Of a DNA stretch of 64,000 nucleotides, positions 1 through 64,000 are shown piece by piece. The stretch lies in the NCBI RefSeq assembly GCF_023093535.1, contig NZ_CP095757.1, positions 3,100,001-3,164,000 of the forward strand. The letters are read 5' to 3'. A model generated the notes under the pieces. That model was not told the origin of the DNA and made no database searches. It was given only the letters and a program-made list of their open reading frames with translations. Source of the stretch: Halovivax limisalsi. Its GTDB lineage: Archaea > Halobacteriota > Halobacteria > Halobacteriales > Natrialbaceae. Every line of letters begins with the position of its first letter. Within the stretch, counting starts at the first letter, position 1. Both the position numbers and the translations under genes were made by a program.

Positions 1-1
1 C

Positions 2-616
2 CTCCGGTCGATCAACCGGATGAACGATCTCGTCGACACCGCCCGCGTCGACGGCGACCTGCTCTTCGACGGCAAGAACGTCTACGACGACGACGTCGAT
101 CCCGTCGCGCTCCGCCGGAAGATCGGCATGGTGTTCCAGTCGCCGAACCCGTTCCCCAAATCGATCCGCGACAACGTCGCCTACGGCCTCAAAGTCCAGG
201 GCGACGATCAGAACGTCGACCAGAAGGTCGAGACCGCGCTCAGGAACGCGGCCCTCTGGGACGAGGTGAACCACCAGCTCGACGAGAGCGGCCTCGAGCT
301 CTCCGGCGGCCAACAACAGCGCCTCTGTATCGCCCGCGCGATCGCGCCCGACCCGGAGGTCATCCTCATGGACGAGCCCGCGAGCGCGCTCGACCCCGTC
401 GCCACCTCGAAGATCGAGGACCTGATCGACGATCTGGCCGAAGAGTACACGGTCGTCATCGTCACCCACAACATGCAACAGGCGGCCCGCATCTCCGACA
501 AGACGGCGGTCTTCCTCACCGGCGGCGAACTCGTCGAGTTCGACGACACAAACAAGATCTTCGAGAATCCCGATCACCAGCGCGTCGAGGACTACATCAC
601 CGGGAAGTTCGGTTGA
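2..616 (+). CDS. pstB: PstB, phosphate ABC transporter ATPase (5' end outside window)
   Basis: ATP-hydrolysing subunit of the Pst high-affinity phosphate importer on the cytoplasmic face of the membrane. The frame is open to the window edge, so the N-terminus with the Walker A loop is missing; about 204 residues are visible. Visible motifs are the Q-loop context ([11 protein letters not shown]), the ABC signature [14 protein letters not shown], Walker B VILMDEP followed by the D-loop SALDP, and the H-loop VTHN. The NPFPKSI stretch is typical of PstB. The gene is followed by a hairpin array and then phoU, the usual neighbour of pst genes. It is probably the last or next-to-last gene of a pstSCAB operon starting left of the window and induced by phosphate limitation (family knowledge). 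Confidence 0.95.
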
Positions 617-1012
617 GGAACTTTTGCGCTGTCGTTCGGAAGACGCTTCGCGTCTTCCGTGATGACGAGAGGCGCGAAGCGCCTCTCGAACCACGCTCTG
701 ACGGAACGGCGCCAGCACGGCTGGCGCACGTTCCGTCGACGCTCGGCAAAATCTTCAAAAGAGCCTCCGGCTCTTTTGGACGGCGAGGGAACGCAGTTCC
801 CTCGAGCAGTCGGCGCGAAGCGCCGACGACCTCCGCGGGAGCTTCGCTCCCGCTTAGCTTCCATGAAAAGCACTCCTCGCTCCCCTACAGCGCCGCTTCG
901 CGGCGCTTTGGCTCGCGGCTTCGCCGCTCGCTTTCCCGCGGCGCGCAGCGCCGCGCTTTCCGGGTCGGTCGTCGGCCCGCTCGCTCACTTCGTTCGCTCG
1001 CGGTGAACGACT
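617..1012 (+). repeat. Array of about eleven short hairpins after pstB (element copy A)
   Basis: Starts one base after the pstB stop. Perfect or near-perfect stem-loops of 8-10 bp with three-base loops (TTC, GAA, TCC, GCA) follow each other: 638-658, 667-687, 701-736 (nested), 756-778, 784-804, 809-827, 835-853, 889-907, about 915-926 (weaker) and 937-955, plus an imperfect one near 976-1003. Between them lie four short blocks also found after gdhB at 60119-60247: GAACTTTTGCGCTG (618-631), CTCGGCAAAA (742-751), ATGAAAAGCACTCCTC (863-878) and GGTCGTCGGCCCGCTCGCTC (967-986). No coding potential is credible here. It could be a 3'-UTR or termination element, or a palindromic mobile repeat. Confidence 0.85.
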
Positions 1013-1293
1013 CAGGCGCGGAGCCCCGTCCAGGCCGCTGCAACTCGTTACAACCGCATCAAGCCTTTCCCGCCGGGTCTGGCGACGGCATCCGCACCAA
1101 GGGCAGCTGTCACAACGACGAGAACAGCGTTCCGAAGACCCAGATCCAGCCGTTACCAGCGTCGGTCGGCATCGGCAGTTCACGACCCGAGCTCCAGAAC
1201 CGATTCCCGTCGAACCGCACGCGGACCATCGAGAGGCGCCCCGGAACGACCCGAGACATAAGCTACATACCCGTTCGACGCGGATTCGCGAGT
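1013..1293. other. Non-coding stretch and phoU promoter region
   Basis: No gene is seen. The frame of phoU runs open through this stretch, but its translation is arginine-rich and unlike PhoU, so it is not coding. An AT-richer segment just upstream of phoU, around 1256-1272, is the only promoter-like sequence. Confidence 0.5.
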
Positions 1294-1965
1294 ATGGCAA
1301 GAGAGTCCTATCAGGAACAACTGACGGCGCTTCGCGAGGACGTCTGTTATATGGGCGAAGTCGTCATGGAACGCCTTCGGATGGGCCTCGACGCGCTCGA
1401 CCGGAAGGACGATTCGCTCGCCCGTGAGGTCATCGAGGGCGACTACGAGGTCAACCAGATGTACCTCGACCTCGAACAGCAGTGCGTCGACCTGCTCGCG
1501 CTCCAGCAACCGGTCGCGAGCGACCTCCGGTTCATCGCGGCCTCGTTCAAGATCATCACCGACCTCGAACGGATCGCCGACCTCGCGGTCAACCTCGGCG
1601 AGTACACCATCGACGCCGAGCGCGACCTCTTCCCCGACGTCGACATCCAGGAGATGGGCGTCGCGACGCTCGAGATGGTCGACGACGCGGTCCAGGCCTA
1701 CGACACCGAAGACGTCGAGGCCTGTCGCGAACTCGCCGCCCGCGACGACGACGTCGACCTCGTCGCCGAACGGGCCAGCGAGATCGTCGTCCGCGACCTC
1801 ATCGAACGCGAACTCGACGAGTCCGACGAGGTCGAGGACCTCCTCCAGGACGTCTCCCGGCTCCTGTTGACGATCCGCGACTTGGAACGAATCGGCGATC
1901 ACGCCGTCAACATCGCCGCGCGCACGCTGTACATGGTCGAGAACGACGACGAACTCATCTACTGA
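1294..1965 (+). CDS. phoU: PhoU, phosphate-signalling accessory protein
   Basis: Cytoplasmic helical protein of 223 residues that modulates Pst transport and phosphate signalling. The two tandem PhoU three-helix repeats are visible: each has a LR.I...KIITDLERIADLA-type metal-binding signature (QQPVASDLRFIAASFKI then DLERIADLAVNLGEY; and LLTIRDLERIGDHAVNIAART near the C-terminus). The ATG at 1294 fits the family length; the frame stays open upstream, but that translation is arginine-rich and non-homologous. It follows pstB, separated by the hairpin array, so it may be transcribed with pst or from its own promoter. Confidence 0.95.
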   Translation: MARESYQEQLTALREDVCYMGEVVMERLRMGLDALDRKDDSLAREVIEGDYEVNQMYLDLEQQCVDLLALQQPVASDLRFIAASFKIITDLERIADLAVNLGEYTIDAERDLFPDVDIQEMGVATLEMVDDAVQAYDTEDVEACRELAARDDDVDLVAERASEIVVRDLIERELDESDEVEDLLQDVSRLLLTIRDLERIGDHAVNIAARTLYMVENDDELIY

Positions 1966-2150
1966 CGGCCCTCGGTTCGGGTTCGCCGTCGTTTCGCTAC
2001 TGTTCCAGTCCGTGGCGAAGCCACGCCGCACTGACCGACCGACAGGGATCCGATCACGTCCCTGCCGGACCGACCCCGAATCTCCGTAGGGCCGCCTGAT
2101 GGACGACGGCAAGGCAGGTCCACGTCGACACCTCGCCAGCGTGGTCCTGA

Positions 2151-2450
2151 CGAACCCTCGACGGCGCAGCCGTCGCCGACGACGGTGCCCCGGACGCCGT
2201 CTTCGCCCACGTCAGCGACCTGCACGGCCAGCTCGCGTCGAGACACGAGATCTACTTCGACAACTCGCCGAGCGCCCCCGATCTCGACTTCGGCGACGAG
2301 GCGTCCACCGTCGAGCGCAGTGTCCTACATCCAGCCGGGCGTCGATTGCGACGAGGGCGAGGCCTACAGCGAGACGTCGATGATCCCACGCGTGAACGAC
2401 TTTCCCGAAGGAGGGCGAACTCACCGCCGAAAGTTCAACGGATACGGTTA
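2151..2450 (+). pseudogene. Remnant of a secreted metallophosphoesterase (5'-nucleotidase-like)
   Basis: One frame reads DDGAPDAVFAHVSDLHGQL then RHEIYFDN, APDLDFGDE and TVERS, from about 2160 to 2316. SDLHG is the first metal-binding motif (D-x-H) of calcineurin-like phosphoesterases, and the spacing resembles the start of the mature region of haloarchaeal 5'-nucleotidase/UshA-like proteins. The reading then shifts frame (YIQPGVDCDEGEAY from about 2320) and shifts again (GELTAESSTDTVMW near 2415-2455) before stop codons. No GD or GNH motifs follow, so most of the gene is gone. The position next to phosphate genes suits a phosphatase, but that is inference. Confidence 0.4.
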
Positions 2451-2688
2451 TGTGGTACGTTCACATAGGTTCCTATGGTGGTTAGCTATTGTTCGTGGGA
2501 ACAAACGGTAGCCAGTACCGAAAGTCGGTAAGGCAGATCGGCGCGTCGAGCACGCAACGCAGGAGCGGTGATGCGCACCGAGAGCGGCAATAACTCGGTG
2601 GAGCGATGGGAACGAACATGACACAACGCACGGAAACCGGGCGATATCGACCAGTACACGAACGGCGGGAAACCGACGGAGGAAACGG

Positions 2689-3876
2689 ATGAGCGGCGAG
2701 GGAAGCACGATCGGCGGCGGCGTGGGAAACGAGGCGAACGGCGATCTAAGTACCGTCAGCGGCGGCGAAGACAATCAGGCCGACGGACAGGCGAGCACCG
2801 TCAGCGGCGGCGAGCGGAACCTCACCGGGGACGACTTCGGCACGGCCAGCGGCGGTCACGACAACTCGGTCTTCGGTCGGTACAGCGTCGTCGGCGGGGG
2901 GCGAAACAATCGGACGACGGGGACCGCGAGCACCATCGCTGGCGGCGGAACGGTCGAAGGCATCGACGGCGGTGGCGGCAATCTGGCGGACGGCGAACTG
3001 AGTTTCATCGGCGGCGGCGCGTGGAACACCGCCAGAGGACAGTACGCGACGATCGGCGGTGGTGAAGACAACCGGACCGAAGCGGAGTACGCGACCGTCG
3101 GCGGCGGGCTGGAGAACGAAGCCACCGGGATTCGATCGACGGTCGGTGCGGGCTGGGGAAACGAAGCCACCGGCCAGGCGGCAACAGTGGCCGGCGGTGC
3201 GGGGAACGAAGCGAGCGGCGTCGACGCGACCGTCGGCGGCGGCGTCGGCAACGCGGCGAGTGCCCGACGGGCGACGGTCGGCGGTGGCGGCGCGACGGGC
3301 GGGCAGGGGAATACGGCCAGCGGTGCCCACGCGACAGTCGGCGGCGGTCGGAACAACACGGCGAGCGGTGATCGGGCGACCGTTCCCGGTGGATTCTCGA
3401 ACGAAGCGGCCGGAGAACACTCGTTCGCGGCCGGTCGGGGCGCCAACGCAACGCACGACGGTGCGGTCGTGTTCGGGGACGCCACGACCACCGACATCTC
3501 CTCGACCGGCCCCGACGAAGCGCGGTTCCAGATGCCCGTTCACGCACCGGCGTTCAACACCGAGAGCACCAGCGCGGCGAAGACGAACGTCGAACCGGTC
3601 GACCCGCAGGCCACGCTCCAGGGCGTCGAGTCGCTGTCGATCACCACCTGGGAGTTCCGCGAGAACGGGAGCGGTCGACACATGGGGCCGATGGCCGAAG
3701 AGTTCGCGGACACGTTCGGCCTCGGCGAGGACGGAACCGCCATCGCATCGGTCGATTCCGACGGCGTCGCGTTCGCCGCGATCCAGGGACTGGCGGAGTC
3801 CCTGGGGGAGAAAGCCGAACGCATCACCGCGCTGGAGGAACGACTCGCGACGCTGGAGTCGCGGGTGGACGAGTGA
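2689..3876 (+). CDS. YadA-head-like repeat protein with C-terminal peptidase S74 chaperone domain
   Basis: 395 residues. Residues 1 to about 255 are roughly 15 copies of a glycine-rich repeat, consensus A-T-V-G-G-G-x-x-N-x-A-x-G, typical of the left-handed beta-roll of trimeric adhesin heads. After a linker comes a peptidase S74 (intramolecular chaperone) domain: KTNVEPVDP, TTWEFRENG, RHMGPMAEEFADTFGLG, ASVDSDGVAFAAIQGL and a final coiled coil (EKAERITALEERLATLE). In phage tail spikes this domain trimerises the protein and cuts itself off with a Ser-Lys pair; here Ser293 and Lys298 keep the family spacing (S-T-S-A-A-K). The start has an SD (GGAGG, 2678-2682) six bases before ATG. No signal peptide or membrane anchor is visible, so the N-terminus may be lost, or the protein may be a virus-derived fibre. 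Confidence 0.85.
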   Translation: MSGEGSTIGGGVGNEANGDLSTVSGGEDNQADGQASTVSGGERNLTGDDFGTASGGHDNSVFGRYSVVGGGRNNRTTGTASTIAGGGTVEGIDGGGGNLADGELSFIGGGAWNTARGQYATIGGGEDNRTEAEYATVGGGLENEATGIRSTVGAGWGNEATGQAATVAGGAGNEASGVDATVGGGVGNAASARRATVGGGGATGGQGNTASGAHATVGGGRNNTASGDRATVPGGFSNEAAGEHSFAAGRGANATHDGAVVFGDATTTDISSTGPDEARFQMPVHAPAFNTESTSAAKTNVEPVDPQATLQGVESLSITTWEFRENGSGRHMGPMAEEFADTFGLGEDGTAIASVDSDGVAFAAIQGLAESLGEKAERITALEERLATLESRVDE

Positions 3877-4100
3877 GGGCGGCTCCCGAGGGTCGAACGG
3901 TCAGCCCCGGCCTATTTCGCTACGGGGCGCCGTCACGACCTCTCGCGTCGAAGAACTCGTCGGTTCCGCGCGGATTCGCGGTTCCGGCGGCCGGGAAAAC
4001 CGGACGCGGTGGGGGTGAGAGCACGGCATCGCTCCCTTCGGGCGGCCGGGCAGGAGACGTTCCAGGCGCTCTAGACCGCGAGAACGCAACGGACCGGACG

Positions 4101-4112
4101 ATATTAATATAA
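4101..4112 (+). promoter_or_regulatory. TATA box of the small membrane gene at 4133
   Basis: ATATTAATATAA, containing a perfect 10-bp palindrome, lies about 26 bases upstream of the ATG at 4133, the standard haloarchaeal spacing for a leaderless transcript. Confidence 0.6.
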
Positions 4113-4132
4113 TCCGACCGCACCGGTACCGT

Positions 4133-4387
4133 ATGAAACAGCAGTCGTTTCGTCGAGCCGTCCTCGGTCTGCTCGCTCTCGCAGTGCTGGTCGTCACGCT
4201 CGGCTTGCTGTCCCTCCTCGAGGTGCTGACCGCGGAGTTCGGGCGGACGAACGCGTTCGCGAGTAACGCGTTTCCGCTCCTGGCCTGGGCGGTCGTCTCA
4301 CTCGTTACCGTCGTGCTACTGGGAACGGGCGTACGCCTCGCCGGACAATTTTTCTGGCGACTCGCCGCGCCGGTCGAGGCGGATTGA
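4133..4387 (+). CDS. Small two-helix membrane protein, function unknown
   Basis: 84 residues. Two hydrophobic segments are clear, about residues 9-30 (VLGLLALAVLVVTLGLLSLL) and 46-66 (FPLLAWAVVSLVTVVLLGTG), with a basic N-terminus (MKQQSFRR) that suggests a cytoplasmic N-terminus. A strong TATA box at 4101-4112 supports a real, leaderless transcript. No family is recognised. It stands alone between the S74 protein and a decayed stretch. Confidence 0.65.
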   Translation: MKQQSFRRAVLGLLALAVLVVTLGLLSLLEVLTAEFGRTNAFASNAFPLLAWAVVSLVTVVLLGTGVRLAGQFFWRLAAPVEAD

Positions 4388-4529
4388 CCGCGGCACGATT
4401 CCCCCATCAACGGTTGACCCAACCGGCGTTCGCTGGCGCAGCGTCGGCTGTACCCCGAGTGGCTTCCGAGCGGACTGTCGATGTCGAAATCGTCATGCAA
4501 GACGATCGTACGCGTCGCCGACCGCCGGT

Positions 4530-4990
4530 TCAGGTTCGATGCGGTCGGAGTCTGTAAGTTGTTGACGCGGTCGAGCGCCGCTGGCGAAGTTTCGAGACAA
4601 CCTCACGAACCGCCCGGAGCGACCTATCCACAATGTCTGGCGTCACCGGGAGTCCAGTACCGAACTCACGGGGGCGTCCTGGAAGGCAATCGGCAGGGTA
4701 TCGGACGACGAACTCCACCTCACGGACGACGGCGTCGAGGTGTTCGGCTACGCGGTGACGTCCGGCGCGCCGAGTTCGCCACCATCGACGGCGCTGCCGT
4801 GCAGAATACGCCCGCGGTGGTGTCGCGCACTCGGGATGGTGAGAGAGTTTGGAACGGGCACCTGACGATAGCGTCCGACGTTCGAGTGAATCACCTCCGG
4901 ATCCGGATAGAGGACTCCCCGCTACGTATGCCTCGAACGAACGCAGGAGTCGGCTGCTGGTTGGCCGCGATTTCGATCGGGTAGACGACG
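4530..4990 (+). pseudogene. Decayed coding stretch of unknown family
   Basis: No intact gene fits, but protein-like segments appear in shifting frames: VDAVERRWRSFETT near 4562-4605; then TGASWKAIGRVSDDELHLTD and GVEVFGYAVTSGAP from about 4665 to 4775; then EFATIDGAAVQNTPAVVS and DGERVWNGHLTIASDVRVN from about 4775 to 4890. Acidic, haloarchaeal-like composition in each piece suggests one former gene with frameshifts. I do not recognise the family. Chance open frames are the alternative. Confidence 0.3.
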
Positions 4991-5061
4991 GCTACGGACG
5001 ATCAGCGGAGTTCTTACTATGATCCTTCTCGGGTAGCTCCAGCACACCCAGAGACGAACGT

Positions 5062-5985
5062 ATGAAGGGAAACTGGAGCGACGGACGGGCGTATGCGGCG
5101 GCGCTGGTTGGAACCCTCATCATCGCAGTGGCGTGCGCGGTCGCCCTCGGGGGCGTAGGTATGGGCATCGAGGACCCGTTCTCGGAGAATTCGTCCGGGA
5201 GTGGCACCGACACCGCCGCGACCGATGGAACCGAAGGCGCCGAGGAAGCGGGCACCACCCCAGCGGACGAGGCGAGTTCGACGAGCCCCCCGTCCACGCT
5301 CATCGAGCCCGATCCCGAACCCCCGGACGACCGAGCCGGGGATGAGCCGGGGGTCAACTTCGTTCCTGGCATCGAGGACTTCACCATATCGACGGAGGAA
5401 TTCGACCGGTCCAGTCCCGACGTCGAGGACGGGTACGTAACCCCTGGTGAACATCGATTGCTCAGGTTCGATATGATAATCTACAACGTCGGAGCAGCGG
5501 ATGCCGAATTGGGTCGTCCCGAGAACCGTCCGGATCTGTTCGTCCACTCGGACTCGCACGGCCACGCGCACCTGAAAGGGTTCAATACGTATACGCTATT
5601 CGACGAGTCAGGCGGAAAGATGGACGTGGGAAAGAAACAGACGTTCTGTCTTCGGGACAACTTCCGCATCCCGCAGCGCTCGAACGTCAGCAGCAGCCCC
5701 CAGTACGATTGTGACTATCAGGGCATCAGCGCAGGGTGGGCTGACGTGTACGACTCGTCGCTCCCCGGCCAATACCTCGTCATCGACGGGGTCCCCGACG
5801 GAAACTACACGCTTCAGGCCACGACGAACGCAGAAGGCACGCTCGAGGAAACCTGTTCCCGCGACAACACCGTTCGGGTCGACCTTCGCATCGAAAACGG
5901 AACGGTCACGCTGCTCGATACACAGCACCGCTCCCGCGCGCCGTTCGAACGGCCGCTTGCTGCTGACGCTCGCTCGCTCTGTTGA
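5062..5985 (+). CDS. Lysyl oxidase family protein, exported
   Basis: 307 residues. Lysyl oxidases are copper amine oxidases that oxidise peptidyl lysine to aldehyde using a lysine tyrosylquinone (LTQ) cofactor. Residues about 10-35 form one membrane segment or signal anchor, followed by a long acidic Ser/Thr/Pro linker to about residue 95; the catalytic domain should be outside the cell. The copper site is HGHAH (His166, 168, 170). The LTQ lysine matches Lys192 in KKQTFCLRD, aligned with the animal K-A-S-F-C motif; the LTQ tyrosine matches Tyr230 in GWADVYDSS, 38 residues later (35 in human LOX). The closing GNYTLQATTNAEGTLEE matches the family's last conserved block. Both cofactor residues and the metal site appear intact. 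It stands in an accessory zone with no operon partner. A TATA-like CTTACTATG sits near 5010. Confidence 0.88.
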   Translation: MKGNWSDGRAYAAALVGTLIIAVACAVALGGVGMGIEDPFSENSSGSGTDTAATDGTEGAEEAGTTPADEASSTSPPSTLIEPDPEPPDDRAGDEPGVNFVPGIEDFTISTEEFDRSSPDVEDGYVTPGEHRLLRFDMIIYNVGAADAELGRPENRPDLFVHSDSHGHAHLKGFNTYTLFDESGGKMDVGKKQTFCLRDNFRIPQRSNVSSSPQYDCDYQGISAGWADVYDSSLPGQYLVIDGVPDGNYTLQATTNAEGTLEETCSRDNTVRVDLRIENGTVTLLDTQHRSRAPFERPLAADARSLC

Positions 5986-6055
5986 GCGCGACGATACCAA
6001 CTGTACCGGTGGAAAGGTGCGTTGGAAAACGGTACCGGAGACCACCCTACCACCA

Positions 6056-6119
6056 CCGGGCATACTTCTCAGGGTTGGCACTCGTCCTCGACGCGTGGCG
6101 TCGGTAGAAGTATGCCCGG
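6056..6119. terminator. 14-bp perfect inverted repeat between lysyl oxidase gene and tRNA-Met
   Basis: CCGGGCATACTTCT (6056-6069) and its exact complement AGAAGTATGCCCGG (6106-6119), separated by 36 bases. The right arm includes the last seven bases of the tRNA-Met gene on the opposite strand. The repeat sits between two convergent genes, so a bidirectional terminator or a tRNA 3'-processing structure is the simplest reading; an inverted copy of a tRNA end made by element insertion is an alternative. Confidence 0.55.
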
Positions 6120-6256
6120 GGAGGGCTCCGAACCCTCGATCTCCGCATGTCCCAGGTTCGAGGCTCGGCGGTCCTCGTGGGACACGGACTCGCTGTGCCG
6201 CACCGAATCTCTGAACCCTATGAGTGCGGCGCTATGTCCAGCTAAGCCACCCGGGC
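6113..6256 (-). tRNA. Elongator tRNA-Met (CAT) with intron
   Basis: Read on the minus strand, exon 1 is about 38 bases: acceptor GCCCGGG, D-arm GCTTAGCTGGACATAGC, anticodon stem CCGCA and loop CTCATA. Exon 2 is about 36 bases: TGCGG, variable loop, T-arm GAGGG-TTCGGAG-CCCTC, acceptor CCCGGGC and discriminator A. They are separated by about 70 bases between positions 37 and 38, the canonical archaeal intron site. Elongator tRNA-Met is one of the few haloarchaeal tRNAs known to carry an intron. CCA is not encoded. A TATA-like GGTTTAGAAAAC lies about 30 bases upstream (6279-6290). Confidence 0.9.
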
Positions 6257-6359
6257 TCGTTCGTCCGTTGTCGGGACGTTTTCTAAACCCTTCCGATTCC
6301 CGGTCGGCGTGGGGCCCGCACCCACGGATTTATCATACGGTGCTCCAAACCCTCTGGGC

Positions 6360-7523
6360 ATGAGCGTACCCGCTATCGTGGAGTCGGCGCTCGGCGGGGC
6401 GGACCTCGTCGAGCGGGTCCCGCTCGGGGGCGACGACGAGTTGTTCGTCTCCTCCGAGAGCACCCTCCTCTACCGGGGCGACGGACTGCTCTCGGACGAG
6501 TCCGTCGAGGAGTTTCCCCACGACGCGAACCGCCTCTCGGTCTCGGAGGGGCGACGCAAGACTCGCATCGCACTCGAGTACTCGATCGACGGCACGAAGG
6601 AGTTCAAAGTGCCCGCCGGGACGACCGACGCCGTCGTTCACCCCGTCGTCGCCGGCGTCCTCGCGGGCAACGGGATCACCGACGCCGGCGAGCAAGTCGT
6701 CCAGACGTTCCGCTTCAGCGAACTCACGGTGATCGTCACCAGCGACCGACTCGTCAAGCACATCGGCAGCGCCGTCTGGGACGAAGATTACGAGGAGTTC
6801 CCCTACGACGACGTCACCGGCCTCTCGTTCGAATCCGGCAGCGTCGCCACGCAGGTCGTCGTCGAGGTCGACGGCCGCCAGCAGCGGATCAAAGCGCCGA
6901 ACGAACAGGCGCCGGAACTCAGAGAGCGCCTCCAGGCGGCCGTCTTCGACTACCACGACGTCGACTCGCTGGACGCCCTCGCCGAGAAGGTCGGCCTGGA
7001 CGACGAGGCCGACGTAGACAGCCCCGGCGTCGACTTCGGTGAAGGCGTCGATCCGCTCTCCACCGAGTCGGCGAGCGACGAGGAAGCGTCGGCACAACCC
7101 GAGCCGGAAGTCGCCCCTGCCGACGGCGACCGCGTCGACGAAGCCGGACCGACGGCCACGGCCGGCGGCTCGTCGGGTGCCGGACGAACGGCGGCGACCG
7201 AATCGGCGTCGGACGCCGCATCGACGACGGAATCGCCGGACAGGGAGTCGGCGTCGGCCGAGTCGACGATCGAATCGCCGTCCGAGGGGACGGCGGCCAC
7301 CCGGGAGGAATCGACCGGGGCGAGTGACGAACCGACCGGTACGAGCGGGGACTCGGACGGGTTCGGAGCGAGCGGGTTCGAACCCGCCACGGCCGGCGCC
7401 GAGGCGGATCTCCTCGAACGCCTCGACGCGCTCGAGGAGACCGTCGACCGCCAGACCGCGATCCTCGAACGCCAGCAGAACACGATCGAACAGCTCATCG
7501 AGGAACTGCGCCGGGGTCGCTGA
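6360..7523 (+). CDS. Haloarchaeal PH-like domain protein with C-terminal coiled coil
   Basis: 387 residues. The first ~195 residues form two similar halves, each with short beta-strand patterns such as DELFVSSESTLLYRGDG...VEEFPHDANRLSV and LTVIVTSDRLVKHIG...YEEFPYDDVTGLSF, resembling bacterial PH-like domains that read lipid or membrane signals. A long disordered Ser/Thr/Glu/Ala-rich linker follows (about 215-345), then a heptad coiled coil (LLERLDALEETVDRQTAI and on) to the end. No membrane segment. The ATG at 6360 is about 28 bases after a TATA-like TTTATCATA. Conserved-looking but of unknown function. Confidence 0.85.
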   Translation: MSVPAIVESALGGADLVERVPLGGDDELFVSSESTLLYRGDGLLSDESVEEFPHDANRLSVSEGRRKTRIALEYSIDGTKEFKVPAGTTDAVVHPVVAGVLAGNGITDAGEQVVQTFRFSELTVIVTSDRLVKHIGSAVWDEDYEEFPYDDVTGLSFESGSVATQVVVEVDGRQQRIKAPNEQAPELRERLQAAVFDYHDVDSLDALAEKVGLDDEADVDSPGVDFGEGVDPLSTESASDEEASAQPEPEVAPADGDRVDEAGPTATAGGSSGAGRTAATESASDAASTTESPDRESASAESTIESPSEGTAATREESTGASDEPTGTSGDSDGFGASGFEPATAGAEADLLERLDALEETVDRQTAILERQQNTIEQLIEELRRGR

Positions 7524-7631
7524 AAGCGCCGATGGCACGAGTTGGCCATCTCGACGAGCCCACCGACCCGGCCGCGGTCGACCGGTCTCGCCGTCGTCGC
7601 CGCTCGATCCCTCCAGTCACTCTCTCGAACG

Positions 7632-7985
7632 TCACTCGCGGCCGGTCACCTTTCTGATACAGGTCGAGCCGTAGGGCCCGATTTCGCCGGCATCCAGGGC
7701 CAGAAAGTACCCAGTCGAGAGCGACGACCCGCAGCGCCGGCACGAGAACTCACCCTCCTTCGTGATCACGTCCCGGCCGAATCGGACGAACGTCCCTCGC
7801 TTCGGCCGGACAGTGCCGTCCTCGCGTTCGATGATTCCGCGCGTCTCCGCCGTATCGAGCGTCGTCCGGATGATCGCCGGATCTTCGGTGATCGCCTCGA
7901 GGCGGTCGACGACGGCGGCGAGGTCGAGCGACTCGTGTTCGAGCCGTTCGAGCAGCGAGAGTCCACGTTCGACCCGGTCGTCCAT
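7632..7985 (-). CDS. Haloarchaeal DUF5830-like protein
   Basis: 117 residues from ATG at 7985; longer upstream starts give unrelated sequence. The N-terminal ~75 residues look like a winged-helix or helical domain (SLLERLEHESLDLAAVVDRL, IIRTTLDTAETRGIIERED). A C-terminal part has a C-x-x-C pair (CRRCGSS) and a later Cys in GPYGSTCIRKVTG, suggesting a small zinc site. I associate this pattern with haloarchaeal DUF5830, from memory. It converges with nothing; the next gene is divergent. Confidence 0.75.
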   Translation of the reverse strand: MDDRVERGLSLLERLEHESLDLAAVVDRLEAITEDPAIIRTTLDTAETRGIIEREDGTVRPKRGTFVRFGRDVITKEGEFSCRRCGSSLSTGYFLALDAGEIGPYGSTCIRKVTGRE

Positions 7986-8099
7986 CGTCACCGGGTGGAC
8001 CGGCGACCGGAATAAGGATTGCGCCCGGCCGGGTTCCACGGCACCGTGGCGCGTGAGTGGAACACAAAACCTTCAACGCGACCGGTCGAACGATCGGCG

Positions 8100-8804
8100 A
8101 TGACAGGGCGGATTCCCAGCCGCGTTCACCTCGGCGCGGCGGTGGCGATGCTCGCGATCGGCGCCGGCCTGCTGGTGTCCCCAGGGGCGACGAAGCCGGT
8201 GATCGTCGCTATCGCCGACGATCCGAGACGCTTCGGCCTGGCCGTCGCCGCCTGCTATCTCCTCCGCCCGCTCTTGGCCTGGCCGACCACGCCGCTGGCC
8301 GCGCTCGTCGGGTACGGCTTCGGCGTGACGGCCGGGATTCCGATCGCGATGGTCGGCGTCGTCGGCACCGTCGTCCCGACGTTCGTCTTCGCCCGGTGGA
8401 TCGCCGCGGGCACGACGGCCGACGCCGCGGACGGACGGTGGTTCGCATCGCTGGCCGATCGGGCCGGCACCGTCGTCGATCGCTACTACGCGACGGCGGG
8501 GCCGACGCGGGGCGTCGTCGGCTCGCGCCTCGCCCCGATTCCGTCCGACGTCGCGACCGTCGCCGCCGCCGTTCACGGCGTCTCGCTCCCGCGGTTTCTC
8601 GCTGGAACGGCTCTCGGGGAGCTCCCCTGGACGATCGCGGCCGTCTCCGTCGGCGCCTCGGCGGCGTCGATGACGTCGACGGACCCGTCGACCCTGGGAC
8701 CGTTCGCGCTCGCACTCGGTCTCGCCGGTGGGCTCGTCTTGCTCTCGCGGCCGCTCTATCGGTACCTCTCGATCGAGACGGGTCGGTCGTCGACCGAGGG
8801 ATAA
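8100..8804 (+). CDS. TVP38/TMEM64 (VTT/DedA-like) family membrane protein
   Basis: 234 residues with about six hydrophobic segments. The VTT-domain pattern is visible: PLAALVGYGFGVTAGIPIAMVG then VVPTFVFARW, a polar central section, then RLAPIPSDVATVAAAVHGVSLPRFLAGTALGELPWTIAA, matching the family's (R)..P..P...........F...T..G..P motif. Such proteins are implicated in lipid scrambling or membrane homeostasis in other organisms; the archaeal substrate is unknown. The ATG at 8100 removes an unrelated N-terminal extension. Confidence 0.85.
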   Translation: MTGRIPSRVHLGAAVAMLAIGAGLLVSPGATKPVIVAIADDPRRFGLAVAACYLLRPLLAWPTTPLAALVGYGFGVTAGIPIAMVGVVGTVVPTFVFARWIAAGTTADAADGRWFASLADRAGTVVDRYYATAGPTRGVVGSRLAPIPSDVATVAAAVHGVSLPRFLAGTALGELPWTIAAVSVGASAASMTSTDPSTLGPFALALGLAGGLVLLSRPLYRYLSIETGRSSTEG

Positions 8805-8839
8805 GGCGAGCCGGACGACCGCCGCGGCAGGTCGAAGGG

Positions 8840-9373
8840 CTACGCAGTGTCGTCCTCGTCAGCTCGCTCGACCAACGAATCGCTCAGGCGCTTCATGTCC
8901 CGTTCGAGTTCGCGATACGCGCGCGTCTCCTCGACGTCGTCGACCGCTTCTGCGTCCTCGAGCGTCTCGAGTTTGTTCGAGATCGATGCGAGTTCCCGCC
9001 GGTCGGTGTCGGTGTAGCGCGACTTGACGCGCAGGTTCTCGACGATGCGAACCAGCGTCGATCGGCTCACCGGCTTCGTCACGTAGTCGTCGATGTCGAA
9101 CGAGACGATATCGAAGCCGGGATCGACCGCCGTGAGCATGATCACCCAGCAATCGAGCCCGCGGTCACGGATTCGAGCGAGGACCTCGTTCCCGTTCAGA
9201 TCCGGCAGCTGTCTGTCCAGCAAGACGATGTCCACCGTCTCGTCGGCCCGCTCGAGCGCGCTCCGTCCGTCGTAGGCCGTCCGGACGGCGTACTCGTCGG
9301 CGACCCACGTCGCGTAGAGGTCCGCCAGCTCACGCTCGTCGTCGACGATCAGGATCGTCGGTTTCGACTCCAT
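8840..9373 (-). CDS. Response regulator with HalX domain
   Basis: 177 residues. Receiver domain at residues 1-120 with the acidic pair Asp11/Asp12, phospho-acceptor Asp53 in VLLDRQLPD, the conserved Thr in MLTAVD and Lys in YVTKPVS. The C-terminal ~55 residues form the helical HalX domain (LVRIVENLRVKSRY to RAYRELERDMKRLSDSL), common in haloarchaeal two-component proteins and lacking a DNA-binding fold. No histidine kinase is adjacent, so it is probably an orphan partner for a kinase elsewhere. Confidence 0.92.
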   Translation of the reverse strand: MESKPTILIVDDERELADLYATWVADEYAVRTAYDGRSALERADETVDIVLLDRQLPDLNGNEVLARIRDRGLDCWVIMLTAVDPGFDIVSFDIDDYVTKPVSRSTLVRIVENLRVKSRYTDTDRRELASISNKLETLEDAEAVDDVEETRAYRELERDMKRLSDSLVERADEDDTA

Positions 9374-9495
9374 ACAGGCGTTCGACCCGACCAGGGATCG
9401 ACACCCACCTATCCCTGCCGGCCGCCTCACCGCTCGAATCGATCGGTGAGTCCGCGACGCCGAGATCATCGCCGACGGTCGCCGCCTCGGTGCCG

Positions 9496-9645
9496 TCACC
9501 GGAACGGATCGGAACAGTCGTAGACGACGCCGTGGTTCGGGCAGACGTACTTGCAGTGGCGCTTGTACATGCCCGCCTCGCAGTGCGGACAGGGTGGGCC
9601 GGTCGACGTTTCGACGCGCCGCGGCGGTTCGGATCGGTCGGCCAT
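9496..9645 (-). CDS. Small HVO_2523-like zinc-finger protein
   Basis: 49 residues from ATG at 9645. CPHCEAGMYKRHCKYVCPNH followed by GVVYDCSDPF gives a compact Cys/His cluster able to bind zinc. This ending is characteristic of a small haloarchaeal zinc-finger family I know as HVO_2523. A TTG start at 9678 would give 60 residues but adds nothing conserved. Function unknown. Confidence 0.75.
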   Translation of the reverse strand: MADRSEPPRRVETSTGPPCPHCEAGMYKRHCKYVCPNHGVVYDCSDPFR

Positions 9646-9700
9646 CGCTTCGAGTGGGCCAGCGGGTCGCGTCGACAAGTAGCTGTCGACGGGAGCAACC

Positions 9701-9859
9701 TCACGACAGCAGCGAGATGACGGCCAGGACCAGGAACACTAGGACCAGCCACGTCGCGATCGCCATCGAGACGCCAGCGATGCCACCCGCGCCGAACACC
9801 GCCGCGACGATCGCGACGACGAAGAACAGCAGTGCGAGTTCGAGCACGTCTGGAGTCAC
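9701..9859 (-). CDS. DUF1328-like small membrane protein
   Basis: 52 residues starting with GTG at 9859. Two hydrophobic helices flank a glycine turn: ALLFFVVAIVAAVFGAGGIA and ATWLVLVFLVLAVISLLS. The pattern FF.VA..AA..G.GGIAG......A...F..FL...I is that of DUF1328/YtjA proteins. Function is unknown; bacterial relatives are envelope-stress associated. It lies between the zinc-finger gene and nrdJ, same strand. Confidence 0.8.
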   Translation of the reverse strand: MTPDVLELALLFFVVAIVAAVFGAGGIAGVSMAIATWLVLVFLVLAVISLLS

Positions 9860-9989
9860 TGGCGCGCGTCGGAACCGGTGATCGCATGAATGCACAGTAG
9901 CCTGCTTACTCGTCAAACAGAGCTCACGCGAGAGGACGGTCGAATGGGTTTCGGCGGTACCGTTCTCCGAATGTCGGAGCGTCCCCGCG

Positions 9990-12900
9990 TCAGCACTCGC
10001 TCCAGCCGCAGGACTCGCAGGTCTTACAGCCCTCCGAGAAGTACAGCGAGAGCGACCCGCAGTCGGGACACTCCGGCGACTCGCCCGCGTCGATCAGGTC
10101 CTGGGTCGCGTTCGTCCCTCGCGTCGCGGCCCCGCCGTCCGTCTCCGGACCGTCGTGTTCGACGGCCGGCGATCGGGCGTCGGCGTCGGGCGCAATCTCG
10201 TCGGCGGTCTCGCCGAGCGTCTGCTGTTTCGGATACGGCTTGTCGATCTCGTCGTCGAGGTAGCGTCGCATGGCCGTCCCGATCGCGTCCGGGATGGACT
10301 GGATCTGCTCGCCCTTGTCCCAGGCGACCTTCGGGCTGCGCGTCCCGCAGAGTTCGTCGACGATCTCGTGGGGATCGACGCCGCTTCGCAGCGCCGTCGA
10401 GATGACCTTCGCGAGCGCCTCGGTGAAGGAGTTGGTGAAGCCGCCCGAGTGGCCGATGTTCGCGAAGAGCTCGAACGGCTCCTGCGTCTCCGGATCCTCG
10501 TTGATGGTCACGTAGACCTTGCCGTAGCCGGTGTCGATGCGCTGGCTGACGCCCTGCAGCGCGTCGGGTCGCGGGCGTTTCTCGGTGTAGTCGACTTCGC
10601 CGGCAAGTAGCGAGGAGAGTTCCTCCTCGGCGACGGCCCGGACGTCATCGCTCTCGAGGAAGGCCTCCAGACCGCCGAAGACCTCGCGGATCTGCTCGAC
10701 GATGACCTCGGCGGCCTCGTCCTCGTCGGCGAACTCCGCGTTGTCCGCCCGCGTCGTGAGTACCTGCTTGGATCGGGTGCCGTCGCGGTAGTAGGTGACG
10801 CCCTTGCCGCCATTCTCGTAGACCCACTCGAAGACCTCCTTTGCGTCTTCCAGCGTGGAGTCGTTGGGCGCGTTGACCGTCTTGGAGATGGCCGAGTCCA
10901 CGCCCGCCTGGCAGGCACACTGGACCGCGGCGTGTTCCTTCGCGGAGAGGTCCGACGTGATGACGAACAGTTCGCCGATGGCGTCCGGGACGGTGTCGAG
11001 CCCCTCGACGCCGTCGAACTCGTTGTTCGCCATCTGCTCCTGGGCCTCCCGTTTCGCGGCCTCGACGTCGACGTCGTTGGCCTCCAGTGTCCGTAGGAAG
11101 TAGTCGTCGAACTCGACGAGCATCTCCTCGCCCTGGACGTCGTCGGTGACGTTCTTGTAGTAGGCGACGTTGTAGATCGGCTCGCAGCCGCCGGTCGTGT
11201 TGCCGACCATCGAGGTCGTCCCCGTCGGCGCGATCGTCGTCACGTTGTGATTCCGAATCGGGAAGCCGTCCGGGTACTTCTCGGCCGCCAGGCCGGTCTG
11301 GTGCTCGAACCAGTCCCGATACGCCTGGGGATCGGCGTACTTCGAGTCGTCCCAGTCGTTGAACGAGCCCCGCTCGAGAGCCAGTTCGTGACTGGTCCAC
11401 TTGGCCTCGTGATTGATGTGGGTCAACAGCTGACGAGCGATCTCGTTGCCCTCGTCGCTGCCGTAGCGCACGCCGAGCTGGACATACAGCTGGGCCAGGC
11501 CCATGATGCCGAGGCCGATCTTGCGCATATCGCGGACCGTCTCCTCGATCTCCTCGACCGGGAAGTCCGACATGGTGACGACGTTCTCGAGGAAGCGCGT
11601 GCCGTACTCGATGCGCTCGTCGAACTCCTCGAAGTCGATCGCCTCCTGCAGGAAGGCGTCGATCGCCGCCTCTCGGCTTTCGTACTCGTCGGCGTGGCGA
11701 TCCGACCAGACGCGCCAGTCCGGAGAATCCGACGCGGCGAGCGTACTGAGGTTGATGTGTCCGAGATTACAGGCCTCGAATTCTTCCAAAGGTTGCTCGC
11801 CGCAGGGGTTAGTCGCTTTTATTCTATGTTCCGGGTGTTCTTCGACGTCGAAGGAGTGTTCCTTGTTCACCCGTTCGAGGTAGATCACGCCGGGCTCGCC
11901 GTTCTCGTGGGCGCCCTCGACGATGCGCTCCCAGACGAGTTCGGCGGGCACGGAGAGGGGTTCGCCGACCTCGACGTGCTCGCCGAGATCGTACCGCGAG
12001 TACATCTCCTTGGTCTCTTCGGTGGCGACGTGTGGCTCCTCGGTCCGCGGGTTGGTGAACGTGTACTCCTCGCCGTTCCGGACGGCGTCCATGAAGTCGT
12101 CGGTGACGCCGACGGAGATGTTGAAGTTCGACAGGTGGCCCTCGACGGCGTTTCGCAGGTGTTTGGGGACCCGGCCGTCCTCGTCGATGAGGTCGCGGGC
12201 CTCCTCCAGGGCCTCGGAGAAGGTGGTGTAGGTGTAGTCGTCGGGGTCGTTGAGACGAAGCGTGTGCGCGAGCGAGACGTCCTTGTTCTTCGCGTGGATG
12301 AACTCGACGACGTCCGGGTGCGAGACGCGCATGATGCCCATCTGGGCGCCTCGGCGGGTCCCGCCCTGGGCGATGGTCTCACAGAGCTGGTCGTACGTCC
12401 GCATGAAGGTGATCGGACCCGACGCGATGCCGCCGGTCGAGCCGACCGAGTCGCCGTACGGCCGCAGCTGCCAGAAGCCGTAGCCGACGCCGCCGCCGGA
12501 CTGGAAGACCTCCGCGGCCTTCTTGGCCGTCTCGTGGATGTCCGAGAGGTCGTCGTCCGGGCTCATGACGAAACACGCGGAGAGCTGCTGGAGTTCGTCG
12601 CCCGCGTTCATCAGCGTCGGCGAGTTCGGCATGAACGAGAGGCGCTCCATGCCTTCGATGAACGTCTCCGCGACGTCCTCGACGTGCTCGCGGACCGACG
12701 CGGGGAGTTCGGGGACGATCGTCTCGTAGGCGAACTTGTTGACGTTGTGCTCGGTGAGGGTGGTCTCGACGTCGTCGTCGACGGTCGTTCCGGCGCCAAA
12801 GACGTCAGCGGCCAGCTCGTCCCGGCGGGGGTGATCGGGCTTGAGCTGGTCGGGGGTGACCGTGATCTCGACGTCCTGGTTGTCCGCCTCGTAGACCGCC

Positions 12901-13103
12901 TCGGCCAGCGCGATGTTCTCGCCGACGCGCTCGAAGAGGTCCTCCTGGCTCTCGATCAACTCGCCGTTCGAGTCCTTGCGCAGGTAGCGCGCGGGAAGGA
13001 TGTTCTCGTAGGCGTTGTCCGTCAGGCGATCTTCGAGCGTCTCGCCTTCGGTGCGCTTGACGGGGAGCGTGATCTCGTCGACCGCGCGCTCGGACTCGCT
13101 CAT
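9990..13103 (-). CDS. nrdJ: Adenosylcobalamin-dependent (class II) ribonucleotide reductase
   Basis: 1037 residues. Converts ribonucleoside diphosphates to deoxyribonucleotides using a B12-derived radical. The redox Cys of the N-side is in QQLSACFVM; the finger-loop radical Cys and Glu are in NPCGEQPLEEFEACNLGH; the nucleotide-binding PTGTTSMVGNTTGG is present. The C-terminal tail has a zinc ribbon (CPDCGSLSLYF, CKTCESCGWSEC) that carries the reducing cysteines. The length is normal for haloarchaeal NrdJ and the conserved blocks run on without an insertion, so no intein is present. A strong SD (AGGAGGGG on the minus strand) precedes the ATG at 13103. Likely monocistronic. Confidence 0.96.
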   Translation of the reverse strand: MSESERAVDEITLPVKRTEGETLEDRLTDNAYENILPARYLRKDSNGELIESQEDLFERVGENIALAEAVYEADNQDVEITVTPDQLKPDHPRRDELAADVFGAGTTVDDDVETTLTEHNVNKFAYETIVPELPASVREHVEDVAETFIEGMERLSFMPNSPTLMNAGDELQQLSACFVMSPDDDLSDIHETAKKAAEVFQSGGGVGYGFWQLRPYGDSVGSTGGIASGPITFMRTYDQLCETIAQGGTRRGAQMGIMRVSHPDVVEFIHAKNKDVSLAHTLRLNDPDDYTYTTFSEALEEARDLIDEDGRVPKHLRNAVEGHLSNFNISVGVTDDFMDAVRNGEEYTFTNPRTEEPHVATEETKEMYSRYDLGEHVEVGEPLSVPAELVWERIVEGAHENGEPGVIYLERVNKEHSFDVEEHPEHRIKATNPCGEQPLEEFEACNLGHINLSTLAASDSPDWRVWSDRHADEYESREAAIDAFLQEAIDFEEFDERIEYGTRFLENVVTMSDFPVEEIEETVRDMRKIGLGIMGLAQLYVQLGVRYGSDEGNEIARQLLTHINHEAKWTSHELALERGSFNDWDDSKYADPQAYRDWFEHQTGLAAEKYPDGFPIRNHNVTTIAPTGTTSMVGNTTGGCEPIYNVAYYKNVTDDVQGEEMLVEFDDYFLRTLEANDVDVEAAKREAQEQMANNEFDGVEGLDTVPDAIGELFVITSDLSAKEHAAVQCACQAGVDSAISKTVNAPNDSTLEDAKEVFEWVYENGGKGVTYYRDGTRSKQVLTTRADNAEFADEDEAAEVIVEQIREVFGGLEAFLESDDVRAVAEEELSSLLAGEVDYTEKRPRPDALQGVSQRIDTGYGKVYVTINEDPETQEPFELFANIGHSGGFTNSFTEALAKVISTALRSGVDPHEIVDELCGTRSPKVAWDKGEQIQSIPDAIGTAMRRYLDDEIDKPYPKQQTLGETADEIAPDADARSPAVEHDGPETDGGAATRGTNATQDLIDAGESPECPDCGSLSLYFSEGCKTCESCGWSEC

Positions 13104-13614
13104 GCGCAGACCCCTCCTGTGTGGCTCCGGGGGGCGATTCTACAGTCGGACCGGGTACTCACTTGCATGGTTGAAGACGCCCAATGGGTATAGTAGCTAC
13201 TGCATTAAAGTATCGGTTCTGTGAATTTCATATGTTCCTACACACCTGCCGACTCGTTTTGGAGTGGTAGGAGAATGTAGTCTCCGAAGCTACAAAGGTT
13301 AAAAGGTAGACGTCAGAAATCGACAAACACAAAAAACTCTAACTACAAGTACGGTTGCTGTACTGAAAATCAGGTTGAATGATAGCGCTGCCGCTGGGTC
13401 GTTAGTGGGGTACGTGTCCCATCCCTGTAGCGTCCCTCGCCTCATCACCCGCTTGGACGGTATCACTCTTAACGGTATCCAAAGCGAAGTGAAAGTGAAC
13501 CAGGTCGTCCCAGATACCGATTTCCGACAGTGGTCTCACGATCAGTGTCGGTCGCGACGGCGGGCGGCCGTTCCGTCGTCTAGCAGTTCCAGACCCAGAA
13601 CGAATTCCGTCTCG
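13104..13614. other. Long AT-rich upstream region of nrdJ and spacer to amidohydrolase gene
   Basis: No gene is seen in about 510 bases. On the minus strand it holds the nrdJ leader: SD just before the start, a TATA-like ATACTTTAATGC at 13202-13213 (giving a leader of about 75 bases) and an 8-bp palindrome GTAGCTAC at 13193-13200. The part from 13200 to 13380 is clearly AT-richer than the surroundings. A weak inverted repeat (TCCTAC ... GTAGGA, about 13234 and 13266) is present. I do not see a B12-box consensus. Confidence 0.5.
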
Positions 13615-14493
13615 TTACAATCCGAAGAACTCCTCCGCGTTCTCCCAGAGTATCTTTCGCTGCACGTCTTCGGAGATATCCAGCTCGCCGAACTGCGAGA
13701 GCCACGGCTCGGGTTCGATCATCGGGTAGTCGGTGCCGAACATGACCTTGTCCGAAAGTAGCGTCTTCGCGTAGTGCATCACCTGGTCGTCGATGTACCG
13801 GGGCATCCAGCCCGAGAGGTCCATGTAGACGTTGCCCTTCTGCTGACAGATCGCGAGCTGTTCTTTCTCCCAGGGGAACGCGGGATGGGCGATGAGGATC
13901 TGGAGGTCGGGGTGGTCGGCGGCGACGTCGTCGATGAGCATCGGGTTGCCGTACTTGACCTTGAGGCCGCGACCGCCGGCCGAGCAGGCGCCGAGCGTCG
14001 AGTTCCCGCCGTGGAAGACGACCGGTACGCCGAGGTCCTCGATGGTCGAAAAGAGCTCCTCGTGAGCCGGGTCGGACGGATCGAACCCCTGCGCGATCTG
14101 CTGGAACTTGAATCCCGAGAGGTCGAGATCCGCCACGCAGCGGATCGCCTCCTCGACGCAATCGTCCTTGAGCGGGTCGACGGAGCCGAAGCCGATGAAG
14201 AAGTCGTCGTACTCGTCGCGAACCTCGGCGACGTAGTCGTTCGGGACCGGGGGATTCCCGGTGTTCGTCTCGGCGTCCCAGCCCAGCAGCACGGCCCGAC
14301 TGACGCCCGCCTCGCGGTACTCGGCGACCATGTTCTCGTAGGTGTCGGTCTCCAGGTCGGCGCCGAACCGGTCGGCCGCATCCCGCATCATCTGCCCGCC
14401 CGCGTCGTGGAGGAACTCGCTCGTCGGCTGGTGAGCGTGCGTGTCGATCGCGCGCGGTCCGTCGACCGCGTCGAGCGCCGTCGGCGTGGTCAT
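13615..14493 (-). CDS. Amidohydrolase family protein (ACMSD-like TIM barrel)
   Basis: 292 residues from ATG at 14493. Metal-dependent hydrolase or decarboxylase of the amidohydrolase_2 family. Visible metal-site motifs: DTHAHQ near the N-terminus (H-x-H), the FHGGN strand, LIAHPAFPW, DLSGWM and the late GTDYPMIEPE Asp. Related to aminocarboxymuconate-semialdehyde decarboxylase-type enzymes; the substrate cannot be told from sequence. It is not in an obvious operon. Confidence 0.88.
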   Translation of the reverse strand: MTTPTALDAVDGPRAIDTHAHQPTSEFLHDAGGQMMRDAADRFGADLETDTYENMVAEYREAGVSRAVLLGWDAETNTGNPPVPNDYVAEVRDEYDDFFIGFGSVDPLKDDCVEEAIRCVADLDLSGFKFQQIAQGFDPSDPAHEELFSTIEDLGVPVVFHGGNSTLGACSAGGRGLKVKYGNPMLIDDVAADHPDLQILIAHPAFPWEKEQLAICQQKGNVYMDLSGWMPRYIDDQVMHYAKTLLSDKVMFGTDYPMIEPEPWLSQFGELDISEDVQRKILWENAEEFFGL

Positions 14494-14607
14494 AGCAGTC
14501 GCTTCGAGCCCCTGCAGGTAAACGTCCCCGATTTGGCGCGTCGCTCGCGAAGCCGATCGTGACAATCGATGGAAACCAGTAGGGAAGTACAGCCATCAGA
14601 GCGTGGT

Positions 14608-14805
14608 ATGCTCGACCCCGCGCCGCTCGTCGACGGGATCCAGACGCTCGCGTCCGATTCGCCGATCCTGCTCGGCGGCCTGGTCGCGCTCGCCGCCCTC
14701 GCGACGATCGCCGTCGTGCGATTCGTCGTCGGACTGGCCGTCCGCCTGGCCCTCGTCGGCGCGATCGTCCTCGGGGCGCTGGTCGCCGTCGGCTATCTGG
14801 GGTGA
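14608..14805 (+). CDS. Small hydrophobic membrane protein, unknown
   Basis: 65 residues from ATG at 14608. Almost the whole second half is hydrophobic, about residues 24-64, probably two helices (ILLGGLVALAALATIAVVRF and GLAVRLALVGAIVLGALVAV). It lies between the divergent amidohydrolase gene and the convergent trp operon. No recognised family. Confidence 0.55.
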   Translation: MLDPAPLVDGIQTLASDSPILLGGLVALAALATIAVVRFVVGLAVRLALVGAIVLGALVAVGYLG

Positions 14806-14846
14806 CGAACGCGTGTGCCGAGAGCCGGATGCGCCGGTCTCGCGCC

Positions 14847-15457
<611 letters not shown>

Positions 15458-15461
<4 letters not shown>

Positions 15462-17323
15462 CGCGACACCTCCGCCGTGTTCGACGGCGCGTCGGCGTCC
15501 ATCTCGTCCGCGTCATCGCCCCCGCTACCCGCATCCCCATCACGCTCGTCCGCGTCGCTCGCTCGCTCGCCTGCACCGCCGTCCCTCCTGCCCGCGTCGC
15601 CACCTCCGACGTCTGCGTCTCCGGCGTCGGTCGACTCGATCCGTTCGAGCGCGGTCAGGACGCCGTCCATCTTCGCTTCGGTCTCTTCGTACTCCGCCGC
15701 GGGGTCGCTGTCGGCGACGATGCCGGCCCCCGCACGGACGGTGACGAGGTCGTCGTCCTCGGCCGCCTCGTCCAGCCCGTCGACGGCGCTCGCGCCGCCG
15801 CGCGCGATGGTCGCCGTGCGGATGACGATCGCCACGTCGGCGTCGCCGCCCCAGGAGTAGTAGCCGACGCCGCCGCCGTAGAGCCCGCGGGGGTCGTCCT
15901 CGAAGGCGTCGATGAGCTCCATCGCGCGGATCTTGGGCGCGCCGGCGAGGGTCCCAGCCGGGAAGGCGGCCCGCGTCGCGTCGAACGCGTCCGCGTCGGC
16001 CGCGAGGTGGGCCGTCACCGTCGACTCGATGTGCTGAACGTGACTGTACTTGAGGACGTTCATGAACTCGGCGACGCGGACGGAGCCGGGCTCTGCGACG
16101 CGGCGCACGTCGTTTCGCGCCAGGTCGACGAGCATCGTGTGCTCGGCGCGCTCCTTGTCGTCGGCCAGCAGTTCGCCGGCCAGTCGCCGGTCCTCGACCG
16201 GGCTCTGCCCGCGCGCACACGTCCCCGCGATCGGATTGGCGACGACCTCGCGACCCCGGACCGAGACGAGCGTCTCCGGGCTCGCGCCGACGACCGTGCG
16301 GTCGCCGTGGGCGAGCAGGTACATGTACGGCGACGGGTTGACCGCCCGGAGCGATCGGTAGAGCGCGAGCGGGTCGACCTCGCCGGCGAGTTCGCGCGAG
16401 CGCGAGAGAACGCCCTGGTAGATCTCGCCGTCGAGGACGCGCTCCTTCGCCTCCTCGACGATCGACTCGTATCGCTCGCGCGAGCCGGCCGTCTCGTCCC
16501 GCCGAACGAAGCCGCCGGTGTCGGGATCGCGAGCGTCCGAGAGCGTCTCGACGACGCGTTCGGCTTCGTCGGCGAGGGCGTCGTAGACCGCTCCGGGGTC
16601 GTCGTCCGGGCCGACGATCGGCGTACAGACCAGCGACACCGTCCCGTCGTGCTCGTCGAAGGCCAGCGTCTTCGTCGTCAGCAAGAACTGCGCGTCGGGG
16701 ACGCGAGTATCCGGATGGTCGAGGCCGACCTCGTCGAGCCAGCAGTCGTAGACCGCGTCGTAGGCCAGAAAGCCGACGAGGCCGCCGTCGAAGTGCTGGC
16801 GCTCCCGATCCGGGAAATTCTCGAGGCGAACCGCGGGCAGGGACGCCCGGAGGGAGTCGAAGACGTCGCCGTCGGACGAGCCCACGAGGAGGCCCGCGGG
16901 GACGGCCGCGGACAGCGACTCGACCGTCCGCTCGCCGTCCGCGACGGTGACGACGGCCGCCGGATCGTAGCCGACGTAGGAGTACCTCGCGTGGCGCTCG
17001 GGATCGCCGCCGCCGGGACGAAACGCGCCGTCCGGATCGCTGGAGGCCGTCTTCTCCGCGCTCTCGAGCAGGAACGCGTACTCGGCCGCAGCCAACTTCC
17101 CGTCCGACCCCGTGTGCGAGCCGCCGGAAGGCGCGCCGGAACCGGAGTCGGCTGGCTCCGCGTCGGGATTCGCCGTCCGGCCGGTGAGGGCGGCGTAGGC
17201 CGAGAGCGGCGTCGTATCGGCGTCGAGGGCGAACTCGGTCCGGACGACGACCGGTCGGTCTCCGGCCTCGCCCGCCAGGTCGACGAACGTGGCTCGGTCG
17301 AGATCCGGTGCGACGGCGTCCAT
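15458..17323 (-). CDS. trpE: Anthranilate synthase component I
   Basis: 621 residues, longer than most TrpE proteins. Converts chorismate to anthranilate with TrpG. The chorismate-binding domain is clear: EIYQGVLSRSRE, NPSPYMYLL, VGASPETLVSV, NPIAGTCARG, DLARNDVRRVAEPGSVRV, GTLAGAPKIRAMELI and GGGVGYYSWGGDAD. The extra length comes from a low-complexity insert near residue 50-75 (SGSGAPSGGSHTGS) and a hydrophilic C-terminal tail of about 55 residues rich in Gly/Asp after ALERIESTD. Overlaps trpG at its 3' end and begins four bases after the trpF stop. Confidence 0.95.
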
Positions 17324-17326
17324 CCG

Positions 17327-17983
17327 TCAGACCTCCACGGCGTCGGCCCCGGTGCGGGCGGTGTTCGCGTTCTCGGTGAACGACCGGACCGCGTCGGCGT
17401 CCTTGCGTCCGCCCGTCGCTTCCACCCCGCTCGAGACGTCGACGGCGAAGGGTTCGACCGCTCGAACCGCGGCCGCGACGTTGCCCGGCGTGAGCCCGCC
17501 GGCCAGCACGACCGGCGTCGAGAGCGACGCCACCGCCTGGCGGGTTCGACCCCAGTCGTGGGTCTCGCCCGTTCCGCCCGCGCCCGACTCGTCGACCGAG
17601 TCGACCACGAGGGCGTCGACCAACTCCTCGTACCGGGTCGCGGTCTCGACCGCGTCGGCGTCGATCGCGAGCGCGACCTGCGCGTTCACCTTCGACCGCA
17701 GGTACGCCAGGTCCCCCGGCGTTTGCTCCCCGTGGACCTGGACGACGTCCGGTTCCGCCGCGTCGACGAGTTCGATCGTCCGGTCGACGTCGGCCATCGT
17801 CACGAGTACTGAGGTGACCATCGGCGGCGTCGCCGCGACGAGGCTCGCGACGCGATCGATGGATATCGCTCGCGGGGAGTCGACGGACACCTCGCTGACG
17901 AAGCCCACCGCGTCCGCGCCGGCGTCAACGGCCGTCTCCAAGTCCGCCTCGGTCGTCACGCCGCAGATCTTCACGCGGGTCAT
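17327..17983 (-). CDS. trpF: Phosphoribosylanthranilate isomerase
   Basis: 218 residues, TIM barrel. Amadori rearrangement of N-(5'-phosphoribosyl)anthranilate in tryptophan synthesis. Starts MTRVKICGVTTEADLETAV with the catalytic Cys in KICG; later VQVHGEQTP, the VLAGGLTPGNV phosphate-binding strand and the catalytic Asp in AVDVSSGVE. Its ATG overlaps the trpD stop by four bases; trpE follows with a three-base gap. Confidence 0.95.
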   Translation of the reverse strand: MTRVKICGVTTEADLETAVDAGADAVGFVSEVSVDSPRAISIDRVASLVAATPPMVTSVLVTMADVDRTIELVDAAEPDVVQVHGEQTPGDLAYLRSKVNAQVALAIDADAVETATRYEELVDALVVDSVDESGAGGTGETHDWGRTRQAVASLSTPVVLAGGLTPGNVAAAVRAVEPFAVDVSSGVEATGGRKDADAVRSFTENANTARTGADAVEV

Positions 17984-18993
17984 CCGACCGTCCTCGTCGC
18001 CTCGCCGCGGAGTCGGTCGAGCGTCGCCGCCGCGTCGCCGCCCTCGATGGCCTCGCGGGCGCGATCGACGCCGCCCTCGAGGGTCTCGGCCTCGCCGCCG
18101 ACGTAGATCGCCGCGCCGGCGTTCGCGAGGATGACGTCGCGTTTGGCGCCCTCGACGGCGCCAGCGACGATCCCCTCGAGGTCGGCCGCGTTCTCCGCGG
18201 GCGAGCCGCCGGCGATCGCATCGATCGGCGATCGCGCCAATCCGAGATCGTCGGGGGTGAGTTCGTAGCTCTCGACGGCTTCACCGGCGACCTCCGCAAC
18301 CCGCGTCGGGCCGTGGATGGCGATCTCGTCGGTCCCGTCGCCGTGGACGACGAGCGCGCGCTCGACGGACATCCGGGACAGGGCGTTCGCGAGGACGGGA
18401 ACCAGGTCCGGATCGTAGACGCCGACGACTTGCGCGTCCGCGCCCGCTGGATTGGTCAGCGGGCCGAGAACGTTGAAGATGGTCCGCATCGAGAGTTCCG
18501 ATCGCGGGCCGCTGACGGCCTTCATCGCCGGGTGGAACGCGGGCGCGTGCAGGTAGCCGATGCCGTCGCGCTCGATCGCGGCCTCCACCGCGTCGGGATC
18601 GGTCTCGAGGTCGACCCCGACGGCGTCCAGCACGTCCGAGCTACCCGAGGACGACGAGACCGCCGCGTTGCCGTGCTTGGCGATCGGGACGCCCGCCCCC
18701 GCCGCGACGATCGCGCTCGTCGTCGAGACGTTGATTGTGTCGTAGTCGTCCCCGCCCGTCCCGCACGTGTCGACCAGCGGTCGGCGGTCGGGATCGATCG
18801 TGTTCGCCGCCGCCCGCATCCCCTCCGCGAAGCCGGCGATCTCCGCCTCCGTCTCGCCCTTCGCCCGGAGGCCGGCGAGCAGGGCGCCGATCTGGGCGTC
18901 CGTGGCCCCCTCGAAGATGTCGGTGGCCGCGGCTCTGGCCTGTGACTGGGTGAGATCCGTTCCGTCCGTGACGCGTTCGACGTGTGCTTTCAT
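17980..18993 (-). CDS. trpD: Anthranilate phosphoribosyltransferase
   Basis: 337 residues. Transfers phosphoribose from PRPP to anthranilate. Shows VDTCGTGGDDYDTINVST (PRPP/metal site), KHGNAAVSSSSGSSDVL (the glycine/serine loop), HAPAFHPAMKAVSGPRSEL and RTIFNVLGPLTNPA. First gene of the trpD-F-E-G operon; haloarchaea typically place trpCBA elsewhere. A TATA-like TTGTAAGAC on the minus strand near 19017-19026 would give a nearly leaderless transcript. Confidence 0.96.
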   Translation of the reverse strand: MKAHVERVTDGTDLTQSQARAAATDIFEGATDAQIGALLAGLRAKGETEAEIAGFAEGMRAAANTIDPDRRPLVDTCGTGGDDYDTINVSTTSAIVAAGAGVPIAKHGNAAVSSSSGSSDVLDAVGVDLETDPDAVEAAIERDGIGYLHAPAFHPAMKAVSGPRSELSMRTIFNVLGPLTNPAGADAQVVGVYDPDLVPVLANALSRMSVERALVVHGDGTDEIAIHGPTRVAEVAGEAVESYELTPDDLGLARSPIDAIAGGSPAENAADLEGIVAGAVEGAKRDVILANAGAAIYVGGEAETLEGGVDRAREAIEGGDAAATLDRLRGEATRTVG

Positions 18994-19165
18994 TCAGAGT
19001 CACCAACGTACGCTTCTGTCTTACAATGGCCAAATGAGTACATCGACTTAACCCTGTCGGAGCGCGCCGTCCCCGGAGTGGGGTCGACTCACACCCACCG
19101 TCCGATTCGAAACCTTCAATTACGGGGGCGGGCAACGAACGAGTGCGGCGCGAGGCGGGCCAGAC

Positions 19166-19240
19166 GGGTTGGTGGTCTAGTCTGGTTATGACACCTCCTT
19201 GACATGGAGGAGGCCGGCAGTTCAAATCTGCCCCAACCCA
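19166..19240 (+). tRNA. tRNA-Val (GAC)
   Basis: 75 bases fold as a standard cloverleaf: acceptor GGGTTGG/CCAACCC with discriminator A, D-arm GTCTAGTCTGGTTATGAC, anticodon stem CCTCC/GGAGG with loop TTGACAT (anticodon GAC), variable AGGCC, T-arm GGCAG-TTCAAAT-CTGCC. No intron; CCA is not encoded. Followed directly by an inverted-repeat module that copies part of the T-arm. Confidence 0.95.
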
Positions 19241-19241
19241 C

Positions 19242-19384
19242 TTTTCGAGCGACAACATGCGAGGAGCAGAGCGACGAGCACGTCGCTCGAAAATTGTGAC
19301 GGCAGATTTGAACCCTGGAAGACACAGCCCGCGCAACGAGCGAAGCGAGTGAGCAGGACTGTCTTCCTTCAGTTCAAACCTGCC
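19242..19384. repeat. Nested inverted repeats copying the tRNA-Val T-arm
   Basis: Two structures directly after the tRNA. First, a perfect 12-bp inverted repeat TTTTCGAGCGAC (19242-19253) and GTCGCTCGAAAA (19282-19293). Second, an imperfect inverted repeat whose arms are 19301-19329 and 19356-19384: the outer parts read GGCAGATTTGAAC and GTTCAAACCTGCC, near-copies of the tRNA T-arm (GGCAGTTCAAATCTGCC), and the inner parts share GGAAGACA/TGTCTTCC. No coding sequence. It looks like a remnant of integration at the tRNA 3' end or a dispersed repeat that uses tRNA-end sequence. Confidence 0.6.
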
Positions 19385-19627
19385 CCCTTCGCTGACGAAA
19401 CGACATTCGTCGAGGGAAAACGGGGAGCGTCTCGGTTGTAATCCAGACCTGTCAAACATCCACGGTAGGTGGCATGGTTCCGAACCGGTGGAAGGGGCGT
19501 TTCGCCACGCGAACTGACGACGGCCGGCGGGGCCGCGACGGGTGTGAACCGCTCGAATTCGAGCACGGATGACGGATCGGCAACAGCGCTTATGTGCGGT
19601 GGCGTCCATCCATGTGTCGTGAATGTG

Positions 19628-20899
19628 ATGCGTGTCGTCATCCTGGGCGTCCTCGGGCTGGTGTTCTTCGCGGCCGTGCTGTCCTCGAACGTGTTGTTGG
19701 CCGCCGATCAGACGGTGATGGATGCGGAGTACGCGGCCGACACGGCCGAGGAGGCCGAGCTCCACGAGGAGATCACCGCCGAGTTGCGAGCCGAACTCGA
19801 GGGCCAGGTCGACGTCGACCAAACGGAGTATCCGATCGAAATCTCGAGTGAGGAACTCGTCTCCGACGCGATTTCGAGCGAGCACGTCCAGTCCGAGATC
19901 GAGGCGAATTTGGAGCGACTCTACGCCTACCTCCACGGCGAGGCAGACGAACTTCGGCTCGAAGTGGACGCCACGCCGGTAAAGACGGGCATCGTCGAAT
20001 CGGTCGACGACAACATCGACGAACTCGAACTGGCGGACGTGGCGGACCAGTTCGAGGGACTCGCACCGGAGGACCTCGAGATGGACCCGGCCGTCGTCGT
20101 CCCGGAGATGGCCGAAAACGAGTCGCAATTTCTCCACCATCGGGAGCGCTTCGAGGAACAGATGAAAGATCGGATTCAGGAGGAGTCGCCGTATCCGATG
20201 ACGGACGAACAGGCCGAGCAGGCGTACGAGCAGCGCCGCGACGAAATCCGGTCGGAGATGCACGACAAGCTAAATCAACAGATCGATCAGGCCGTCGAGG
20301 AGGGCGCGATCGAGCCGGCGTTCGAACCGCCGGTTCGGACGATCGGCACCGCCTGGGTCGACGCGATGACCGGCGCGGTGGAGTACCAGGAGTACACGGC
20401 ACAAATCGACGGGGCGATGGAGTCGGTCAGGACGGCCGCCGTCGAGGAACTCGAAACCCGGCTCGACGAGGAACTGCCCGATACCATCGACTTGACTGAG
20501 GAGATCGGCGAGGAGCAGGTCCGCTCGATGGAGACGGCGCAAACGGCGACCACGACGGCCGACACGCTCACGCTCGTGCTGCCGATCCTCGGACTGGTGA
20601 CCGCCGGCGTCGTCGCCTATCTCTTCCCGACGTCGACCGCCGCGATCGTCGTCGGCCTCCTGTCAGCCCTCGTCGGCGGCGTCGGGCTGGTCGCCGCCTC
20701 GGTCGGGGGCAGCACCGTCGCGGACACCATCGCCTCGGCCGACGGGCCGGAACCCGTGTTACGATTCGTGGAGTTGCTCCTCGACGGGCTGTTCGGGTTA
20801 CTGACGTGGCAGTCCGGCGCGTTGCTGGTGATCGGGCTCGGGCTCATGGGCCTCGGAGTCGCGATCCGGCGCGACCTGCTCGACGCCGGCCTGGAGTGA
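19628..20899 (+). CDS. Membrane protein with large acidic extracytoplasmic domain
   Basis: 423 residues from ATG at 19628 (GTG three bases earlier is possible). Residues 1-26 form a signal anchor (VVILGVLGLVFFAAVLSSNV). Residues ~30-320 are highly acidic, helical and charged, with a Tyr-rich part (AYLHGEADEL, AWVDAMTGAVEYQEYTAQI). Three hydrophobic segments follow: LTLVLPILGLVTAGVVAYLF, IVVGLLSALVGGVGLVAASV and ALLVIGLGLMGLGVAI. The plan is a domain outside the membrane held by N- and C-terminal helices. I do not recognise a named family. Confidence 0.8.
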   Translation: MRVVILGVLGLVFFAAVLSSNVLLAADQTVMDAEYAADTAEEAELHEEITAELRAELEGQVDVDQTEYPIEISSEELVSDAISSEHVQSEIEANLERLYAYLHGEADELRLEVDATPVKTGIVESVDDNIDELELADVADQFEGLAPEDLEMDPAVVVPEMAENESQFLHHRERFEEQMKDRIQEESPYPMTDEQAEQAYEQRRDEIRSEMHDKLNQQIDQAVEEGAIEPAFEPPVRTIGTAWVDAMTGAVEYQEYTAQIDGAMESVRTAAVEELETRLDEELPDTIDLTEEIGEEQVRSMETAQTATTTADTLTLVLPILGLVTAGVVAYLFPTSTAAIVVGLLSALVGGVGLVAASVGGSTVADTIASADGPEPVLRFVELLLDGLFGLLTWQSGALLVIGLGLMGLGVAIRRDLLDAGLE

Positions 20900-20942
20900 G
20901 CGCCGGCGCGGGTCGGTGTCGACCTCGTCCGCGTCCGAACAG

Positions 20943-21755
20943 TCAGTCGCCGCCGGCCGCCACGACGGCGCCGCCGTCGGTGGTGCGCAACTCGTCGGTG
21001 ACGACCACGTTGATCACCGCACCGAACAGGATGACGATGCCCGCGAGGTAGAGCCAGGTCACGAGCAACAGCACGCCGCCGACGGCGCCGTAGGCCTCGT
21101 ACTGGGCGGCGTTGGCGGCGTAGAGCTGGAAGCCGAACTGGAGGAGCGTCCAGCCGACCGCCGCGAAGACGGCGCCAGGAACGGCCGATCGAACCGAAAT
21201 GTCGACGGGCGGCATGACGTAGTAGATCGGAAGGAAAACCAGCACGAGCCCGGCGAGGAGGCCGATCCACCCGACGACCCGGCCGAACGGCACGGAGGCG
21301 GCGGTGACGCCGATGAAGTAGCCGATCGCGACCATCAGCGCCAGGCCGCCGGCGACGGTGACCAGGGTAGCAAGCCCATCGACGAGGTGGCGGGCGAACG
21401 ACTTCTCGACGTCCGAACCGTAGATCCGATCGAAGGCGATCGAGAGGCCGCGAAACACTTTCAGCCCGCCCCACGCGCCGACCAGCACGGCGACGACGGT
21501 CGCCTGCGCGCGGCCCGCTTCGGCCGCCAGCGCGTCCGTGAGGAGGAGTTCACCCGCTTCGGGCATCGCATCGCCGGCCTGCTGGACGAGCCTGGCGGCG
21601 AGCTCCTCGCCGCCGACGATCGATCCGACGACCAGCGCCAGCAGCACGAGCGGGATTATCGAGACGAACGCGTAGTAGGCGAACGCCGCCGCGAGGAGCG
21701 TGATCTCGCGGTCGGACGCGATCCGGTAGACGGCCAGCCCCGTCTGTACGACCAT
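20943..21755 (-). CDS. YihY/BrkB family inner-membrane protein
   Basis: 270 residues with six hydrophobic segments. The family signature is clear: LLAAAFAYYAFVSIIPLVLLA at the first helix, the amphipathic SDVEKSFARHL region, LLQFGFQLYAANAAQYEAYG and GGVLLLVTWLYLAGIVILFGAVIN at the end. Once misnamed as ribonuclease BN; actual function is unsettled, perhaps transport. Single gene, convergent with the preceding membrane protein. Confidence 0.9.
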   Translation of the reverse strand: MVVQTGLAVYRIASDREITLLAAAFAYYAFVSIIPLVLLALVVGSIVGGEELAARLVQQAGDAMPEAGELLLTDALAAEAGRAQATVVAVLVGAWGGLKVFRGLSIAFDRIYGSDVEKSFARHLVDGLATLVTVAGGLALMVAIGYFIGVTAASVPFGRVVGWIGLLAGLVLVFLPIYYVMPPVDISVRSAVPGAVFAAVGWTLLQFGFQLYAANAAQYEAYGAVGGVLLLVTWLYLAGIVILFGAVINVVVTDELRTTDGGAVVAAGGD

Positions 21756-21851
21756 GGGACACCTACGGCGGCACTCCTGAAAGGTTCCCCTCCCGCTCGC
21801 AGCCGCCGAAGCACAGCAGCCTGGCGGCCGACGGACCGGGAAACCGACCGA

Positions 21852-22571
21852 TCACCACTCGGTGCAGAAGTTCTGCGTCGCGTAGATCTTCCCCGAGCCG
21901 GTGAGGTAGACGCCGACGCCGGCCCGGTCCCAGTTCGAGGAGAGGATCGCCTCGCGGTGGGGCGGCGAGTTCATCCACTGCTCGACGAGGCCCTGCGCCG
22001 CCGCCTCGGCGGTTTCGTAGGTTTCGACGTCGCCGTCGTCGAGTCGGACGGGTCGATCGACCCAGCTCTGGGCGATGTTCTCGCCGTACCGTCGGCAGTA
22101 GTCGCCGGTCGTCTGAAAGCGATCCAGCGGACTCTGCCCGTCCGGGTTCTCGTGGGCGAAGTACTCGCGCGCCGCCATGTCGGCGCTGTGGGCCCTGGCG
22201 ACGGACGCGATCCGGGCGTCCCAGTCGAGGGGTTCGAGTCCGCGCTCGGATCGGATCTCGTTGACCTCGTGGTGGATGAAGTCCTCGACGTGGTCGCTTC
22301 GAATCCGGGTGTCCGCGTCGTACGTCGAGTTCGCCGGGTCCTGCGCGTGTCTGACCGCCGGGGTTCGTTCGCCGGCCGGTGGCGGCGCCTCCGTCTCGAT
22401 CGGCGTCCGCACGTCGAGGACCTCCTCGACGACGCCGGGGGCCAGCACCACGATGCTCGCCGCGAGCAGTGCGACGATCGCGAGCGTCAACAGCGCTCGA
22501 AGGACGCCGAGAACGCCTCGATCTCGGTTCGGCGGTCGATCGCGCGTCGGGGTCGCGCTCGACGAGACCAT
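21852..22571 (-). CDS. CAP (SCP/PR1) domain protein, membrane-anchored
   Basis: 239 residues from ATG at 22571. One membrane segment at about residues 22-45 (LRALLTLAIVALLAASIVVL), a Pro/Thr-rich linker, then a CAP domain of about 150 residues: HEVNEIRSERGLEPLDWD, ARAHSADMAAREYFAHENPD, YGENIAQSW, WMNSPPHREAIL and AGVGVYLTGSGKIYATQNFC. The CAP-cavity His residues and Glu are present. It should face outside the cell. CAP proteins have varied roles (lipid binding, proteolysis); function here is unknown. Confidence 0.9.
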   Translation of the reverse strand: MVSSSATPTRDRPPNRDRGVLGVLRALLTLAIVALLAASIVVLAPGVVEEVLDVRTPIETEAPPPAGERTPAVRHAQDPANSTYDADTRIRSDHVEDFIHHEVNEIRSERGLEPLDWDARIASVARAHSADMAAREYFAHENPDGQSPLDRFQTTGDYCRRYGENIAQSWVDRPVRLDDGDVETYETAEAAAQGLVEQWMNSPPHREAILSSNWDRAGVGVYLTGSGKIYATQNFCTEW

Positions 22572-22666
22572 CCGAATAGCCCTAGGGAGTCGGCGTATAT
22601 TGGCCTGTGGGTCGTCGGGAGCGCTTACAGTCCGTAGTGAACGTCTGTTACACCCGTTCGACCCGG

Positions 22667-23029
22667 TTACCGATCGGGTAGGCGCCGGCTGTCCCGACGC
22701 GCCGGCGGGCCGAACACCGTCTCGTAGATCCCCAGGACGAGCCCGGGAACGACCGCCATGAAGAGGTGCTCTTCGAGCGGAATGCCCGCGACGTCGATCC
22801 CCGTCCTGAGCTCGATGCTGAAAACGCCGACGGCGAGCGTGTAGCGATCCCAGAGGTAGGCGATCGGGTAGAGCGCGACGATCGTGATCGCCGCGCGACG
22901 GAGGGCCCCGGCCCGTCGAAGCAACGAGAACGCGATCGCGCCCCAGAACAGTTCCGTCACGAGGTACGTGTACCGACCGAAACGGCCGATGTCGGGCACC
23001 GCGCCCGGGAGTTCCGCGTCGGTTCCCAT
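22667..23029 (-). CDS. Single lycopene cyclase domain protein
   Basis: 120 residues with three predicted helices (YLVTELFWGAIAFSLL, AAITIVALYPIAYLWD, HLFMAVVPGLVLGIY). GIPLEEHLF is the P-x-E-E motif of the heterodimeric/bacterioruberin-type lycopene cyclase fold, and WDRYTLAVGVF precedes it. Usual CrtY/CarR-type enzymes have two such three-helix units; only one is here, and no carotenoid genes are adjacent, so it may pair with another subunit or have a different role. Start chosen at ATG 23029. Confidence 0.8.
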   Translation of the reverse strand: MGTDAELPGAVPDIGRFGRYTYLVTELFWGAIAFSLLRRAGALRRAAITIVALYPIAYLWDRYTLAVGVFSIELRTGIDVAGIPLEEHLFMAVVPGLVLGIYETVFGPPARRDSRRLPDR

Positions 23030-23274
23030 AGCGCACGTTCGACGGCGAGCGTGAAAACGGTGGGCTCCACCCGGGCGCGTCGGGACGAGTGATTCGCCGC
23101 TGGCTCCGGGTGCCGGAATCCCGACGATCGGCCAGCTGGCAGCGGTCAGCAACCGACAGCCGTCGACCCGCCAGTCCTGCGTCGGGACGGTCGCCGGGGA
23201 TTCATCCCGTTCCCTCGGGCCTGGAAGAGGGCAATATGTTGATTACCGTCCGGACGGAAGGATCGAACAGACCG

Positions 23275-24432
23275 ATGAATATTGCTGACATCGCGACTCC
23301 GGAGTACCTGGAGGTCGACGTCGGGACGCGCATGGGGAAGATTCGGTCGTCGTTCGAGAACGGCAACCCCAAGGGGATCATCGTCACCGACGACGGCGAG
23401 TACGAGGGCGTCATCAGCGAGCGGGAGGTGCTCCAGAGTCACGTCGAAGACGACGCGAAGGTCTCGTCGCTGCTCAAGCCGAGCCGGTCGGCGCCGGCAC
23501 CGACCGTCGAGCGCGACGAAGACGTACGCGAGACGGCGCGGATCCTCATCGAGAGCAACGCGAAGATCGCGCCCGTCTTCGAGAACGGCGACCTCTGGGG
23601 GGCGATCACCGACGACGCGATCCTCGAAGCGGTACTGGACAACCTGGACGCGATCACCGTCGCCGACGTCTACACCGAGGACGCGATCACCGTCACCGAG
23701 GACGACGGGATCGGCAAGGCGATCAATCAACTGCGAGAACACGGCATCTCCCGGCTCCCCGTTCTGGACGAGAGCGGCCTCCTGACGGGCATGGTGACCA
23801 CCCACGACATCGCCGACTTCGTCATCAGGAAGAACCAGCGGATGACCCAGGGCGACCGCGTCGGCGACAACGAGCGCATGCTCGACGTCCCGATCTACGA
23901 CATCATGAACAGCCCGGTCGAGACGACGACGCCGGCGACGACCGTCCGCGAGGCGGTCGAGTCGATGCTCGAGTACGACTACGCCGGCCTCGTCGTCACG
24001 CCGAGCGACGACGACCGCCAGATCAGCGGCGTGATCACGAAGACGGACGTCCTGCGGGCGTTGACCTACACCGAGGAGGACCAGATGGACGTCCAGATCA
24101 CGAACATCTCCCAGCTGGGGGCGATGAGCCGGGCGGACGTCGTCGAGAGCATCGAACAGGTGGCGGACAAGTATGCGAAGATGCAGGTCCACCACGCCCA
24201 CGTCCGGTTTCACGAGCACAAGGAGAAGCTCCGCGGCCAGCCGCTCATCCGGTGTCAGATCCGCCTGCGCACCAACAAGAGCCAGGTCGCCGGCTCCGGC
24301 GAGGGGTACGGCGCCGAGAACGCCTTCCGCGTCGCCCTCGACAAACTCGAGCGCAACGTCCTCGAACTGAAGGGCATCCAGAGCGACGAGGAGTACCGCG
24401 GCCAGCTCCTCCGGAAGCTGAACGAACTATGA
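23275..24432 (+). CDS. Four-CBS-domain protein with C-terminal HPF-like domain
   Basis: 385 residues from ATG at 23275 (MNIADIATPEYLEVDVG); an in-frame ATG at 23236 would add 13. Residues 1-265 hold four CBS motifs in two Bateman pairs (KGIIVTDDGEYEGVISEREVL; IAPVFENGDLWGAITDDAIL; SRLPVLDESGLLTGMVTTHD; GLVVTPSDDDRQISGVITKT), expected to bind adenine nucleotides. The C-terminal ~115 residues (DVQITNISQLGAMSRADV, QVHHAHVRFHEHKEKLRG, RCQIRLRTNKSQVAGSGEGY, AFRVALDKLERNVLEL) resemble the alpha-beta fold of ribosome hibernation factor HPF/YfiA. Inference: a nucleotide-sensing ribosome-associated factor. A 7-bp hairpin follows the stop. Confidence 0.85.
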   Translation: MNIADIATPEYLEVDVGTRMGKIRSSFENGNPKGIIVTDDGEYEGVISEREVLQSHVEDDAKVSSLLKPSRSAPAPTVERDEDVRETARILIESNAKIAPVFENGDLWGAITDDAILEAVLDNLDAITVADVYTEDAITVTEDDGIGKAINQLREHGISRLPVLDESGLLTGMVTTHDIADFVIRKNQRMTQGDRVGDNERMLDVPIYDIMNSPVETTTPATTVREAVESMLEYDYAGLVVTPSDDDRQISGVITKTDVLRALTYTEEDQMDVQITNISQLGAMSRADVVESIEQVADKYAKMQVHHAHVRFHEHKEKLRGQPLIRCQIRLRTNKSQVAGSGEGYGAENAFRVALDKLERNVLELKGIQSDEEYRGQLLRKLNEL

Positions 24433-24440
24433 CATCCGCC

Positions 24441-24456
24441 GCGCCCTGAAGGGCGC
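24441..24456. terminator. Hairpin between convergent CBS-protein and radB genes
   Basis: GCGCCCTGAAGGGCGC: 7-bp stem with a two-base loop, nine bases after the stop at 24432 and before the radB stop on the other strand. A plausible shared terminator; no T-tract is attached. Confidence 0.35.
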
Positions 24457-24475
24457 TGTCGGCGTCCGACGGAAA

Positions 24476-25207
24476 TTACGGGTGCGGGGCGGAGTCGCCG
24501 CCGCGAAGGCCCGCCGACGTGATCCGGAACTGGACCGAGTCGCCTTCGGGTTTGGCCCGGTGCTTTTCGAGCGTGGCGCGGCGATTGCCGCCGCGAAAGC
24601 GATCGATTCGCACGATGGTGCCCGTCCAGTGATCGAGCGTGTTGCCGCCGAGCGCCCGGGTCCGGTTGGCGTCCGGATCGGCGAAGACCTGGTTGGTGAT
24701 GACGACGGCGATCTCGTGTTTTCGTGCGAGCGAGAGGAGGTGGGTGATCTGACTGGTCACCTGGCGCAACGCGTCTCCCGCGTGTTCGTCACCGCCGCGC
24801 TCCAAGCGATAGAACCCCGTCGCGCTGTCGAGGACGATCAGGTCCGCCCGGTCGGCGAACTCCTCGGCGTCGCGGACGGCTTCCGCTTGCTCCGAGAAGT
24901 CGAGCGCCTCCTCGATGACGATCCGGGAGGCGATCGACTCGACGTTGGCCACGTCGTCGGCGTCGCCGTCGACGCGCGCCGAGAGGAGCTGGTCGAACCG
25001 GTCGACCGACAGCCCCTCCGTGTCGATGTAGACGACCGTCCCGCCGTCGGCCGCGGCCTCGACGGCGCCGGCGAGCGCGAGGTTCGTCTTGCCCGCGGCC
25101 GGCGGGCCGTACAGCTGCGTCACCGTACCGCGCTCGAACCCGCCGCCGAGGAGCTCGTCGATCGGCTCGCACCCGGTCGAAATCGCCGCTTCGTTCACGA
25201 CGCGCAC
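24476..25207 (-). CDS. radB: DNA repair and recombination protein RadB
   Basis: 243 residues. Archaeal RecA/RadA paralogue that assists homologous recombination. Starts with the short RadB N-terminus (STGCEPIDELLGGGFERGTVTQ), then Walker A GPPAAGKTN, TVVYIDTEGLSVDRF, Walker B-like DLIVLDSATGFYRLE and HEIAVVITNQVFADPD. It lacks the N-terminal helix-hairpin-helix of RadA. The C-terminus RFRGGNRRATLEKHRAKPEG fits RadB. Convergent with the CBS-protein gene. Confidence 0.95.
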   Translation of the reverse strand: MRVVNEAAISTGCEPIDELLGGGFERGTVTQLYGPPAAGKTNLALAGAVEAAADGGTVVYIDTEGLSVDRFDQLLSARVDGDADDVANVESIASRIVIEEALDFSEQAEAVRDAEEFADRADLIVLDSATGFYRLERGGDEHAGDALRQVTSQITHLLSLARKHEIAVVITNQVFADPDANRTRALGGNTLDHWTGTIVRIDRFRGGNRRATLEKHRAKPEGDSVQFRITSAGLRGGDSAPHP

Positions 25208-25353
25208 TTGGGACCGGACGGCAAAAAGCCCCCGGAGAGTCCGCGAGCGATCGCGTCGTGTCGGTCCGCCCGTCGGTCGAGCCGCGGATTACGGCCGATA
25301 TCGGCGCTCCGCGCTCGGAAATACCGTGAGAAATCGAGCCGTGTCGAACGCGG

Positions 25354-25557
25354 TCACCGAAGCGCGACGCCGCGCGTCGAGAGGTACTCCGAAACGTCTT
25401 TGATCACGACGGGACTGCCGATGATCCGGCAGGTCGAGTCCGACTCCTCGACGATCGTGACGGTAAACCGGTCGTCGAGTTGCGACTCCAGCCGGTCGAT
25501 CGTCTCCCGGGGGACGACGATCTGTGTGCTGTCGCGCAACATCGACGCGTCGGGCAT
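25354..25557 (-). CDS. Small conserved haloarchaeal protein (VNG_1110C-like)
   Basis: 67 residues: an N-terminal SLRD-like start (ASMLRDSTQIVVPRETIDRL), acidic middle (DDRFTVTIVEESDSTCRIIG) and SPVVIKDVSEYLSTRGVAL. The pattern matches a small haloarchaeal family I know as VNG_1110C. Predicted beta-alpha fold, no membrane segment or metal site. Function unknown. Confidence 0.75.
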   Translation of the reverse strand: MPDASMLRDSTQIVVPRETIDRLESQLDDRFTVTIVEESDSTCRIIGSPVVIKDVSEYLSTRGVALR

Positions 25558-25806
25558 GCCTCACCGTTTCGCCACCGTGCGTTTATACGTACCGATCGCC
25601 GTTTCCAGTGGTGGCGTGACGGGTAGCGCGACCGGAGCCGAATATCAGCGCCATCCGGTGGTGACGAGTCGGATGACCGGGCGGCAGGGGGCGTCGAACT
25701 CCGAGAGTCACGTTCGGCGATACCCGGGGCGTCGGCCGGTCGGCAGGCCGACCGCATCGACGCGCATGGAAAGGGTTTTTCGACGCGACCGGCCACCTAT
25801 GAACGC

Positions 25807-26919
25807 ATGGGGCTCGAGGAGGAGATCCGCGAGATCGAAGAGGAGATCGCCGAGACGCCCTACAACAAGTCGACGGAGGCCCACATCGGACGGCTGAAGT
25901 CGAAACTCGCGGAGAAAAAGGAGAAACTCGAGAAACAGCAATCCGGCTCCGGCGGCGGTCCCGGCTACTCCGTCGAGAAACACGGCGACGCGACCGTCGC
26001 GCTGGTCGGCTTCCCGAGCGTCGGCAAGTCCTCGCTGTTGAACTCCCTGACCAACGCTGAGAGCGAGACGGGCTCCTACGAGTTCACCACTCTCGACGTC
26101 AACCCGGGCATGCTGAACCACCGCGGGGCGAACATCCAGCTGCTCGACGTCCCGGGGCTCATCGAGGGTGCGGCGACGGGGAAGGGCGACGGCAAGCAGG
26201 TCCTCGCCGTCGTCCGCAACGCGGATCTGATCGTCTTCATGCTCTCGGTGTTCGAGATCGAGCAGTACGACCGCCTCCGGGAGGAGCTGTACGACATCAA
26301 CATCCGCGTCGACGAGGAGCCCCCGCGGGTGACGGTGCGCCCGAAGATCAAAGACGGCATCAAGATCACCTCGAGCGCGGAGCAGGACCTCGACGAGGAG
26401 ACGATCAAGGACGTTCTCCGCGATCAGGGCTACGTCAACGCCGTCGTCAACCTCCAGGAGAACGTCACCATCGATCGGCTGGTCGACGGCCTCATGGACA
26501 ATCGCGAGTACATCCCCTCGATCACCTGCGTCAACAAGGTCGACCTCATCGAACCCAACTACAAGGAGACCGTCGACGAGCAACTCCGCGAACGCGGCCT
26601 CGATCCCGACGAGGTGACGTTCATCAGCGCCGAGCAGGAGAAGGGTCTCGACGCGCTCAAAGACCGCATCTGGGAGAACCTCGGGCTCATCCGCGTCTAC
26701 ATGGACAAACCCGGTCGCGGCGTCGACCGGGAGGAACCCCTCGTCGTCGAACGGGGCACCACGATCGGCGAGGCAATCGAGAAACTCGGCGGCGAAATGG
26801 AAGCGCGGTTTCGCTTTGCACGCGTCTCCGGGCCGAGCGCAACCCACGACGAACAGCAGGTCGGCACCGACCACGTCCTCGAGGACGAGGACGTCCTGAA
26901 GCTGATTCTTCGACGGTGA
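25807..26919 (+). CDS. DRG-family GTP-binding protein
   Basis: 370 residues. Translation-associated GTPase of the Obg/DRG family. Order: N-terminal basic-acidic coiled coil (EEEIREIEEEIAETPYNKST), G1 GFPSVGKSSLLN, G2/G3 YEFTTLDVNPG and LLDVPGLIEGAATGKG, G4 NKVD (TCVNKVDLI), G5 SAEQ, C-terminal TGS domain (LIRVYMDKPGRG, VVERGTTIGEAIEKL, DHVLEDEDVLKLI). Highly conserved between archaea and eukaryotes. Single gene in the forward direction. Confidence 0.95.
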   Translation: MGLEEEIREIEEEIAETPYNKSTEAHIGRLKSKLAEKKEKLEKQQSGSGGGPGYSVEKHGDATVALVGFPSVGKSSLLNSLTNAESETGSYEFTTLDVNPGMLNHRGANIQLLDVPGLIEGAATGKGDGKQVLAVVRNADLIVFMLSVFEIEQYDRLREELYDINIRVDEEPPRVTVRPKIKDGIKITSSAEQDLDEETIKDVLRDQGYVNAVVNLQENVTIDRLVDGLMDNREYIPSITCVNKVDLIEPNYKETVDEQLRERGLDPDEVTFISAEQEKGLDALKDRIWENLGLIRVYMDKPGRGVDREEPLVVERGTTIGEAIEKLGGEMEARFRFARVSGPSATHDEQQVGTDHVLEDEDVLKLILRR

Positions 26920-26961
26920 TCGGTCCGCACCCGGGCGGCCGGTCCGCCGCGAGAAGAGTAA

Positions 26962-26969
26962 TTTTATCT
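26962..26969 (+). promoter_or_regulatory. TATA box of the gene at 26993
   Basis: TTTTATCT about 27 bases upstream of the ATG at 26993, the spacing for a leaderless haloarchaeal transcript. Confidence 0.5.
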
Positions 26970-26992
26970 GTCACCTTTGTCAAGGGCCGGTG

Positions 26993-27691
26993 ATGTCCTC
27001 CCCAGACGCGCTGGAGCGATACGGGCCGTCGGTGGCCCTCGTCGTCGGCATCGCCGTGTTGATCGCGACGCCGCTGGTCCTGCCCGGCCCGGCGGTCGCC
27101 GACGGGCCCGAGTACCGCTACACCGCCGTCGAGCTCGAACCGGGGGACGACGGCGTCACCGCGACCTACGCCCAGTTCGACGAGACCGGCCCCGTGCCGA
27201 CGCTCGAGGGAGTTCCGTGCACCGACGTCGAGGCGGACCAGTTGTGCTACCTCGTCGAGCAACTCGCCGAGGGAGAGCGCGTGGAGGCAGTGCCGGTCGC
27301 GGGCCACTCCACTCCGGATCCCGTCTTCTGGAACGGGACGTTCTACGAGTTGACCCACACCGAAGGGGACGATCCGGCGATGCGACTCGCACCGTGGGAC
27401 GACGGCGAGGCGCTCGCGCACCTGGCGTCGGAACCCCGTCGGTTCGGCGCGCCGCCGACGCTCACCGACGCCGAGCGCCGCGCGATCGAGAACGGGACGG
27501 TCCGGACGACGGACCCGCGGGCCGTCCGGACCGGCCGGGTGTACGACCACGAGGGCTCGTACTACGCGTTCGAACTGACCGGCCGGTTCGCTCTCGACGC
27601 GTGGGACGTCTGGCCGCCGAGACTCCTGACTGCGGCCGGCTACCTGTTCGGTATCGGACTGATCGCCGGGGGCTACCGCGTGAAGAACTGA
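26993..27691 (+). CDS. Exported protein with N- and C-terminal membrane helices, unknown
   Basis: 232 residues. N-terminal hydrophobic segment (VALVVGIAVLIATPLVLPGPA) ending in a signal-peptidase-like VADG, an acidic domain with two Cys residues (VPCTDVEADQLCYLVEQ) that could form a disulfide, and a C-terminal helix (LLTAAGYLFGIGLIAGGY). GTG at 26990 could add one residue. No named family recognised. Confidence 0.75.
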   Translation: MSSPDALERYGPSVALVVGIAVLIATPLVLPGPAVADGPEYRYTAVELEPGDDGVTATYAQFDETGPVPTLEGVPCTDVEADQLCYLVEQLAEGERVEAVPVAGHSTPDPVFWNGTFYELTHTEGDDPAMRLAPWDDGEALAHLASEPRRFGAPPTLTDAERRAIENGTVRTTDPRAVRTGRVYDHEGSYYAFELTGRFALDAWDVWPPRLLTAAGYLFGIGLIAGGYRVKN

Positions 27692-27860
27692 AACAGGCGG
27701 TCCGCGACCGGATCGGTTCCCCGACGGGACCGCCTTCGCGACAGCGCGACGACGCCCAGAAGCACCCGGAGATGGCCCCGAATGTGTGACGACGATCAGT
27801 CGATCCTCAGGAAATTCAGCCCGTATCGCCGACGCAGTAAGGACGAACGAACACATAATC

Positions 27861-27868
27861 TTATAATA
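27861..27868 (+). promoter_or_regulatory. TATA box of the NhaC-type antiporter gene
   Basis: TTATAATA centred about 26 bases before the ATG at 27891, implying a leaderless transcript. Confidence 0.6.
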
Positions 27869-27890
27869 ACCGGTACTGATACCTGCACCC

Positions 27891-29630
27891 ATGTCAGACT
27901 TTGGCGCACTATCGTTGCTCCCACCGTTGCTGGCGATCGGCCTGGCGATCGTCACGCGAAAAGCGGTGCTGTCGCTGTTTCTTGGCATCTGGTCGGGCGC
28001 GATCCTGTACGCCGCCGGACCGGATCCGCTGGGCGACCCGATCGGGTGGCTCGACGGCGTCGTCTCCGACGGTTTCGGAATCTTCACGACGTTCGACTGG
28101 ATCGTCGCGGGGATCATCGCCGACGATGGGTTCTACGCGCAAATTCTGGTATTCACGTTGCTGCTCGGCGCTGGGGTGTCTATGATATGGAACCTGGGCG
28201 GTTCCTACGCGGTTCGCGACTGGGCGTTGCAACGGTTGCACACGCAACGAAGTACGACGTTCGTTGCCTGGTTGCTCGGCCTCGCGATGTTCTTCGACGA
28301 TTACGCCAACACGGCCATCGTCGGCTCGTCGATCAAGGACGTTTCCGACGAGATGCACGTCTCTCGAGAGAAACTGTCCTACATCGTCGACTCGACGGCC
28401 GCGCCCGTCGCCACCCTCGTTATTTCCTCCTGGATCGCGTTCCAGTTAACCGAAATTCGAGACGCGTACGACGAACTCGGACTGGCTGAGCATCCCGACG
28501 CGATCGAGGTGTTCATCGAATCGATCCCGTACAACATGTACGCCATTCTGGCGATCGTCATGGTACTTATCATCGTCCTCACCGGTCGTGATTACGGTGA
28601 GATGCTCACCGCGGAGCACCGGTCGTGGTCGACCGGAAAGGTGACGCGCGACGATGCGCAGCCGATGCAAGACGTTCAGAGCGACCTCGGCGAACCGCAC
28701 GCGGAGAACCCACGCCTCGCGAGTTTCTTCACACCCGTCGTCGTTCTGCTGATCGTGACGCTCGGAACGGCGCTCTGGACGGGGCTGCCTGCAGATCCGT
28801 TGTCAGTATTCCTCGAAGCGCCGGGTGAAACGCTGTACAACGCGGTCATCAACGCGAATTACGCCTCGGCGCTGGTCTACGGTTCGTTCGCCATGGTCGC
28901 CTCCGGCTTCGTCCTCGGGAAGGTCTACGGCGTCATGGACGCCGGCGAGTCCACCGATGCGACAATCGACGGTTTCGGCCTGATGCTGACGGCGGTCTCG
29001 ATCCTCGTCCTCGCCTGGGGGATCGGCACGGCCGTCGGCGCGCTCGAGACGGGCGTCTACGTCGCAAACGCGATCGGTGAGACCTTACCCCCGTCACTGC
29101 TGCCGGTCGTCGTCCTCGGAACCGCGGCGTTCATCGCCTTCTCGACCGGCACCGCCTGGGGGACGATGGGCATCCTCACGCCGATCGCGATCCCCGTCGC
29201 GTGGTCGATGACCGGCGACCACACGATGATCGCCGCCGTCGTCGGAATGATCTTCTCCGGCTCGATCTTCGGCGACCACAGTTCGCCGATCTCCGACACG
29301 ACGGTCCTCTCGGCGACCTTTACCGGCGCAGATCTCGTCGATCACGTTCGCACGCAACTGCCCTACGCGATCACCGTCGGGCTGGTCTCGGCGTTGCTGA
29401 TCACCGTCTGGGGCATCACGCGCGTCACGCCGTTCGTCCTGCTCCCGATCGGCGTCCTCCTCCTCGTCGTGTTGGTCTACGGCCTCTCGGAATTCGACGC
29501 GCGACGGAAGGGCGTCGATCCCGTCGCGGCCAACGGCACCCCTGTCGGCGGGGATCGCGTCGGACCGACGGCGGAGGGCGGGCCGACGACGGACGGCGGT
29601 GCAGGCACCGGCGACGAAGCGGCCGAGTAG
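27891..29630 (+). CDS. NhaC-family Na+/H+ antiporter
   Basis: 579 residues, about 12 hydrophobic helices. Family features: AIGLAIVTRKAVLSLFLGIW near the start, FFDDYANTAIVGSSIKD (conserved acidic and Asn residues in the membrane), PVATLVISSWIAFQL, and FSTGTAWGTMGILTPIAIP with GSIFGDHSSPISDTTVLSAT, the strongest NhaC signature. A hydrophilic insert (residues ~235-280) and an acidic/Gly tail are haloarchaeal. It would exchange sodium for protons at the membrane; related proteins can exchange other solutes. Leaderless promoter at 27861. Confidence 0.93.
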   Translation: MSDFGALSLLPPLLAIGLAIVTRKAVLSLFLGIWSGAILYAAGPDPLGDPIGWLDGVVSDGFGIFTTFDWIVAGIIADDGFYAQILVFTLLLGAGVSMIWNLGGSYAVRDWALQRLHTQRSTTFVAWLLGLAMFFDDYANTAIVGSSIKDVSDEMHVSREKLSYIVDSTAAPVATLVISSWIAFQLTEIRDAYDELGLAEHPDAIEVFIESIPYNMYAILAIVMVLIIVLTGRDYGEMLTAEHRSWSTGKVTRDDAQPMQDVQSDLGEPHAENPRLASFFTPVVVLLIVTLGTALWTGLPADPLSVFLEAPGETLYNAVINANYASALVYGSFAMVASGFVLGKVYGVMDAGESTDATIDGFGLMLTAVSILVLAWGIGTAVGALETGVYVANAIGETLPPSLLPVVVLGTAAFIAFSTGTAWGTMGILTPIAIPVAWSMTGDHTMIAAVVGMIFSGSIFGDHSSPISDTTVLSATFTGADLVDHVRTQLPYAITVGLVSALLITVWGITRVTPFVLLPIGVLLLVVLVYGLSEFDARRKGVDPVAANGTPVGGDRVGPTAEGGPTTDGGAGTGDEAAE

Positions 29631-29703
29631 GACGAGCGACGACGCTCGCGGACCGATCACCGCCTTCGGCACGTTTTTTCGCCGCGACCGCGTACGGACG
29701 CCC

Positions 29704-30501
29704 ATGGACGGCATCGTCGATCACACCATGATCCGCGTCTCGGACCTCGAGGAATCGCTGGAGTGGTACCGGACCCACCTCGACTACGAGGAGAAGGATC
29801 GCCACGAGGGCGAGGATTTCACCCTCGTCTACCTCGGGCCCGAGAATATGCACGACGACGGCGCGATGCTCGAACTCACGCACAACCACGGCACCGACGA
29901 CGTCGAGATCGGCGACGCGTGGGGCCATATCGCCGTCCGCGTCCCGGAGGGCGAACTCGAGGACTACTACGACCAGCTCATGGACGAGGGCGTCGAAGAC
30001 TACCGCGACCCCGACTCCTGCGGCGGCCACTACGCCTTCGTCACAGACCCCGACGGCCACGAGATCGAGATCGTCCAGCGCAACCCCGATCAGGGCGCGC
30101 TGTGGTCGATCGACCACGCGATGATCCGCGTCGAGGACGCCGACGACGCGCTCGGCTTCTGGACCCGGAAGTTCGAGTACGACGAAGTCGGGCGCTGGGA
30201 GGCCGACTCCTTCGCGAACTACTTCGTCGAACCCCGCGACGCCGCCGACGAGGCCATGGCTGTCGAGCTGACCTACAACTACGACGGGCGATCCTACACC
30301 CAGGGCGACGGCTGGGGCCACCTCTGCGTCCGCGTCGACGACCTCCACGACGACTGGGAGACGCTCCAGACGCGCGAGGCCGACGACTACCGCGACCCGG
30401 CCGACTGCGACGACCTGTACGCGTTCACGCGCGATCAGGACGGCCACGAGATCGAACTGCTCGAACGCGATCCGACGGCCGACTCGCTGTTCCCGTTCTG
30501 A
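29704..30501 (+). CDS. Two-domain VOC (glyoxalase-like) protein
   Basis: 265 residues from ATG at 29704. Two tandem vicinal-oxygen-chelate modules: residues 1-130 (VDHTMIRVSDLEESLEWYRT to DPDGHEIEIVQRN) and 135-265 (IDHAMIRVEDADDALGFWTR to DQDGHEIELLERD). Each half has a first-strand His and a late Glu that usually bind metal, and WGH/HGTDD segments. Closest to lactoylglutathione lyase-type proteins, but haloarchaea lack glutathione, so the substrate is uncertain. Confidence 0.88.
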   Translation: MDGIVDHTMIRVSDLEESLEWYRTHLDYEEKDRHEGEDFTLVYLGPENMHDDGAMLELTHNHGTDDVEIGDAWGHIAVRVPEGELEDYYDQLMDEGVEDYRDPDSCGGHYAFVTDPDGHEIEIVQRNPDQGALWSIDHAMIRVEDADDALGFWTRKFEYDEVGRWEADSFANYFVEPRDAADEAMAVELTYNYDGRSYTQGDGWGHLCVRVDDLHDDWETLQTREADDYRDPADCDDLYAFTRDQDGHEIELLERDPTADSLFPF

Positions 30502-30534
30502 GCGTCGACAAAAAGTGACTTCGAGGGCGGCCCG

Positions 30535-31647
30535 TTACTCGACGATCGATTCGGCGACCGAGCGCAACGTCTCCTCGTCGGCAGTGCCGGAAACGCTGTA
30601 GGTGAGGCCGTCGGACGTCCACCGGATTGACGTCGACGAAATGTTCATCACCTCGGTACTGGTCAGCGTCGCCTCCACGTCACCGATCGTGATCGACTCG
30701 CCACCGACTCCGGACGCGGCGCCGGTCGGGGATTCGGCGACGGAGACCGTCAGGCGGTCCTCACCCTCGGCCGCGTACTGGAGGGAGGCCGTAACGCCGT
30801 TGAGACCCTCCATCGTCGTCGCCGACTGGAACGCGTACCCCTCCGGAACGGACGGTTTCGGCACGTCGAACGGAGCGGCCGCGTCGGCGGCAGAGACGTT
30901 TTCGTGCGTCGTCATGGACCCTTCACCGAAGTCGACGACCTCGGCGTCCGCCGGCGGCTCGAACGAGAACAGGTCCGACGAGACCGACGCGTCCGGCTCG
31001 AAGGACTCCATCGTCATCGTCATCGAGGTCTCCGCCGGTTCGCTCATCGTAACCACCTGCTTGAGCGGATAGTAGGTCTCTTCGTCGATCCACAGGGTCA
31101 TGTTCTCCGGTGCGAACGGCGCCGAGTCGTCACCCGACACGTCGAGAATCGTCGTCTCGCGGCCCGCGATCGTGTCCGTTCCGACGCGTTCGGCGTCCAT
31201 GTCGTCGACGCTCCCGGAGAGGTTCTCTGCCATCGCAGCCATCTCTTCGGGATCGAGCCCGAGGTCCATCTTCATGGCGCGGTTCTGACCCTCGTCGTAG
31301 ATCCAGGTCGTCGATCCGTTCACCACCATCACCGTCGGCTGGGTGGCGGCGCCGTCGCCCTTGACGAACTCCATGCGGATTGACTCGTCGGGCCCCAGCC
31401 AGAGGTCGTAGGTTACCGTCTGATTCATCGTCTCGGTATCCATCTCCATCGTCATCGTCGCCTGGACCGAATCGAGCTCGGTGTGAGCGGACTGGGATCG
31501 TTCCAGCAGTTCGTCGGCCGAGAGTTCGTCCGACGCCGGCTCGTCCGCGGACTCGGTATCGTCGAGTCCGAGGGGACCGAGACAGCCGGCAGTCAGGAGC
31601 ACGGTGACCACTGCGAGCGTCGCGACGGTCGAACGGAGTGTCTGCAT
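30535..31647 (-). CDS. LolA-like lipoprotein
   Basis: 370 residues. N-terminal lipobox LLTAGC with Cys22 as the lipidation site, then an acidic Ser/Glu spacer. The central part (ATMTMEMDTETMNQTVTY, TWIYDEGQNRAMKMDLG, TLWIDEETYYPLKQVV) is the LolA/LppX beta-fold repeated in haloarchaeal lipoproteins. A second C-terminal domain (PEGYAFQSATTMEGLNG to LRSVAESIVE) resembles the DUF4367 type. Anchored on the outer face of the membrane; role may be lipid or small-molecule binding. It is not linked to a transporter here. Confidence 0.85.
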   Translation of the reverse strand: MQTLRSTVATLAVVTVLLTAGCLGPLGLDDTESADEPASDELSADELLERSQSAHTELDSVQATMTMEMDTETMNQTVTYDLWLGPDESIRMEFVKGDGAATQPTVMVVNGSTTWIYDEGQNRAMKMDLGLDPEEMAAMAENLSGSVDDMDAERVGTDTIAGRETTILDVSGDDSAPFAPENMTLWIDEETYYPLKQVVTMSEPAETSMTMTMESFEPDASVSSDLFSFEPPADAEVVDFGEGSMTTHENVSAADAAAPFDVPKPSVPEGYAFQSATTMEGLNGVTASLQYAAEGEDRLTVSVAESPTGAASGVGGESITIGDVEATLTSTEVMNISSTSIRWTSDGLTYSVSGTADEETLRSVAESIVE

Positions 31648-31825
31648 TAGTCAATTGCCAGATATGACTGGGTTAGTTAAAGACGTTACTATTCGTGTGC
31701 GAACGACGGCGACGTACTGCGATCGTCCCGGCCGACAGGCGACTCGGCCGGCAGCTTCGATCGCGGATAGGAGCGGTTCAGAACGGCCGGCCTGGTCGGT
31801 CGTACTTGTCGGCAGGGTCCGGCCC

Positions 31826-33148
31826 TCAGTCGTCGGCGGCGGCCGCTTCGACCTCGCTCGCGGCTTCCCGGTCCAGTTCTTCCAGGTACTCGTCGGCGTC
31901 GATTGCGGCCTTCGAACCCATGCCCGCGGCCGTGACGGCCTGCTGGTAGTGGTAGTCGACGACGTCGCCGGCGCCGAAGATGCCGGGGACGGCGGTCTCG
32001 GTCTGGCCGCCACCCTCGCCGCCCGCCGTCTTCAGATACCCCTCGTCGTCGGTTTCGACGCCCGTGCCCTCCAGGTAGTCGGTGTTGGGCGTGTGACCGA
32101 TGGCGAAGAAGACCGCGCCGACGTCGAAGTCGAACTCCTCGGTCGCAGGGTCCTCGAGTTTGTCCGTCGGGTGGCCCTCCGGGTGTTCGACCAGCGTGAC
32201 GTGATCGACGCCGTCCTCCTGGGAGCCCCGGATCTCGACCAGTTCCGTGTTTTTCATGATCTCGATGTCGTCGTTCTCGACTTGCTCCCGGACGCGGTCG
32301 ATCCAGTAGTCCTCCGCGCGAAAGCCCTCGCGGCGGTGGACCAGATAGACCGTGTCCGCGAACTTCGTCAGGAAGGTGGCCTCCTCCATCGCGGCGTCGC
32401 CGCCGCCGACGACGAGCATGTCCTCGCCGCGGAAGAAGGCGCCGTCGCAGGTCGCACACGTCGAGAGCCCGTAGCCCATGAGTTCGTCCTCGCCGGGGAT
32501 GCCCAGCGTGCGTGCGCTCGCGCCGGAGGCGGCGATGATCGCGTCGGCGGTGTAGACGTCGCCGTTCGTCAGTTCCACGCGGAAGGGCCGATCGCTCGCG
32601 TCGACGGAGTCGACGACGCCGTTTCGCGTTTCGGCGCCGAACTGGCGGGCCTGTTCCTTCATATTGTTCACCAGTTCCGTCCCGTCGATCCCGTCGGGGA
32701 AGCCCGGATAGTTCGCGACGTCGGTCGTCAAAGTGAGCTGGCCGCCGGGCTCGTCGCCCTCGATGACCAGCGGCTCGTTGTTCGAGCGCGCGGCGTAGAT
32801 CGCCGCGGTGAGCCCCGCGATGCCGGTGCCCGCGATGATGAGCCGTCGGTGCTCGACGACCTCGTCGGTGCCGCCGTCGGTCACGAGACCGAGTTTCTCG
32901 TCGAGGGCACCGGTCTCGTTCAGCGCGCTCGTCTCGTCCCAGCCGCCGATCAGTTCGTCGTCGATGAACACTTCGGGGGCCGTCCGTCGGCCCTCGGCGC
33001 GTTCGACCATCTCCTCGAACAGGGCGTCGTCGCCCGTCACGTTGTACGTCTCGTACTCGACTCCCTTCTCGTCGAAAAGGGCTTTCGCCTTCTCGCAATA
33101 CGGACAGGCCTCCTTGGTGTAAATCTCTACCCGGGGCTGCTCGCTCAT
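31826..33148 (-). CDS. Glutaredoxin-thioredoxin reductase fusion
   Basis: 440 residues. Residues 1-85 are a glutaredoxin-type domain with CPYC at 15-18, TAPEVFIDDELIGG (cis-Pro loop) and a helical end. Residues ~100-425 are a flavoprotein disulfide reductase: FAD-binding GTGIAGLTAAIYAAR, EGDEPGGQLTLTTDVANYPG, redox CATC in STCATCDGAFFRG, NAD(P)-type VVGGGDAAMEEA, FFAIGHTPNT and GIFGAGDVVDYHYQQA. A short acidic linker joins them and an Ala/Glu tail follows. The fusion suggests electrons pass from NAD(P)H via FAD and CATC to the attached CPYC. A separate thioredoxin is not adjacent. Confidence 0.93.
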   Translation of the reverse strand: MSEQPRVEIYTKEACPYCEKAKALFDEKGVEYETYNVTGDDALFEEMVERAEGRRTAPEVFIDDELIGGWDETSALNETGALDEKLGLVTDGGTDEVVEHRRLIIAGTGIAGLTAAIYAARSNNEPLVIEGDEPGGQLTLTTDVANYPGFPDGIDGTELVNNMKEQARQFGAETRNGVVDSVDASDRPFRVELTNGDVYTADAIIAASGASARTLGIPGEDELMGYGLSTCATCDGAFFRGEDMLVVGGGDAAMEEATFLTKFADTVYLVHRREGFRAEDYWIDRVREQVENDDIEIMKNTELVEIRGSQEDGVDHVTLVEHPEGHPTDKLEDPATEEFDFDVGAVFFAIGHTPNTDYLEGTGVETDDEGYLKTAGGEGGGQTETAVPGIFGAGDVVDYHYQQAVTAAGMGSKAAIDADEYLEELDREAASEVEAAAADD

Positions 33149-33301
33149 GTGAAACCTATTGGTGGAGGCGTCCTAAACGCCTTGCGTTCGCTGCAACCGG
33201 TGTGTATACCCCTCTCAGTCCCAGAGACGGCCCGCTCTAGTACGGACGGTCACTCCAGCGCTCCCAACGTGTTTACGGCTTCCACTCGCAATCCTCCGAG
33301 T

Positions 33302-33586
33302 ATGACCGCAGATCTCGCGGAGAAGACGGATCGATACGAAGGGCTACTGGCGGAGGCACTCGAAGCGGCGACGACGGCTCCGCCGGCGGACACGCCCATG
33401 GCCGACGCCGCCGACGAGTGTCGCGAGATGGCCGCCTCCTACCTCGAAGACGGGAGACACTTTCGGGACGACGGAGACCTGGTCAACGCACTGGCCTCGT
33501 TTTCGTACGGGCACGCCTGGCTCGATGCGGGCGCACGCATCGGCCTTTTCGAGGTTCCAACTGAGGGACACCTTTTTACCGTTTGA
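33302..33586 (+). CDS. DUF357 family protein
   Basis: 94 residues. Helical archaeal protein: EKTDRYEGLLAEALEAA, CREMAASYLEDGRHFRDDGD and NALASFSYGHAWLDAGARIGLF match the DUF357 pattern. No catalytic motif. Starts at ATG 33302; frames further upstream are antisense to the thioredoxin reductase gene and not coding. Confidence 0.85.
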   Translation: MTADLAEKTDRYEGLLAEALEAATTAPPADTPMADAADECREMAASYLEDGRHFRDDGDLVNALASFSYGHAWLDAGARIGLFEVPTEGHLFTV

Positions 33587-33775
33587 GCGTGAGCCACCCC
33601 GCCAGTCTATCACGATCGATCCTCCAGTTTCCGAAAGGTACTTTACTATTTGGGCGGATATTTTATATTGCAGCCGACACACTTAAGTATGCTCGCCGAT
33701 TACACTACGTTAGCTGGTTGCCCGGGAGCATTTCTTCTGGTTTCCCCACCCGGCAGCCCCGAGTGACGATCCATC

Positions 33776-34750
33776 ATGACCGATACACAAATCCGAACCT
33801 ACACGGAGGAACGTACGCGAACCGAGAACGAATCGGTCGCCGAGAACGAACAGGAGCACTGTCCGGAGTGTGGCGGCCGGCTGGTCTCCGACGAAGAACA
33901 CGCGGAGACGGTGTGTGCGGACTGCGGCCTCGTCGTCGAGGAGGACGAGATCGACCGCGGGCCGGAGTGGCGCGCGTTCGACTCGGCCGAGCGCGACCAG
34001 AAGTCGCGTGTCGGCGCCCCGACGACGAAGATGATGCACGACCAGGGTCTGTCGACGAACATCGGCTGGCAGGACAAGGACGCCTACGGCAAGTCCCTCT
34101 CGAGCCGCCAGCGCCAGAAGATGCAGCGCCTGCGCACCTGGAACGAGCGCTTCCGCACGCGCGACTCGAAGGAGCGCAACCTGAAGCAGGCCCTCGGCGA
34201 GATCGATCGCATGGCGAGCGCGCTCGGCCTGCCCGAGAACGTCCGCGAGACGGCGTCGGTCATCTACCGCCGCGCGCTCGAGGAGGACCTCCTGCCGGGT
34301 CGCTCGATCGAGGGCGTCGCGACGGCGTCGCTGTACGCCGCCGCCCGCCAGGCGGGCACGCCGCGCAGCCTCGACGAGATCTCGCAGGTCAGCCGCGTCG
34401 ATCGCATGGAGCTCACCCGGACCTACCGCTACGTGGTCCGCGAGCTTTCGCTCGAGGTCAAGCCCGCCGATCCCGAGCACTACGTGCCGCGATTCGTGAG
34501 CGGTCTCGACCTCTCAGACGAGACCGAACGCACCGCTCGCGAGCTCCTCGAGTCGGCTCGCGGCGACGGCGTCCACTCGGGCAAGTCGCCGGTCGGCCTC
34601 GCGGCCGCCGCCGTCTACGCCGCGGCGCTGCTCACCAACGAGAAGGTGACCCAGAACGAGGTCAGCGAGGTCGCCAACATCTCCGAAGTGACGATCCGAA
34701 ACCGCTACAAGGAGCTGCTCGAAGCCTCGGACATGGCCGCCCCAGCCTGA
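33776..34750 (+). CDS. tfb: Transcription initiation factor IIB (TFB)
   Basis: 324 residues. Recruits RNA polymerase to TBP-bound promoters. N-terminal zinc ribbon CPECGGRL...CADCG (Cys29, 32, 47, 50), B-finger region (GPEWRAFDSAERDQKSRVGAP), then two cyclin repeats (ALGEIDRMASALGLPENVRE and DETERTARELLESARGDG) with the recognition helix NEVSEVANISEVTIRNRYKE. Haloarchaea carry several TFB paralogues; this one has a full-length, canonical sequence. A TATA-like ATTTTATA lies at 33659-33666, implying a leader of about 85 bases. Confidence 0.95.
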   Translation: MTDTQIRTYTEERTRTENESVAENEQEHCPECGGRLVSDEEHAETVCADCGLVVEEDEIDRGPEWRAFDSAERDQKSRVGAPTTKMMHDQGLSTNIGWQDKDAYGKSLSSRQRQKMQRLRTWNERFRTRDSKERNLKQALGEIDRMASALGLPENVRETASVIYRRALEEDLLPGRSIEGVATASLYAAARQAGTPRSLDEISQVSRVDRMELTRTYRYVVRELSLEVKPADPEHYVPRFVSGLDLSDETERTARELLESARGDGVHSGKSPVGLAAAAVYAAALLTNEKVTQNEVSEVANISEVTIRNRYKELLEASDMAAPA

Positions 34751-34845
34751 GAACGGCCCGCGTTCGACCGCTCGGCCGGATCGTCCGCTCGCGACGTCCC
34801 ACCCGGGCAGGAACGTTTTTACAATCCGGTGTGCAATGACGTGGC

Positions 34846-35025
34846 ATGGACGAGGCCACCGTGCGATTACTCTGTCCGGAGTGCACCAAGGACTGGCAAG
34901 TCTCGCCGACGGAGCTACCCGCACCCAAAGATCTCTTTCACTGTCCGAACTGTCACGCCAGTCGACGAACGGCCGAGTTTACGCGAACCGACCGCGATTT
35001 ACGGACCCTGAAGACGCTCGGGTGA
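34846..35025 (+). CDS. Small zinc-ribbon protein, haloarchaeal
   Basis: 59 residues, ATG at 34846, stop TGA at 35023-35025. LCPECTKDW and FHCPNCHASRR give a C-x-x-C pair on each side, an evident zinc ribbon; the acidic/basic tail AEFTRTDRDLRTLKTLG follows. Starts 95 bases after tfb on the same strand; a T-run with ACAATCC lies before it. Probably conserved in haloarchaea; function unknown. Confidence 0.75.
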   Translation: MDEATVRLLCPECTKDWQVSPTELPAPKDLFHCPNCHASRRTAEFTRTDRDLRTLKTLG

Positions 35026-35624
35026 GCTGTCTTTCCGGCAGGAGTCGGCAGTCGGACAACGCTGTCGCGACCCGCCGCTCGCTTTCGCGAATCCGTCCCG
35101 GTTTCGCGCCCGAGGTCGACGTCTCGGTATCGGCTGCCGGCTGCCTTCTCCCGGCCGCAGTCGCAATCTCCTGGCTCCCGGCCGCAGCCCCCGGCTTCCC
35201 AGACCGTCGATCGGCTCCCGTCCGGCGACGGAAGGAGACCGTTTGCAGCGGGTGGTCCCGAAACGCCCGGAACTACACCGCCGGTCACAAGTGACTGACG
35301 GGCGCCGCAAAAGCCGTCGGGTGTGAAACGAGCGCACCGCGAGCACTGGACCCGCCGAGCTGGCCGCGGTGGGTTTCCACGCATCGACGGCGCTGGGAGC
35401 CCCCGAGACCCACCGCGGCTGAAATATCTATCGGCTTTAGTATACGAGCTCGATACGATGGGACGAAACGATCGATTACGTCGGTCACGTACGGCGTTTA
35501 TCCACTCGGAAGCGGAGAGAAGCTGACTTCGAAATTCTTATACCTTTGGGCCGGCGTCGCGAGTAGCGTGGTAACGACCCTCAGGATAATAATATAACCC
35601 TGCAGTTGGTAGGGTGAGGTGCTT
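35026..35624. other. About 600 bases without a convincing gene
   Basis: No recognisable gene on either strand. There is a C-rich/GCCGG-rich section around 35115-35215 on the plus strand and a TATA-like TTTAGTATA at 35436-35444 that precedes only a 22-codon basic frame (35458-35526), too near to be its promoter. The last 60 bases hold the promoter of the next gene (AATATAA, 35591-35597). Confidence 0.4.
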
Positions 35625-35867
35625 ATGAAGAAGCAGGAGCTCATTCACCTTCACGGCCTTCTTGCAGAGGTATCGAACCAGTGTGCCACATGGGAGAACT
35701 GCACGATCGACCTCGGAGAGTACGAGTCGCTCGGTATTCGGCCGACATCGATCCACAAATCGAAAACCGATCACAAGGACGCTGTTTTTGCGCTGGCGGG
35801 CGGCATTACCGAGCACATGAACGCTGACGGTGACGAAACCGAAACGGTCGCCGCGACTGCTGATTGA
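35625..35867 (+). CDS. UPF0058 family protein
   Basis: 80 residues from ATG at 35625, which has a good SD (GGTGAGGTG) just upstream; a GTG two codons earlier is possible. MKKQELIHLHGLLAEVSNQC, TWENCTIDLGEYESLGIRP, SIHKSKTDHKDAVFALAGGI match the archaeal UPF0058 pattern of small helical proteins. Role unknown. AATATAA at 35591-35597 is the likely TATA. Confidence 0.88.
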   Translation: MKKQELIHLHGLLAEVSNQCATWENCTIDLGEYESLGIRPTSIHKSKTDHKDAVFALAGGITEHMNADGDETETVAATAD

Positions 35868-36108
35868 ATTCGTTGCTACTCTCCCGAGACGCGGCGTTTC
35901 ATCACCGATAGCGCCCGGAGTGACAGTACTCGCGAACGACGGGTCGCGCACCACGGATCGATCAGAACTGTCGGCATCGTAACCGCTCACAGCGAGCAGA
36001 GACGACTCCGTGCAGATCGCGGCGCCGCGACTCCGTGGCAGGAACGGACGTCCCAACAGGCACAGACGACTTCGGGGCACCACACGTCGGCGCGCCACGT
36101 ACTGCGGT

Positions 36109-36129
36109 GGGCGGCGCGAATCGCCGCCC
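36109..36129 (-). terminator. Hairpin after the DUF555 gene
   Basis: GGGCGGC-GCGAATC-GCCGCCC, a 7-bp stem, nine bases past the stop of the minus-strand DUF555 gene. No T-tract follows, so terminator function is only suggested. Confidence 0.35.
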
Positions 36130-36137
36130 GAGCGGAC

Positions 36138-36701
36138 TCAGTCGACGATGTCCTCGAACTCTGGAAGGACGTCCTCGTCGTCGGTGTCGCCCTCGGTCGT
36201 GTCGACGGCGAGTTCGTCCACGGCGGATTCCAGGGCCGGGTCGCCGGCCGAATCGGAATCGTCGACCGATTCGCCGTCACCCGTCGGATCCGACTCGTCG
36301 ACCGTCGTGTCCTCGTCGGCGGTCGCCTCGTCGGACGACGATTCCGCCTCGGCCGCCGCGTCCTCGTCGGGTAACGTCTCGATCTCGATCACCTCGAGCG
36401 GAATGTTCTCCAGGCGCTGGCCGATCTCCTTGCGTGCGATTCGCGAGGCGTGTTCTTCTCGCTCGACGTTGAACACGGTCATCTCGAGTTCGAGGGCGAC
36501 GAGTGCCTCGTCGGCCGCGATGAACGCAGGTGGGAGCTCCTCGCCGGCGGGCGAGGTTCGCTCGCCCATGTTGATCTCGACGTAGTTGAGGTCAGGGTTC
36601 AGCATCTCGCCCGTCTTCGAGATCGCGATCCGGATCGCCTCGTCCGGCGTACTCACGTCGAACACCGGCACGGCAGCCTCGACGACAACCCTGCAGTTCA
36701 T
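36138..36701 (-). CDS. DUF555 family protein with long acidic tail
   Basis: 187 residues from ATG at 36701. The first ~115 residues are the conserved archaeal DUF555 domain (MNCRVVVEAAVPVFDVST, DEAIRIAISKTGEMLNP, YVEINMGERTSPAGEELPPA, RKEIGQRLENIPLEVIEIE). The last ~70 residues are almost only Asp, Glu, Ser, Thr and Gly, a strongly acidic disordered tail; DUF555 itself is usually near 115 residues. Function unknown. Confidence 0.88.
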   Translation of the reverse strand: MNCRVVVEAAVPVFDVSTPDEAIRIAISKTGEMLNPDLNYVEINMGERTSPAGEELPPAFIAADEALVALELEMTVFNVEREEHASRIARKEIGQRLENIPLEVIEIETLPDEDAAAEAESSSDEATADEDTTVDESDPTGDGESVDDSDSAGDPALESAVDELAVDTTEGDTDDEDVLPEFEDIVD

Positions 36702-36849
36702 ACGGCGGTATTGGGCCGCATGCAGTATGAAGGTTCGCCTGGTTGTCGACTCGGCCCGGAAATCGCCGGCCGGACGGGGATCGACCGACGTCCGCCGGTG
36801 TTCGGCGGGTTCGAAAGGCCAAAGCCCCTCCGTCCGCTCCCGTCGACGC

Positions 36850-37752
36850 ATGGAAACCGGCGAGATCCCGTCCGACGAGCTGGCCGGTGGGTTCTCCCCG
36901 TATCTCACGATCGAGAGCGGCCAGACCTACCGCTGGACGCGCAGCGACGGCGAGCTCTATAGCGGGCGGCGCGCACCGGACGCCTGGTACGAACTCGCCA
37001 TCGACGGCGAGGTCGTCCGTGTCCGGTCGATCGAGACGGGTCTCGAGTGGCGCTCGACGACCGACGCGGCGCCCATCCTCCGGCGCAGGCTCCGCCTCGA
37101 CGACGATCTCGACCGGATCGTCGACGCCGCGCCGGACGACCCGCTCGTCGAACGTGCCTTCGACGCCCACCGCGGGCTGCGTCTCGTCGCGGACCCGGCG
37201 TTCGACACGCTGATCTCGTTCATCTGTTCGGCCCAGATGCGCGTCGAACGCATCAACTCGATGGTCGACGCCCTAGCCCGCGAGTACGGCACCGAGATCG
37301 CATTCGACGGCCGGATCTACCACGACTTCCCGACCCCGGCCCAGCTCGCCCGGGCGACCGAGACCGAGTTGCGGGATCTCGGCCTCGGCTATCGCGCGCC
37401 GTACGTCGTCGAGACGGCCCGGATGGTCGCCGACGGCGAAGCGCATCCGGCCGAGGCTCGCGAGATGCCCTACGAGGACGCGCGGGAGTACCTCACCCGA
37501 TTCGTCGGCGTCGGCGAGAAGGTCGCAGACTGCGCGTTGCTCTTCTCGCTCGGCTTCGACGAGGCGGTCCCGCTCGACACCTGGATTCGCAAGGCGATCG
37601 CGTCCCGGTATCCCGAGTGCGACCGCGGCTCTTACGCCGCCACGTCGCGGGCCATCCGGGACCGCTTCGGGGGCGAGTACGCGGGTTACGTCCAGACGTA
37701 CGTCTTCCACCACCTCCGGACCGGCGCCGAGCCGGTCGAGCCGCCGACGTGA
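36850..37752 (+). CDS. ogg: 8-oxoguanine DNA glycosylase (OGG1 type)
   Basis: 300 residues. Bifunctional glycosylase/AP-lyase removing 8-oxoguanine from DNA. N-terminal OGG_N-like domain (YLTIESGQTYRW, WYELAIDGEVVRVR), then the HhH-GPD module: FICSAQMRVERINSMVDALA, and FVGVGEKVADCALLFSLGF followed by AVPLDTWIRK. The Lys in GVGEKVADC aligns with the catalytic lysine of human OGG1 (GVGTKVADC), and the Asp in PLDTW with its catalytic aspartate (PVDVH). ATG at 36850 fits the family; earlier starts overlap the divergent DUF555 gene. Confidence 0.92.
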   Translation: METGEIPSDELAGGFSPYLTIESGQTYRWTRSDGELYSGRRAPDAWYELAIDGEVVRVRSIETGLEWRSTTDAAPILRRRLRLDDDLDRIVDAAPDDPLVERAFDAHRGLRLVADPAFDTLISFICSAQMRVERINSMVDALAREYGTEIAFDGRIYHDFPTPAQLARATETELRDLGLGYRAPYVVETARMVADGEAHPAEAREMPYEDAREYLTRFVGVGEKVADCALLFSLGFDEAVPLDTWIRKAIASRYPECDRGSYAATSRAIRDRFGGEYAGYVQTYVFHHLRTGAEPVEPPT

Positions 37753-37786
37753 CCGCGACGCTGTGGACGACGTAGGCGAGTCGCGG

Positions 37787-38794
37787 TCAGCGGAAGTCCG
37801 CGAGCGACGTCTGGTCGCGTTTCAACGGCCGGGCGGTGTAGCCGTACTCCGTCGCCAGGACGTCCGCGAACGCCTCGTCGAAGCCGTGATGCGTGTGGAC
37901 GACGTCGGGATCGATCGTCCGGACCGTCTCGATCAGTTCGTCGAAGTCGCAGTGATCCGTCAGCGCGAAGGTGACGTCGTAGTCGCCCCGATACAGGAAC
38001 GAATCCTCGACCGCCCAACCGGAGAAGCCGGCCTTCAGCGCGCCCGTCTCCGCGGCGATCGCGTCGATCCACTCGCGTCGCGACTGGTTCGACGGCACGA
38101 CGACGATCTCGTCGGAGAGATCGTCCGGGTCCAAGTCGGACAGCGAGCGGCCGTCCAACGGCTCGCCCGCGAACGAGACGTCCGTCGTGGCCTCGATCGC
38201 CGCGTTCACCTCGGCGATCGTCCGCGAGACGAGCACCCGTCGATCGGTGGCCGACGCGACCAGACGCTGCAATTTCTGGGCCCGCCCCAGCGAGTAGCCG
38301 AACAGAAACAGCGGGCGATCGTCGTGCTCGCGGATCCACTCGCGGATGGCCGCTTCCAGTTCGTCCTGCGGCGGAAACCGATACCGCGGGTGGCCGTAGG
38401 TGGTCTCCATCACGAGGACGTCGGCTTCGACGGCGTCGGGGTCGAAGCCGTCCAGGTAGGCGCGATCGCGCGTCGAGAAGTCGCCCGTGTAGCAGTATCG
38501 GGTGCCGTCCGCACCCTCGATGATCGCCGCGCTCGACCCGACGACGTGGCCCGCCGGGAGCAGCTCGATGCCGGGCGCCGACTCGACGAACGCAAACTCG
38601 ACGCCCGTCCGGGCCGTCGCGATGGCCGCCGTCTCGGCCGAGCAGACGACGACGTCGGGGCTCGACCCGAAGGTGTGATCGGCGTGGGCGTGACTCACGA
38701 GGTTGACGTCGCCAGTCGCCGAACGCGCGTCGGCGACGACGTGGCGGTCGAGGTCGAAGTGGATGCCGTCCCGGTGCGTGACGCGACGTGACAC
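37787..38794 (-). CDS. MBL-fold nuclease/mRNA 3'-end processing factor-like
   Basis: 335 residues. Metallo-beta-lactamase fold with SHAHADHTFG (HxHxDH motif), LLPAGHVVGSSAAII, YTGDFSTRD, METTYGHPRY and LTDHCDFDEL, the set used by beta-CASP and related RNA/DNA nucleases. PLFLFGYSLGRAQKLQRL fits the beta-CASP-like insert. Annotated relatives are called mRNA 3'-end processing factors or exonucleases; the substrate here is not proven. Confidence 0.88.
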   Translation of the reverse strand: MSRRVTHRDGIHFDLDRHVVADARSATGDVNLVSHAHADHTFGSSPDVVVCSAETAAIATARTGVEFAFVESAPGIELLPAGHVVGSSAAIIEGADGTRYCYTGDFSTRDRAYLDGFDPDAVEADVLVMETTYGHPRYRFPPQDELEAAIREWIREHDDRPLFLFGYSLGRAQKLQRLVASATDRRVLVSRTIAEVNAAIEATTDVSFAGEPLDGRSLSDLDPDDLSDEIVVVPSNQSRREWIDAIAAETGALKAGFSGWAVEDSFLYRGDYDVTFALTDHCDFDELIETVRTIDPDVVHTHHGFDEAFADVLATEYGYTARPLKRDQTSLADFR

Positions 38795-38957
38795 TGACCG
38801 GGGTAGGCGCTCGAAGGTTGTCCGCCTGTCGGTATCGACGCCAGTCTACGGTTTGGGGCCGGTCACACGCGGCGGTCGCTGCGACGGCGCCGAGGTGACG
38901 GCGACCGCATCACCGCGCCGACGTGGATTTTTTGTCGCCGGGGACGAAGGTCCGGGC

Positions 38958-39236
38958 ATGAGCGATCGAACTCGCGCGCACGTGTTCGTCTCCGGCACCG
39001 TTCAGGGCGTCTACTACCGGGCGAACACCCGGGATACCGCCCGCGAGGCCGGCGTCGACGGCTGGGTGAAGAACCTCGACGACGGCCGCGTCGAAGCCGT
39101 CTTCGAGGGACCCGAATCGGCCGTCGAGGAAGTGATCGAGTGGTGTCACGAAGGCAGCCCGGCTGCCGAGGTCGAGGACGTCGACGTCGAGGACGAAGAA
39201 CCGCGGGGCGAGACCGGGTTCGAGATCCGGTACTGA
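38958..39236 (+). CDS. acyP: Acylphosphatase
   Basis: 92 residues, standard length. Hydrolyses acyl phosphates. Catalytic Arg in GTVQGVYYRANTRD and catalytic Asn in DGWVKNLDDGRVEAVFEG are both present; acidic C-terminus as expected in halophiles. Starts at ATG 38958, divergent from the MBL gene. Confidence 0.95.
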   Translation: MSDRTRAHVFVSGTVQGVYYRANTRDTAREAGVDGWVKNLDDGRVEAVFEGPESAVEEVIEWCHEGSPAAEVEDVDVEDEEPRGETGFEIRY

Positions 39237-39325
39237 GTCACGAGGGCGATCACGCGCCGGTCGCCGGCTCGTGAGCGTCCGAAACGGTCGCACATCGCTC
39301 GGCGACGCGTGAACCACCGGGACGC

Positions 39326-39832
39326 TCAGTTGTCGGTCGCCGACGCCTCGCGATACGCGTCGAGCCAGGGTGGTTCGTCGGTGTGCTCCCAGCTCGCCCA
39401 CTCTGCCTTTTCGCCGGCGTAGTAGGCGCGGTAGGCGGCGACCGGATCGTCCGGATCGCGGTAGGCATCGGGCATCGCCTGGGGTTTCGGGGTCGGCTCC
39501 GTCCCGGGGAACGCGATCGCGTCGGGATCGATGCGGGCGATCACGTCCCAGCTGGCGTGGTGGTCCTCGTGATCGTATCGTTCGCGAAACTCCGCGTCGA
39601 GAGCCCTCGCGTGCTCGCGCAGTTCGAACCAGTTGGCCCGCGACTCGGTCGCCCACCGGGTGACGGGATGGTCCGCGTGGGTGGCGCGGTAGAGGAAGTC
39701 CCGCTCGTAGCCGTTCTCGCGAGCGGCCGTACAGAGGACCTGGGCGGCTTCCAGCAGCATCTTGTTGACGTGCTGGTCGCAGTGATAGCGCGCGGCGAGT
39801 CGCGGGTCCTCGTCCAGCCAGAAGACGTTCAC
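39326..39832 (-). CDS. Conserved protein of the pyrimidine dimer glycosylase-like (T4 endoV-related) group
   Basis: 168 residues starting with GTG at 39832 (VNVFWLDEDPRLAARYHCDQ). The stretch HCDQHVNKMLLEAAQVLCTA, then HPVTRWATESRANWFELREH and DPDDPVAAYRAYYAGEKAEW, is typical of a widespread small family sometimes linked by profile searches to pyrimidine-dimer DNA glycosylases. I am sure of the conserved family, less of the activity. Confidence 0.75.
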   Translation of the reverse strand: MNVFWLDEDPRLAARYHCDQHVNKMLLEAAQVLCTAARENGYERDFLYRATHADHPVTRWATESRANWFELREHARALDAEFRERYDHEDHHASWDVIARIDPDAIAFPGTEPTPKPQAMPDAYRDPDDPVAAYRAYYAGEKAEWASWEHTDEPPWLDAYREASATDN

Positions 39833-39943
39833 GCCGACTAGGTGGACCCGGACGCGCCAAAGCGTTTCGGCGAGTCGGATCGACGGCGTCGTCGGTCGGC
39901 GGTTCCCGCACGTTTTTTCGCCACTCCGGCCGAACCGAGCGGT

Positions 39944-41425
39944 ATGATCACCGGCGAACGCATGGCCGCGGTCGACGCAAACGCCGCGTCGCTGGGCGTC
40001 CCGCGAGCCCAGTTGATGGAATCGAGCGGGAACGCGATCGCCCGCGTCGTCCGCGAGGTTGCGCCCGACGGCGGCGACGTCGAGATCGTCGCCGGCCGGG
40101 GCAACAACGGCGGCGACGGCTTCGTCGCGGCCCGGTTCCTGGCCGGCGACGGTGGTGAGGGCGAGGCGTTCAACGTCGAGACGATCCTGCTGGGCCGGGC
40201 CGAGCGGATCGGCACCGAGATCGCCCGTCACAACTGGGACGCCCTCGTCGCCGGCGACGCCGACGTCCGCGAGGTGACCGACTCGTCGACGGTCTCGCTG
40301 CCGGAGGCGGACGTCATCGTCGACGCAATGTTGGGCACGGGGATCAGCGGAACCCTCCGCGAACCCGCGGCCACGGCGGCCGCGGCGATGGCGAAGTCCG
40401 ACGCGACCGTCGTCTCGGTCGACGTCCCGTCGGGCTTCGACGCCGGCGGTCCGGAGCGGAACGCAAATCCCGTCGGCGCGGACCACGTCGTCACGTTCCA
40501 CGACGAAAAGCCCGGGCTCGATGCGCTCGACGCCGAGGTCCACGTCGCAGACATCGGGATCCCCGCCGCGGCGGAGCGATTCGTCGGCCCCGGCGACCTC
40601 GGGCTCGCCAGGCCCGACGGTCGAACGGGGCGGGCGTACGTCGTCGGCGGCGGGCCCTACACCGGCGCGCCGGCGCTCGCCGCGCAGGCGGCGCTGCGAA
40701 GCGGGATGGAACTGTCCTTCGTCGCCGCACCCGAGGTCGTCGCCGACGCGATCCAGGGCTACGCCGAGGACCTCATCGTCCAGCCCTACGACGGCGGGCG
40801 ACTGACGCCGGCGCAGGTTCCCGACCTCGTCGAGACCGCCGAGCGATACGACGACGTGGTCGTCCTCGGCCCCGGTCTCGGGAGCGCCGAGGAGAGTCTC
40901 CAGGCTTCCCGCGAGTTCCTCGAATCCTACGCCGGGCCCGCCGTCGTCGACGCGGAGGCGCTCCCGGTCGTCCCGGACGTCGACACCGACGCGACGCTGG
41001 TCTGTACGCCGAACCGTCGCGAACTCGCCCGGATGGGCGGTCCCGAGGTCGACGAACTTCGCGCGGGGACCGACCGGACGGCCGAAACGTGCGCCGCGAT
41101 CGAATCGTTCGCCGCCGACCTCGACCACGTCGTCCTCGCGAAGGGCGCCGACGACGTGATCACCGACGGCGAGCGGACGCGAATTTCGAGGGCGGGCGTC
41201 CCCGGCATGGCCGTCGGCGGCACCGGTGACCTCCTCGCCGGCATCACCGCCGGTCTGCTCGAACACGCCGACCCGTTCGAGGCGGCCTGCGCGGCGGCGT
41301 ACGTCAACGGCCGCGCCGGCGAGGTGCTGGCCGGGCGGTGGGGCGACGGAGACGGCCTCGGCATCGCCGCGTCGGACCTCCTCACGGAGATCCCCGGCGT
41401 TCTGTGGGGTGAGCCCGATGAGTGA
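39944..41425 (+). CDS. nnr: Bifunctional NAD(P)H-hydrate epimerase/dehydratase
   Basis: 493 residues. Repairs damaged NADHX/NADPHX. N-terminal YjeF epimerase domain (ESSGNAIARVV, GRGNNGGDGFVAARFLA, VDAMLGTGISG, VDVPSGFDA) and C-terminal ADP-dependent dehydratase of the ribokinase-like fold (GRAYVVGGGPYTGAPALAAQ, VVLGPGLGSAEE, PNRRELARMGG, GTGDLLAGITAGLL). Its last eight bases overlap the moaC start, implying coupled translation. Confidence 0.95.
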   Translation: MITGERMAAVDANAASLGVPRAQLMESSGNAIARVVREVAPDGGDVEIVAGRGNNGGDGFVAARFLAGDGGEGEAFNVETILLGRAERIGTEIARHNWDALVAGDADVREVTDSSTVSLPEADVIVDAMLGTGISGTLREPAATAAAAMAKSDATVVSVDVPSGFDAGGPERNANPVGADHVVTFHDEKPGLDALDAEVHVADIGIPAAAERFVGPGDLGLARPDGRTGRAYVVGGGPYTGAPALAAQAALRSGMELSFVAAPEVVADAIQGYAEDLIVQPYDGGRLTPAQVPDLVETAERYDDVVVLGPGLGSAEESLQASREFLESYAGPAVVDAEALPVVPDVDTDATLVCTPNRRELARMGGPEVDELRAGTDRTAETCAAIESFAADLDHVVLAKGADDVITDGERTRISRAGVPGMAVGGTGDLLAGITAGLLEHADPFEAACAAAYVNGRAGEVLAGRWGDGDGLGIAASDLLTEIPGVLWGEPDE

Positions 41426-41963
41426 GCCCGAGCCGACGAGCGGCGACGGGGCGACCGACGCTGACCCGGACGACTCCCAGACCGGCGAGGCGCTGACCCA
41501 CACGACCGCGGCGGGCGACGTACAGATGGTCGACGTGGGTTCGAAACCGGATACGAAGCGCCGGGCCGTCGCCGCCGGCCGGATACGGGTGCGGCCGGCT
41601 ACCGTCGGGGCGATCCGAGCGGACGAGATCGGCAAGGGAGACGTTCTGGCAACGGCTCGCGTCGGGGCGATCCAGGCCGTCAAGCACACGTGGGAGACGA
41701 TCCCGATGTGCCACCAGCTCCCGATCACGAACGTCGATGTCGCGTTCGACCTCGAAGACGACGCGGTGCGGCTGGAAGTCGCCGTCGAGACGACCGGCAA
41801 GACCGGTTGCGAGATGGAGGCACTCCAGGGCGTCACGACCGGACTCAACGTCGTCTGGGACATGGTCAAAGCCGCCGAGAAGGACGAGGACGGGCAGTAT
41901 CCCGAGACGCAGATCGAGGACGTCCGGGTGGTCGAGAAGCGAAAAGGAGCGATCGACACGTAG
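41418..41963 (+). CDS. moaC: Cyclic pyranopterin monophosphate synthase MoaC
   Basis: 181 residues. Second step of molybdenum cofactor synthesis. After an acidic N-terminal extension of ~30 residues, the MoaC motifs are clear: VDVGSKPDTKRRAVAAGRI, AIQAVKHTWETIPMCHQLPI, VETTGKTGCEMEALQGVTTG and DVRVVEKRKG. ATG at 41418 overlaps the end of nnr by eight bases. Confidence 0.96.
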   Translation: MSEPEPTSGDGATDADPDDSQTGEALTHTTAAGDVQMVDVGSKPDTKRRAVAAGRIRVRPATVGAIRADEIGKGDVLATARVGAIQAVKHTWETIPMCHQLPITNVDVAFDLEDDAVRLEVAVETTGKTGCEMEALQGVTTGLNVVWDMVKAAEKDEDGQYPETQIEDVRVVEKRKGAIDT

Positions 41964-42063
41964 TGCGTTTACAGCCGGCGGTGGCGCGTCTCGGACGGGC
42001 GGCGATTCGTCGGCGACTGCCGCGAACACAAGGTACATCGGTTCTCCCGTGCTACCACGGGTC

Positions 42064-43110
42064 ATGACCGACGTGGACCCGGACGGTACCGTGAGCGACG
42101 ACGATGGGGCGTCGCCGCTCGCGACGGTCGACCTCGACGACGCGATCCACGTCACCGAACCGAGCGAGGCGTTCCAGGCGCTCGGCAACGAGATCCGCAC
42201 CAGCATTCTGGAGACGGTTCGAGACCGGTCCGGGGGAGCGCCACCGGACGCACGGGTCTCCTTCTCGACGCTCTTCGAGGCGTCGTCGGTCGACACCACC
42301 GCCGGCTTCGCCTACCACCTCGACGAACTCGTCGGCCCCTTCCTCGAGAAGACGGACGAGGGCTACGCGCTGACCGCGGCCGGTCGCCGCGTGGCCCGGG
42401 CGATCGAATCCGGCACCTTCACCCGGCGGGTCGATCGAGCCGACATCCCCATCGACGATCCGTGTCCGTTCTGCGCGGGCGACGGACTCGAAGCGATGGT
42501 GACCGACACCGTCGTCACCATCGCCTGTCGCGAGTGTGACCGACCGGTCCTCAAGATGGACTTTCCGCCCGGCGGCTTCGCGGCCCACGGGGAGGACATC
42601 CCGGCCGCCTTCGACCGCCACCACCGCCACCGCATCGATCTCCTCGGCGACGGCGTCTGTCCGGAGTGCAGCGGGCGCGTCGAGCGCGCGGTCGAGGTCG
42701 TCGCTCCCGATCGGCTCGACGACGCGTTCCTCGACGCCGAGGGCGTTCCCGACCCCGTCCAGGCCGCGTTTGCCTGCGAACACTGCGGCTACGACCTCCA
42801 GTGTCCCGTCGCGCACACCCTGCTCTCGCACCCGGCTGTCGTCTCGTTCTTCCACGATCACGACGCCGCCGTCGCGGCGCGCCCGATCTGGAACGTCGGC
42901 CCCGAGTGGTCCGAAACGCCGCTCTCGCACGACCCGATCGCCGTCCGCGTCGCCGTCACCCTCGAAGACGAAACGCTGGAGTGCTACGTCGACGGGGCCG
43001 GCGACGTCGTCGAAACGCGTCGGGTCGACGAATCTCGCGAGGGTATCGAGCACGGGGGCGGTGTGGAAACCGCGCCGCCCGCCGACCGACCGGAGGCCGA
43101 CGCCGCTTGA
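42064..43110 (+). CDS. ArsR-type winged-helix protein with zinc-binding C-terminal region
   Basis: 348 residues. N-terminal winged helix: PSEAFQALGNEIRTSILETV, then AGFAYHLDELVGPFLEKTDE and YALTAAGRRVARAI, the standard ArsR-like layout. The rest carries several C-x-x-C pairs (CPFCAGDG, CRECDRP, CPECSGR, CEHCGYDLQC) suggesting two zinc sites. Common haloarchaeal transcription-regulator design; the ligand and targets are not visible. Monocistronic. Confidence 0.88.
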   Translation: MTDVDPDGTVSDDDGASPLATVDLDDAIHVTEPSEAFQALGNEIRTSILETVRDRSGGAPPDARVSFSTLFEASSVDTTAGFAYHLDELVGPFLEKTDEGYALTAAGRRVARAIESGTFTRRVDRADIPIDDPCPFCAGDGLEAMVTDTVVTIACRECDRPVLKMDFPPGGFAAHGEDIPAAFDRHHRHRIDLLGDGVCPECSGRVERAVEVVAPDRLDDAFLDAEGVPDPVQAAFACEHCGYDLQCPVAHTLLSHPAVVSFFHDHDAAVAARPIWNVGPEWSETPLSHDPIAVRVAVTLEDETLECYVDGAGDVVETRRVDESREGIEHGGGVETAPPADRPEADAA

Positions 43111-43165
43111 CAGGTTTGCGGTTCGGTTCGAGTCCGCCGCGACGGGACTGCAGATTCGATGCGCC

Positions 43166-43942
43166 TCAGGACGCAGCGCCCGGCAGTGACGACGCGATTT
43201 CCTCGCGCGTCCGCCTCGTGATGGTTGGCCCCGGCTCGATCGTCAGGCACTCGTAGGCATCCGGGTCCGGATCCTCGTCTTCCGCGGCGAGCCCGTCGAG
43301 CGCCACCGTCATCGCGTCGTCGATCGTCAGTGCGTCGTCCTCGAGTGAGCGTGTGGTCTCGCCACCGGGGGACGCCGTGCCGTCTTCCAACCGACCTCTG
43401 ATCGCGTCGGCGCCGTCGCCGATGCCGACCGCCTGCCAGCCGTACGGCGTCCCGCTCGGATCGACCTCGTAGAGCTGTCCGTGGCCAGCGGACGGGTCGG
43501 CAGTTCCCGACGGGTCCACGCCGGCGACGAGCAGGGCGGCGCCGAACGGGCGCGTGCCGCCGGTCTGGGTGGACTCCTGGACGTGATCCGCCAGGTCGGT
43601 CGTCACCGAATCGACCGGTGCGGGTTCGCCGTAGCGGAGCCGGTGGCGCTGGGCCTCGAGGCGGGCGCGCTCGACGAGCTGGCGCGCGTCGGCGGCGTGG
43701 CCCGCGGAGGCGATCGCGAGGTGGTCGTCGACCCGGTGGAGCTTCGCGACCGAGTCCGCATCGAGCAACGGCGAGGCGAGCCGCTTCCGGGCGGCCAGCA
43801 CGACGCCGTCGGCCGCCCGCACGCCGACCGCGGGCGAGCCGCGTTCGACGGCCTCGCGAGCGTACTCGACCTGGTAGAGTCGGCCGTCGGGCGAGAAGAT
43901 CGTCTGGCCCCTGTCGTAGGCCTGTCGTCGGTTACCGTCCAT
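43166..43942 (-). CDS. psmA: Proteasome alpha subunit
   Basis: 258 residues. Outer-ring subunit of the 20S proteasome. Starts NRRQAYDRGQTIFSPDGRLY followed by QVEYAREAVERG, the alpha-type gate and H0 helix; then ASPLLDADSVAKLHRVDDHL and ARQLVERARLEAQRHRLRYG. An insert rich in Gly/Ser/Asp lies near residues 150-165 (VDPSGTADPSAGHG) and an acidic C-terminus. Compared with the common haloarchaeal alpha1 it is divergent in places (LAARKRLASPLL), so it may be an alternative alpha subunit. Starts inside the beta gene (11-base overlap). Confidence 0.92.
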   Translation of the reverse strand: MDGNRRQAYDRGQTIFSPDGRLYQVEYAREAVERGSPAVGVRAADGVVLAARKRLASPLLDADSVAKLHRVDDHLAIASAGHAADARQLVERARLEAQRHRLRYGEPAPVDSVTTDLADHVQESTQTGGTRPFGAALLVAGVDPSGTADPSAGHGQLYEVDPSGTPYGWQAVGIGDGADAIRGRLEDGTASPGGETTRSLEDDALTIDDAMTVALDGLAAEDEDPDPDAYECLTIEPGPTITRRTREEIASSLPGAAS

Positions 43943-44657
43943 CTCGAGTCACCCCCTCGTCGGCATCGCCGCCGTCAGCGGATCCGTCCGCGCTCGCAGC
44001 GTCGAGGGCTACCTCGCCGAGCCCGTCGATCCGCCGCTCCGCGAGCCCGTCGGCCGTGATCGCGGTGATCGTCATGCCGTCGCCGCTGGCCACGTCGCGT
44101 TCCGCGGCGCTCTCGAGCGCTCGTGCGGCGAGCAGACGGAGCGACTCGACCGTCGATGACGACTCGAACGCGGCTTCGAGCGCGCCGTAGGCGAGTTGCA
44201 TGCCGCTGCCGCCCGCCGCGACGTCGTCGCGAAGCACGCCGCCCGCACCGTCGACCTCGTAGATCGCCGGCTCCGGGTCGACGCCGCCGAGGACGATGCC
44301 GAGTCCGCGGAACTGCCCGCTCCGGAGCAGGCCCGCGGCGCGTTCGGCCAGCACCCCGGTCGACATCGGCCGGTCGTGATCGAGTTCGTAGATGCGCTGT
44401 TCGGCCCGGAGTTGTGCGACGAAGGACTGCGCGTCGCTCACGCCGCCCGAGAACGCGATGGCCGCGTGCTCGCCGATCGGTTCGACCTTCCGCACCGACT
44501 GGTTGGTCACGAATCGGCCGCCGAGGCTCGCCCGCGCGTCGGCCCCGAGGACCACGCCGTCGGCGCCGGCCAGACCGACGATCGTCGTTCCGGTCGAGAA
44601 TTCCTTCGGCGGGTCTCTCCCCTCCGTCTGACCATCCCCCGCTGGAGTCTGGGACAT
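43932..44657 (-). CDS. psmB: Proteasome beta subunit (catalytic)
   Basis: 241 residues. Inner-ring protease of the 20S proteasome. A 23-residue propeptide ends at Gly23; the mature N-terminus is Thr24 (FSTGTTIVGL). Asp40 and Lys57 fit the catalytic Asp17 and Lys33 positions (one-residue insertion), and the SGDGMTITAITADG block near the C-terminus matches the family. A disordered Asp/Gly tail ends the protein. First gene of the psmB-psmA pair; a 14-bp palindrome at 44694-44707 lies in its promoter. Confidence 0.93.
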   Translation of the reverse strand: MSQTPAGDGQTEGRDPPKEFSTGTTIVGLAGADGVVLGADARASLGGRFVTNQSVRKVEPIGEHAAIAFSGGVSDAQSFVAQLRAEQRIYELDHDRPMSTGVLAERAAGLLRSGQFRGLGIVLGGVDPEPAIYEVDGAGGVLRDDVAAGGSGMQLAYGALEAAFESSSTVESLRLLAARALESAAERDVASGDGMTITAITADGLAERRIDGLGEVALDAASADGSADGGDADEGVTRDGR

Positions 44658-44693
44658 ACACGGACCAGGGGACAGTCGCCATTAATTGTTAGC

Positions 44694-44707
44694 TAAAATA
44701 TATTTTA
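44694..44707 (-). promoter_or_regulatory. Palindromic TATA region of the proteasome operon
   Basis: TAAAATATATTTTA is a perfect 14-bp palindrome, about 37-50 bases upstream of the psmB start. It contains a strong TATA element and could also be a dimeric-regulator site. Confidence 0.5.
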
Positions 44708-44841
44708 CCGGGCCGGTGAACGAATGGGCCGGGTGCCCGCCGACGGGTGAGGGCGTAATCCTTCGACAACCGACGGCGCGGCCCGCGACGACGGCGAGAC
44801 GGGTCAGTGCCACTAAGTAGTTGCTCGCGGAAGGCCGATTC

Positions 44842-46257
44842 ATGACGCTGTTCGGGACCGCGGGGATCCGGGGGCCGGTCGCCGGGACGGTGACGCCGTC
44901 GCTCGCGCTGGCGGTGGGCCAGGCCGTCGCGAGCGACGCCGATGGAACGGGGCCGACGGTCGTTCTCGGCTACGACGGCCGGGAGACCAGCGAGGCGCTG
45001 GCGGCCGCGATGGCGGCCGGTCTCGCGAGCGGCGGCGCCTCGGTCCGCCGACTCGGACAGGTCCCGACGCCGACGCTCGCGTTCGCCTCGCAGGGCCGAC
45101 GCGGGGCGATGATCACCGCGAGTCACAACCCGCCGGCGGACAACGGGGTCAAGCTCTTCGACGACGGGGTGGAGTACGACCGCGAGGCGGAGCGCGCCGT
45201 CGAGCGGGCCGTCGAGGATCCCGCGACGAAATCGTGGGATCGGTGGGGATCGATCGAACGGGTGGACGCCCTCGACCGATACCGAGACGCCGTTTGCGGG
45301 TACGTTCGCGAGCAGTTTGCCGACGGCGACACTCGCGACGAGTCCGCCGACGCGGCGACAATCGAGCCCCTGGCGGGACAGTCGGTCGTCGTCGACTGCG
45401 GCACCGGCGTCGGCGCGTTGGCGACGCCGCAGGTACTCGGTCGACTCGGGGCAGACGTGACGGCGCTGAACGCCACCGTCGACGGGCACTTCCCCGCCCG
45501 GGAGAGCAAACCGACGCCCGAGACCCTGACAGACTGCGCGGCGTACCTCGCCGAAGGAGACGCCGATCTCGGCCTGGCCCACGACGGCGACGGGGATCGA
45601 CTCGTCGTGCTCGGTCCCGACGGGGACGTCGTCCACGAGGACACGATCCTCGCGGTCGTCGCAGCCCACTACGTCGAGGCCGCGACCGTCGCGGATCCGG
45701 TCGTCGTCACCACGCCGAACGCGTCCGCGCGGATCGACGAGCGAGTGCGCGAGGCCGGCGGCCGCGTCGAGCGGGTGCGACTCGGGTCGCTCCACGAAGG
45801 GATCGCCCGCGTGCGGGCCGAATCGGACGCGGGATCGGACACCGAGGTCGTCTTCGCCGCCGAGCCGTGGAAACACATCCACCCGGCCTTCGGCGGCTGG
45901 ATCGACGGCGTCGCCAGCGCCGCGATGGTCGCGGGGCTCGTCGCGGCAACGGGCGACGTCGAAGCGCTCCGCGAGCCCGTCGCCGAACGTCCGTACCGCA
46001 AGGAGAGCGTTCCCTGCCCGGACGACATCAAGGAACGGGTGATGGCGGACCTCGAAACACGCCTGCCAGAGCGCTTCCCCGAGGGGTCGGTCGACACCGA
46101 CTACGGCGTCAGGATCGAGCTCCCGGACGCGTCGTGGGTGCTGGTGCGTCCCAGCGGAACCGAACCATACGTCCGGCTGTACGCCGAGAGTGACGGCGTC
46201 GAGTCGCTGGTCGCGGAGACGCGCGAAGCGATCGAGCGGGCGGTCGAAACCGTCTGA
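44842..46257 (+). CDS. Phosphoglucomutase/phosphomannomutase family protein
   Basis: 471 residues. Alpha-D-phosphohexomutase. Motifs: FGTAGIRGPVAG at the start, active phosphoserine loop ITASHNPPADNGVK, metal loop AHDGDGDRLVVL, sugar-specificity loop region (AAEPWKHIHPAFGGWIDG) and phosphate loop VRPSGTEPYVRLY. Specificity for glucose, mannose or glucosamine phosphates is not decidable. Start chosen at ATG 44842. Confidence 0.93.
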   Translation: MTLFGTAGIRGPVAGTVTPSLALAVGQAVASDADGTGPTVVLGYDGRETSEALAAAMAAGLASGGASVRRLGQVPTPTLAFASQGRRGAMITASHNPPADNGVKLFDDGVEYDREAERAVERAVEDPATKSWDRWGSIERVDALDRYRDAVCGYVREQFADGDTRDESADAATIEPLAGQSVVVDCGTGVGALATPQVLGRLGADVTALNATVDGHFPARESKPTPETLTDCAAYLAEGDADLGLAHDGDGDRLVVLGPDGDVVHEDTILAVVAAHYVEAATVADPVVVTTPNASARIDERVREAGGRVERVRLGSLHEGIARVRAESDAGSDTEVVFAAEPWKHIHPAFGGWIDGVASAAMVAGLVAATGDVEALREPVAERPYRKESVPCPDDIKERVMADLETRLPERFPEGSVDTDYGVRIELPDASWVLVRPSGTEPYVRLYAESDGVESLVAETREAIERAVETV

Positions 46258-46382
46258 CGTTCGGACCGACCCCGCCTCCGAGGCCGTAGCCGGTCGGCGT
46301 CCAACCGCTACTCACCCGGGCAACCGATCATCCCGGTCCTCGGAGTGGGCCGCGCCGCGCGCCGGTCCGTCGTCGGATTCGA

Positions 46383-47015
46383 TCAGTGGTCGGCCGAAAC
46401 GAGCCGCGCTCGGACCGTTTCGGCGACGTCGTTCAGGTAGAGCTGTCCGAACGCCGCGACGGACAGGGCGCCGAGCGAGTTGAACATCGAATCGCGGACG
46501 GTATCGTCGAGCCCCTTCTGGGCCAGCGGCATCGTCACGCCAGTTGCGTTGGCGACGATATCCAGGGCGAACTCGAACAGTTCCCAGACGACGCCGAACG
46601 AGAGGACGACCACGAAGATGTAGACGAAGGCGAACCGGGTGGGAATGTGAATCTCGTCGCTGTGGAGGTCGATCGCTCGCGCGATTGTGTACCCCGCGGC
46701 CGCGATCAGCGATCCGGACACCGCGTGCGTGACGTGGTCCCACCAGTAAATCCGGTCGTAGAGGCCGGCCGATCCGACGGTGTGTAAGAACACGGCGGTC
46801 GTGATCCAGAGCGCGAGTCGCGAATCCAGCGGGAGGCTGTAATTTCGCTCCATCACGGCGGGGAGAAACGTGACGAGCAGGCCGACCGTGCCGTTGGTGA
46901 TCGCCTTCGGCTGGCCGGCGATCAGGCCGTAGCCGACGATCGCGACGAGGGCGAGTTGCAAGCTACGCGTAACGTGTCGGTGCGTCCACATCGACGGCCC
47001 GGGGAGGCGCGTCAT
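46383..47015 (-). CDS. Multi-spanning membrane protein with WDHxxH motif
   Basis: 210 residues, five or six hydrophobic helices. YWWDHVTHAVSGSLIAAAGY and VLSFGVVWELFEFALDI give a WD-H-x3-H ... G ... WE pattern like that of DUF2238/YjdF membrane proteins. Its ATG overlaps the stop of the upstream gene (47012-47650) by four bases, so the two are co-translated. The C-terminus is soluble (LNDVAETVRARLVS). Confidence 0.8.
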   Translation of the reverse strand: MTRLPGPSMWTHRHVTRSLQLALVAIVGYGLIAGQPKAITNGTVGLLVTFLPAVMERNYSLPLDSRLALWITTAVFLHTVGSAGLYDRIYWWDHVTHAVSGSLIAAAGYTIARAIDLHSDEIHIPTRFAFVYIFVVVLSFGVVWELFEFALDIVANATGVTMPLAQKGLDDTVRDSMFNSLGALSVAAFGQLYLNDVAETVRARLVSADH

Positions 47016-47650
47016 CGTCTCACCGTCCCCCGGATCGCTCGCCAGAGTCGGCGGTCCCGCCGTCGGAAGTAGCCGTCGAACAGGATCCCCGCGACGCAGC
47101 CGGCCGCCATCACGTACAGCCACTCGAGCATGAGCGTCTCGTTGTCGACGAGATACGCCGTCCCGAGATAGCGATCGGCGTTCCACCGGAAGACCGTCCA
47201 CGCCGCGACGGTCGCGAGCGTCGTCATGACGACGAACCCGACCGCGAACCAGTGGGTGACCCGGAGCGCGGTGAACATGTGGAGTTCGACGGTGACGATC
47301 AGCGACAGTCCGGCGATCGCGAGGTACGTCGCGAACGTTCCGACCGTTCCCCCGACCAGTCCGCGAATGAGGATCGGAAAGAGCGCGATCACGAGGAGCT
47401 CCCACGGGAGCATCACCCGCCACTCCCGGTACGCGACCGGTGGAATGAGGACGACGACGCCCGCGAACGCGACGAACACGGACCACTGAACGTCCCAATC
47501 GAGGACGCTCTCCGTAAGCACCACGGCCAGGACGCCGACGAGCAGCCACGCGACGACCGCGTTCGCCCGGCCGCTACGGAACAACCGTTCGAGGATGTCC
47601 GTGACGTCGTGCACGAAGGGGCGATCCGAGTCCCCCAGTTCATCGACCAT
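47012..47650 (-). CDS. Polytopic membrane protein, partner of the WDHxxH protein
   Basis: 212 residues, six hydrophobic segments after a soluble start (DRPFVHDVTDILERLFRSG). Notable stretches: AYREWRVMLPWELLVIALFP and LHMFTALRVTHWFAVGFVVM. No named family recognised. It overlaps the next gene by four bases; the pair probably forms a complex. Confidence 0.78.
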   Translation of the reverse strand: MVDELGDSDRPFVHDVTDILERLFRSGRANAVVAWLLVGVLAVVLTESVLDWDVQWSVFVAFAGVVVLIPPVAYREWRVMLPWELLVIALFPILIRGLVGGTVGTFATYLAIAGLSLIVTVELHMFTALRVTHWFAVGFVVMTTLATVAAWTVFRWNADRYLGTAYLVDNETLMLEWLYVMAAGCVAGILFDGYFRRRDRRLWRAIRGTVRR

Positions 47651-47801
47651 CGCTTGCGTGGAGAGACGGGTACCTCATAAACCTTCGCCGATGAGTCTCC
47701 CGGCGACCGCAGCGCTGGCCACCGTCCCAAAATACAGTCACCGCGTCGGTGACCGAATCACGATCGACACGGACTTGCCGCCCGATCCCGATCACACTCG
47801 T

Positions 47802-48206
47802 ATGAACGGCTTGATCGCGCGCGCTCGCGAGATGCAGGACGCGTCACACGTTCCCTACTCCGAGTACCGGGTCGGCGCCGCCCTCGAGACGGCCGACGGG
47901 TCGGTCTTCGCCGGCTGCAATCTCGAGGTCGTCAACTTCTCGAACAGCCTCCACGCCGAGGAGGTCGCCATCGCGGAGGCGGTCAAAGCGGGCCACCGCG
48001 AGTTCGAACGCCTCGCGGTCAGTTCCGACCGTCGCGACGGCGTGACGCCCTGTGGCATGTGTCGCCAGACGCTCGCGGAGTTCTGCGACGCGGAGCTGGT
48101 CGTGGCCTGCGACGAGGGCGACGACGCCGACGGGAAGCCGGTCGTGACGACCCACACGCTCGGCGAGTTGCTCCCGGCCGCGATGGAGCAGGACGACCTC
48201 GCGTGA
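47802..48206 (+). CDS. cdd: Cytidine deaminase
   Basis: 134 residues. Deaminates cytidine/deoxycytidine in pyrimidine salvage. Zinc motifs HAEEVAIAEA and TPCGMCRQTL, and the start SHVPYSEYRVGAALETADG with GCNLE fit the tetrameric CDA family. Two genes upstream of uridine phosphorylase on the same strand, so product uridine can be used directly. Confidence 0.95.
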   Translation: MNGLIARAREMQDASHVPYSEYRVGAALETADGSVFAGCNLEVVNFSNSLHAEEVAIAEAVKAGHREFERLAVSSDRRDGVTPCGMCRQTLAEFCDAELVVACDEGDDADGKPVVTTHTLGELLPAAMEQDDLA

Positions 48207-48238
48207 GGTGACCCGCCTCGGCCGGGACCGCGCCCGGA

Positions 48239-48733
48239 TCAGCCGTCCTGGCGCCGTTCGGCTTCGAGGTGGTCGTGCAGGATCGTCCGGTGACACCGCT
48301 TGTTCGACGTGTTCTCGAAGCAGACGAGCGCGATCGATTCGCCCGAGTCGAGGCGCGCGAGCAGGTCGTCGACGGCGTCGCCCGCGGCGTCGGACGACTG
48401 CAGGTGCGCGCGGTACCGCGACGCGAAGTCCGTCTCCTCCCAGGCGGCGTTGTGCGCTTCCTCGTCGCAGATGCCGCGGCGCTTCAGGTCGGTCTCGGCC
48501 TGCTTCGTCTCGTCTAGCAGGTCCCGCGGCGGGCCGAGCGGTTGGAGGTTTTCGTCGACTGACCCGTGGAACCACGGCGTCGGGTCCCGGACGACGCCGA
48601 TACGGGTCGTCTCGGGCGGCAACTCGACCAGGTCATGTTGCAGCGCGGCGACGTACGTGTCGGAGAGCAAGCCACCGACCGGTGCCCCATCCGCGGCGTC
48701 CGCCGAACCGCCCGCATCCCCGGTGTCGGACAT
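48239..48733 (-). CDS. DUF488-like protein
   Basis: 164 residues from ATG at 48733. IGVVRDPTPWFHGSVDENLQ, then AHNAAWEETDFASRYRAHL and IALVCFENTSNKRCHRTILH; the C-F-E-N/K...CHR pattern is the DUF488 signature. Lies on the opposite strand between cdd and udp. Function unknown. Confidence 0.8.
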   Translation of the reverse strand: MSDTGDAGGSADAADGAPVGGLLSDTYVAALQHDLVELPPETTRIGVVRDPTPWFHGSVDENLQPLGPPRDLLDETKQAETDLKRRGICDEEAHNAAWEETDFASRYRAHLQSSDAAGDAVDDLLARLDSGESIALVCFENTSNKRCHRTILHDHLEAERRQDG

Positions 48734-48788
48734 GATCCGGTCTTGGTCCGGGGCAGGTATATAGCCCGCGACGAGAAACCACGCCACC

Positions 48789-49628
48789 ATGACCGACGGC
48801 GACGACGCGCGCGCCGACAGCGAGGATCCGAACGCGGACGTCCAGTACCACCTCGAGGTGGGACCCGACGACGTCGCGGAGACCGTCCTGCTTCCCGGCA
48901 ACCCGGAGCGAATCGACCGCATCGTCGACTGCTGGGACGAGTACGAACACGTCGCCCGGCACCGCGAGTATCGCACGGCGACCGGCCGCTACGACGGAGC
49001 GCCCGTTACGACCACCTCGACCGGTATCGGCAGCCCCTCGGCCGCGATCGCCGTCGAGGAACTCGCCCGCGTCGGCTGCGAGACGTTTGTCCGCGTGGGC
49101 TCCTGCGGCGCGATCCAGCCCGACGTCTCGGTCGGCGACCTCGTCATCACGACCGGGGCCGTCCGCCAGGAGGGAACCAGCGACGAGTACGTCCGCGAGG
49201 ACTACCCCGCCGTCGCGAATCACGAGGTCGTCGCCGCCCTCGTCGCCGCCGCGGAACGCCTCGGCTACGACCACCACACCGGCCTCACCGCGAGCACCGA
49301 CTCCTTCTACGCCGGGCAGGGCCGGCCCGGATTCGAGGGCTTCGAAGCCGCCGGTTCCGAGGACCTGCTCGACGATCTCGCCGCGGCCAACGTCACCAAC
49401 GTCGAGATGGAAGCCAGCGCGATCTTGACCCTGGCGAACGTCTACGGACTGCGCGCCGGCGCCGTCTGCACCGTCTACGCCGACCGCAACGGGGGCGAAT
49501 TCAGCGTCACCGGCGAGACGCGAGCGGCCGAAACCGCCTCGCTCGCGGCCGCTCTACTCGCCCAGATGGATACACAAAAGGCGGAGGCGGGCGTTACGGA
49601 CTGGCACGCCGACCTCTCGATCGAGTGA
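48789..49628 (+). CDS. udp: Nucleoside phosphorylase (uridine phosphorylase-like)
   Basis: 279 residues. PNP_UDP_1 family: LLPGNPERIDRIVDCWDE, TSTGIGSPSAAIAVEEL, RVGSCGAIQPDVSVGDL, GLTASTDSFYAGQGRPGF and NVEMEASAIL with the substrate Glu-Met-Glu. Next to cytidine deaminase, which favours uridine as substrate, though purine nucleosides cannot be excluded. Confidence 0.92.
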   Translation: MTDGDDARADSEDPNADVQYHLEVGPDDVAETVLLPGNPERIDRIVDCWDEYEHVARHREYRTATGRYDGAPVTTTSTGIGSPSAAIAVEELARVGCETFVRVGSCGAIQPDVSVGDLVITTGAVRQEGTSDEYVREDYPAVANHEVVAALVAAAERLGYDHHTGLTASTDSFYAGQGRPGFEGFEAAGSEDLLDDLAAANVTNVEMEASAILTLANVYGLRAGAVCTVYADRNGGEFSVTGETRAAETASLAAALLAQMDTQKAEAGVTDWHADLSIE

Positions 49629-49691
49629 TGTGTGACGAACGCTATCGAGCGGATCGCGTTCGACGCGTCTCGCGATCGTCACCGCGACCGC

Positions 49692-50459
49692 TCACTCGTC
49701 GCGGATCTTCACGATGCCGTGTTCGAACACCTGTCGGTTGGGGATGACGTACTCCTCGCCGTCGTTCTCGACGATCGTCACGAAGATGTCCACCTCCTGG
49801 ACGATTCCCCGGCGGTCGCCGACGCGGATGCGATCGCCGATGCCGTAGGGCTGGTTGAGCAGGAGGTAGATCCCCACCGCGCTCGAGACCAGGAAGTCCT
49901 TGAAGGCGAAGGCGCCGACGATGACGACGCCGGCGGCGTAGACGACGAGCAGGATCATCAGCGCGAGGACCTGGACGCCGACCTGGGCGAGCGCGATCAG
50001 GATGACGACATAGAGGATCGAGTACTTCACCACGCGCGGGATGAGCGACGCCTCCGGGAGCTTGACGCTCCGGAGGTACTCCCCGACGACGAGTTCGGCC
50101 TTGTCGGCGACGATGAACCCGACGACGAGGACGAGCACCGCGATGAACACCTGCGGGAGAAAGAGCGTCACGTCCGCCCAGAACTGGTCGGTGTTGACCA
50201 GTTGAGCGATGTGGACCGCCGTCAGGATGGCGATCCCGTAGATGAACCACGAACTCAACCGGGCGACGATCTGGACCGTCGAGGTGCCGAGGCTCCGGGC
50301 GCTGCGCTCGAAGGGCGTGCCCTCGACCGCGTCGGGGACCCCCGCCGCGGTCAGCAGCTCCTTGTTGAGTTTCCCGACGATGTACCCGACCACGAAGCCG
50401 AGGATGAGGACTGCGACCGCCACGACCGCCGGCTCCTCGACGAACGCCTGGACGTCCAT
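49692..50459 (-). CDS. MscS-type mechanosensitive channel family protein
   Basis: 255 residues. N-terminal helix (VVAVAVLILGFVVGYIVGK), three more helices, and the MscS beta-domain with VIVGAFAFKDFLVSSAVGIY, LLLNQPYGIGDRIRVGDRRG and VQEVDIFVTIVENDGEEYVI then NRQVFEHGIVKIRDE. The pore helix is less glycine-rich than E. coli MscS. Begins one base after the dacZ stop, so both are on one transcript; c-di-AMP controlled osmotic response is a natural guess for the pair. Confidence 0.9.
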   Translation of the reverse strand: MDVQAFVEEPAVVAVAVLILGFVVGYIVGKLNKELLTAAGVPDAVEGTPFERSARSLGTSTVQIVARLSSWFIYGIAILTAVHIAQLVNTDQFWADVTLFLPQVFIAVLVLVVGFIVADKAELVVGEYLRSVKLPEASLIPRVVKYSILYVVILIALAQVGVQVLALMILLVVYAAGVVIVGAFAFKDFLVSSAVGIYLLLNQPYGIGDRIRVGDRRGIVQEVDIFVTIVENDGEEYVIPNRQVFEHGIVKIRDE

Positions 50460-50460
50460 A

Positions 50461-51279
50461 TCAGTAGGCCTCCGGGTCGACCTCCAGGATCAGTTCGCCG
50501 CCCTTGAACGCCCGGACCATGCCGTCGCTCTCCGAGAGGGCGACGGCGATCGAGTTCGTATCCCGCGTGATCGCGCTCGCCGCCATGTGCCGGGCGCCCA
50601 GCCCCTTCGGAATGTCGACGCCCTCCGCCGCGGGCTCGAGGTACCGATACGCCGAGACGATCTTGCCAGAATCCGAGATGACGAAGGCCCCGTCGAGGCG
50701 GGAGAACTCCTTCAGCATGACCGTCACGATCGGGTCCCCCACGTGGACGTGTGACTTCTCGAAGGGGTTGTACGAGAGCGGCCGGGACTTGTTCATCACG
50801 TTCCCCGCGTCGCCGACGACGAACAGCGCCCCCACGGGCTTTCCCTTCTGGCCCTTCTTGCCGAGGTTGATCGCCACCTCGAAGACGGCCTTTATCACCT
50901 CCGGATCGGCGCGGGATTTCGCGAAGAGGTCGTAGAGGCCGTGCTGATCGTCGGCTTCGGCACGAACGCGCGAGACCGTATCGATGCTATCGTCGAAGAC
51001 GCTCGTCGCGCACGCGAGGACGTCCCCGTCCTCGACGACGCCCCGCTCCAGCGCGCCCTCGAGTCCGAATCGAATCCGTTCGGCCACGTCGTCGAACTCG
51101 AGCGGCAACTCGACGAACGGGTCGGCCCCGACGGTGTTCTCCGTCCCGATCGTGATCACGTCGAGCTCCTCGTCGTCGAGCTCCGTGAACCGCTCGTGGT
51201 ACGAGCCGCTCGGGGAGAAGAGCACGATCGCGTCGACATCCTCGTAAATGTCACCGAACACGTCATCGAGACCGGCCAT
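50461..51279 (-). CDS. dacZ: Diadenylate cyclase DacZ (c-di-AMP synthase)
   Basis: 272 residues. Makes cyclic di-AMP from two ATP. The DAC domain is C-terminal: PVGALFVVGDAGNVMNKSRP, EFSRLDGAFVISDSGKIVSA (DGA motif) and PKGLGARHMAASAITRDTNS followed by IAVALSESDG (GxRHxAA motif, catalytic). The N-terminal ~130 residues are a pyruvate-kinase-like domain characteristic of DacZ (VDAIVLFSPSGSYHERF). In Haloferax c-di-AMP level is essential and linked to osmoregulation (known). A 12-bp palindrome sits one base before the ATG. First gene of a dacZ-mscS operon. Confidence 0.95.
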   Translation of the reverse strand: MAGLDDVFGDIYEDVDAIVLFSPSGSYHERFTELDDEELDVITIGTENTVGADPFVELPLEFDDVAERIRFGLEGALERGVVEDGDVLACATSVFDDSIDTVSRVRAEADDQHGLYDLFAKSRADPEVIKAVFEVAINLGKKGQKGKPVGALFVVGDAGNVMNKSRPLSYNPFEKSHVHVGDPIVTVMLKEFSRLDGAFVISDSGKIVSAYRYLEPAAEGVDIPKGLGARHMAASAITRDTNSIAVALSESDGMVRAFKGGELILEVDPEAY

Positions 51280-51280
51280 T

Positions 51281-51292
51281 GCTTCTAGAAGC
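51281..51292 (-). promoter_or_regulatory. Perfect palindrome at the dacZ start
   Basis: GCTTCTAGAAGC, a perfect 12-bp palindrome ending two bases before the dacZ ATG. A TATA-like CTTATTCG (51305-51312) places the transcription start inside it. Candidate operator or start-site structure. Confidence 0.5.
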
Positions 51293-51488
51293 CGGGTGGG
51301 CTCGAATAAGCGTTTGGGCGTATCGTCAGACGCCTGGCGGACAACCGAACTTTTCCGCCTCGGGTTCCGCCCAAAGCGCGAAACCGCTCCTTGAAAAACT
51401 TCGTTAGCTGTCGCTAATCGACGTAGCGTCCGAAAAATGAATCGCGGGTCGCAGGGTCAGCGGTCGATCCGCTGATAGTTAGTACGGC

Positions 51489-53840
51489 TTAGTCCTGACG
51501 GCGCAGGGCCAGCATCGCAGCGCCCAGCAGCGCGACGAGAGCGACAGCGACGCCGAAGCCGGGCGTGCCGTCGTCTCCGCCATCGCCGCCGTCCTCGGAG
51601 CCGCCATCCTCGGAGCCGCCATCCTCGGAGCCGCCATCCTCGGAGCCGCCGTCCTCGGAGCCGCCATCCTCGGAGCCGCCGTCCTCGGAGCCGCCGTCGT
51701 CGCCGGCGGAGACGGTCAAGGTGCCGGATTCGCTCTCGTTAGGCGTCTCGACGGCCCACTCGATGTCGCCCTCGGCGGACGTATCGAAGTCACCGGAGAG
51801 GGTCGTCGTTCCACCAGCCTCGAGGGAGACCTCTTCCGAGGCGACCTCCTCGCCGCCGATGGTGAGCGTGACCGTGCCCTCTGCGGGACCGGAGTCAGCA
51901 GTGTTGGTGATCGTCGCCTCGATGGAGGCGTCCTCGTCGACCATCACTTCCTCCGGCACGTCGACGTTCGTGACGCTGAGGTACGGTTCCGGGGAAGGCT
52001 CGCCGACGACACCGTCAGCGGTGTCGGAAACGTCGCCGTTGTCTTCGAGTTCAGCCGAGAGGGAGAACTCGGTGTCCTGGACCTGTCCGCTGAAGTCCAT
52101 CGTCGCGGTCCACGTTCCATCCTCGCCGACCTCGGTGTAGGTCGGGATGTAGAACGGGTTGTCGCTTCCGTCCGGCGTCTCCGCCTGCACGAAGATCGAG
52201 GCGCCGGGCGCGACGTTCGACGTGCCCGTGATCTCCTGACCGGAGTCAGCGGTGACACTGTAGGAATCCTGATCGAAGCTCAGGGTCGGCTCCTCAACGG
52301 TGAACGAGCTCTCGAACGTGTCCGTCGAGTCGATGTACGGGTTGGGGTCCATCCCTTCGTCCTCGGCGTCAGCCGAGGCGACCGTCTTCACGGTGGCCTT
52401 GTACTGCTCATTGGCCTGGGCGTCGTTGTTGCCGCCGGTCGGCATGAACGCAACGACGCGGTTCTCGTCCTCGGAGATGGTCATGTCACCCACAGCGGGC
52501 GTAATGTCCTTCGGATCCTCACCGAACGGCGGGTTCGTCTGGACGACCGAGATGTTGAACGCTTCGTAGTTGGCCGGGTCCTCCTCGAGGAGGCCGAAGA
52601 TACCGCTACCGACTATCTCGACGGCGACGTAGTCGCCGGCCGCGACCGTTCCGTCGGCCGCGACGCCGAGTTCGTCGAGCGTGTCGGTGTCGTCGCTGCT
52701 GACGACGTACGTGTTAACCTCGTCGATGCCGCTGTCGGTGACGCGGAACGTACCGCGGTCCTGACGGTCACCGTTCGCATCGTAGAGGTTCATGTTGAAG
52801 CTCTTGGTCCACTCGTTGTAGACTTCGAGCTGCGTCTCGCGATCCCAGGTGCCGAGGTGATCGGCGTTGAAACTGCCGTTAGTGGCGGAGACGACGTTCG
52901 CGTCACCGCGGGCCAGCAGCACCGTGTTGACGTCGAGCTCGACCTGGTCGGCGTTTTCGTTAGCCGTCACGGTCCCGTTGAGGAGCGTGATGACCTCTTC
53001 CGAATTTTCCGGCGTCCAGGTGAGTTCGACATAGGCCTCGTCGGTGTTCTGCATGTCGACGAGGATCGTGTTGGAGTCACCGACCGGGCCGGTCGCGACG
53101 TTGTTCTCGTTACCGAAGCTGACTTGTGCCTCGTCGTCGCTGACAACGTCGAGCGTCAGCTCCGAGGAGGCGGTCGTGTCAGCGGCCTCGACCGAGAAGT
53201 TGTACGAACCGGTCGAGACATCAACCTGACTGAAGTCGAGCGTGTAGGTCGCACGAGCGTCGACGACGACGATGTCGTCGTGTGCACTCGTCGCGGACTG
53301 GTTGTAGTCGTTCAGCATCGAGGTGAGCTGATCCTGGGTGAAGCTACCCGAGGAGATCTCGGCCAGGAAGCCACCGCGGTTGGAGTCGACCTCGAGGTCG
53401 ACCGAACCGCTCTGGGTCACCTGATCGGCGCTGAACATCGTGCCGTCGAGATTCTGCACGCGAATCTCGAAGGCAGTGGTGTTACCGTTGTCCTCCTCGA
53501 TGAACCAGTCGCCCTGACCGAGGTCGCTGGTGTCGAGGGTTACCGTGTCGTTCTGCGTGTCCACGTCGACCTCACGTTCCCAGGAGACATCGTCGCCTCC
53601 CGGAACACCGCTGTAAAGGTCAACAGTGTCCGAATCGGTAACACTGGTAATACCGCTAATTACAATCGTTTCTCCCTGATACGCGAAGTCACCATCGCTG
53701 ATGTCCTTCTCGTTGTCGCTGTGGTCCGCGACGGCGGAGCCGGCGAATGCGGCTCCCATCGCGAAGACGGACAGCACCATCAGCGCGGCCAGGAACACTG
53801 CACGTCCCTTTTCGCGCGTTGATGTCGTGTTGCGTGTCAT
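51489..53840 (-). CDS. S-layer/surface glycoprotein with PGF-CTERM sorting tail
   Basis: 783 residues from ATG at 53840. N-terminal signal of the haloarchaeal surface-glycoprotein type (TREKGRAVFLAALMVLSVFA), cleavage expected after Ala38. The mature protein opens with ISDGDFAYQGETIVISGI and continues as acidic beta-rich domains with many N-x-S/T sites. A late Ig-like domain (YLSVTNVDVPEEVMVDEDAS) precedes a GSEDG low-complexity stretch of seven copies, then TPGFGVAVALVALLGAAMLA followed by LRRQD: the PGF-CTERM signal processed by archaeosortase ArtA, with lipid attachment. Probably the main or a major cell-wall protein. Its promoter: TATA-like AACTTATTACG near 53976-53986. Confidence 0.95.
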   Translation of the reverse strand: MTRNTTSTREKGRAVFLAALMVLSVFAMGAAFAGSAVADHSDNEKDISDGDFAYQGETIVISGITSVTDSDTVDLYSGVPGGDDVSWEREVDVDTQNDTVTLDTSDLGQGDWFIEEDNGNTTAFEIRVQNLDGTMFSADQVTQSGSVDLEVDSNRGGFLAEISSGSFTQDQLTSMLNDYNQSATSAHDDIVVVDARATYTLDFSQVDVSTGSYNFSVEAADTTASSELTLDVVSDDEAQVSFGNENNVATGPVGDSNTILVDMQNTDEAYVELTWTPENSEEVITLLNGTVTANENADQVELDVNTVLLARGDANVVSATNGSFNADHLGTWDRETQLEVYNEWTKSFNMNLYDANGDRQDRGTFRVTDSGIDEVNTYVVSSDDTDTLDELGVAADGTVAAGDYVAVEIVGSGIFGLLEEDPANYEAFNISVVQTNPPFGEDPKDITPAVGDMTISEDENRVVAFMPTGGNNDAQANEQYKATVKTVASADAEDEGMDPNPYIDSTDTFESSFTVEEPTLSFDQDSYSVTADSGQEITGTSNVAPGASIFVQAETPDGSDNPFYIPTYTEVGEDGTWTATMDFSGQVQDTEFSLSAELEDNGDVSDTADGVVGEPSPEPYLSVTNVDVPEEVMVDEDASIEATITNTADSGPAEGTVTLTIGGEEVASEEVSLEAGGTTTLSGDFDTSAEGDIEWAVETPNESESGTLTVSAGDDGGSEDGGSEDGGSEDGGSEDGGSEDGGSEDGGSEDGGDGGDDGTPGFGVAVALVALLGAAMLALRRQD
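51591..51695 (-). repeat. Seven tandem 15-bp units encoding GSEDG in the S-layer gene
   Basis: Seven consecutive units (minus-strand GGCGGCTCCGAGGAT or ...GAC) differing only at the last codon position. They encode a serine/acidic spacer between the last folded domain and the PGF-CTERM helix. In frame and slip-prone, so unit number may vary between strains. Confidence 0.9.
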
Positions 53841-54523
53841 GTTTATCTTGAGTCGTGTTTCGCCGTGTGGCGAACGTTTCACCGGGATACGTTCGCGAAT
53901 CCGACCCGCCCGGCGCGGGCGAATCGCTTATCGGCCTCCCGGGTAGGGGTGATTCATCCTTTCTAACGGGTCGTAATAAGTTTTCTAGTTTCGGATTACC
54001 CGTCGTCACAGCGAGTAATCCCCTTCTACCCGAAGGAGAGCGGCGCTACTCCGGAGATCACCACTGACCAGTGTTCGGCGGTGCTGGAGCGTTTAAGTAT
54101 CATCTTCGAACCGGTGGTCCCGAGTGCGTCCACAGCCAAACCTGAAGCGAGAAGAATTGTCAGTGTTCCGGTGACGTAGATGCTGCTTACCTGTCGAATG
54201 GGAAGAACCCAGGCTCGATCATCATTCTTACGCAGATATATCCAGTAACTATATTACCCGTCACGTCAATCATCCTGACGGAAGCCACGAACTCCGCTGG
54301 GGGTAGAAATGCCCCGGGTGTTAGAGGCACCCGAGACGTGGCTTCCAATAACCCAGCAACGGGTTTTGGTTGCCATGATTGCGTACACACGTCCGGGACA
54401 AAAAGGTCTCGCACGCTTGCGGTCCGAAGAGTCGAATCGCCATCGGCCGTTGACTTTCAATTTCGGGATCGGGTGGCCGAGATTCACCCGCGAGTCCGGT
54501 TGATCTGATCGGAGGGATATCGG
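53841..54523. other. Intergenic region upstream of the S-layer gene
   Basis: About 680 bases with no gene I can support. On the minus strand it carries the S-layer promoter (TATA near 53976-53986) and a leader of roughly 110 bases with a small hairpin (TTCGCC-GTGT-GGCGAA, 53859-53874). Between 54100 and 54520 short open frames exist on both strands, but none has a recognised motif or a haloarchaeal protein composition. Confidence 0.45.
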
Positions 54524-54778
54524 ATGAGGTCCGTCGAACGATCGAGCGGCGGCGCCGGCGAGTCAGCTCGAAACCGCGAGTGCTACCGGTGCGGGCGCAC
54601 CGTAGCATCGTCGTGCTGCTTCACGATCGAAATCGAACCGCCGGCCGGGCTTTCGAGCAAGTACGCGGACTCGGTCCGATACTGCTGTGAAGACTGTGCG
54701 GCCGGGATGAACCTGTCCGACTTCTCCCGGCGGTGGAAGGCGAGCGCACGGCGCGGTGATCGGTCCTCGGCTGATTGA
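54524..54778 (+). CDS. Small cysteine-rich zinc-binding protein
   Basis: 84 residues. CYRCGRTVASSCC and YCCEDCAAG frame two C-x-x-C pairs, a likely treble-clef or ribbon zinc site; the C-terminus is basic (SRRWKASARRGDRSS). An SD-like GGAGG (54511-54515) precedes the ATG. Function unknown; similar small proteins are common in haloarchaea. Confidence 0.7.
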   Translation: MRSVERSSGGAGESARNRECYRCGRTVASSCCFTIEIEPPAGLSSKYADSVRYCCEDCAAGMNLSDFSRRWKASARRGDRSSAD

Positions 54779-54944
54779 TCGCGGCCCTCAGTTCGCCACA
54801 CGCTGGCGAAGCGGGCCATCGATTCGAACTCGGACCCTCCCACACCCACGGAGGGAGAACCTCGAAACCCAGCCGACCATCGACCCGACCGATCGAGGCC
54901 GTCTCGAGACGGAAAGTTAAGAGGTGGGACTCCAACGGACTAGT

Positions 54945-57449
54945 GTGAACGACCGGATGACGCGTCGGGCGCTCGTGGCGTCGGTGCTCGGGGCCGGGAC
55001 CGTCGGCCTCGTGGCCACGGCGGATACCACCCGTCTGGACCAGTTCGCCCCGCTGTCGGGCAACGCCTGGCGAGCCGCGACGCGGGAGGTGGACGAGGAG
55101 GCCCCCGACCCCCGCGATGACGCGACCGTCCGTCGCGACGAGTGGGGCATCCCGCAGATCGAAGCCGACGACGAGCAGGCCGCCTACTTCACCGTCGGCT
55201 ACGTGCAGGGGATCGACCGCCTCTTCCAGCTCGACCTGCAGCGCCGACAGATGCGCGGCCAGCTGTCCGAGGTCGTGGGCGAGGCGACCCTCGAGAGCGA
55301 TCGCTTCCACGTCTCGATGGACTTCGTCGGGGCCGCCGAGGCGACCTGGGCGGCGCTCGAAGGGACCGAGCACGCCGAACGGGTCCAGGCCTACGTCGAC
55401 GGCGTCAACGAAGCGATCGAGGGCAACGAGTTGCCGTTCGAGTTCCGGCTCTTAGAGTACGAACCCGAGCCGTGGACCCCGGTGGACACGATGCTGATGC
55501 AGAAACAGATCGCCTGGACCCTGACCGGAAATTTCGACGCGCTGCGACGCGAGCGGGTCGACGAGGCGCTCGGTCCGAGCGCCGCCGAGGAGCTCTTTTC
55601 CCGACGCATCGAACACGACGCGCCCATCTTGCGGCCCGGCGGCGACCTGGGGGACGTGGGTGGGGCGACGGTCGACGCGGACGCCAGCGCGTCAGGTAGC
55701 CCAGCCGGCGAACCGAGCGGGGCGCCAGCGATCGATCGACCGTCGCATCTCTCGAATCGCGAGGCGACACCGACCGGCGCCGACGGGGGCCGCGGCAATT
55801 CCGCCCCCGCTTCCGACGGTGGCGCACTCCTCTCGTGGCTCTCGAGCTTCGAATCGCCCGCCGGCGTCGGGTCGAACAGCTGGATCGTCTCCGGCGAACA
55901 CACCGACACCGGTCGGCCCATCCTCGCCAACGATCCGCACCTGTCGCTGATGACACCACCGGTGTGGTACGAACAGCACGTGCAGACGCCGGCGCGGAAC
56001 GTCCGCGGGGTCACGTTCCCGGGCGTGCCGTTCGTCGTCATCGGGCGGAACCACCGCGGCGCCTGGGGCTTTACGAACGTCGGGGCCGACGTCCTCGACT
56101 GCTATCGCTACGAGGTCGACGAGGTCGGCAGCCGGTATCGATACCGGGGCGGGTGGCGCGAGTTCGAAACGGACGAGCGCGAGATCGCGGTCGCGGACGC
56201 CGACGACGAGACCGTCACCGTCCGCAAGACCGTTCACGGCCCGTTCCTCGAGCGCGAGGGCGAGCACGTCGGCGTCGCCTGGACCGGCCTCACCGCGACG
56301 CGGACCTCGGCGGCGGTCGACGCCCTGGGCCGGAGCGAGGGGCTCGAGGACGCGCTCGCGGCGATCGAGATCTTCGACGAGCCGACGCAGAACTTCGTCT
56401 ACGCCGACGCCGACGGCCGGACCTGCTACTACGCGACCGGCAAACTCCCGATCCGGACGGGGGCCGACGGCGAGGCGATGCCGGGCGATCGCGTCTTCGA
56501 CGGCTCCGCCGGCGAAGGCGAGTGGGAGGGCTTTACGCCCTACGGAGAGAGTACTTGGGAGGGCTTCGTCCCGTTCGACGAGAAGCCCCACGCGATCGAC
56601 CCCGCGATCCTCGCGACCGCGAACCAGCGCGTCGCCGACGACCCTGATCACTACGTCGGGACGGCCTACGCCGCACCGTACCGCGGCGGGCGCATCTACG
56701 ATCGGCTCGACGACCTGACCGCGAGCGGGCCGACGACGCTCGACGACCACGCCGCCCTCCAGACGGACCGCGTCGACCCGCGCGCGGCTCAGCTGGTGCC
56801 AGCGCTCGTCGACGCCGTCGAGCGCGAGGCGGGCGACTTCGAGCGCCTCGTCGACGCCGCCGAGACGCTCGCGGCGTGGACCGGCGAGATGACCCCCGAT
56901 TCGGCCGGGGCGCTCCTCTTCGCTCGCTGGTTCGAGCACTTCAAGCGAGTGATCTGCGAACCGGAGTTCGACGAGGCGGGGCTCGACGAGTCGTACTACC
57001 CGAGCGACTGGGCGATCGCGACGCTCCCGGCGGAGAGCCGGTTCTTCGCGGACGCGACGCGCGCGGAGACGATGGTTTCCGCCCTGGAGGCGACGCTCAA
57101 CGAACGGGCGGACGAGGGGTGGGACACCTACGGGGACTACAACACGACGGCGCCGATCGAACACCCCTTCGGCGAACAGGTCCCGGCGCTCAACTACGAT
57201 CCGCGGCCGATCGGCGGCTCGCGGGCGACGATCAACAACTACCGGGTCGAGTCGGCCGTCGGCGCGAGCACCCGCTTGCTCGCGATGCCCGGCGGAGCGG
57301 CCCGGGCGATCCTCCCCGGCGGCAACTCCGGGTCGCCGTTCGGCGAACACTACGACGATCAGTTTCAGGCCTGGGTCGACGGCGAGTATCGAGCGATGCC
57401 GCTCGATATCGACGGCGAGGACACCACATCGGAGGGGGATTCGACGTGA
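54945..57449 (+). CDS. Penicillin acylase-family Ntn hydrolase, exported
   Basis: 834 residues from GTG at 54945 (an ATG at 54957 is equally likely). N-terminus MTRRALVASVLGAGTVGLVA is Tat-like. The alpha part starts at about residue 50 (ATVRRDEWGIPQIEADDEQA, AYFTVGYVQGIDRLFQLDLQ) and ends in a long Gly/Ser/Pro spacer (residues ~235-305). The beta part begins at the nucleophile Ser310 in GVGSNSWIVSGEHTDTGRP, followed by LANDPHLSLMTPP and FPGVPFVVIGRNHRGAWGFT. Autocleavage before Ser310 removes the spacer. Substrate is probably an N-acyl compound such as an acyl-homoserine lactone or acylated peptide; unproven. Its stop overlaps the next gene's GTG. Confidence 0.92.
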   Translation: MNDRMTRRALVASVLGAGTVGLVATADTTRLDQFAPLSGNAWRAATREVDEEAPDPRDDATVRRDEWGIPQIEADDEQAAYFTVGYVQGIDRLFQLDLQRRQMRGQLSEVVGEATLESDRFHVSMDFVGAAEATWAALEGTEHAERVQAYVDGVNEAIEGNELPFEFRLLEYEPEPWTPVDTMLMQKQIAWTLTGNFDALRRERVDEALGPSAAEELFSRRIEHDAPILRPGGDLGDVGGATVDADASASGSPAGEPSGAPAIDRPSHLSNREATPTGADGGRGNSAPASDGGALLSWLSSFESPAGVGSNSWIVSGEHTDTGRPILANDPHLSLMTPPVWYEQHVQTPARNVRGVTFPGVPFVVIGRNHRGAWGFTNVGADVLDCYRYEVDEVGSRYRYRGGWREFETDEREIAVADADDETVTVRKTVHGPFLEREGEHVGVAWTGLTATRTSAAVDALGRSEGLEDALAAIEIFDEPTQNFVYADADGRTCYYATGKLPIRTGADGEAMPGDRVFDGSAGEGEWEGFTPYGESTWEGFVPFDEKPHAIDPAILATANQRVADDPDHYVGTAYAAPYRGGRIYDRLDDLTASGPTTLDDHAALQTDRVDPRAAQLVPALVDAVEREAGDFERLVDAAETLAAWTGEMTPDSAGALLFARWFEHFKRVICEPEFDEAGLDESYYPSDWAIATLPAESRFFADATRAETMVSALEATLNERADEGWDTYGDYNTTAPIEHPFGEQVPALNYDPRPIGGSRATINNYRVESAVGASTRLLAMPGGAARAILPGGNSGSPFGEHYDDQFQAWVDGEYRAMPLDIDGEDTTSEGDST

Positions 57450-58036
57450 CGGGGGCCGAACCCGAAGACGACGATCGATCGGCCGACACCGACGACGAGG
57501 TGGCCGATCGCGGCGACCGGTCGACCACAGGCGGGCGCGAATCGATCCCAGGCGGAGACGGCGAAGCCACCGAGGACGAGGACCACTCCGTCGGTGACGA
57601 CGGCGGAACCGCCGACGGTGCGGGATCGGTCACCGGCGTCGGCAGCGCGACTACTGACGATAACACCCCGATCGGCGATCCGTCCGCGCCAGGGGAGTCC
57701 CATCCCGCGATCGAACTGCTCGGACACGTGCGGACCGATCGGCGCGACCACTGGATCGCGATGGGGATCGCCGCGGCCGTCGGGCTCGCGTTCGCCTGGC
57801 TGCACTGGTTCGGCCTCGTGCTCGGCGGCGCGTTGGTCGGACTCATCGCCACGACGCCCCCTCGCGCGCCCCTCGCCGGGTTCGGGTTCGGCGGGCTCGT
57901 CCTCGCCGTGTTCACCGCCTGGCTCGGCGGCGTCGCGGCGGTCGTGGCGCTCCAGATGCAGCCGGTCACCTACGTGCTCGTCGGAGCGAGCCTCGGGCTC
58001 CCGGTGTTCGGCTCGCTGGTTCGCTGGCTCGAGTAA
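57446..58036 (+). CDS. Membrane protein with acidic N-terminus, co-translated with the acylase
   Basis: 196 residues from GTG at 57446, which overlaps the acylase stop by four bases. The first ~90 residues are Asp/Glu/Gly/Ser-rich and disordered. Four hydrophobic segments follow (IAMGIAAAVGLAFAWLHWFG, LVLGGALVGLIATTPP, FGFGGLVLAVFTAWLGG and QPVTYVLVGASLGLPVFGSL). No family recognised. Could anchor or assist the acylase. Confidence 0.72.
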   Translation: MTGAEPEDDDRSADTDDEVADRGDRSTTGGRESIPGGDGEATEDEDHSVGDDGGTADGAGSVTGVGSATTDDNTPIGDPSAPGESHPAIELLGHVRTDRRDHWIAMGIAAAVGLAFAWLHWFGLVLGGALVGLIATTPPRAPLAGFGFGGLVLAVFTAWLGGVAAVVALQMQPVTYVLVGASLGLPVFGSLVRWLE

Positions 58037-58139
58037 CGGTCCAGCGCTTGCGCCGACGCCGCCCCGGGCGCGTCACCGACGGACGGTGACGCCACCGTTC
58101 CCGTCGCGAGCGATCCGACAGTCGATCCGGGCCGATCGC

Positions 58140-58523
58140 TCATCGGTCGTCCGCACCGGAGTCGACCGGGGTCTCGCTCTCGGATTCGTCCAGGGACGCG
58201 AGGTCGCGTTCCGGGTTCGCCTCCGTTCGATCGCCCGCCTCGCCGGTCACCTCGCCGTAGATCGCTTCGCGCGCCTCCGCGGCCGAGGTGAACTCCTCGT
58301 TGGCCAGCCGGTCGAACACGCTACCCAGCGATTCAGTCTCGTTGGGGAGATCCATCGCGTCCGTGGCGTACTCCCGTGACAGTTCTTCGCCGGTGACCGG
58401 ATACTCGAGTTCGCCGAGGTGGGATTCGACGGCGGCGAGTACCGACTCGGTCGACTCCGCACGGGAAGCCTTCCGCTTCCCGATCCGATCCTGGGCACGG
58501 TCGCGGTCTGGCGTTTCGGTCAT
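58140..58523 (-). CDS. DUF5789-like haloarchaeal protein
   Basis: 127 residues from ATG at 58523. LAAVESHLGELEYPVTGEEL, YATDAMDLPNETESLGSVFD and RLANEEFTSAAEAREAIYGE are the recognisable core of a small haloarchaeal family I know as DUF5789, from memory. Acidic tail. Function unknown; convergent with the preceding membrane gene. Confidence 0.78.
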   Translation of the reverse strand: MTETPDRDRAQDRIGKRKASRAESTESVLAAVESHLGELEYPVTGEELSREYATDAMDLPNETESLGSVFDRLANEEFTSAAEAREAIYGEVTGEAGDRTEANPERDLASLDESESETPVDSGADDR

Positions 58524-58818
58524 AGCCGCGAGTTCGGCTCCGCCAGTGGAAACCCACGGGCTTGCATGGGCCGGCGACCGCCGCGAACTCCCGACCGACG
58601 GCAACTGCTTGCCGGACCCGACACGCGTCTGCCACGCGCGAGAAACTTCGGTCCTCCACCGGTACCGATCCCACGACATTCGGGCGACACGTTCGTCGAT
58701 CGCCGGTGTCACCCGGTCGACTGTCGGGGTACGACGCGTGTACTGTCGAATGATAACAGAAACCAGGCCCTCGCGCGGATCGGAACTACGAAACCGTATG
58801 AACTCCATCTGGTAACCG

Positions 58819-60114
58819 ATGAGTGCAAATGTTGCCGAGGAGAGCGAGGCCGGAACCGAGGAGAGCGAGCCGGAGACGGCGTTAGAAACCGCAAAACGCC
58901 AGCTCGCTCGCGCGACCGCGCACGTCGATATCGATCCGAACGTCGTCGAACGGCTCGAGCGGCCGCGCAAGATCCACGAAGTGTCACTGCCGTTGCGCCG
59001 CGACGACGGCACCGTCGAGGTCCTCACCGGCTTCCGCGCTCAGCACGACAGCGTCCGCGGCCCGTACAAGGGCGGGCTGCGCTACCATCCGGAGGTCACC
59101 CGGGACGAGTGCGCCGGGCTCGCGATGTGGATGACCTGGAAGTGCGCCGTGATGGACCTGCCGTTCGGCGGGGCCAAAGGCGGCATCGTCGTCGATCCGA
59201 AGCAGCTCAGCCACAAGGAGAAAGAGCGCCTCACCCGTCGATTCACCCAGGATATCCGCTCGGCGATCGGGCCGACGAAGGACATCCCGGCGCCAGACAT
59301 GGGAACCGATCCGCAGACGATGGCCTGGCTCATGGACGCCTACAGCATGCAGCAGGACGAGACCATCCCCGGCGTCGTCACCGGGAAACCGCCGGAGGTC
59401 GGCGGAAGCTACGGCCGCGAGGAGGCGCCCGGTCGCAGCGTCGCCATCATCACCCGCGAAGCCTGCGACTACTACGATTACGACCTCGCCGAGACGAGCG
59501 TCGCCGTCCAGGGCTTCGGTAGCGTCGGCGCCAACGCCGCCCGCCTGCTCCACGAGTGGGACGCCAACATCGTCGCCGTCAGCGACGTCAACGGCGCCCG
59601 CTACGACGCCGACGGTATCGACGTCGACCAGATCCCCTCCCACGACGAGGAACCCGAGGCCGTCACCGCCGCGACCGGCGTCGGCGAGCAACTCACGAAC
59701 GAGGCCCTCCTCGAACTCGACGTCGACGTCCTCATCCCCGCCGCCATCGGGAACGTCCTCACCGAGGAGAACGCGAACGACGTCAGCGCCGACATGATCG
59801 TCGAGGGCGCCAACGGTCCGACCACCTTCGCCGCCGACGCCATCTTCGCCGAGCGCGACATCCCGGTCATCCCCGACATCCTCGCCAACGCCGGCGGCGT
59901 CACGGTCAGCTACTTCGAGTGGCTCCAGGACATCAACCGCCGCGCCTGGTCGCTCGAACGCGTCAACGAGGAACTCGAAGTCGAGATGCTCTCCGCGTGG
60001 GCCGACGTCAGGGACGAGGTCGAAAGCCAGGACCTCACCTGGCGCGACGCCGCCTACGTCGTCGCCCTCAAGCGCATCGCCGCCGCCCACGAGTTCCGCG
60101 GCGTGTGGCCCTAG
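58819..60114 (+). CDS. gdhB: Glutamate dehydrogenase GdhB
   Basis: 431 residues. Interconverts glutamate and 2-oxoglutarate plus ammonia. Substrate-binding [20 protein letters not shown] and catalytic Lys in [19 protein letters not shown](P)-binding [16 protein letters not shown] and [22 protein letters not shown]. Hexameric family; cofactor preference not certain. A copy of the hairpin module starts four bases after the stop codon. Confidence 0.95.
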
Positions 60115-60118
60115 AACC

Positions 60119-60247
60119 GAACTTTTGCGCTGCGGGCCGGCGAAGCCGGCCCTCGGCAAAACTTCGATGAAAAGCACTCCTCCCCACCTCCGGTGGGGTC
60201 GTCGGCCCGCTCGCTCGGCCACGGCCTCGCTCGCGGTATGTGAGCCG
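60119..60247 (+). repeat. Compact hairpin module after gdhB (element copy B)
   Basis: Same four blocks in the same order and orientation as the pstB-phoU array: GAACTTTTGCGCTG (60119-60132), CTCGGCAAAA (60152-60161), GATGAAAAGCACTCCTC (60166-60182) and GGTCGTCGGCCCGCTCGCTC (60197-60216), then GCTCGCGGT. Only two hairpins sit between them: GGGCCGGC-GAA-GCCGGCCC (60134-60152) and CCCCACC-TCC-GGTGGGG (60182-60198), again with three-base loops. It begins four bases after the gdhB stop. Confidence 0.85.
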
Positions 60248-60565
60248 TGAACAAGCCAACCTTTCCCCGGGTCGTGACATCGGCGCAGAGCGCCGAGTCA
60301 CTCCCGGCCGTGGGTGGTTCGTCAGGATCATTGCCGCCGAACGATGCCAATCAGACGAACCCGAGGAGGCTGCGGTGTGGCCAGTTGGGTACCACTCGAT
60401 CTCCGCAGGGCGGACTCTCCCAAAACGAGGCGAGGAGACACGGACAGCTGGATCGGAGCATGGGTACAGTCCGATTCACTCCTGATGTATGTTCGGAATG
60501 ACAGTGCATTTAAACCAACGTAAATTCCGGAACTGTTATTAACTACTAATCAAGTATTTATCATT
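60248..60565. other. Intergenic region with promoter of next small gene
   Basis: No gene seen. A short hairpin CGGCGC-AGA-GCGCCG lies near 60286. The last 60 bases are AT-rich, with TTTAAACC (60509-60516) as a possible TATA for the gene at 60566. Confidence 0.4.
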
Positions 60566-60784
60566 ATGGTCCTCGGACTCGGGATTCTCCTGCTCGTTAT
60601 CGGCGTACCGACCGCCGTCTGGCCGTACGAGATCGCGCGGTTCGAAGAACAGCTGGACTCGATCGGGAGTAAGCGATCGTGGTCGGACGTCGAGCCGGCC
60701 GATTGGAAAGTGGCGCTGAACAAGTATCTCGGTATCGGCATGGCCGGGTTCGGCGCCCTGTTCGTCATCGGGGGACTCTTGTAA
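60566..60784 (+). CDS. Small two-helix membrane protein, unknown
   Basis: 72 residues. Helices at about residues 1-20 (VLGLGILLLVIGVPTAVWPY) and 51-71 (YLGIGMAGFGALFVIGGLL) around a charged loop (EEQLDSIGSKRSWSDVEPAD). The layout fits small haloarchaeal membrane proteins. AT-rich promoter region upstream. Confidence 0.6.
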   Translation: MVLGLGILLLVIGVPTAVWPYEIARFEEQLDSIGSKRSWSDVEPADWKVALNKYLGIGMAGFGALFVIGGLL

Positions 60785-61035
60785 GTACGGGTGGATCCAT
60801 CGGCGCCACGGTCACCCCCGTTGCAGCGTGTGTCCGCTACCCGGAACATCGACGTACAGCGTCTACCGCACTTCTGAGACCTCATCATGGAGACCGTCAT
60901 CGGTGGCGTCCCCTGCACGCTCCCGTCGACAGTGGCCCAGTCCGTCTCGGGTGGTGCATCAGAGATTGCTGCGATCGCGTGACGGAATCAGTCTCCGCGA
61001 TGGGGTAGTCCACCATCTAACAGACCGCTGGACGC

Positions 61036-61965
61036 CTATACGACGGTAAACCACTCCTCGTGGTCGTCGGTTCGGCGTTCGACGACGTCGAAGAAGCGAG
61101 TCTGGATCGCCTCGGTGACCGGGCCGCGCGAACCGTCGCCGATCTCGACGTTGTCGACGCGCTTGATCGGGGTAACTTCGGCGGCCGAACCGGTGAAGAA
61201 GAGTTCGTCCGCGGTGTGGAGTTCGCCCCGAGAGATGGTGGCGCCGTCGTGGACGGTGTAGCCGAGTTCGCGCGCGAGCGTGATGACGGTGTCGCGAGTG
61301 ATGCCGTCGAGGATGGACTCGGCGAGGCCGGGCGTGTAGATCTCGCCGTCGCGCACGAGGAAGATGTTCTCGCCCGGGCCTTCGGCGACGTTGCCCTCCT
61401 TGTTGAGGACGATCGCCTCGGCGTAGCCGTGACGGCGGGCCTCCTCGCCGGCGAGCATGCTGTTGACGTAGAGGCCGGTTGTCTTGGCGTTGGTCGGGAT
61501 CTGGCTGGAGGCGTGTTTCCGCCAGGAGGAGACCATCACGTCGATTCCTTCCTCCAGGGCCTCCTCGCCGAGGTACGTGCCCCAGGGCCAGACGGCGACG
61601 GCGACCCGCGTGGGGCAGTCCGAGGGGCTGACGCCCAGCGAGTTGTAGCCGTAGAACGCCACCGGGCGGATGTAACACGACGCGAGGTCCTGCCGGCGGA
61701 TCAGCTCGACGGTCGCCTCGGTGAGTTCCTCGCGCGAGTGGCCGATGTCCATCTCGTAGGGTTTCGCGGAGTTGTAGAACCGATCGAGGTGCTCGGGCCA
61801 GCGGAAGATCGCCGGGCCGTCCTCGGTCTCGTAGCACCGCGCACCCTCGAAGATGCCGCTGCCGTAGTGCAGCGCGTGCGTGAGGACGTGGACCTGCGCG
61901 TCCTCCCAGTCGCGAAACTCGCCGTCCATCCAGATCGTGTCGACGTCCATCTCGTCGAATCCCAT
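61036..61965 (-). CDS. ilvE: Branched-chain amino acid aminotransferase
   Basis: 309 residues from ATG at 61965. Last step of Leu/Ile/Val synthesis. IWMDGEFRDWEDAQVHVLTH and ALHYGSGIFEGARCYET, the PLP lysine in TNAKTTGLYVNSMLAGEEAR, EGPGENIFLVRDGEIYTPGL and DGITRDTVITLARELGY match the fold-IV transaminase IlvE. Earlier starts add arginine-rich, unrelated sequence. Monocistronic, minus strand. Confidence 0.95.
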   Translation of the reverse strand: MGFDEMDVDTIWMDGEFRDWEDAQVHVLTHALHYGSGIFEGARCYETEDGPAIFRWPEHLDRFYNSAKPYEMDIGHSREELTEATVELIRRQDLASCYIRPVAFYGYNSLGVSPSDCPTRVAVAVWPWGTYLGEEALEEGIDVMVSSWRKHASSQIPTNAKTTGLYVNSMLAGEEARRHGYAEAIVLNKEGNVAEGPGENIFLVRDGEIYTPGLAESILDGITRDTVITLARELGYTVHDGATISRGELHTADELFFTGSAAEVTPIKRVDNVEIGDGSRGPVTEAIQTRFFDVVERRTDDHEEWFTVV

Positions 61966-62101
61966 ATCTACAGGGTTGGAGAGGTCCGTACTAAGTGTTC
62001 GTGTTCTCCGAAGAGTCGGACCGGGACTCGCGCGGAGACAGATCGGTCGGGACCGTGTATGCGGGGCGGTCCAGCGGGACCGTCGGTTCCCACCCGCACG
62101 A

Positions 62102-62785
62102 TCAGCACAGCCCGTCGACGACGTCACTCCCTTCGAGGTAGACGAGGTCGTGACGGGCGGCGTAGGCGCGGGCGTCCTGGGGCGTCAGCGCGGCGCCGGT
62201 CTCGTCGTCGAGCATCTCGCAGACCACGACCGCGGGCTCGGCGTCGGCGGCCGCGGCGAGCGCGAGGGCGAGTTCCGTGTGACCCTCGCGCTGTGCGAGG
62301 CCCTCAGGGGCGCCCTTCAGGAGGTGGACGTGACCGGGGACGCGAAACCGGTCGGCGAAGTCGGCGGCGTCGGGGTCGGCCGCGGCGTCGGCCAGTTCGC
62401 GGATGGTCAGCGAGCGATCGTCGTCGGTGATGCCGGTGTAGGTGTCGCGGTGGTTGACGGTGAGCGAGAACGAGGAACGCTCGTCGTACCCCAGGTCGTG
62501 ATCGCCCGCAGCGGGGTGGGAGACGGCCTCCGAGTAGAACGGCAGGTCGAACGCCTCCGCGACGTCGTGGGGCAGGGCGACGCAGACCAGGCCGCCGGCG
62601 TCGTTTCGCAGGCGGGAGACGGCCTCGGGCGTGACGGCCGCGGCCGGGTAGATCAGGTCAGTCTCGCCCTCGCGGTCGGCGGCGTCGTGGACGCAGATCG
62701 GGTCGCCGCGGGCGACGGATTCGATCGCGCGCTCGAGGGCGCTCGCCCCGGCCTGGTGGCCGGACATCTCAGTGATCTCCGACAT
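62102..62785 (-). CDS. ribB: 3,4-dihydroxy-2-butanone 4-phosphate synthase
   Basis: 227 residues. Makes the four-carbon unit of riboflavin from ribulose 5-phosphate. [20 protein letters not shown] is the acidic metal-binding loop, and [20 protein letters not shown] with [11 protein letters not shown] carries the other catalytic residues. Starts inside the riboflavin kinase gene (17-base overlap), so the pair is translationally coupled. Confidence 0.95.
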
Positions 62786-63479
62786 GGACGATCACCTGGT
62801 CGCCGTCGGTCAGCTCGAGGACGTCGCGAAGTTTTTCGGGAGCGATCAGTTCGAGCTGGTCCTCGTCGTGGTGGGTTCGCTCGGGCGCGATCGTGTGCGC
62901 TTCGACGTAGGTCTCGCCGTCGGCCGTCTCGACGGTGGCCGGGTGGCAGACCGCCGGGCCGTAGGTGCGCTCCTCGTCCTCCCAGCCGTCGATCGGAACG
63001 GGCTCGACGGCGTCCATCGCGCGCCGTCGGCGGACGCTCTCCGCGCGGAGTTCGACGTTGAGCGTCCCGGGGAACGGGTCGTACCCCAGTCGGTCCTCGA
63101 ACTGGCGCTGGTAGCCCGGCAGGGAGATGTAGTGACGGCCCTCGCCCATGCCGCTGGTGACGGTCCCCTCGAGGTCGACCTGCGGGGCCGTCTCGAAGAT
63201 GCGGCGGTACTCCTCGTAGGCGGCCCGGAGTTCCCGCTCGCCCTCGTCGGTGAGGACGACCCACTGGCCGTCACTCACGGTGTCGCGGTCGATCAACCCG
63301 GCCCGTTCCAGGCGCTGGAGGCGTCTGGACGCCGTCTGGTTCGACGCGTCCAGTCGCTCGGCGAGGTCGGCACACGAGATCTTGACGTCGCCCTCCAGCC
63401 CGCCCATGAGGGCGAGTAACTTCAGCGTGGCCCGCTCGTCGTGGCTCACGGCCGACGTCGCTGTCAGTGACATGCTCAT
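62769..63479 (-). CDS. HTH-riboflavin kinase bifunctional protein (RbkR type)
   Basis: 236 residues from ATG at 63479 (63473 also possible). Residues ~15-85 are a winged helix ([31 protein letters not shown]). Residues ~100-236 are the CTP-dependent archaeal riboflavin kinase (DUF120): [33 protein letters not shown] and [20 protein letters not shown]. Such fusions are known as RbkR, which makes FMN and represses riboflavin genes in archaea. Co-transcribed with ribB; a perfect inverted repeat lies in its promoter. Confidence 0.92.
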
Positions 63480-63503
63480 CACTTCCCGGCCCCGTGGTAA
63501 AAG

Positions 63504-63521
63504 CATACCGAATGTGGTATG
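63504..63521 (-). promoter_or_regulatory. CATACC-N6-GGTATG inverted repeat: candidate RbkR operator
   Basis: Perfect 6-bp arms 63504-63509 and 63516-63521 around GAATGT, 25-42 bases upstream of the riboflavin-kinase start. It overlaps the expected TATA/BRE region (GCTTTTAC). A palindrome here is what an autorepressing HTH dimer needs. Confidence 0.55.
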
Positions 63522-63608
63522 GTCCCCAATACTGTTACGCTCGCCGGCCTGCGATCGTCGCTTACTGCTGTCCGGGATAGCGCCACACCCGGGGTGGTGG
63601 ATCTCGAA

Positions 63609-64000
63609 TTACAGCGCCTCCGCAATGTAGTCGTCGATTCGTTCGACGCGGTCGGGGTCGCGCGTCCAGAAGCCTCGCCAGATCCGCGGTTCGGCTTCCA
63701 GGGCGAGCAGTGCGGCCGGGGAACGCTCGTCGGACGCCGGTCGAAAGACGACGAACCAGCTGTGGCGGTGCTCGTCGGTCGAACCGGTGTGAACCGTGAT
63801 GGCGGGCGCATCGGGACCTGAGCCGGTGAGAGGATCGGGGCTCGTCCCCTCGAAGCCATAGCAGTGGACGTCCACGTCAGTTCCCGCGAGCCGTTCGTAC
63901 ACCGATCGCGTGCCGTGTTCGTCTTCGATCCGACCGAGGTCCTGGAACGCCGATCGAAGTGTTCCGTGTCCCGCGTTCCAAGCGAGCCGTTCGATGTAGC
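63609..64000 (-). CDS. DICT sensory domain protein, C-terminal part (start outside window)
   Basis: About 130 residues are visible; the frame is open to the window edge. YIERLAWNAGHGTLRSAFQD, EHGTRSVYERLAGTDVDVHC, EHRHSWFVVFRPASDERSPA and EPRIWRGFWTRDPDRVERID match the DICT sensory domain found in many haloarchaeal signalling proteins, with the W-F-V-V-F and G-F-W-T-x-D-P motifs. What lies N-terminal (kinase, regulator or DICT alone) is unseen. Confidence 0.8.
   Translation of the reverse strand, partial: YIERLAWNAGHGTLRSAFQDLGRIEDEHGTRSVYERLAGTDVDVHCYGFEGTSPDPLTGSGPDAPAITVHTGSTDEHRHSWFVVFRPASDERSPAALLALEAEPRIWRGFWTRDPDRVERIDDYIAEAL

Follow-up and report, generated by a model that had tools for sequence, protein, structure and literature searches.

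The question raised by this locus is whether the sequence behind gdhB of Halovivax limisalsi belongs to a family of modular elements placed at the 3′ ends of genes. In the window, by which we mean the whole 64,000-nt stretch of DNA that was analysed, the original prediction had described the region after gdhB as a second copy of an array located between pstB and phoU. This copy is real, as both sites carry the same blocks in the same order and on the same strand, starting a few nt from the stop codon. The blocks of the gdhB copy are GAACTTTTGCGCTG from 60119, CTCGGCAAAA ending at 60161, ATGAAAAGCACTCCTC at 60167–60182 and TCGTCGGCCCGCTCGCTC at 60199–60216, and those of the pstB array are GAACTTTTGCGCTG from 618, CTCGGCAAAAT ending at 752, ATGAAAAGCACTCCTC at 863–878 and TCGTCGGCCCGCTCGCTC at 969–986. 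With up to three mismatches allowed, the window contains exactly two matches to the ATGAAAAGC block, where 0.09 were expected by chance, and none of 100 shuffled sequences reached two matches.

The extent of the gdhB copy required correction. It had been described as a 130-base region with two hairpins; we found three hairpins within 60119–60247 alone (60134–60152, 60182–60198, and 60207–60236), and the element runs on to 60307, about 60 nt further. Its features are as follows.

60112–60114 (+): gdhB TAG stop codon (CDS 58819–60114; Pfam ELFV_dehydrog, 6.7e-72)
60118–60307 (+): whole gdhB copy, hairpins SL1 to SL4 (R1 model, described below, E=1.6e-17)
60118–60128 (+): SL1 5′ arm, CGAACTTTTGC, supported by covariation
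60134–60152 (+): SL1 variable tip hairpin within the arm stem, GGGCCGGC-GAA-GCCGGCCC
60156–60166 (+): SL1 3′ arm, GCAAAACTTCG, pairing with 60118–60128 with one C·C mismatch, supported by covariation
60167–60182 (+): fixed linker block ATGAAAAGCACTCCTC, from block matches
60182–60198 (+): SL2 hairpin, CCCCACC-TCC-GGTGGGG
60199–60216 (+): fixed block TCGTCGGCCCGCTCGCTC, recurring in other copies
60207–60236 (+): SL3, CCGCTCGC...GCTCGCGG, with variable tip
60260–60270 (+): conserved block CCTTTCCCCGG, outside the region originally described and recurring in many other copies
60267–60307 (+): SL4, the fourth hairpin, CCGGGTC...CTCCCGG with variable tip, recurring in many other copies

Among 115 copies located shortly after stop codons, 59 contain a CCTTTCCCC-type block. 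For the pstB array, our count of eleven hairpins agreed with the original one, and the following features were assigned.

614–616 (+): pstB TGA stop codon
617–1003 (+): long eleven-hairpin copy between pstB and phoU
617–627 (+): 5′ arm GGAACTTTTGC, complementary to GCAAAA (746–751) plus CTTCC (858–862)
632–700 (+): two-hairpin module in SL1, TCGTTCG-hairpin-TGATGACGA-hairpin-CGAACCACGCTCTG
753–857 (+): four-hairpin module M, 105 nt, between AAAAT and CTTC
863–878 (+): fixed linker block ATGAAAAGCACTCCTC
889–957 (+): three hairpins at the SL2 position
969–1003 (+): fixed block TCGTCGGCCCGCTCGCTC and SL3
1063–1077 (+): CCTTTCCC block, a weak remnant

Module M splits the complement of the 5′ arm by separating CTTCC (858–862) from GCAAAAT (746–752), and GGAAC (617–621) still pairs with CTTCC across it. 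It is the same kind of insert as that found at gyrB in genome G016, with shorter forms at gyrB and rpl10e in other genomes, and the two-hairpin module of 632–700 recurs in a copy behind an acyl-CoA dehydrogenase gene (L009). Further downstream, the window also encodes a 395-aa ORF (2689–3876) that contains numerous short repeats rich in Gly and Asn and, at its C-terminus, a Peptidase_S74 chaperone-of-endosialidase domain (Pfam 3.6e-06); this is unusual for an archaeon and recalls viral tail or trimeric adhesin proteins.

The genome-wide block search that had been proposed as a check yielded 14 matches to GATGAAAAGCACTCCT at zero or one mismatch, none at two and a chance-like number at three. 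Most of them were preceded by GAACTTTTGCGCTG or a variant and lay after a stop codon, and the host Halovivax genome contains about 14 strong copies of the family. A covariance model of the first hairpin and linker (R1, 75 positions) was positive in 40 of 61 relatives and in 228 of 392 haloarchaeal genomes, covering 64 of 86 genera; in a phylum-wide sample of 295 genomes, all 25 positives were haloarchaea of the same order. A strict linker pattern searched over 84,980 genomes matched 66 stretches, 65 of them in Natrialbaceae (Halovivax, Natrinema, Haloterrigena, Natrialba, Natronorubrum, and others), and the exact pattern was not found in viral contigs. Rfam scans of 34 loci assigned no family at or above its gathering threshold to the element: the sole match was an SRP RNA gene upstream of one copy, and Termite-flg scored 34.4 bits, under its cut-off of 40. 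The earlier remark that no haloarchaeal repeat of this form is known by name agrees with our searches of Rfam and the open-access literature, which gave no name; subscription papers or early haloarchaeal genome papers may hold a name.

We then analysed the position of 155 non-identical copies taken from the best-scoring matches, using gene calls from a simple script based on amino-acid composition. As many as 102 of the 155 start 0–6 nt after a stop codon in the sense direction, a count in which copies are not independent, since related genomes share sites; for five other haloarchaeal families, the corresponding figure was 19 of 30 copies. The 112 gene-end copies fall behind only 31 upstream-gene families, 22 of which recur, some being named from sequence and genus knowledge only. 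The recurring genes include those for DNA gyrase B, an EngB-type GTPase, ribosomal protein L10e, TbsP, the thermosome and acyl-CoA dehydrogenase, together with those for an Lrp-like protein, PAN, branched-chain aminotransferase, TFS, diphosphomevalonate decarboxylase, the large subunit of DNA polymerase D (DP2), TrkH, PurF, digeranylgeranylglycerophospholipid reductase, PstB, aIF1A and IF-2, among others. A stop codon is not strictly needed, because in two genomes, including the host genome, the element starts a few nt behind the SRP RNA gene, a site filled in 2 of 29 readable loci. We had also expected copies away from stop codons to lie behind tRNA or other RNA genes, which proved true only of SRP RNA, in these two genomes: ARAGORN detected no tRNA at the remaining copies away from stops, and two loci (L114 and L137) show a tRNA-like 3′ end upstream of the element.

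Two further ideas were rejected. TTTT is found in nearly all of 147 aligned arms, and targeting of ordinary T-run terminators was dismissed because ordinary gene ends show no more than a mild excess of T4 directly behind the stop codon. A conserved ORF starting from the linker ATG was dismissed because this ATG is lost in many copies (e.g. GATCAAAAG, GATTAAAAG). Convergent neighbouring genes were not enriched among the copies (40 of 108 versus a baseline of 44%).

Several less common arrangements were also observed. Some copies lie in promoter regions: in four genomes the element is located about 40 nt upstream of the start codon of a ribosomal protein S6e-like gene, facing away from it, and two copies upstream of a NAC-like gene are arranged similarly. 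At five places in three genomes (G061, G073, and G082), two copies face each other a few hundred nt apart (e.g. G073:C2, 569010 + and 569311 −), as if each of two convergent genes carried its own copy. In four copies (L112, L139, and those at gyrB in G001 and G004, L277 and L278) the first arm is doubled (CGACCTTCTGCCCTG CAAACTTTTGCGCTG), moving the pairing arm to 15–19 nt behind the stop. The host genome contains an inverted pair of weaker relatives (CGAACTTTTT...AAAAACTTCGATGAAAAAGGCC; 510207 + and 511227 −) around a 154-aa gene, an arrangement that looks like an element-flanked cassette; the two copies begin close to the 5′ ends of genes that point outward, one aspartokinase-like and the other acetyltransferase-like as judged from sequence only. 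It also carries an inverted pair of a second subfamily (121120 − and 120268 +) behind IscU-like and PCNA-like genes, with a 136-aa gene in between, whose identical cores suggest gene conversion between neighbouring copies.

To follow the history of single sites, the gyrB-gyrA spacer was located from the protein, independently of the element, in 70 Natrialbaceae genomes. The site was filled in 20 of them, with spacers of 166–419 nt, and the empty spacers were mostly 12–27 nt (range 1–102). In filled spacers only a few nt separate the gyrB stop codon from the element, except that copies with a doubled first arm begin further away. The element is therefore present or absent within genera at a site inside an operon; for example, G029 is filled and G187 is empty, with flanking genes that are 97% identical. 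Filled and empty gyrB alleles differ by replacement of the spacer, without target duplication. The rpl10e site was filled in 14 of 36 Natrialbaceae genomes by our count and in one genome of another family; at all filled sites the copies again start near the stop codon, with differing arm types. Decayed arms also occur among the gyrB and rpl10e comparisons (G081, G062, and G025).

Near-identical orthologous alleles bear out the proposal of a modular element with fixed blocks between which hairpins are inserted, expanding or shrinking it. The gyrB-gyrA spacers of G405 and G016, which belong to different genera, are 99.0% identical, compared with 89.4% for gyrB and 90.4% for gyrA, and compared with G405, G016 carries one additional four-hairpin module of 105 nt, cleanly inserted at AAAA|CTTTGATG. 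The identity extends into the first part of gyrA and then drops, as would be expected for a short recombination tract. Within one genus, the alleles of G311 and G372 are distinguished by a loop flipped from TTC to GAA and by a clean 53-nt insertion of two hairpins. Across the family, the median similarity of copies at different genes was 0.683 within one genome and 0.678 between different genera. Since copies within a genome are no more alike than copies between genera, these values point to old copies and no recent burst.

The arms of SL1 covary. Double changes were found at 7 of 17 pairs in the first 11 copies, and in 98 copies there were 187 double-changed cells, with no shuffle reaching the observed covariation score; the best pair shows all four Watson-Crick types (GC 55, AU 16, CG 12, UA 12) and one G-U. 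Compensatory changes through G-U intermediates, as expected of a structured RNA, were not seen, as the outer helix of 147 copies contains 1596 Watson-Crick, 7 G-U and 4 A-C cells. As a control, the haloarchaeal SRP RNA was scored on the pairs of its own consensus structure and gave 2445 Watson-Crick, 286 G-U and 17 A-C cells; its structure was obtained from RNAalifold, which allows G-U, so that the control is somewhat favourable, and the difference is still large. G-U was scored on known paired columns, a version based on flanked mismatches being uninformative on the SRP control. The hairpin loops are strand-symmetric, with TTC 28 and GAA 18, TCC 10 and GGA 9, and GTA 9 and TAC 7. Because the arms covary almost without G-U and loops occur about as often as their complements, the palindromes look as if they are kept up at the DNA level or regenerated by hairpin-templated copying, and not as if folded RNA were the object of selection. 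A C·C mismatch in the SL1 arms persists in most copies, which argues against copying alone.

The prediction of a 3′-UTR element family is thus only partly borne out. Many copies do lie directly 3′ of genes in the sense direction, as the 102 copies within 6 nt of a stop codon indicate. On the other hand, about 20 of the 155 copies are MITE-like and away from genes, some are at promoters, two follow SRP RNA, those at gyrB-gyrA are operon-internal, and the near-absence of G-U wobble argues against a folded 3′-UTR RNA.

The MITE-like minority was recognised by inspection from its short inverted ends away from stop codons (left A[CG]TACAG..TGC, right TGAGTGCACACT..CTGTA[CG]T). These copies hold SL1 to SL3 and not SL4, and three of them in Natrinema versiforme have an identical core. 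Terminal inverted repeats were not seen in the copies behind stop codons. The core may have been captured by a MITE, or a MITE may be the ancestor of the gene-end class. In Natrinema limicola, tandem duplicates of the element about 90 nt apart were seen (L224, 2609–2776; L230, 1309–1479), each broken by an N in the assembly.

Our best explanation, which we consider about as likely to be right as wrong, is a DNA-level haloarchaeal interspersed repeat of the BOX/REP kind, built of fixed blocks and interchangeable hairpins, tethered to the ends of core genes and exchanged by recombination. Hairpin tips and modules would turn over through hairpin-templated replication or repair, and homologous recombination may carry established copies from one species to another, with the conserved 3′ coding end as its anchor. 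Exchange is seen only at gyrB; such anchoring, if general, would explain both the bias towards core genes and the contact with the stop codon. The fixed blocks may be kept since a copy is useful at a gene end, perhaps as a partial 3′-end signal or barrier, combining T4 near the stop with a palindromic obstacle, and not as an absolute terminator. It is plausible that the element has a function at gene ends, given that its fixed blocks are retained from genus to genus in spite of spacers saturated with change. This retention is circular for copies collected with a model of those blocks and largely free of this problem only in the gyrB and rpl10e comparisons. Complete termination is unlikely because copies lie in gyrB-gyrA and pstB-phoU, where a strong terminator would be harmful. 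The element is also dispensable, as most orthologous gene ends (rpl10e, gyrB, SRP RNA) do without it. Against this explanation, recombination in coding sequence accounts for re-used sites and not for first placements, and some copies, a minority, occur at promoters or as MITEs. A bolder version, which we consider possible but less likely than not, is a class-wide element functionally tethered to gene ends, in which a putative factor reads the blocks, hairpin-templated processes rewrite the palindromes and stop-anchored recombination spreads the alleles.

A selfish MITE-like repeat that favours insertion sites immediately behind stop codons or the 3′ ends of RNAs, without host benefit and with its position reflecting target choice or tolerance, is possible but doubtful. 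The copies with A[CG]TACAG ends and the shared core in Natrinema versiforme fit this idea, as do presence and absence within genera, the Natrinema limicola duplicates and the nested module insertions; however, copies near stop codons lack MITE ends and were not recently amplified, the same 31 gene families are reused, the gyrB case is explained by allele exchange and not by new insertion, and no transposase is linked. A precision of 0–6 nt at unrelated C-termini would also be hard to achieve for a DNA-sequence-specific transposase. A strictly sense orientation at the same close distance from the stop codon would also suit a folded RNA at the mRNA 3′ end, stopping exonucleases or affecting the ribosome as it terminates, and such an element has a precedent in E. 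coli, where REPs within 15 nt of stop codons have been reported to stall ribosomes (PMC5082802). Predicted folding is indeed strong (z −3.35 and −7.61), but the arms covary in all four Watson-Crick forms with almost no G-U, the loops are strand-symmetric, and the SRP RNA that two copies follow is untranslated, which makes this reading improbable. We consider a bidirectional intrinsic terminator very unlikely: one strand carries T4 in the 5′ arm, the other carries it in the 3′ arm and linker, and Haloferax terminators are T stretches (PMC7237163), but there is no enrichment of convergent neighbours, the copies at gyrB-gyrA lie within an operon, T tracts need no exact arm complementarity, and several genomes carry two facing copies instead of a single shared one. 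Chance similarity of G+C-rich intergenic palindromes has only base composition in its favour and is refuted by the shuffles, the gap in the genome-wide matches, the covariation and the restriction to haloarchaea, leaving it practically no probability.

BOX, REP, MIRU and the haloarchaeal MITE, PATE and SMR repeats are the closest known systems, and none of them fits the element on all of the defining features tested. The BOX element of Streptococcus pneumoniae, boxA-boxB(n)-boxC, has some copies at 3′ ends of genes, and our element resembles it in architecture, being interspersed and composite, with hairpins, fixed ends and a variable number of internal modules, and variable in size at one site (PMC3049150). 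Fixed end blocks with variable internal modules were indeed found at different sites. Unlike BOX, which has terminal inverted repeats and target duplications, stop-codon copies show neither, and the element has several module types at fixed insertion points and a position tied to the stop codon. REPs are units of about 20–40 nt, unlike the element, which measures about 190 to over 400 nt, is modular and occurs in archaea. With enterobacterial REP/BIME it shares the character of a multi-copy extragenic palindromic repeat, often in 3′ regions (PMC5082802). Like MIRU, it is located at gene boundaries with little disturbance of the neighbouring gene (PMC12548453), whereas MIRUs carry an ORF coupled to the gene and our element has no conserved ORF. 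Haloarchaeal MITEs, PATEs and the small mobile repeats of Haloquadratum are transposase-free repeats (PMC3119063); the minority class with short inverted ends is of this kind, in contrast to the majority class, which lacks terminal repeats and is located at the stop codons of core genes. A T run close behind the stop codon is shared with haloarchaeal T-stretch terminators (PMC7237163), but there are only four Ts, followed by long conserved blocks and modules that would be superfluous for a simple terminator, and some copies are operon-internal. Bacteria are known to carry modular interspersed repeats, but the open-access literature we searched held no description of one whose position is fixed to a few nt from a stop codon, at one recurring set of core genes, throughout an archaeal class. 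The filled and empty gyrB-gyrA pairs in close relatives make the choice between a passenger and a working gene-end element directly testable, and the allele pairs at this site allow loop flips, module insertion and cross-genus transfer to be traced at the single-nucleotide level.
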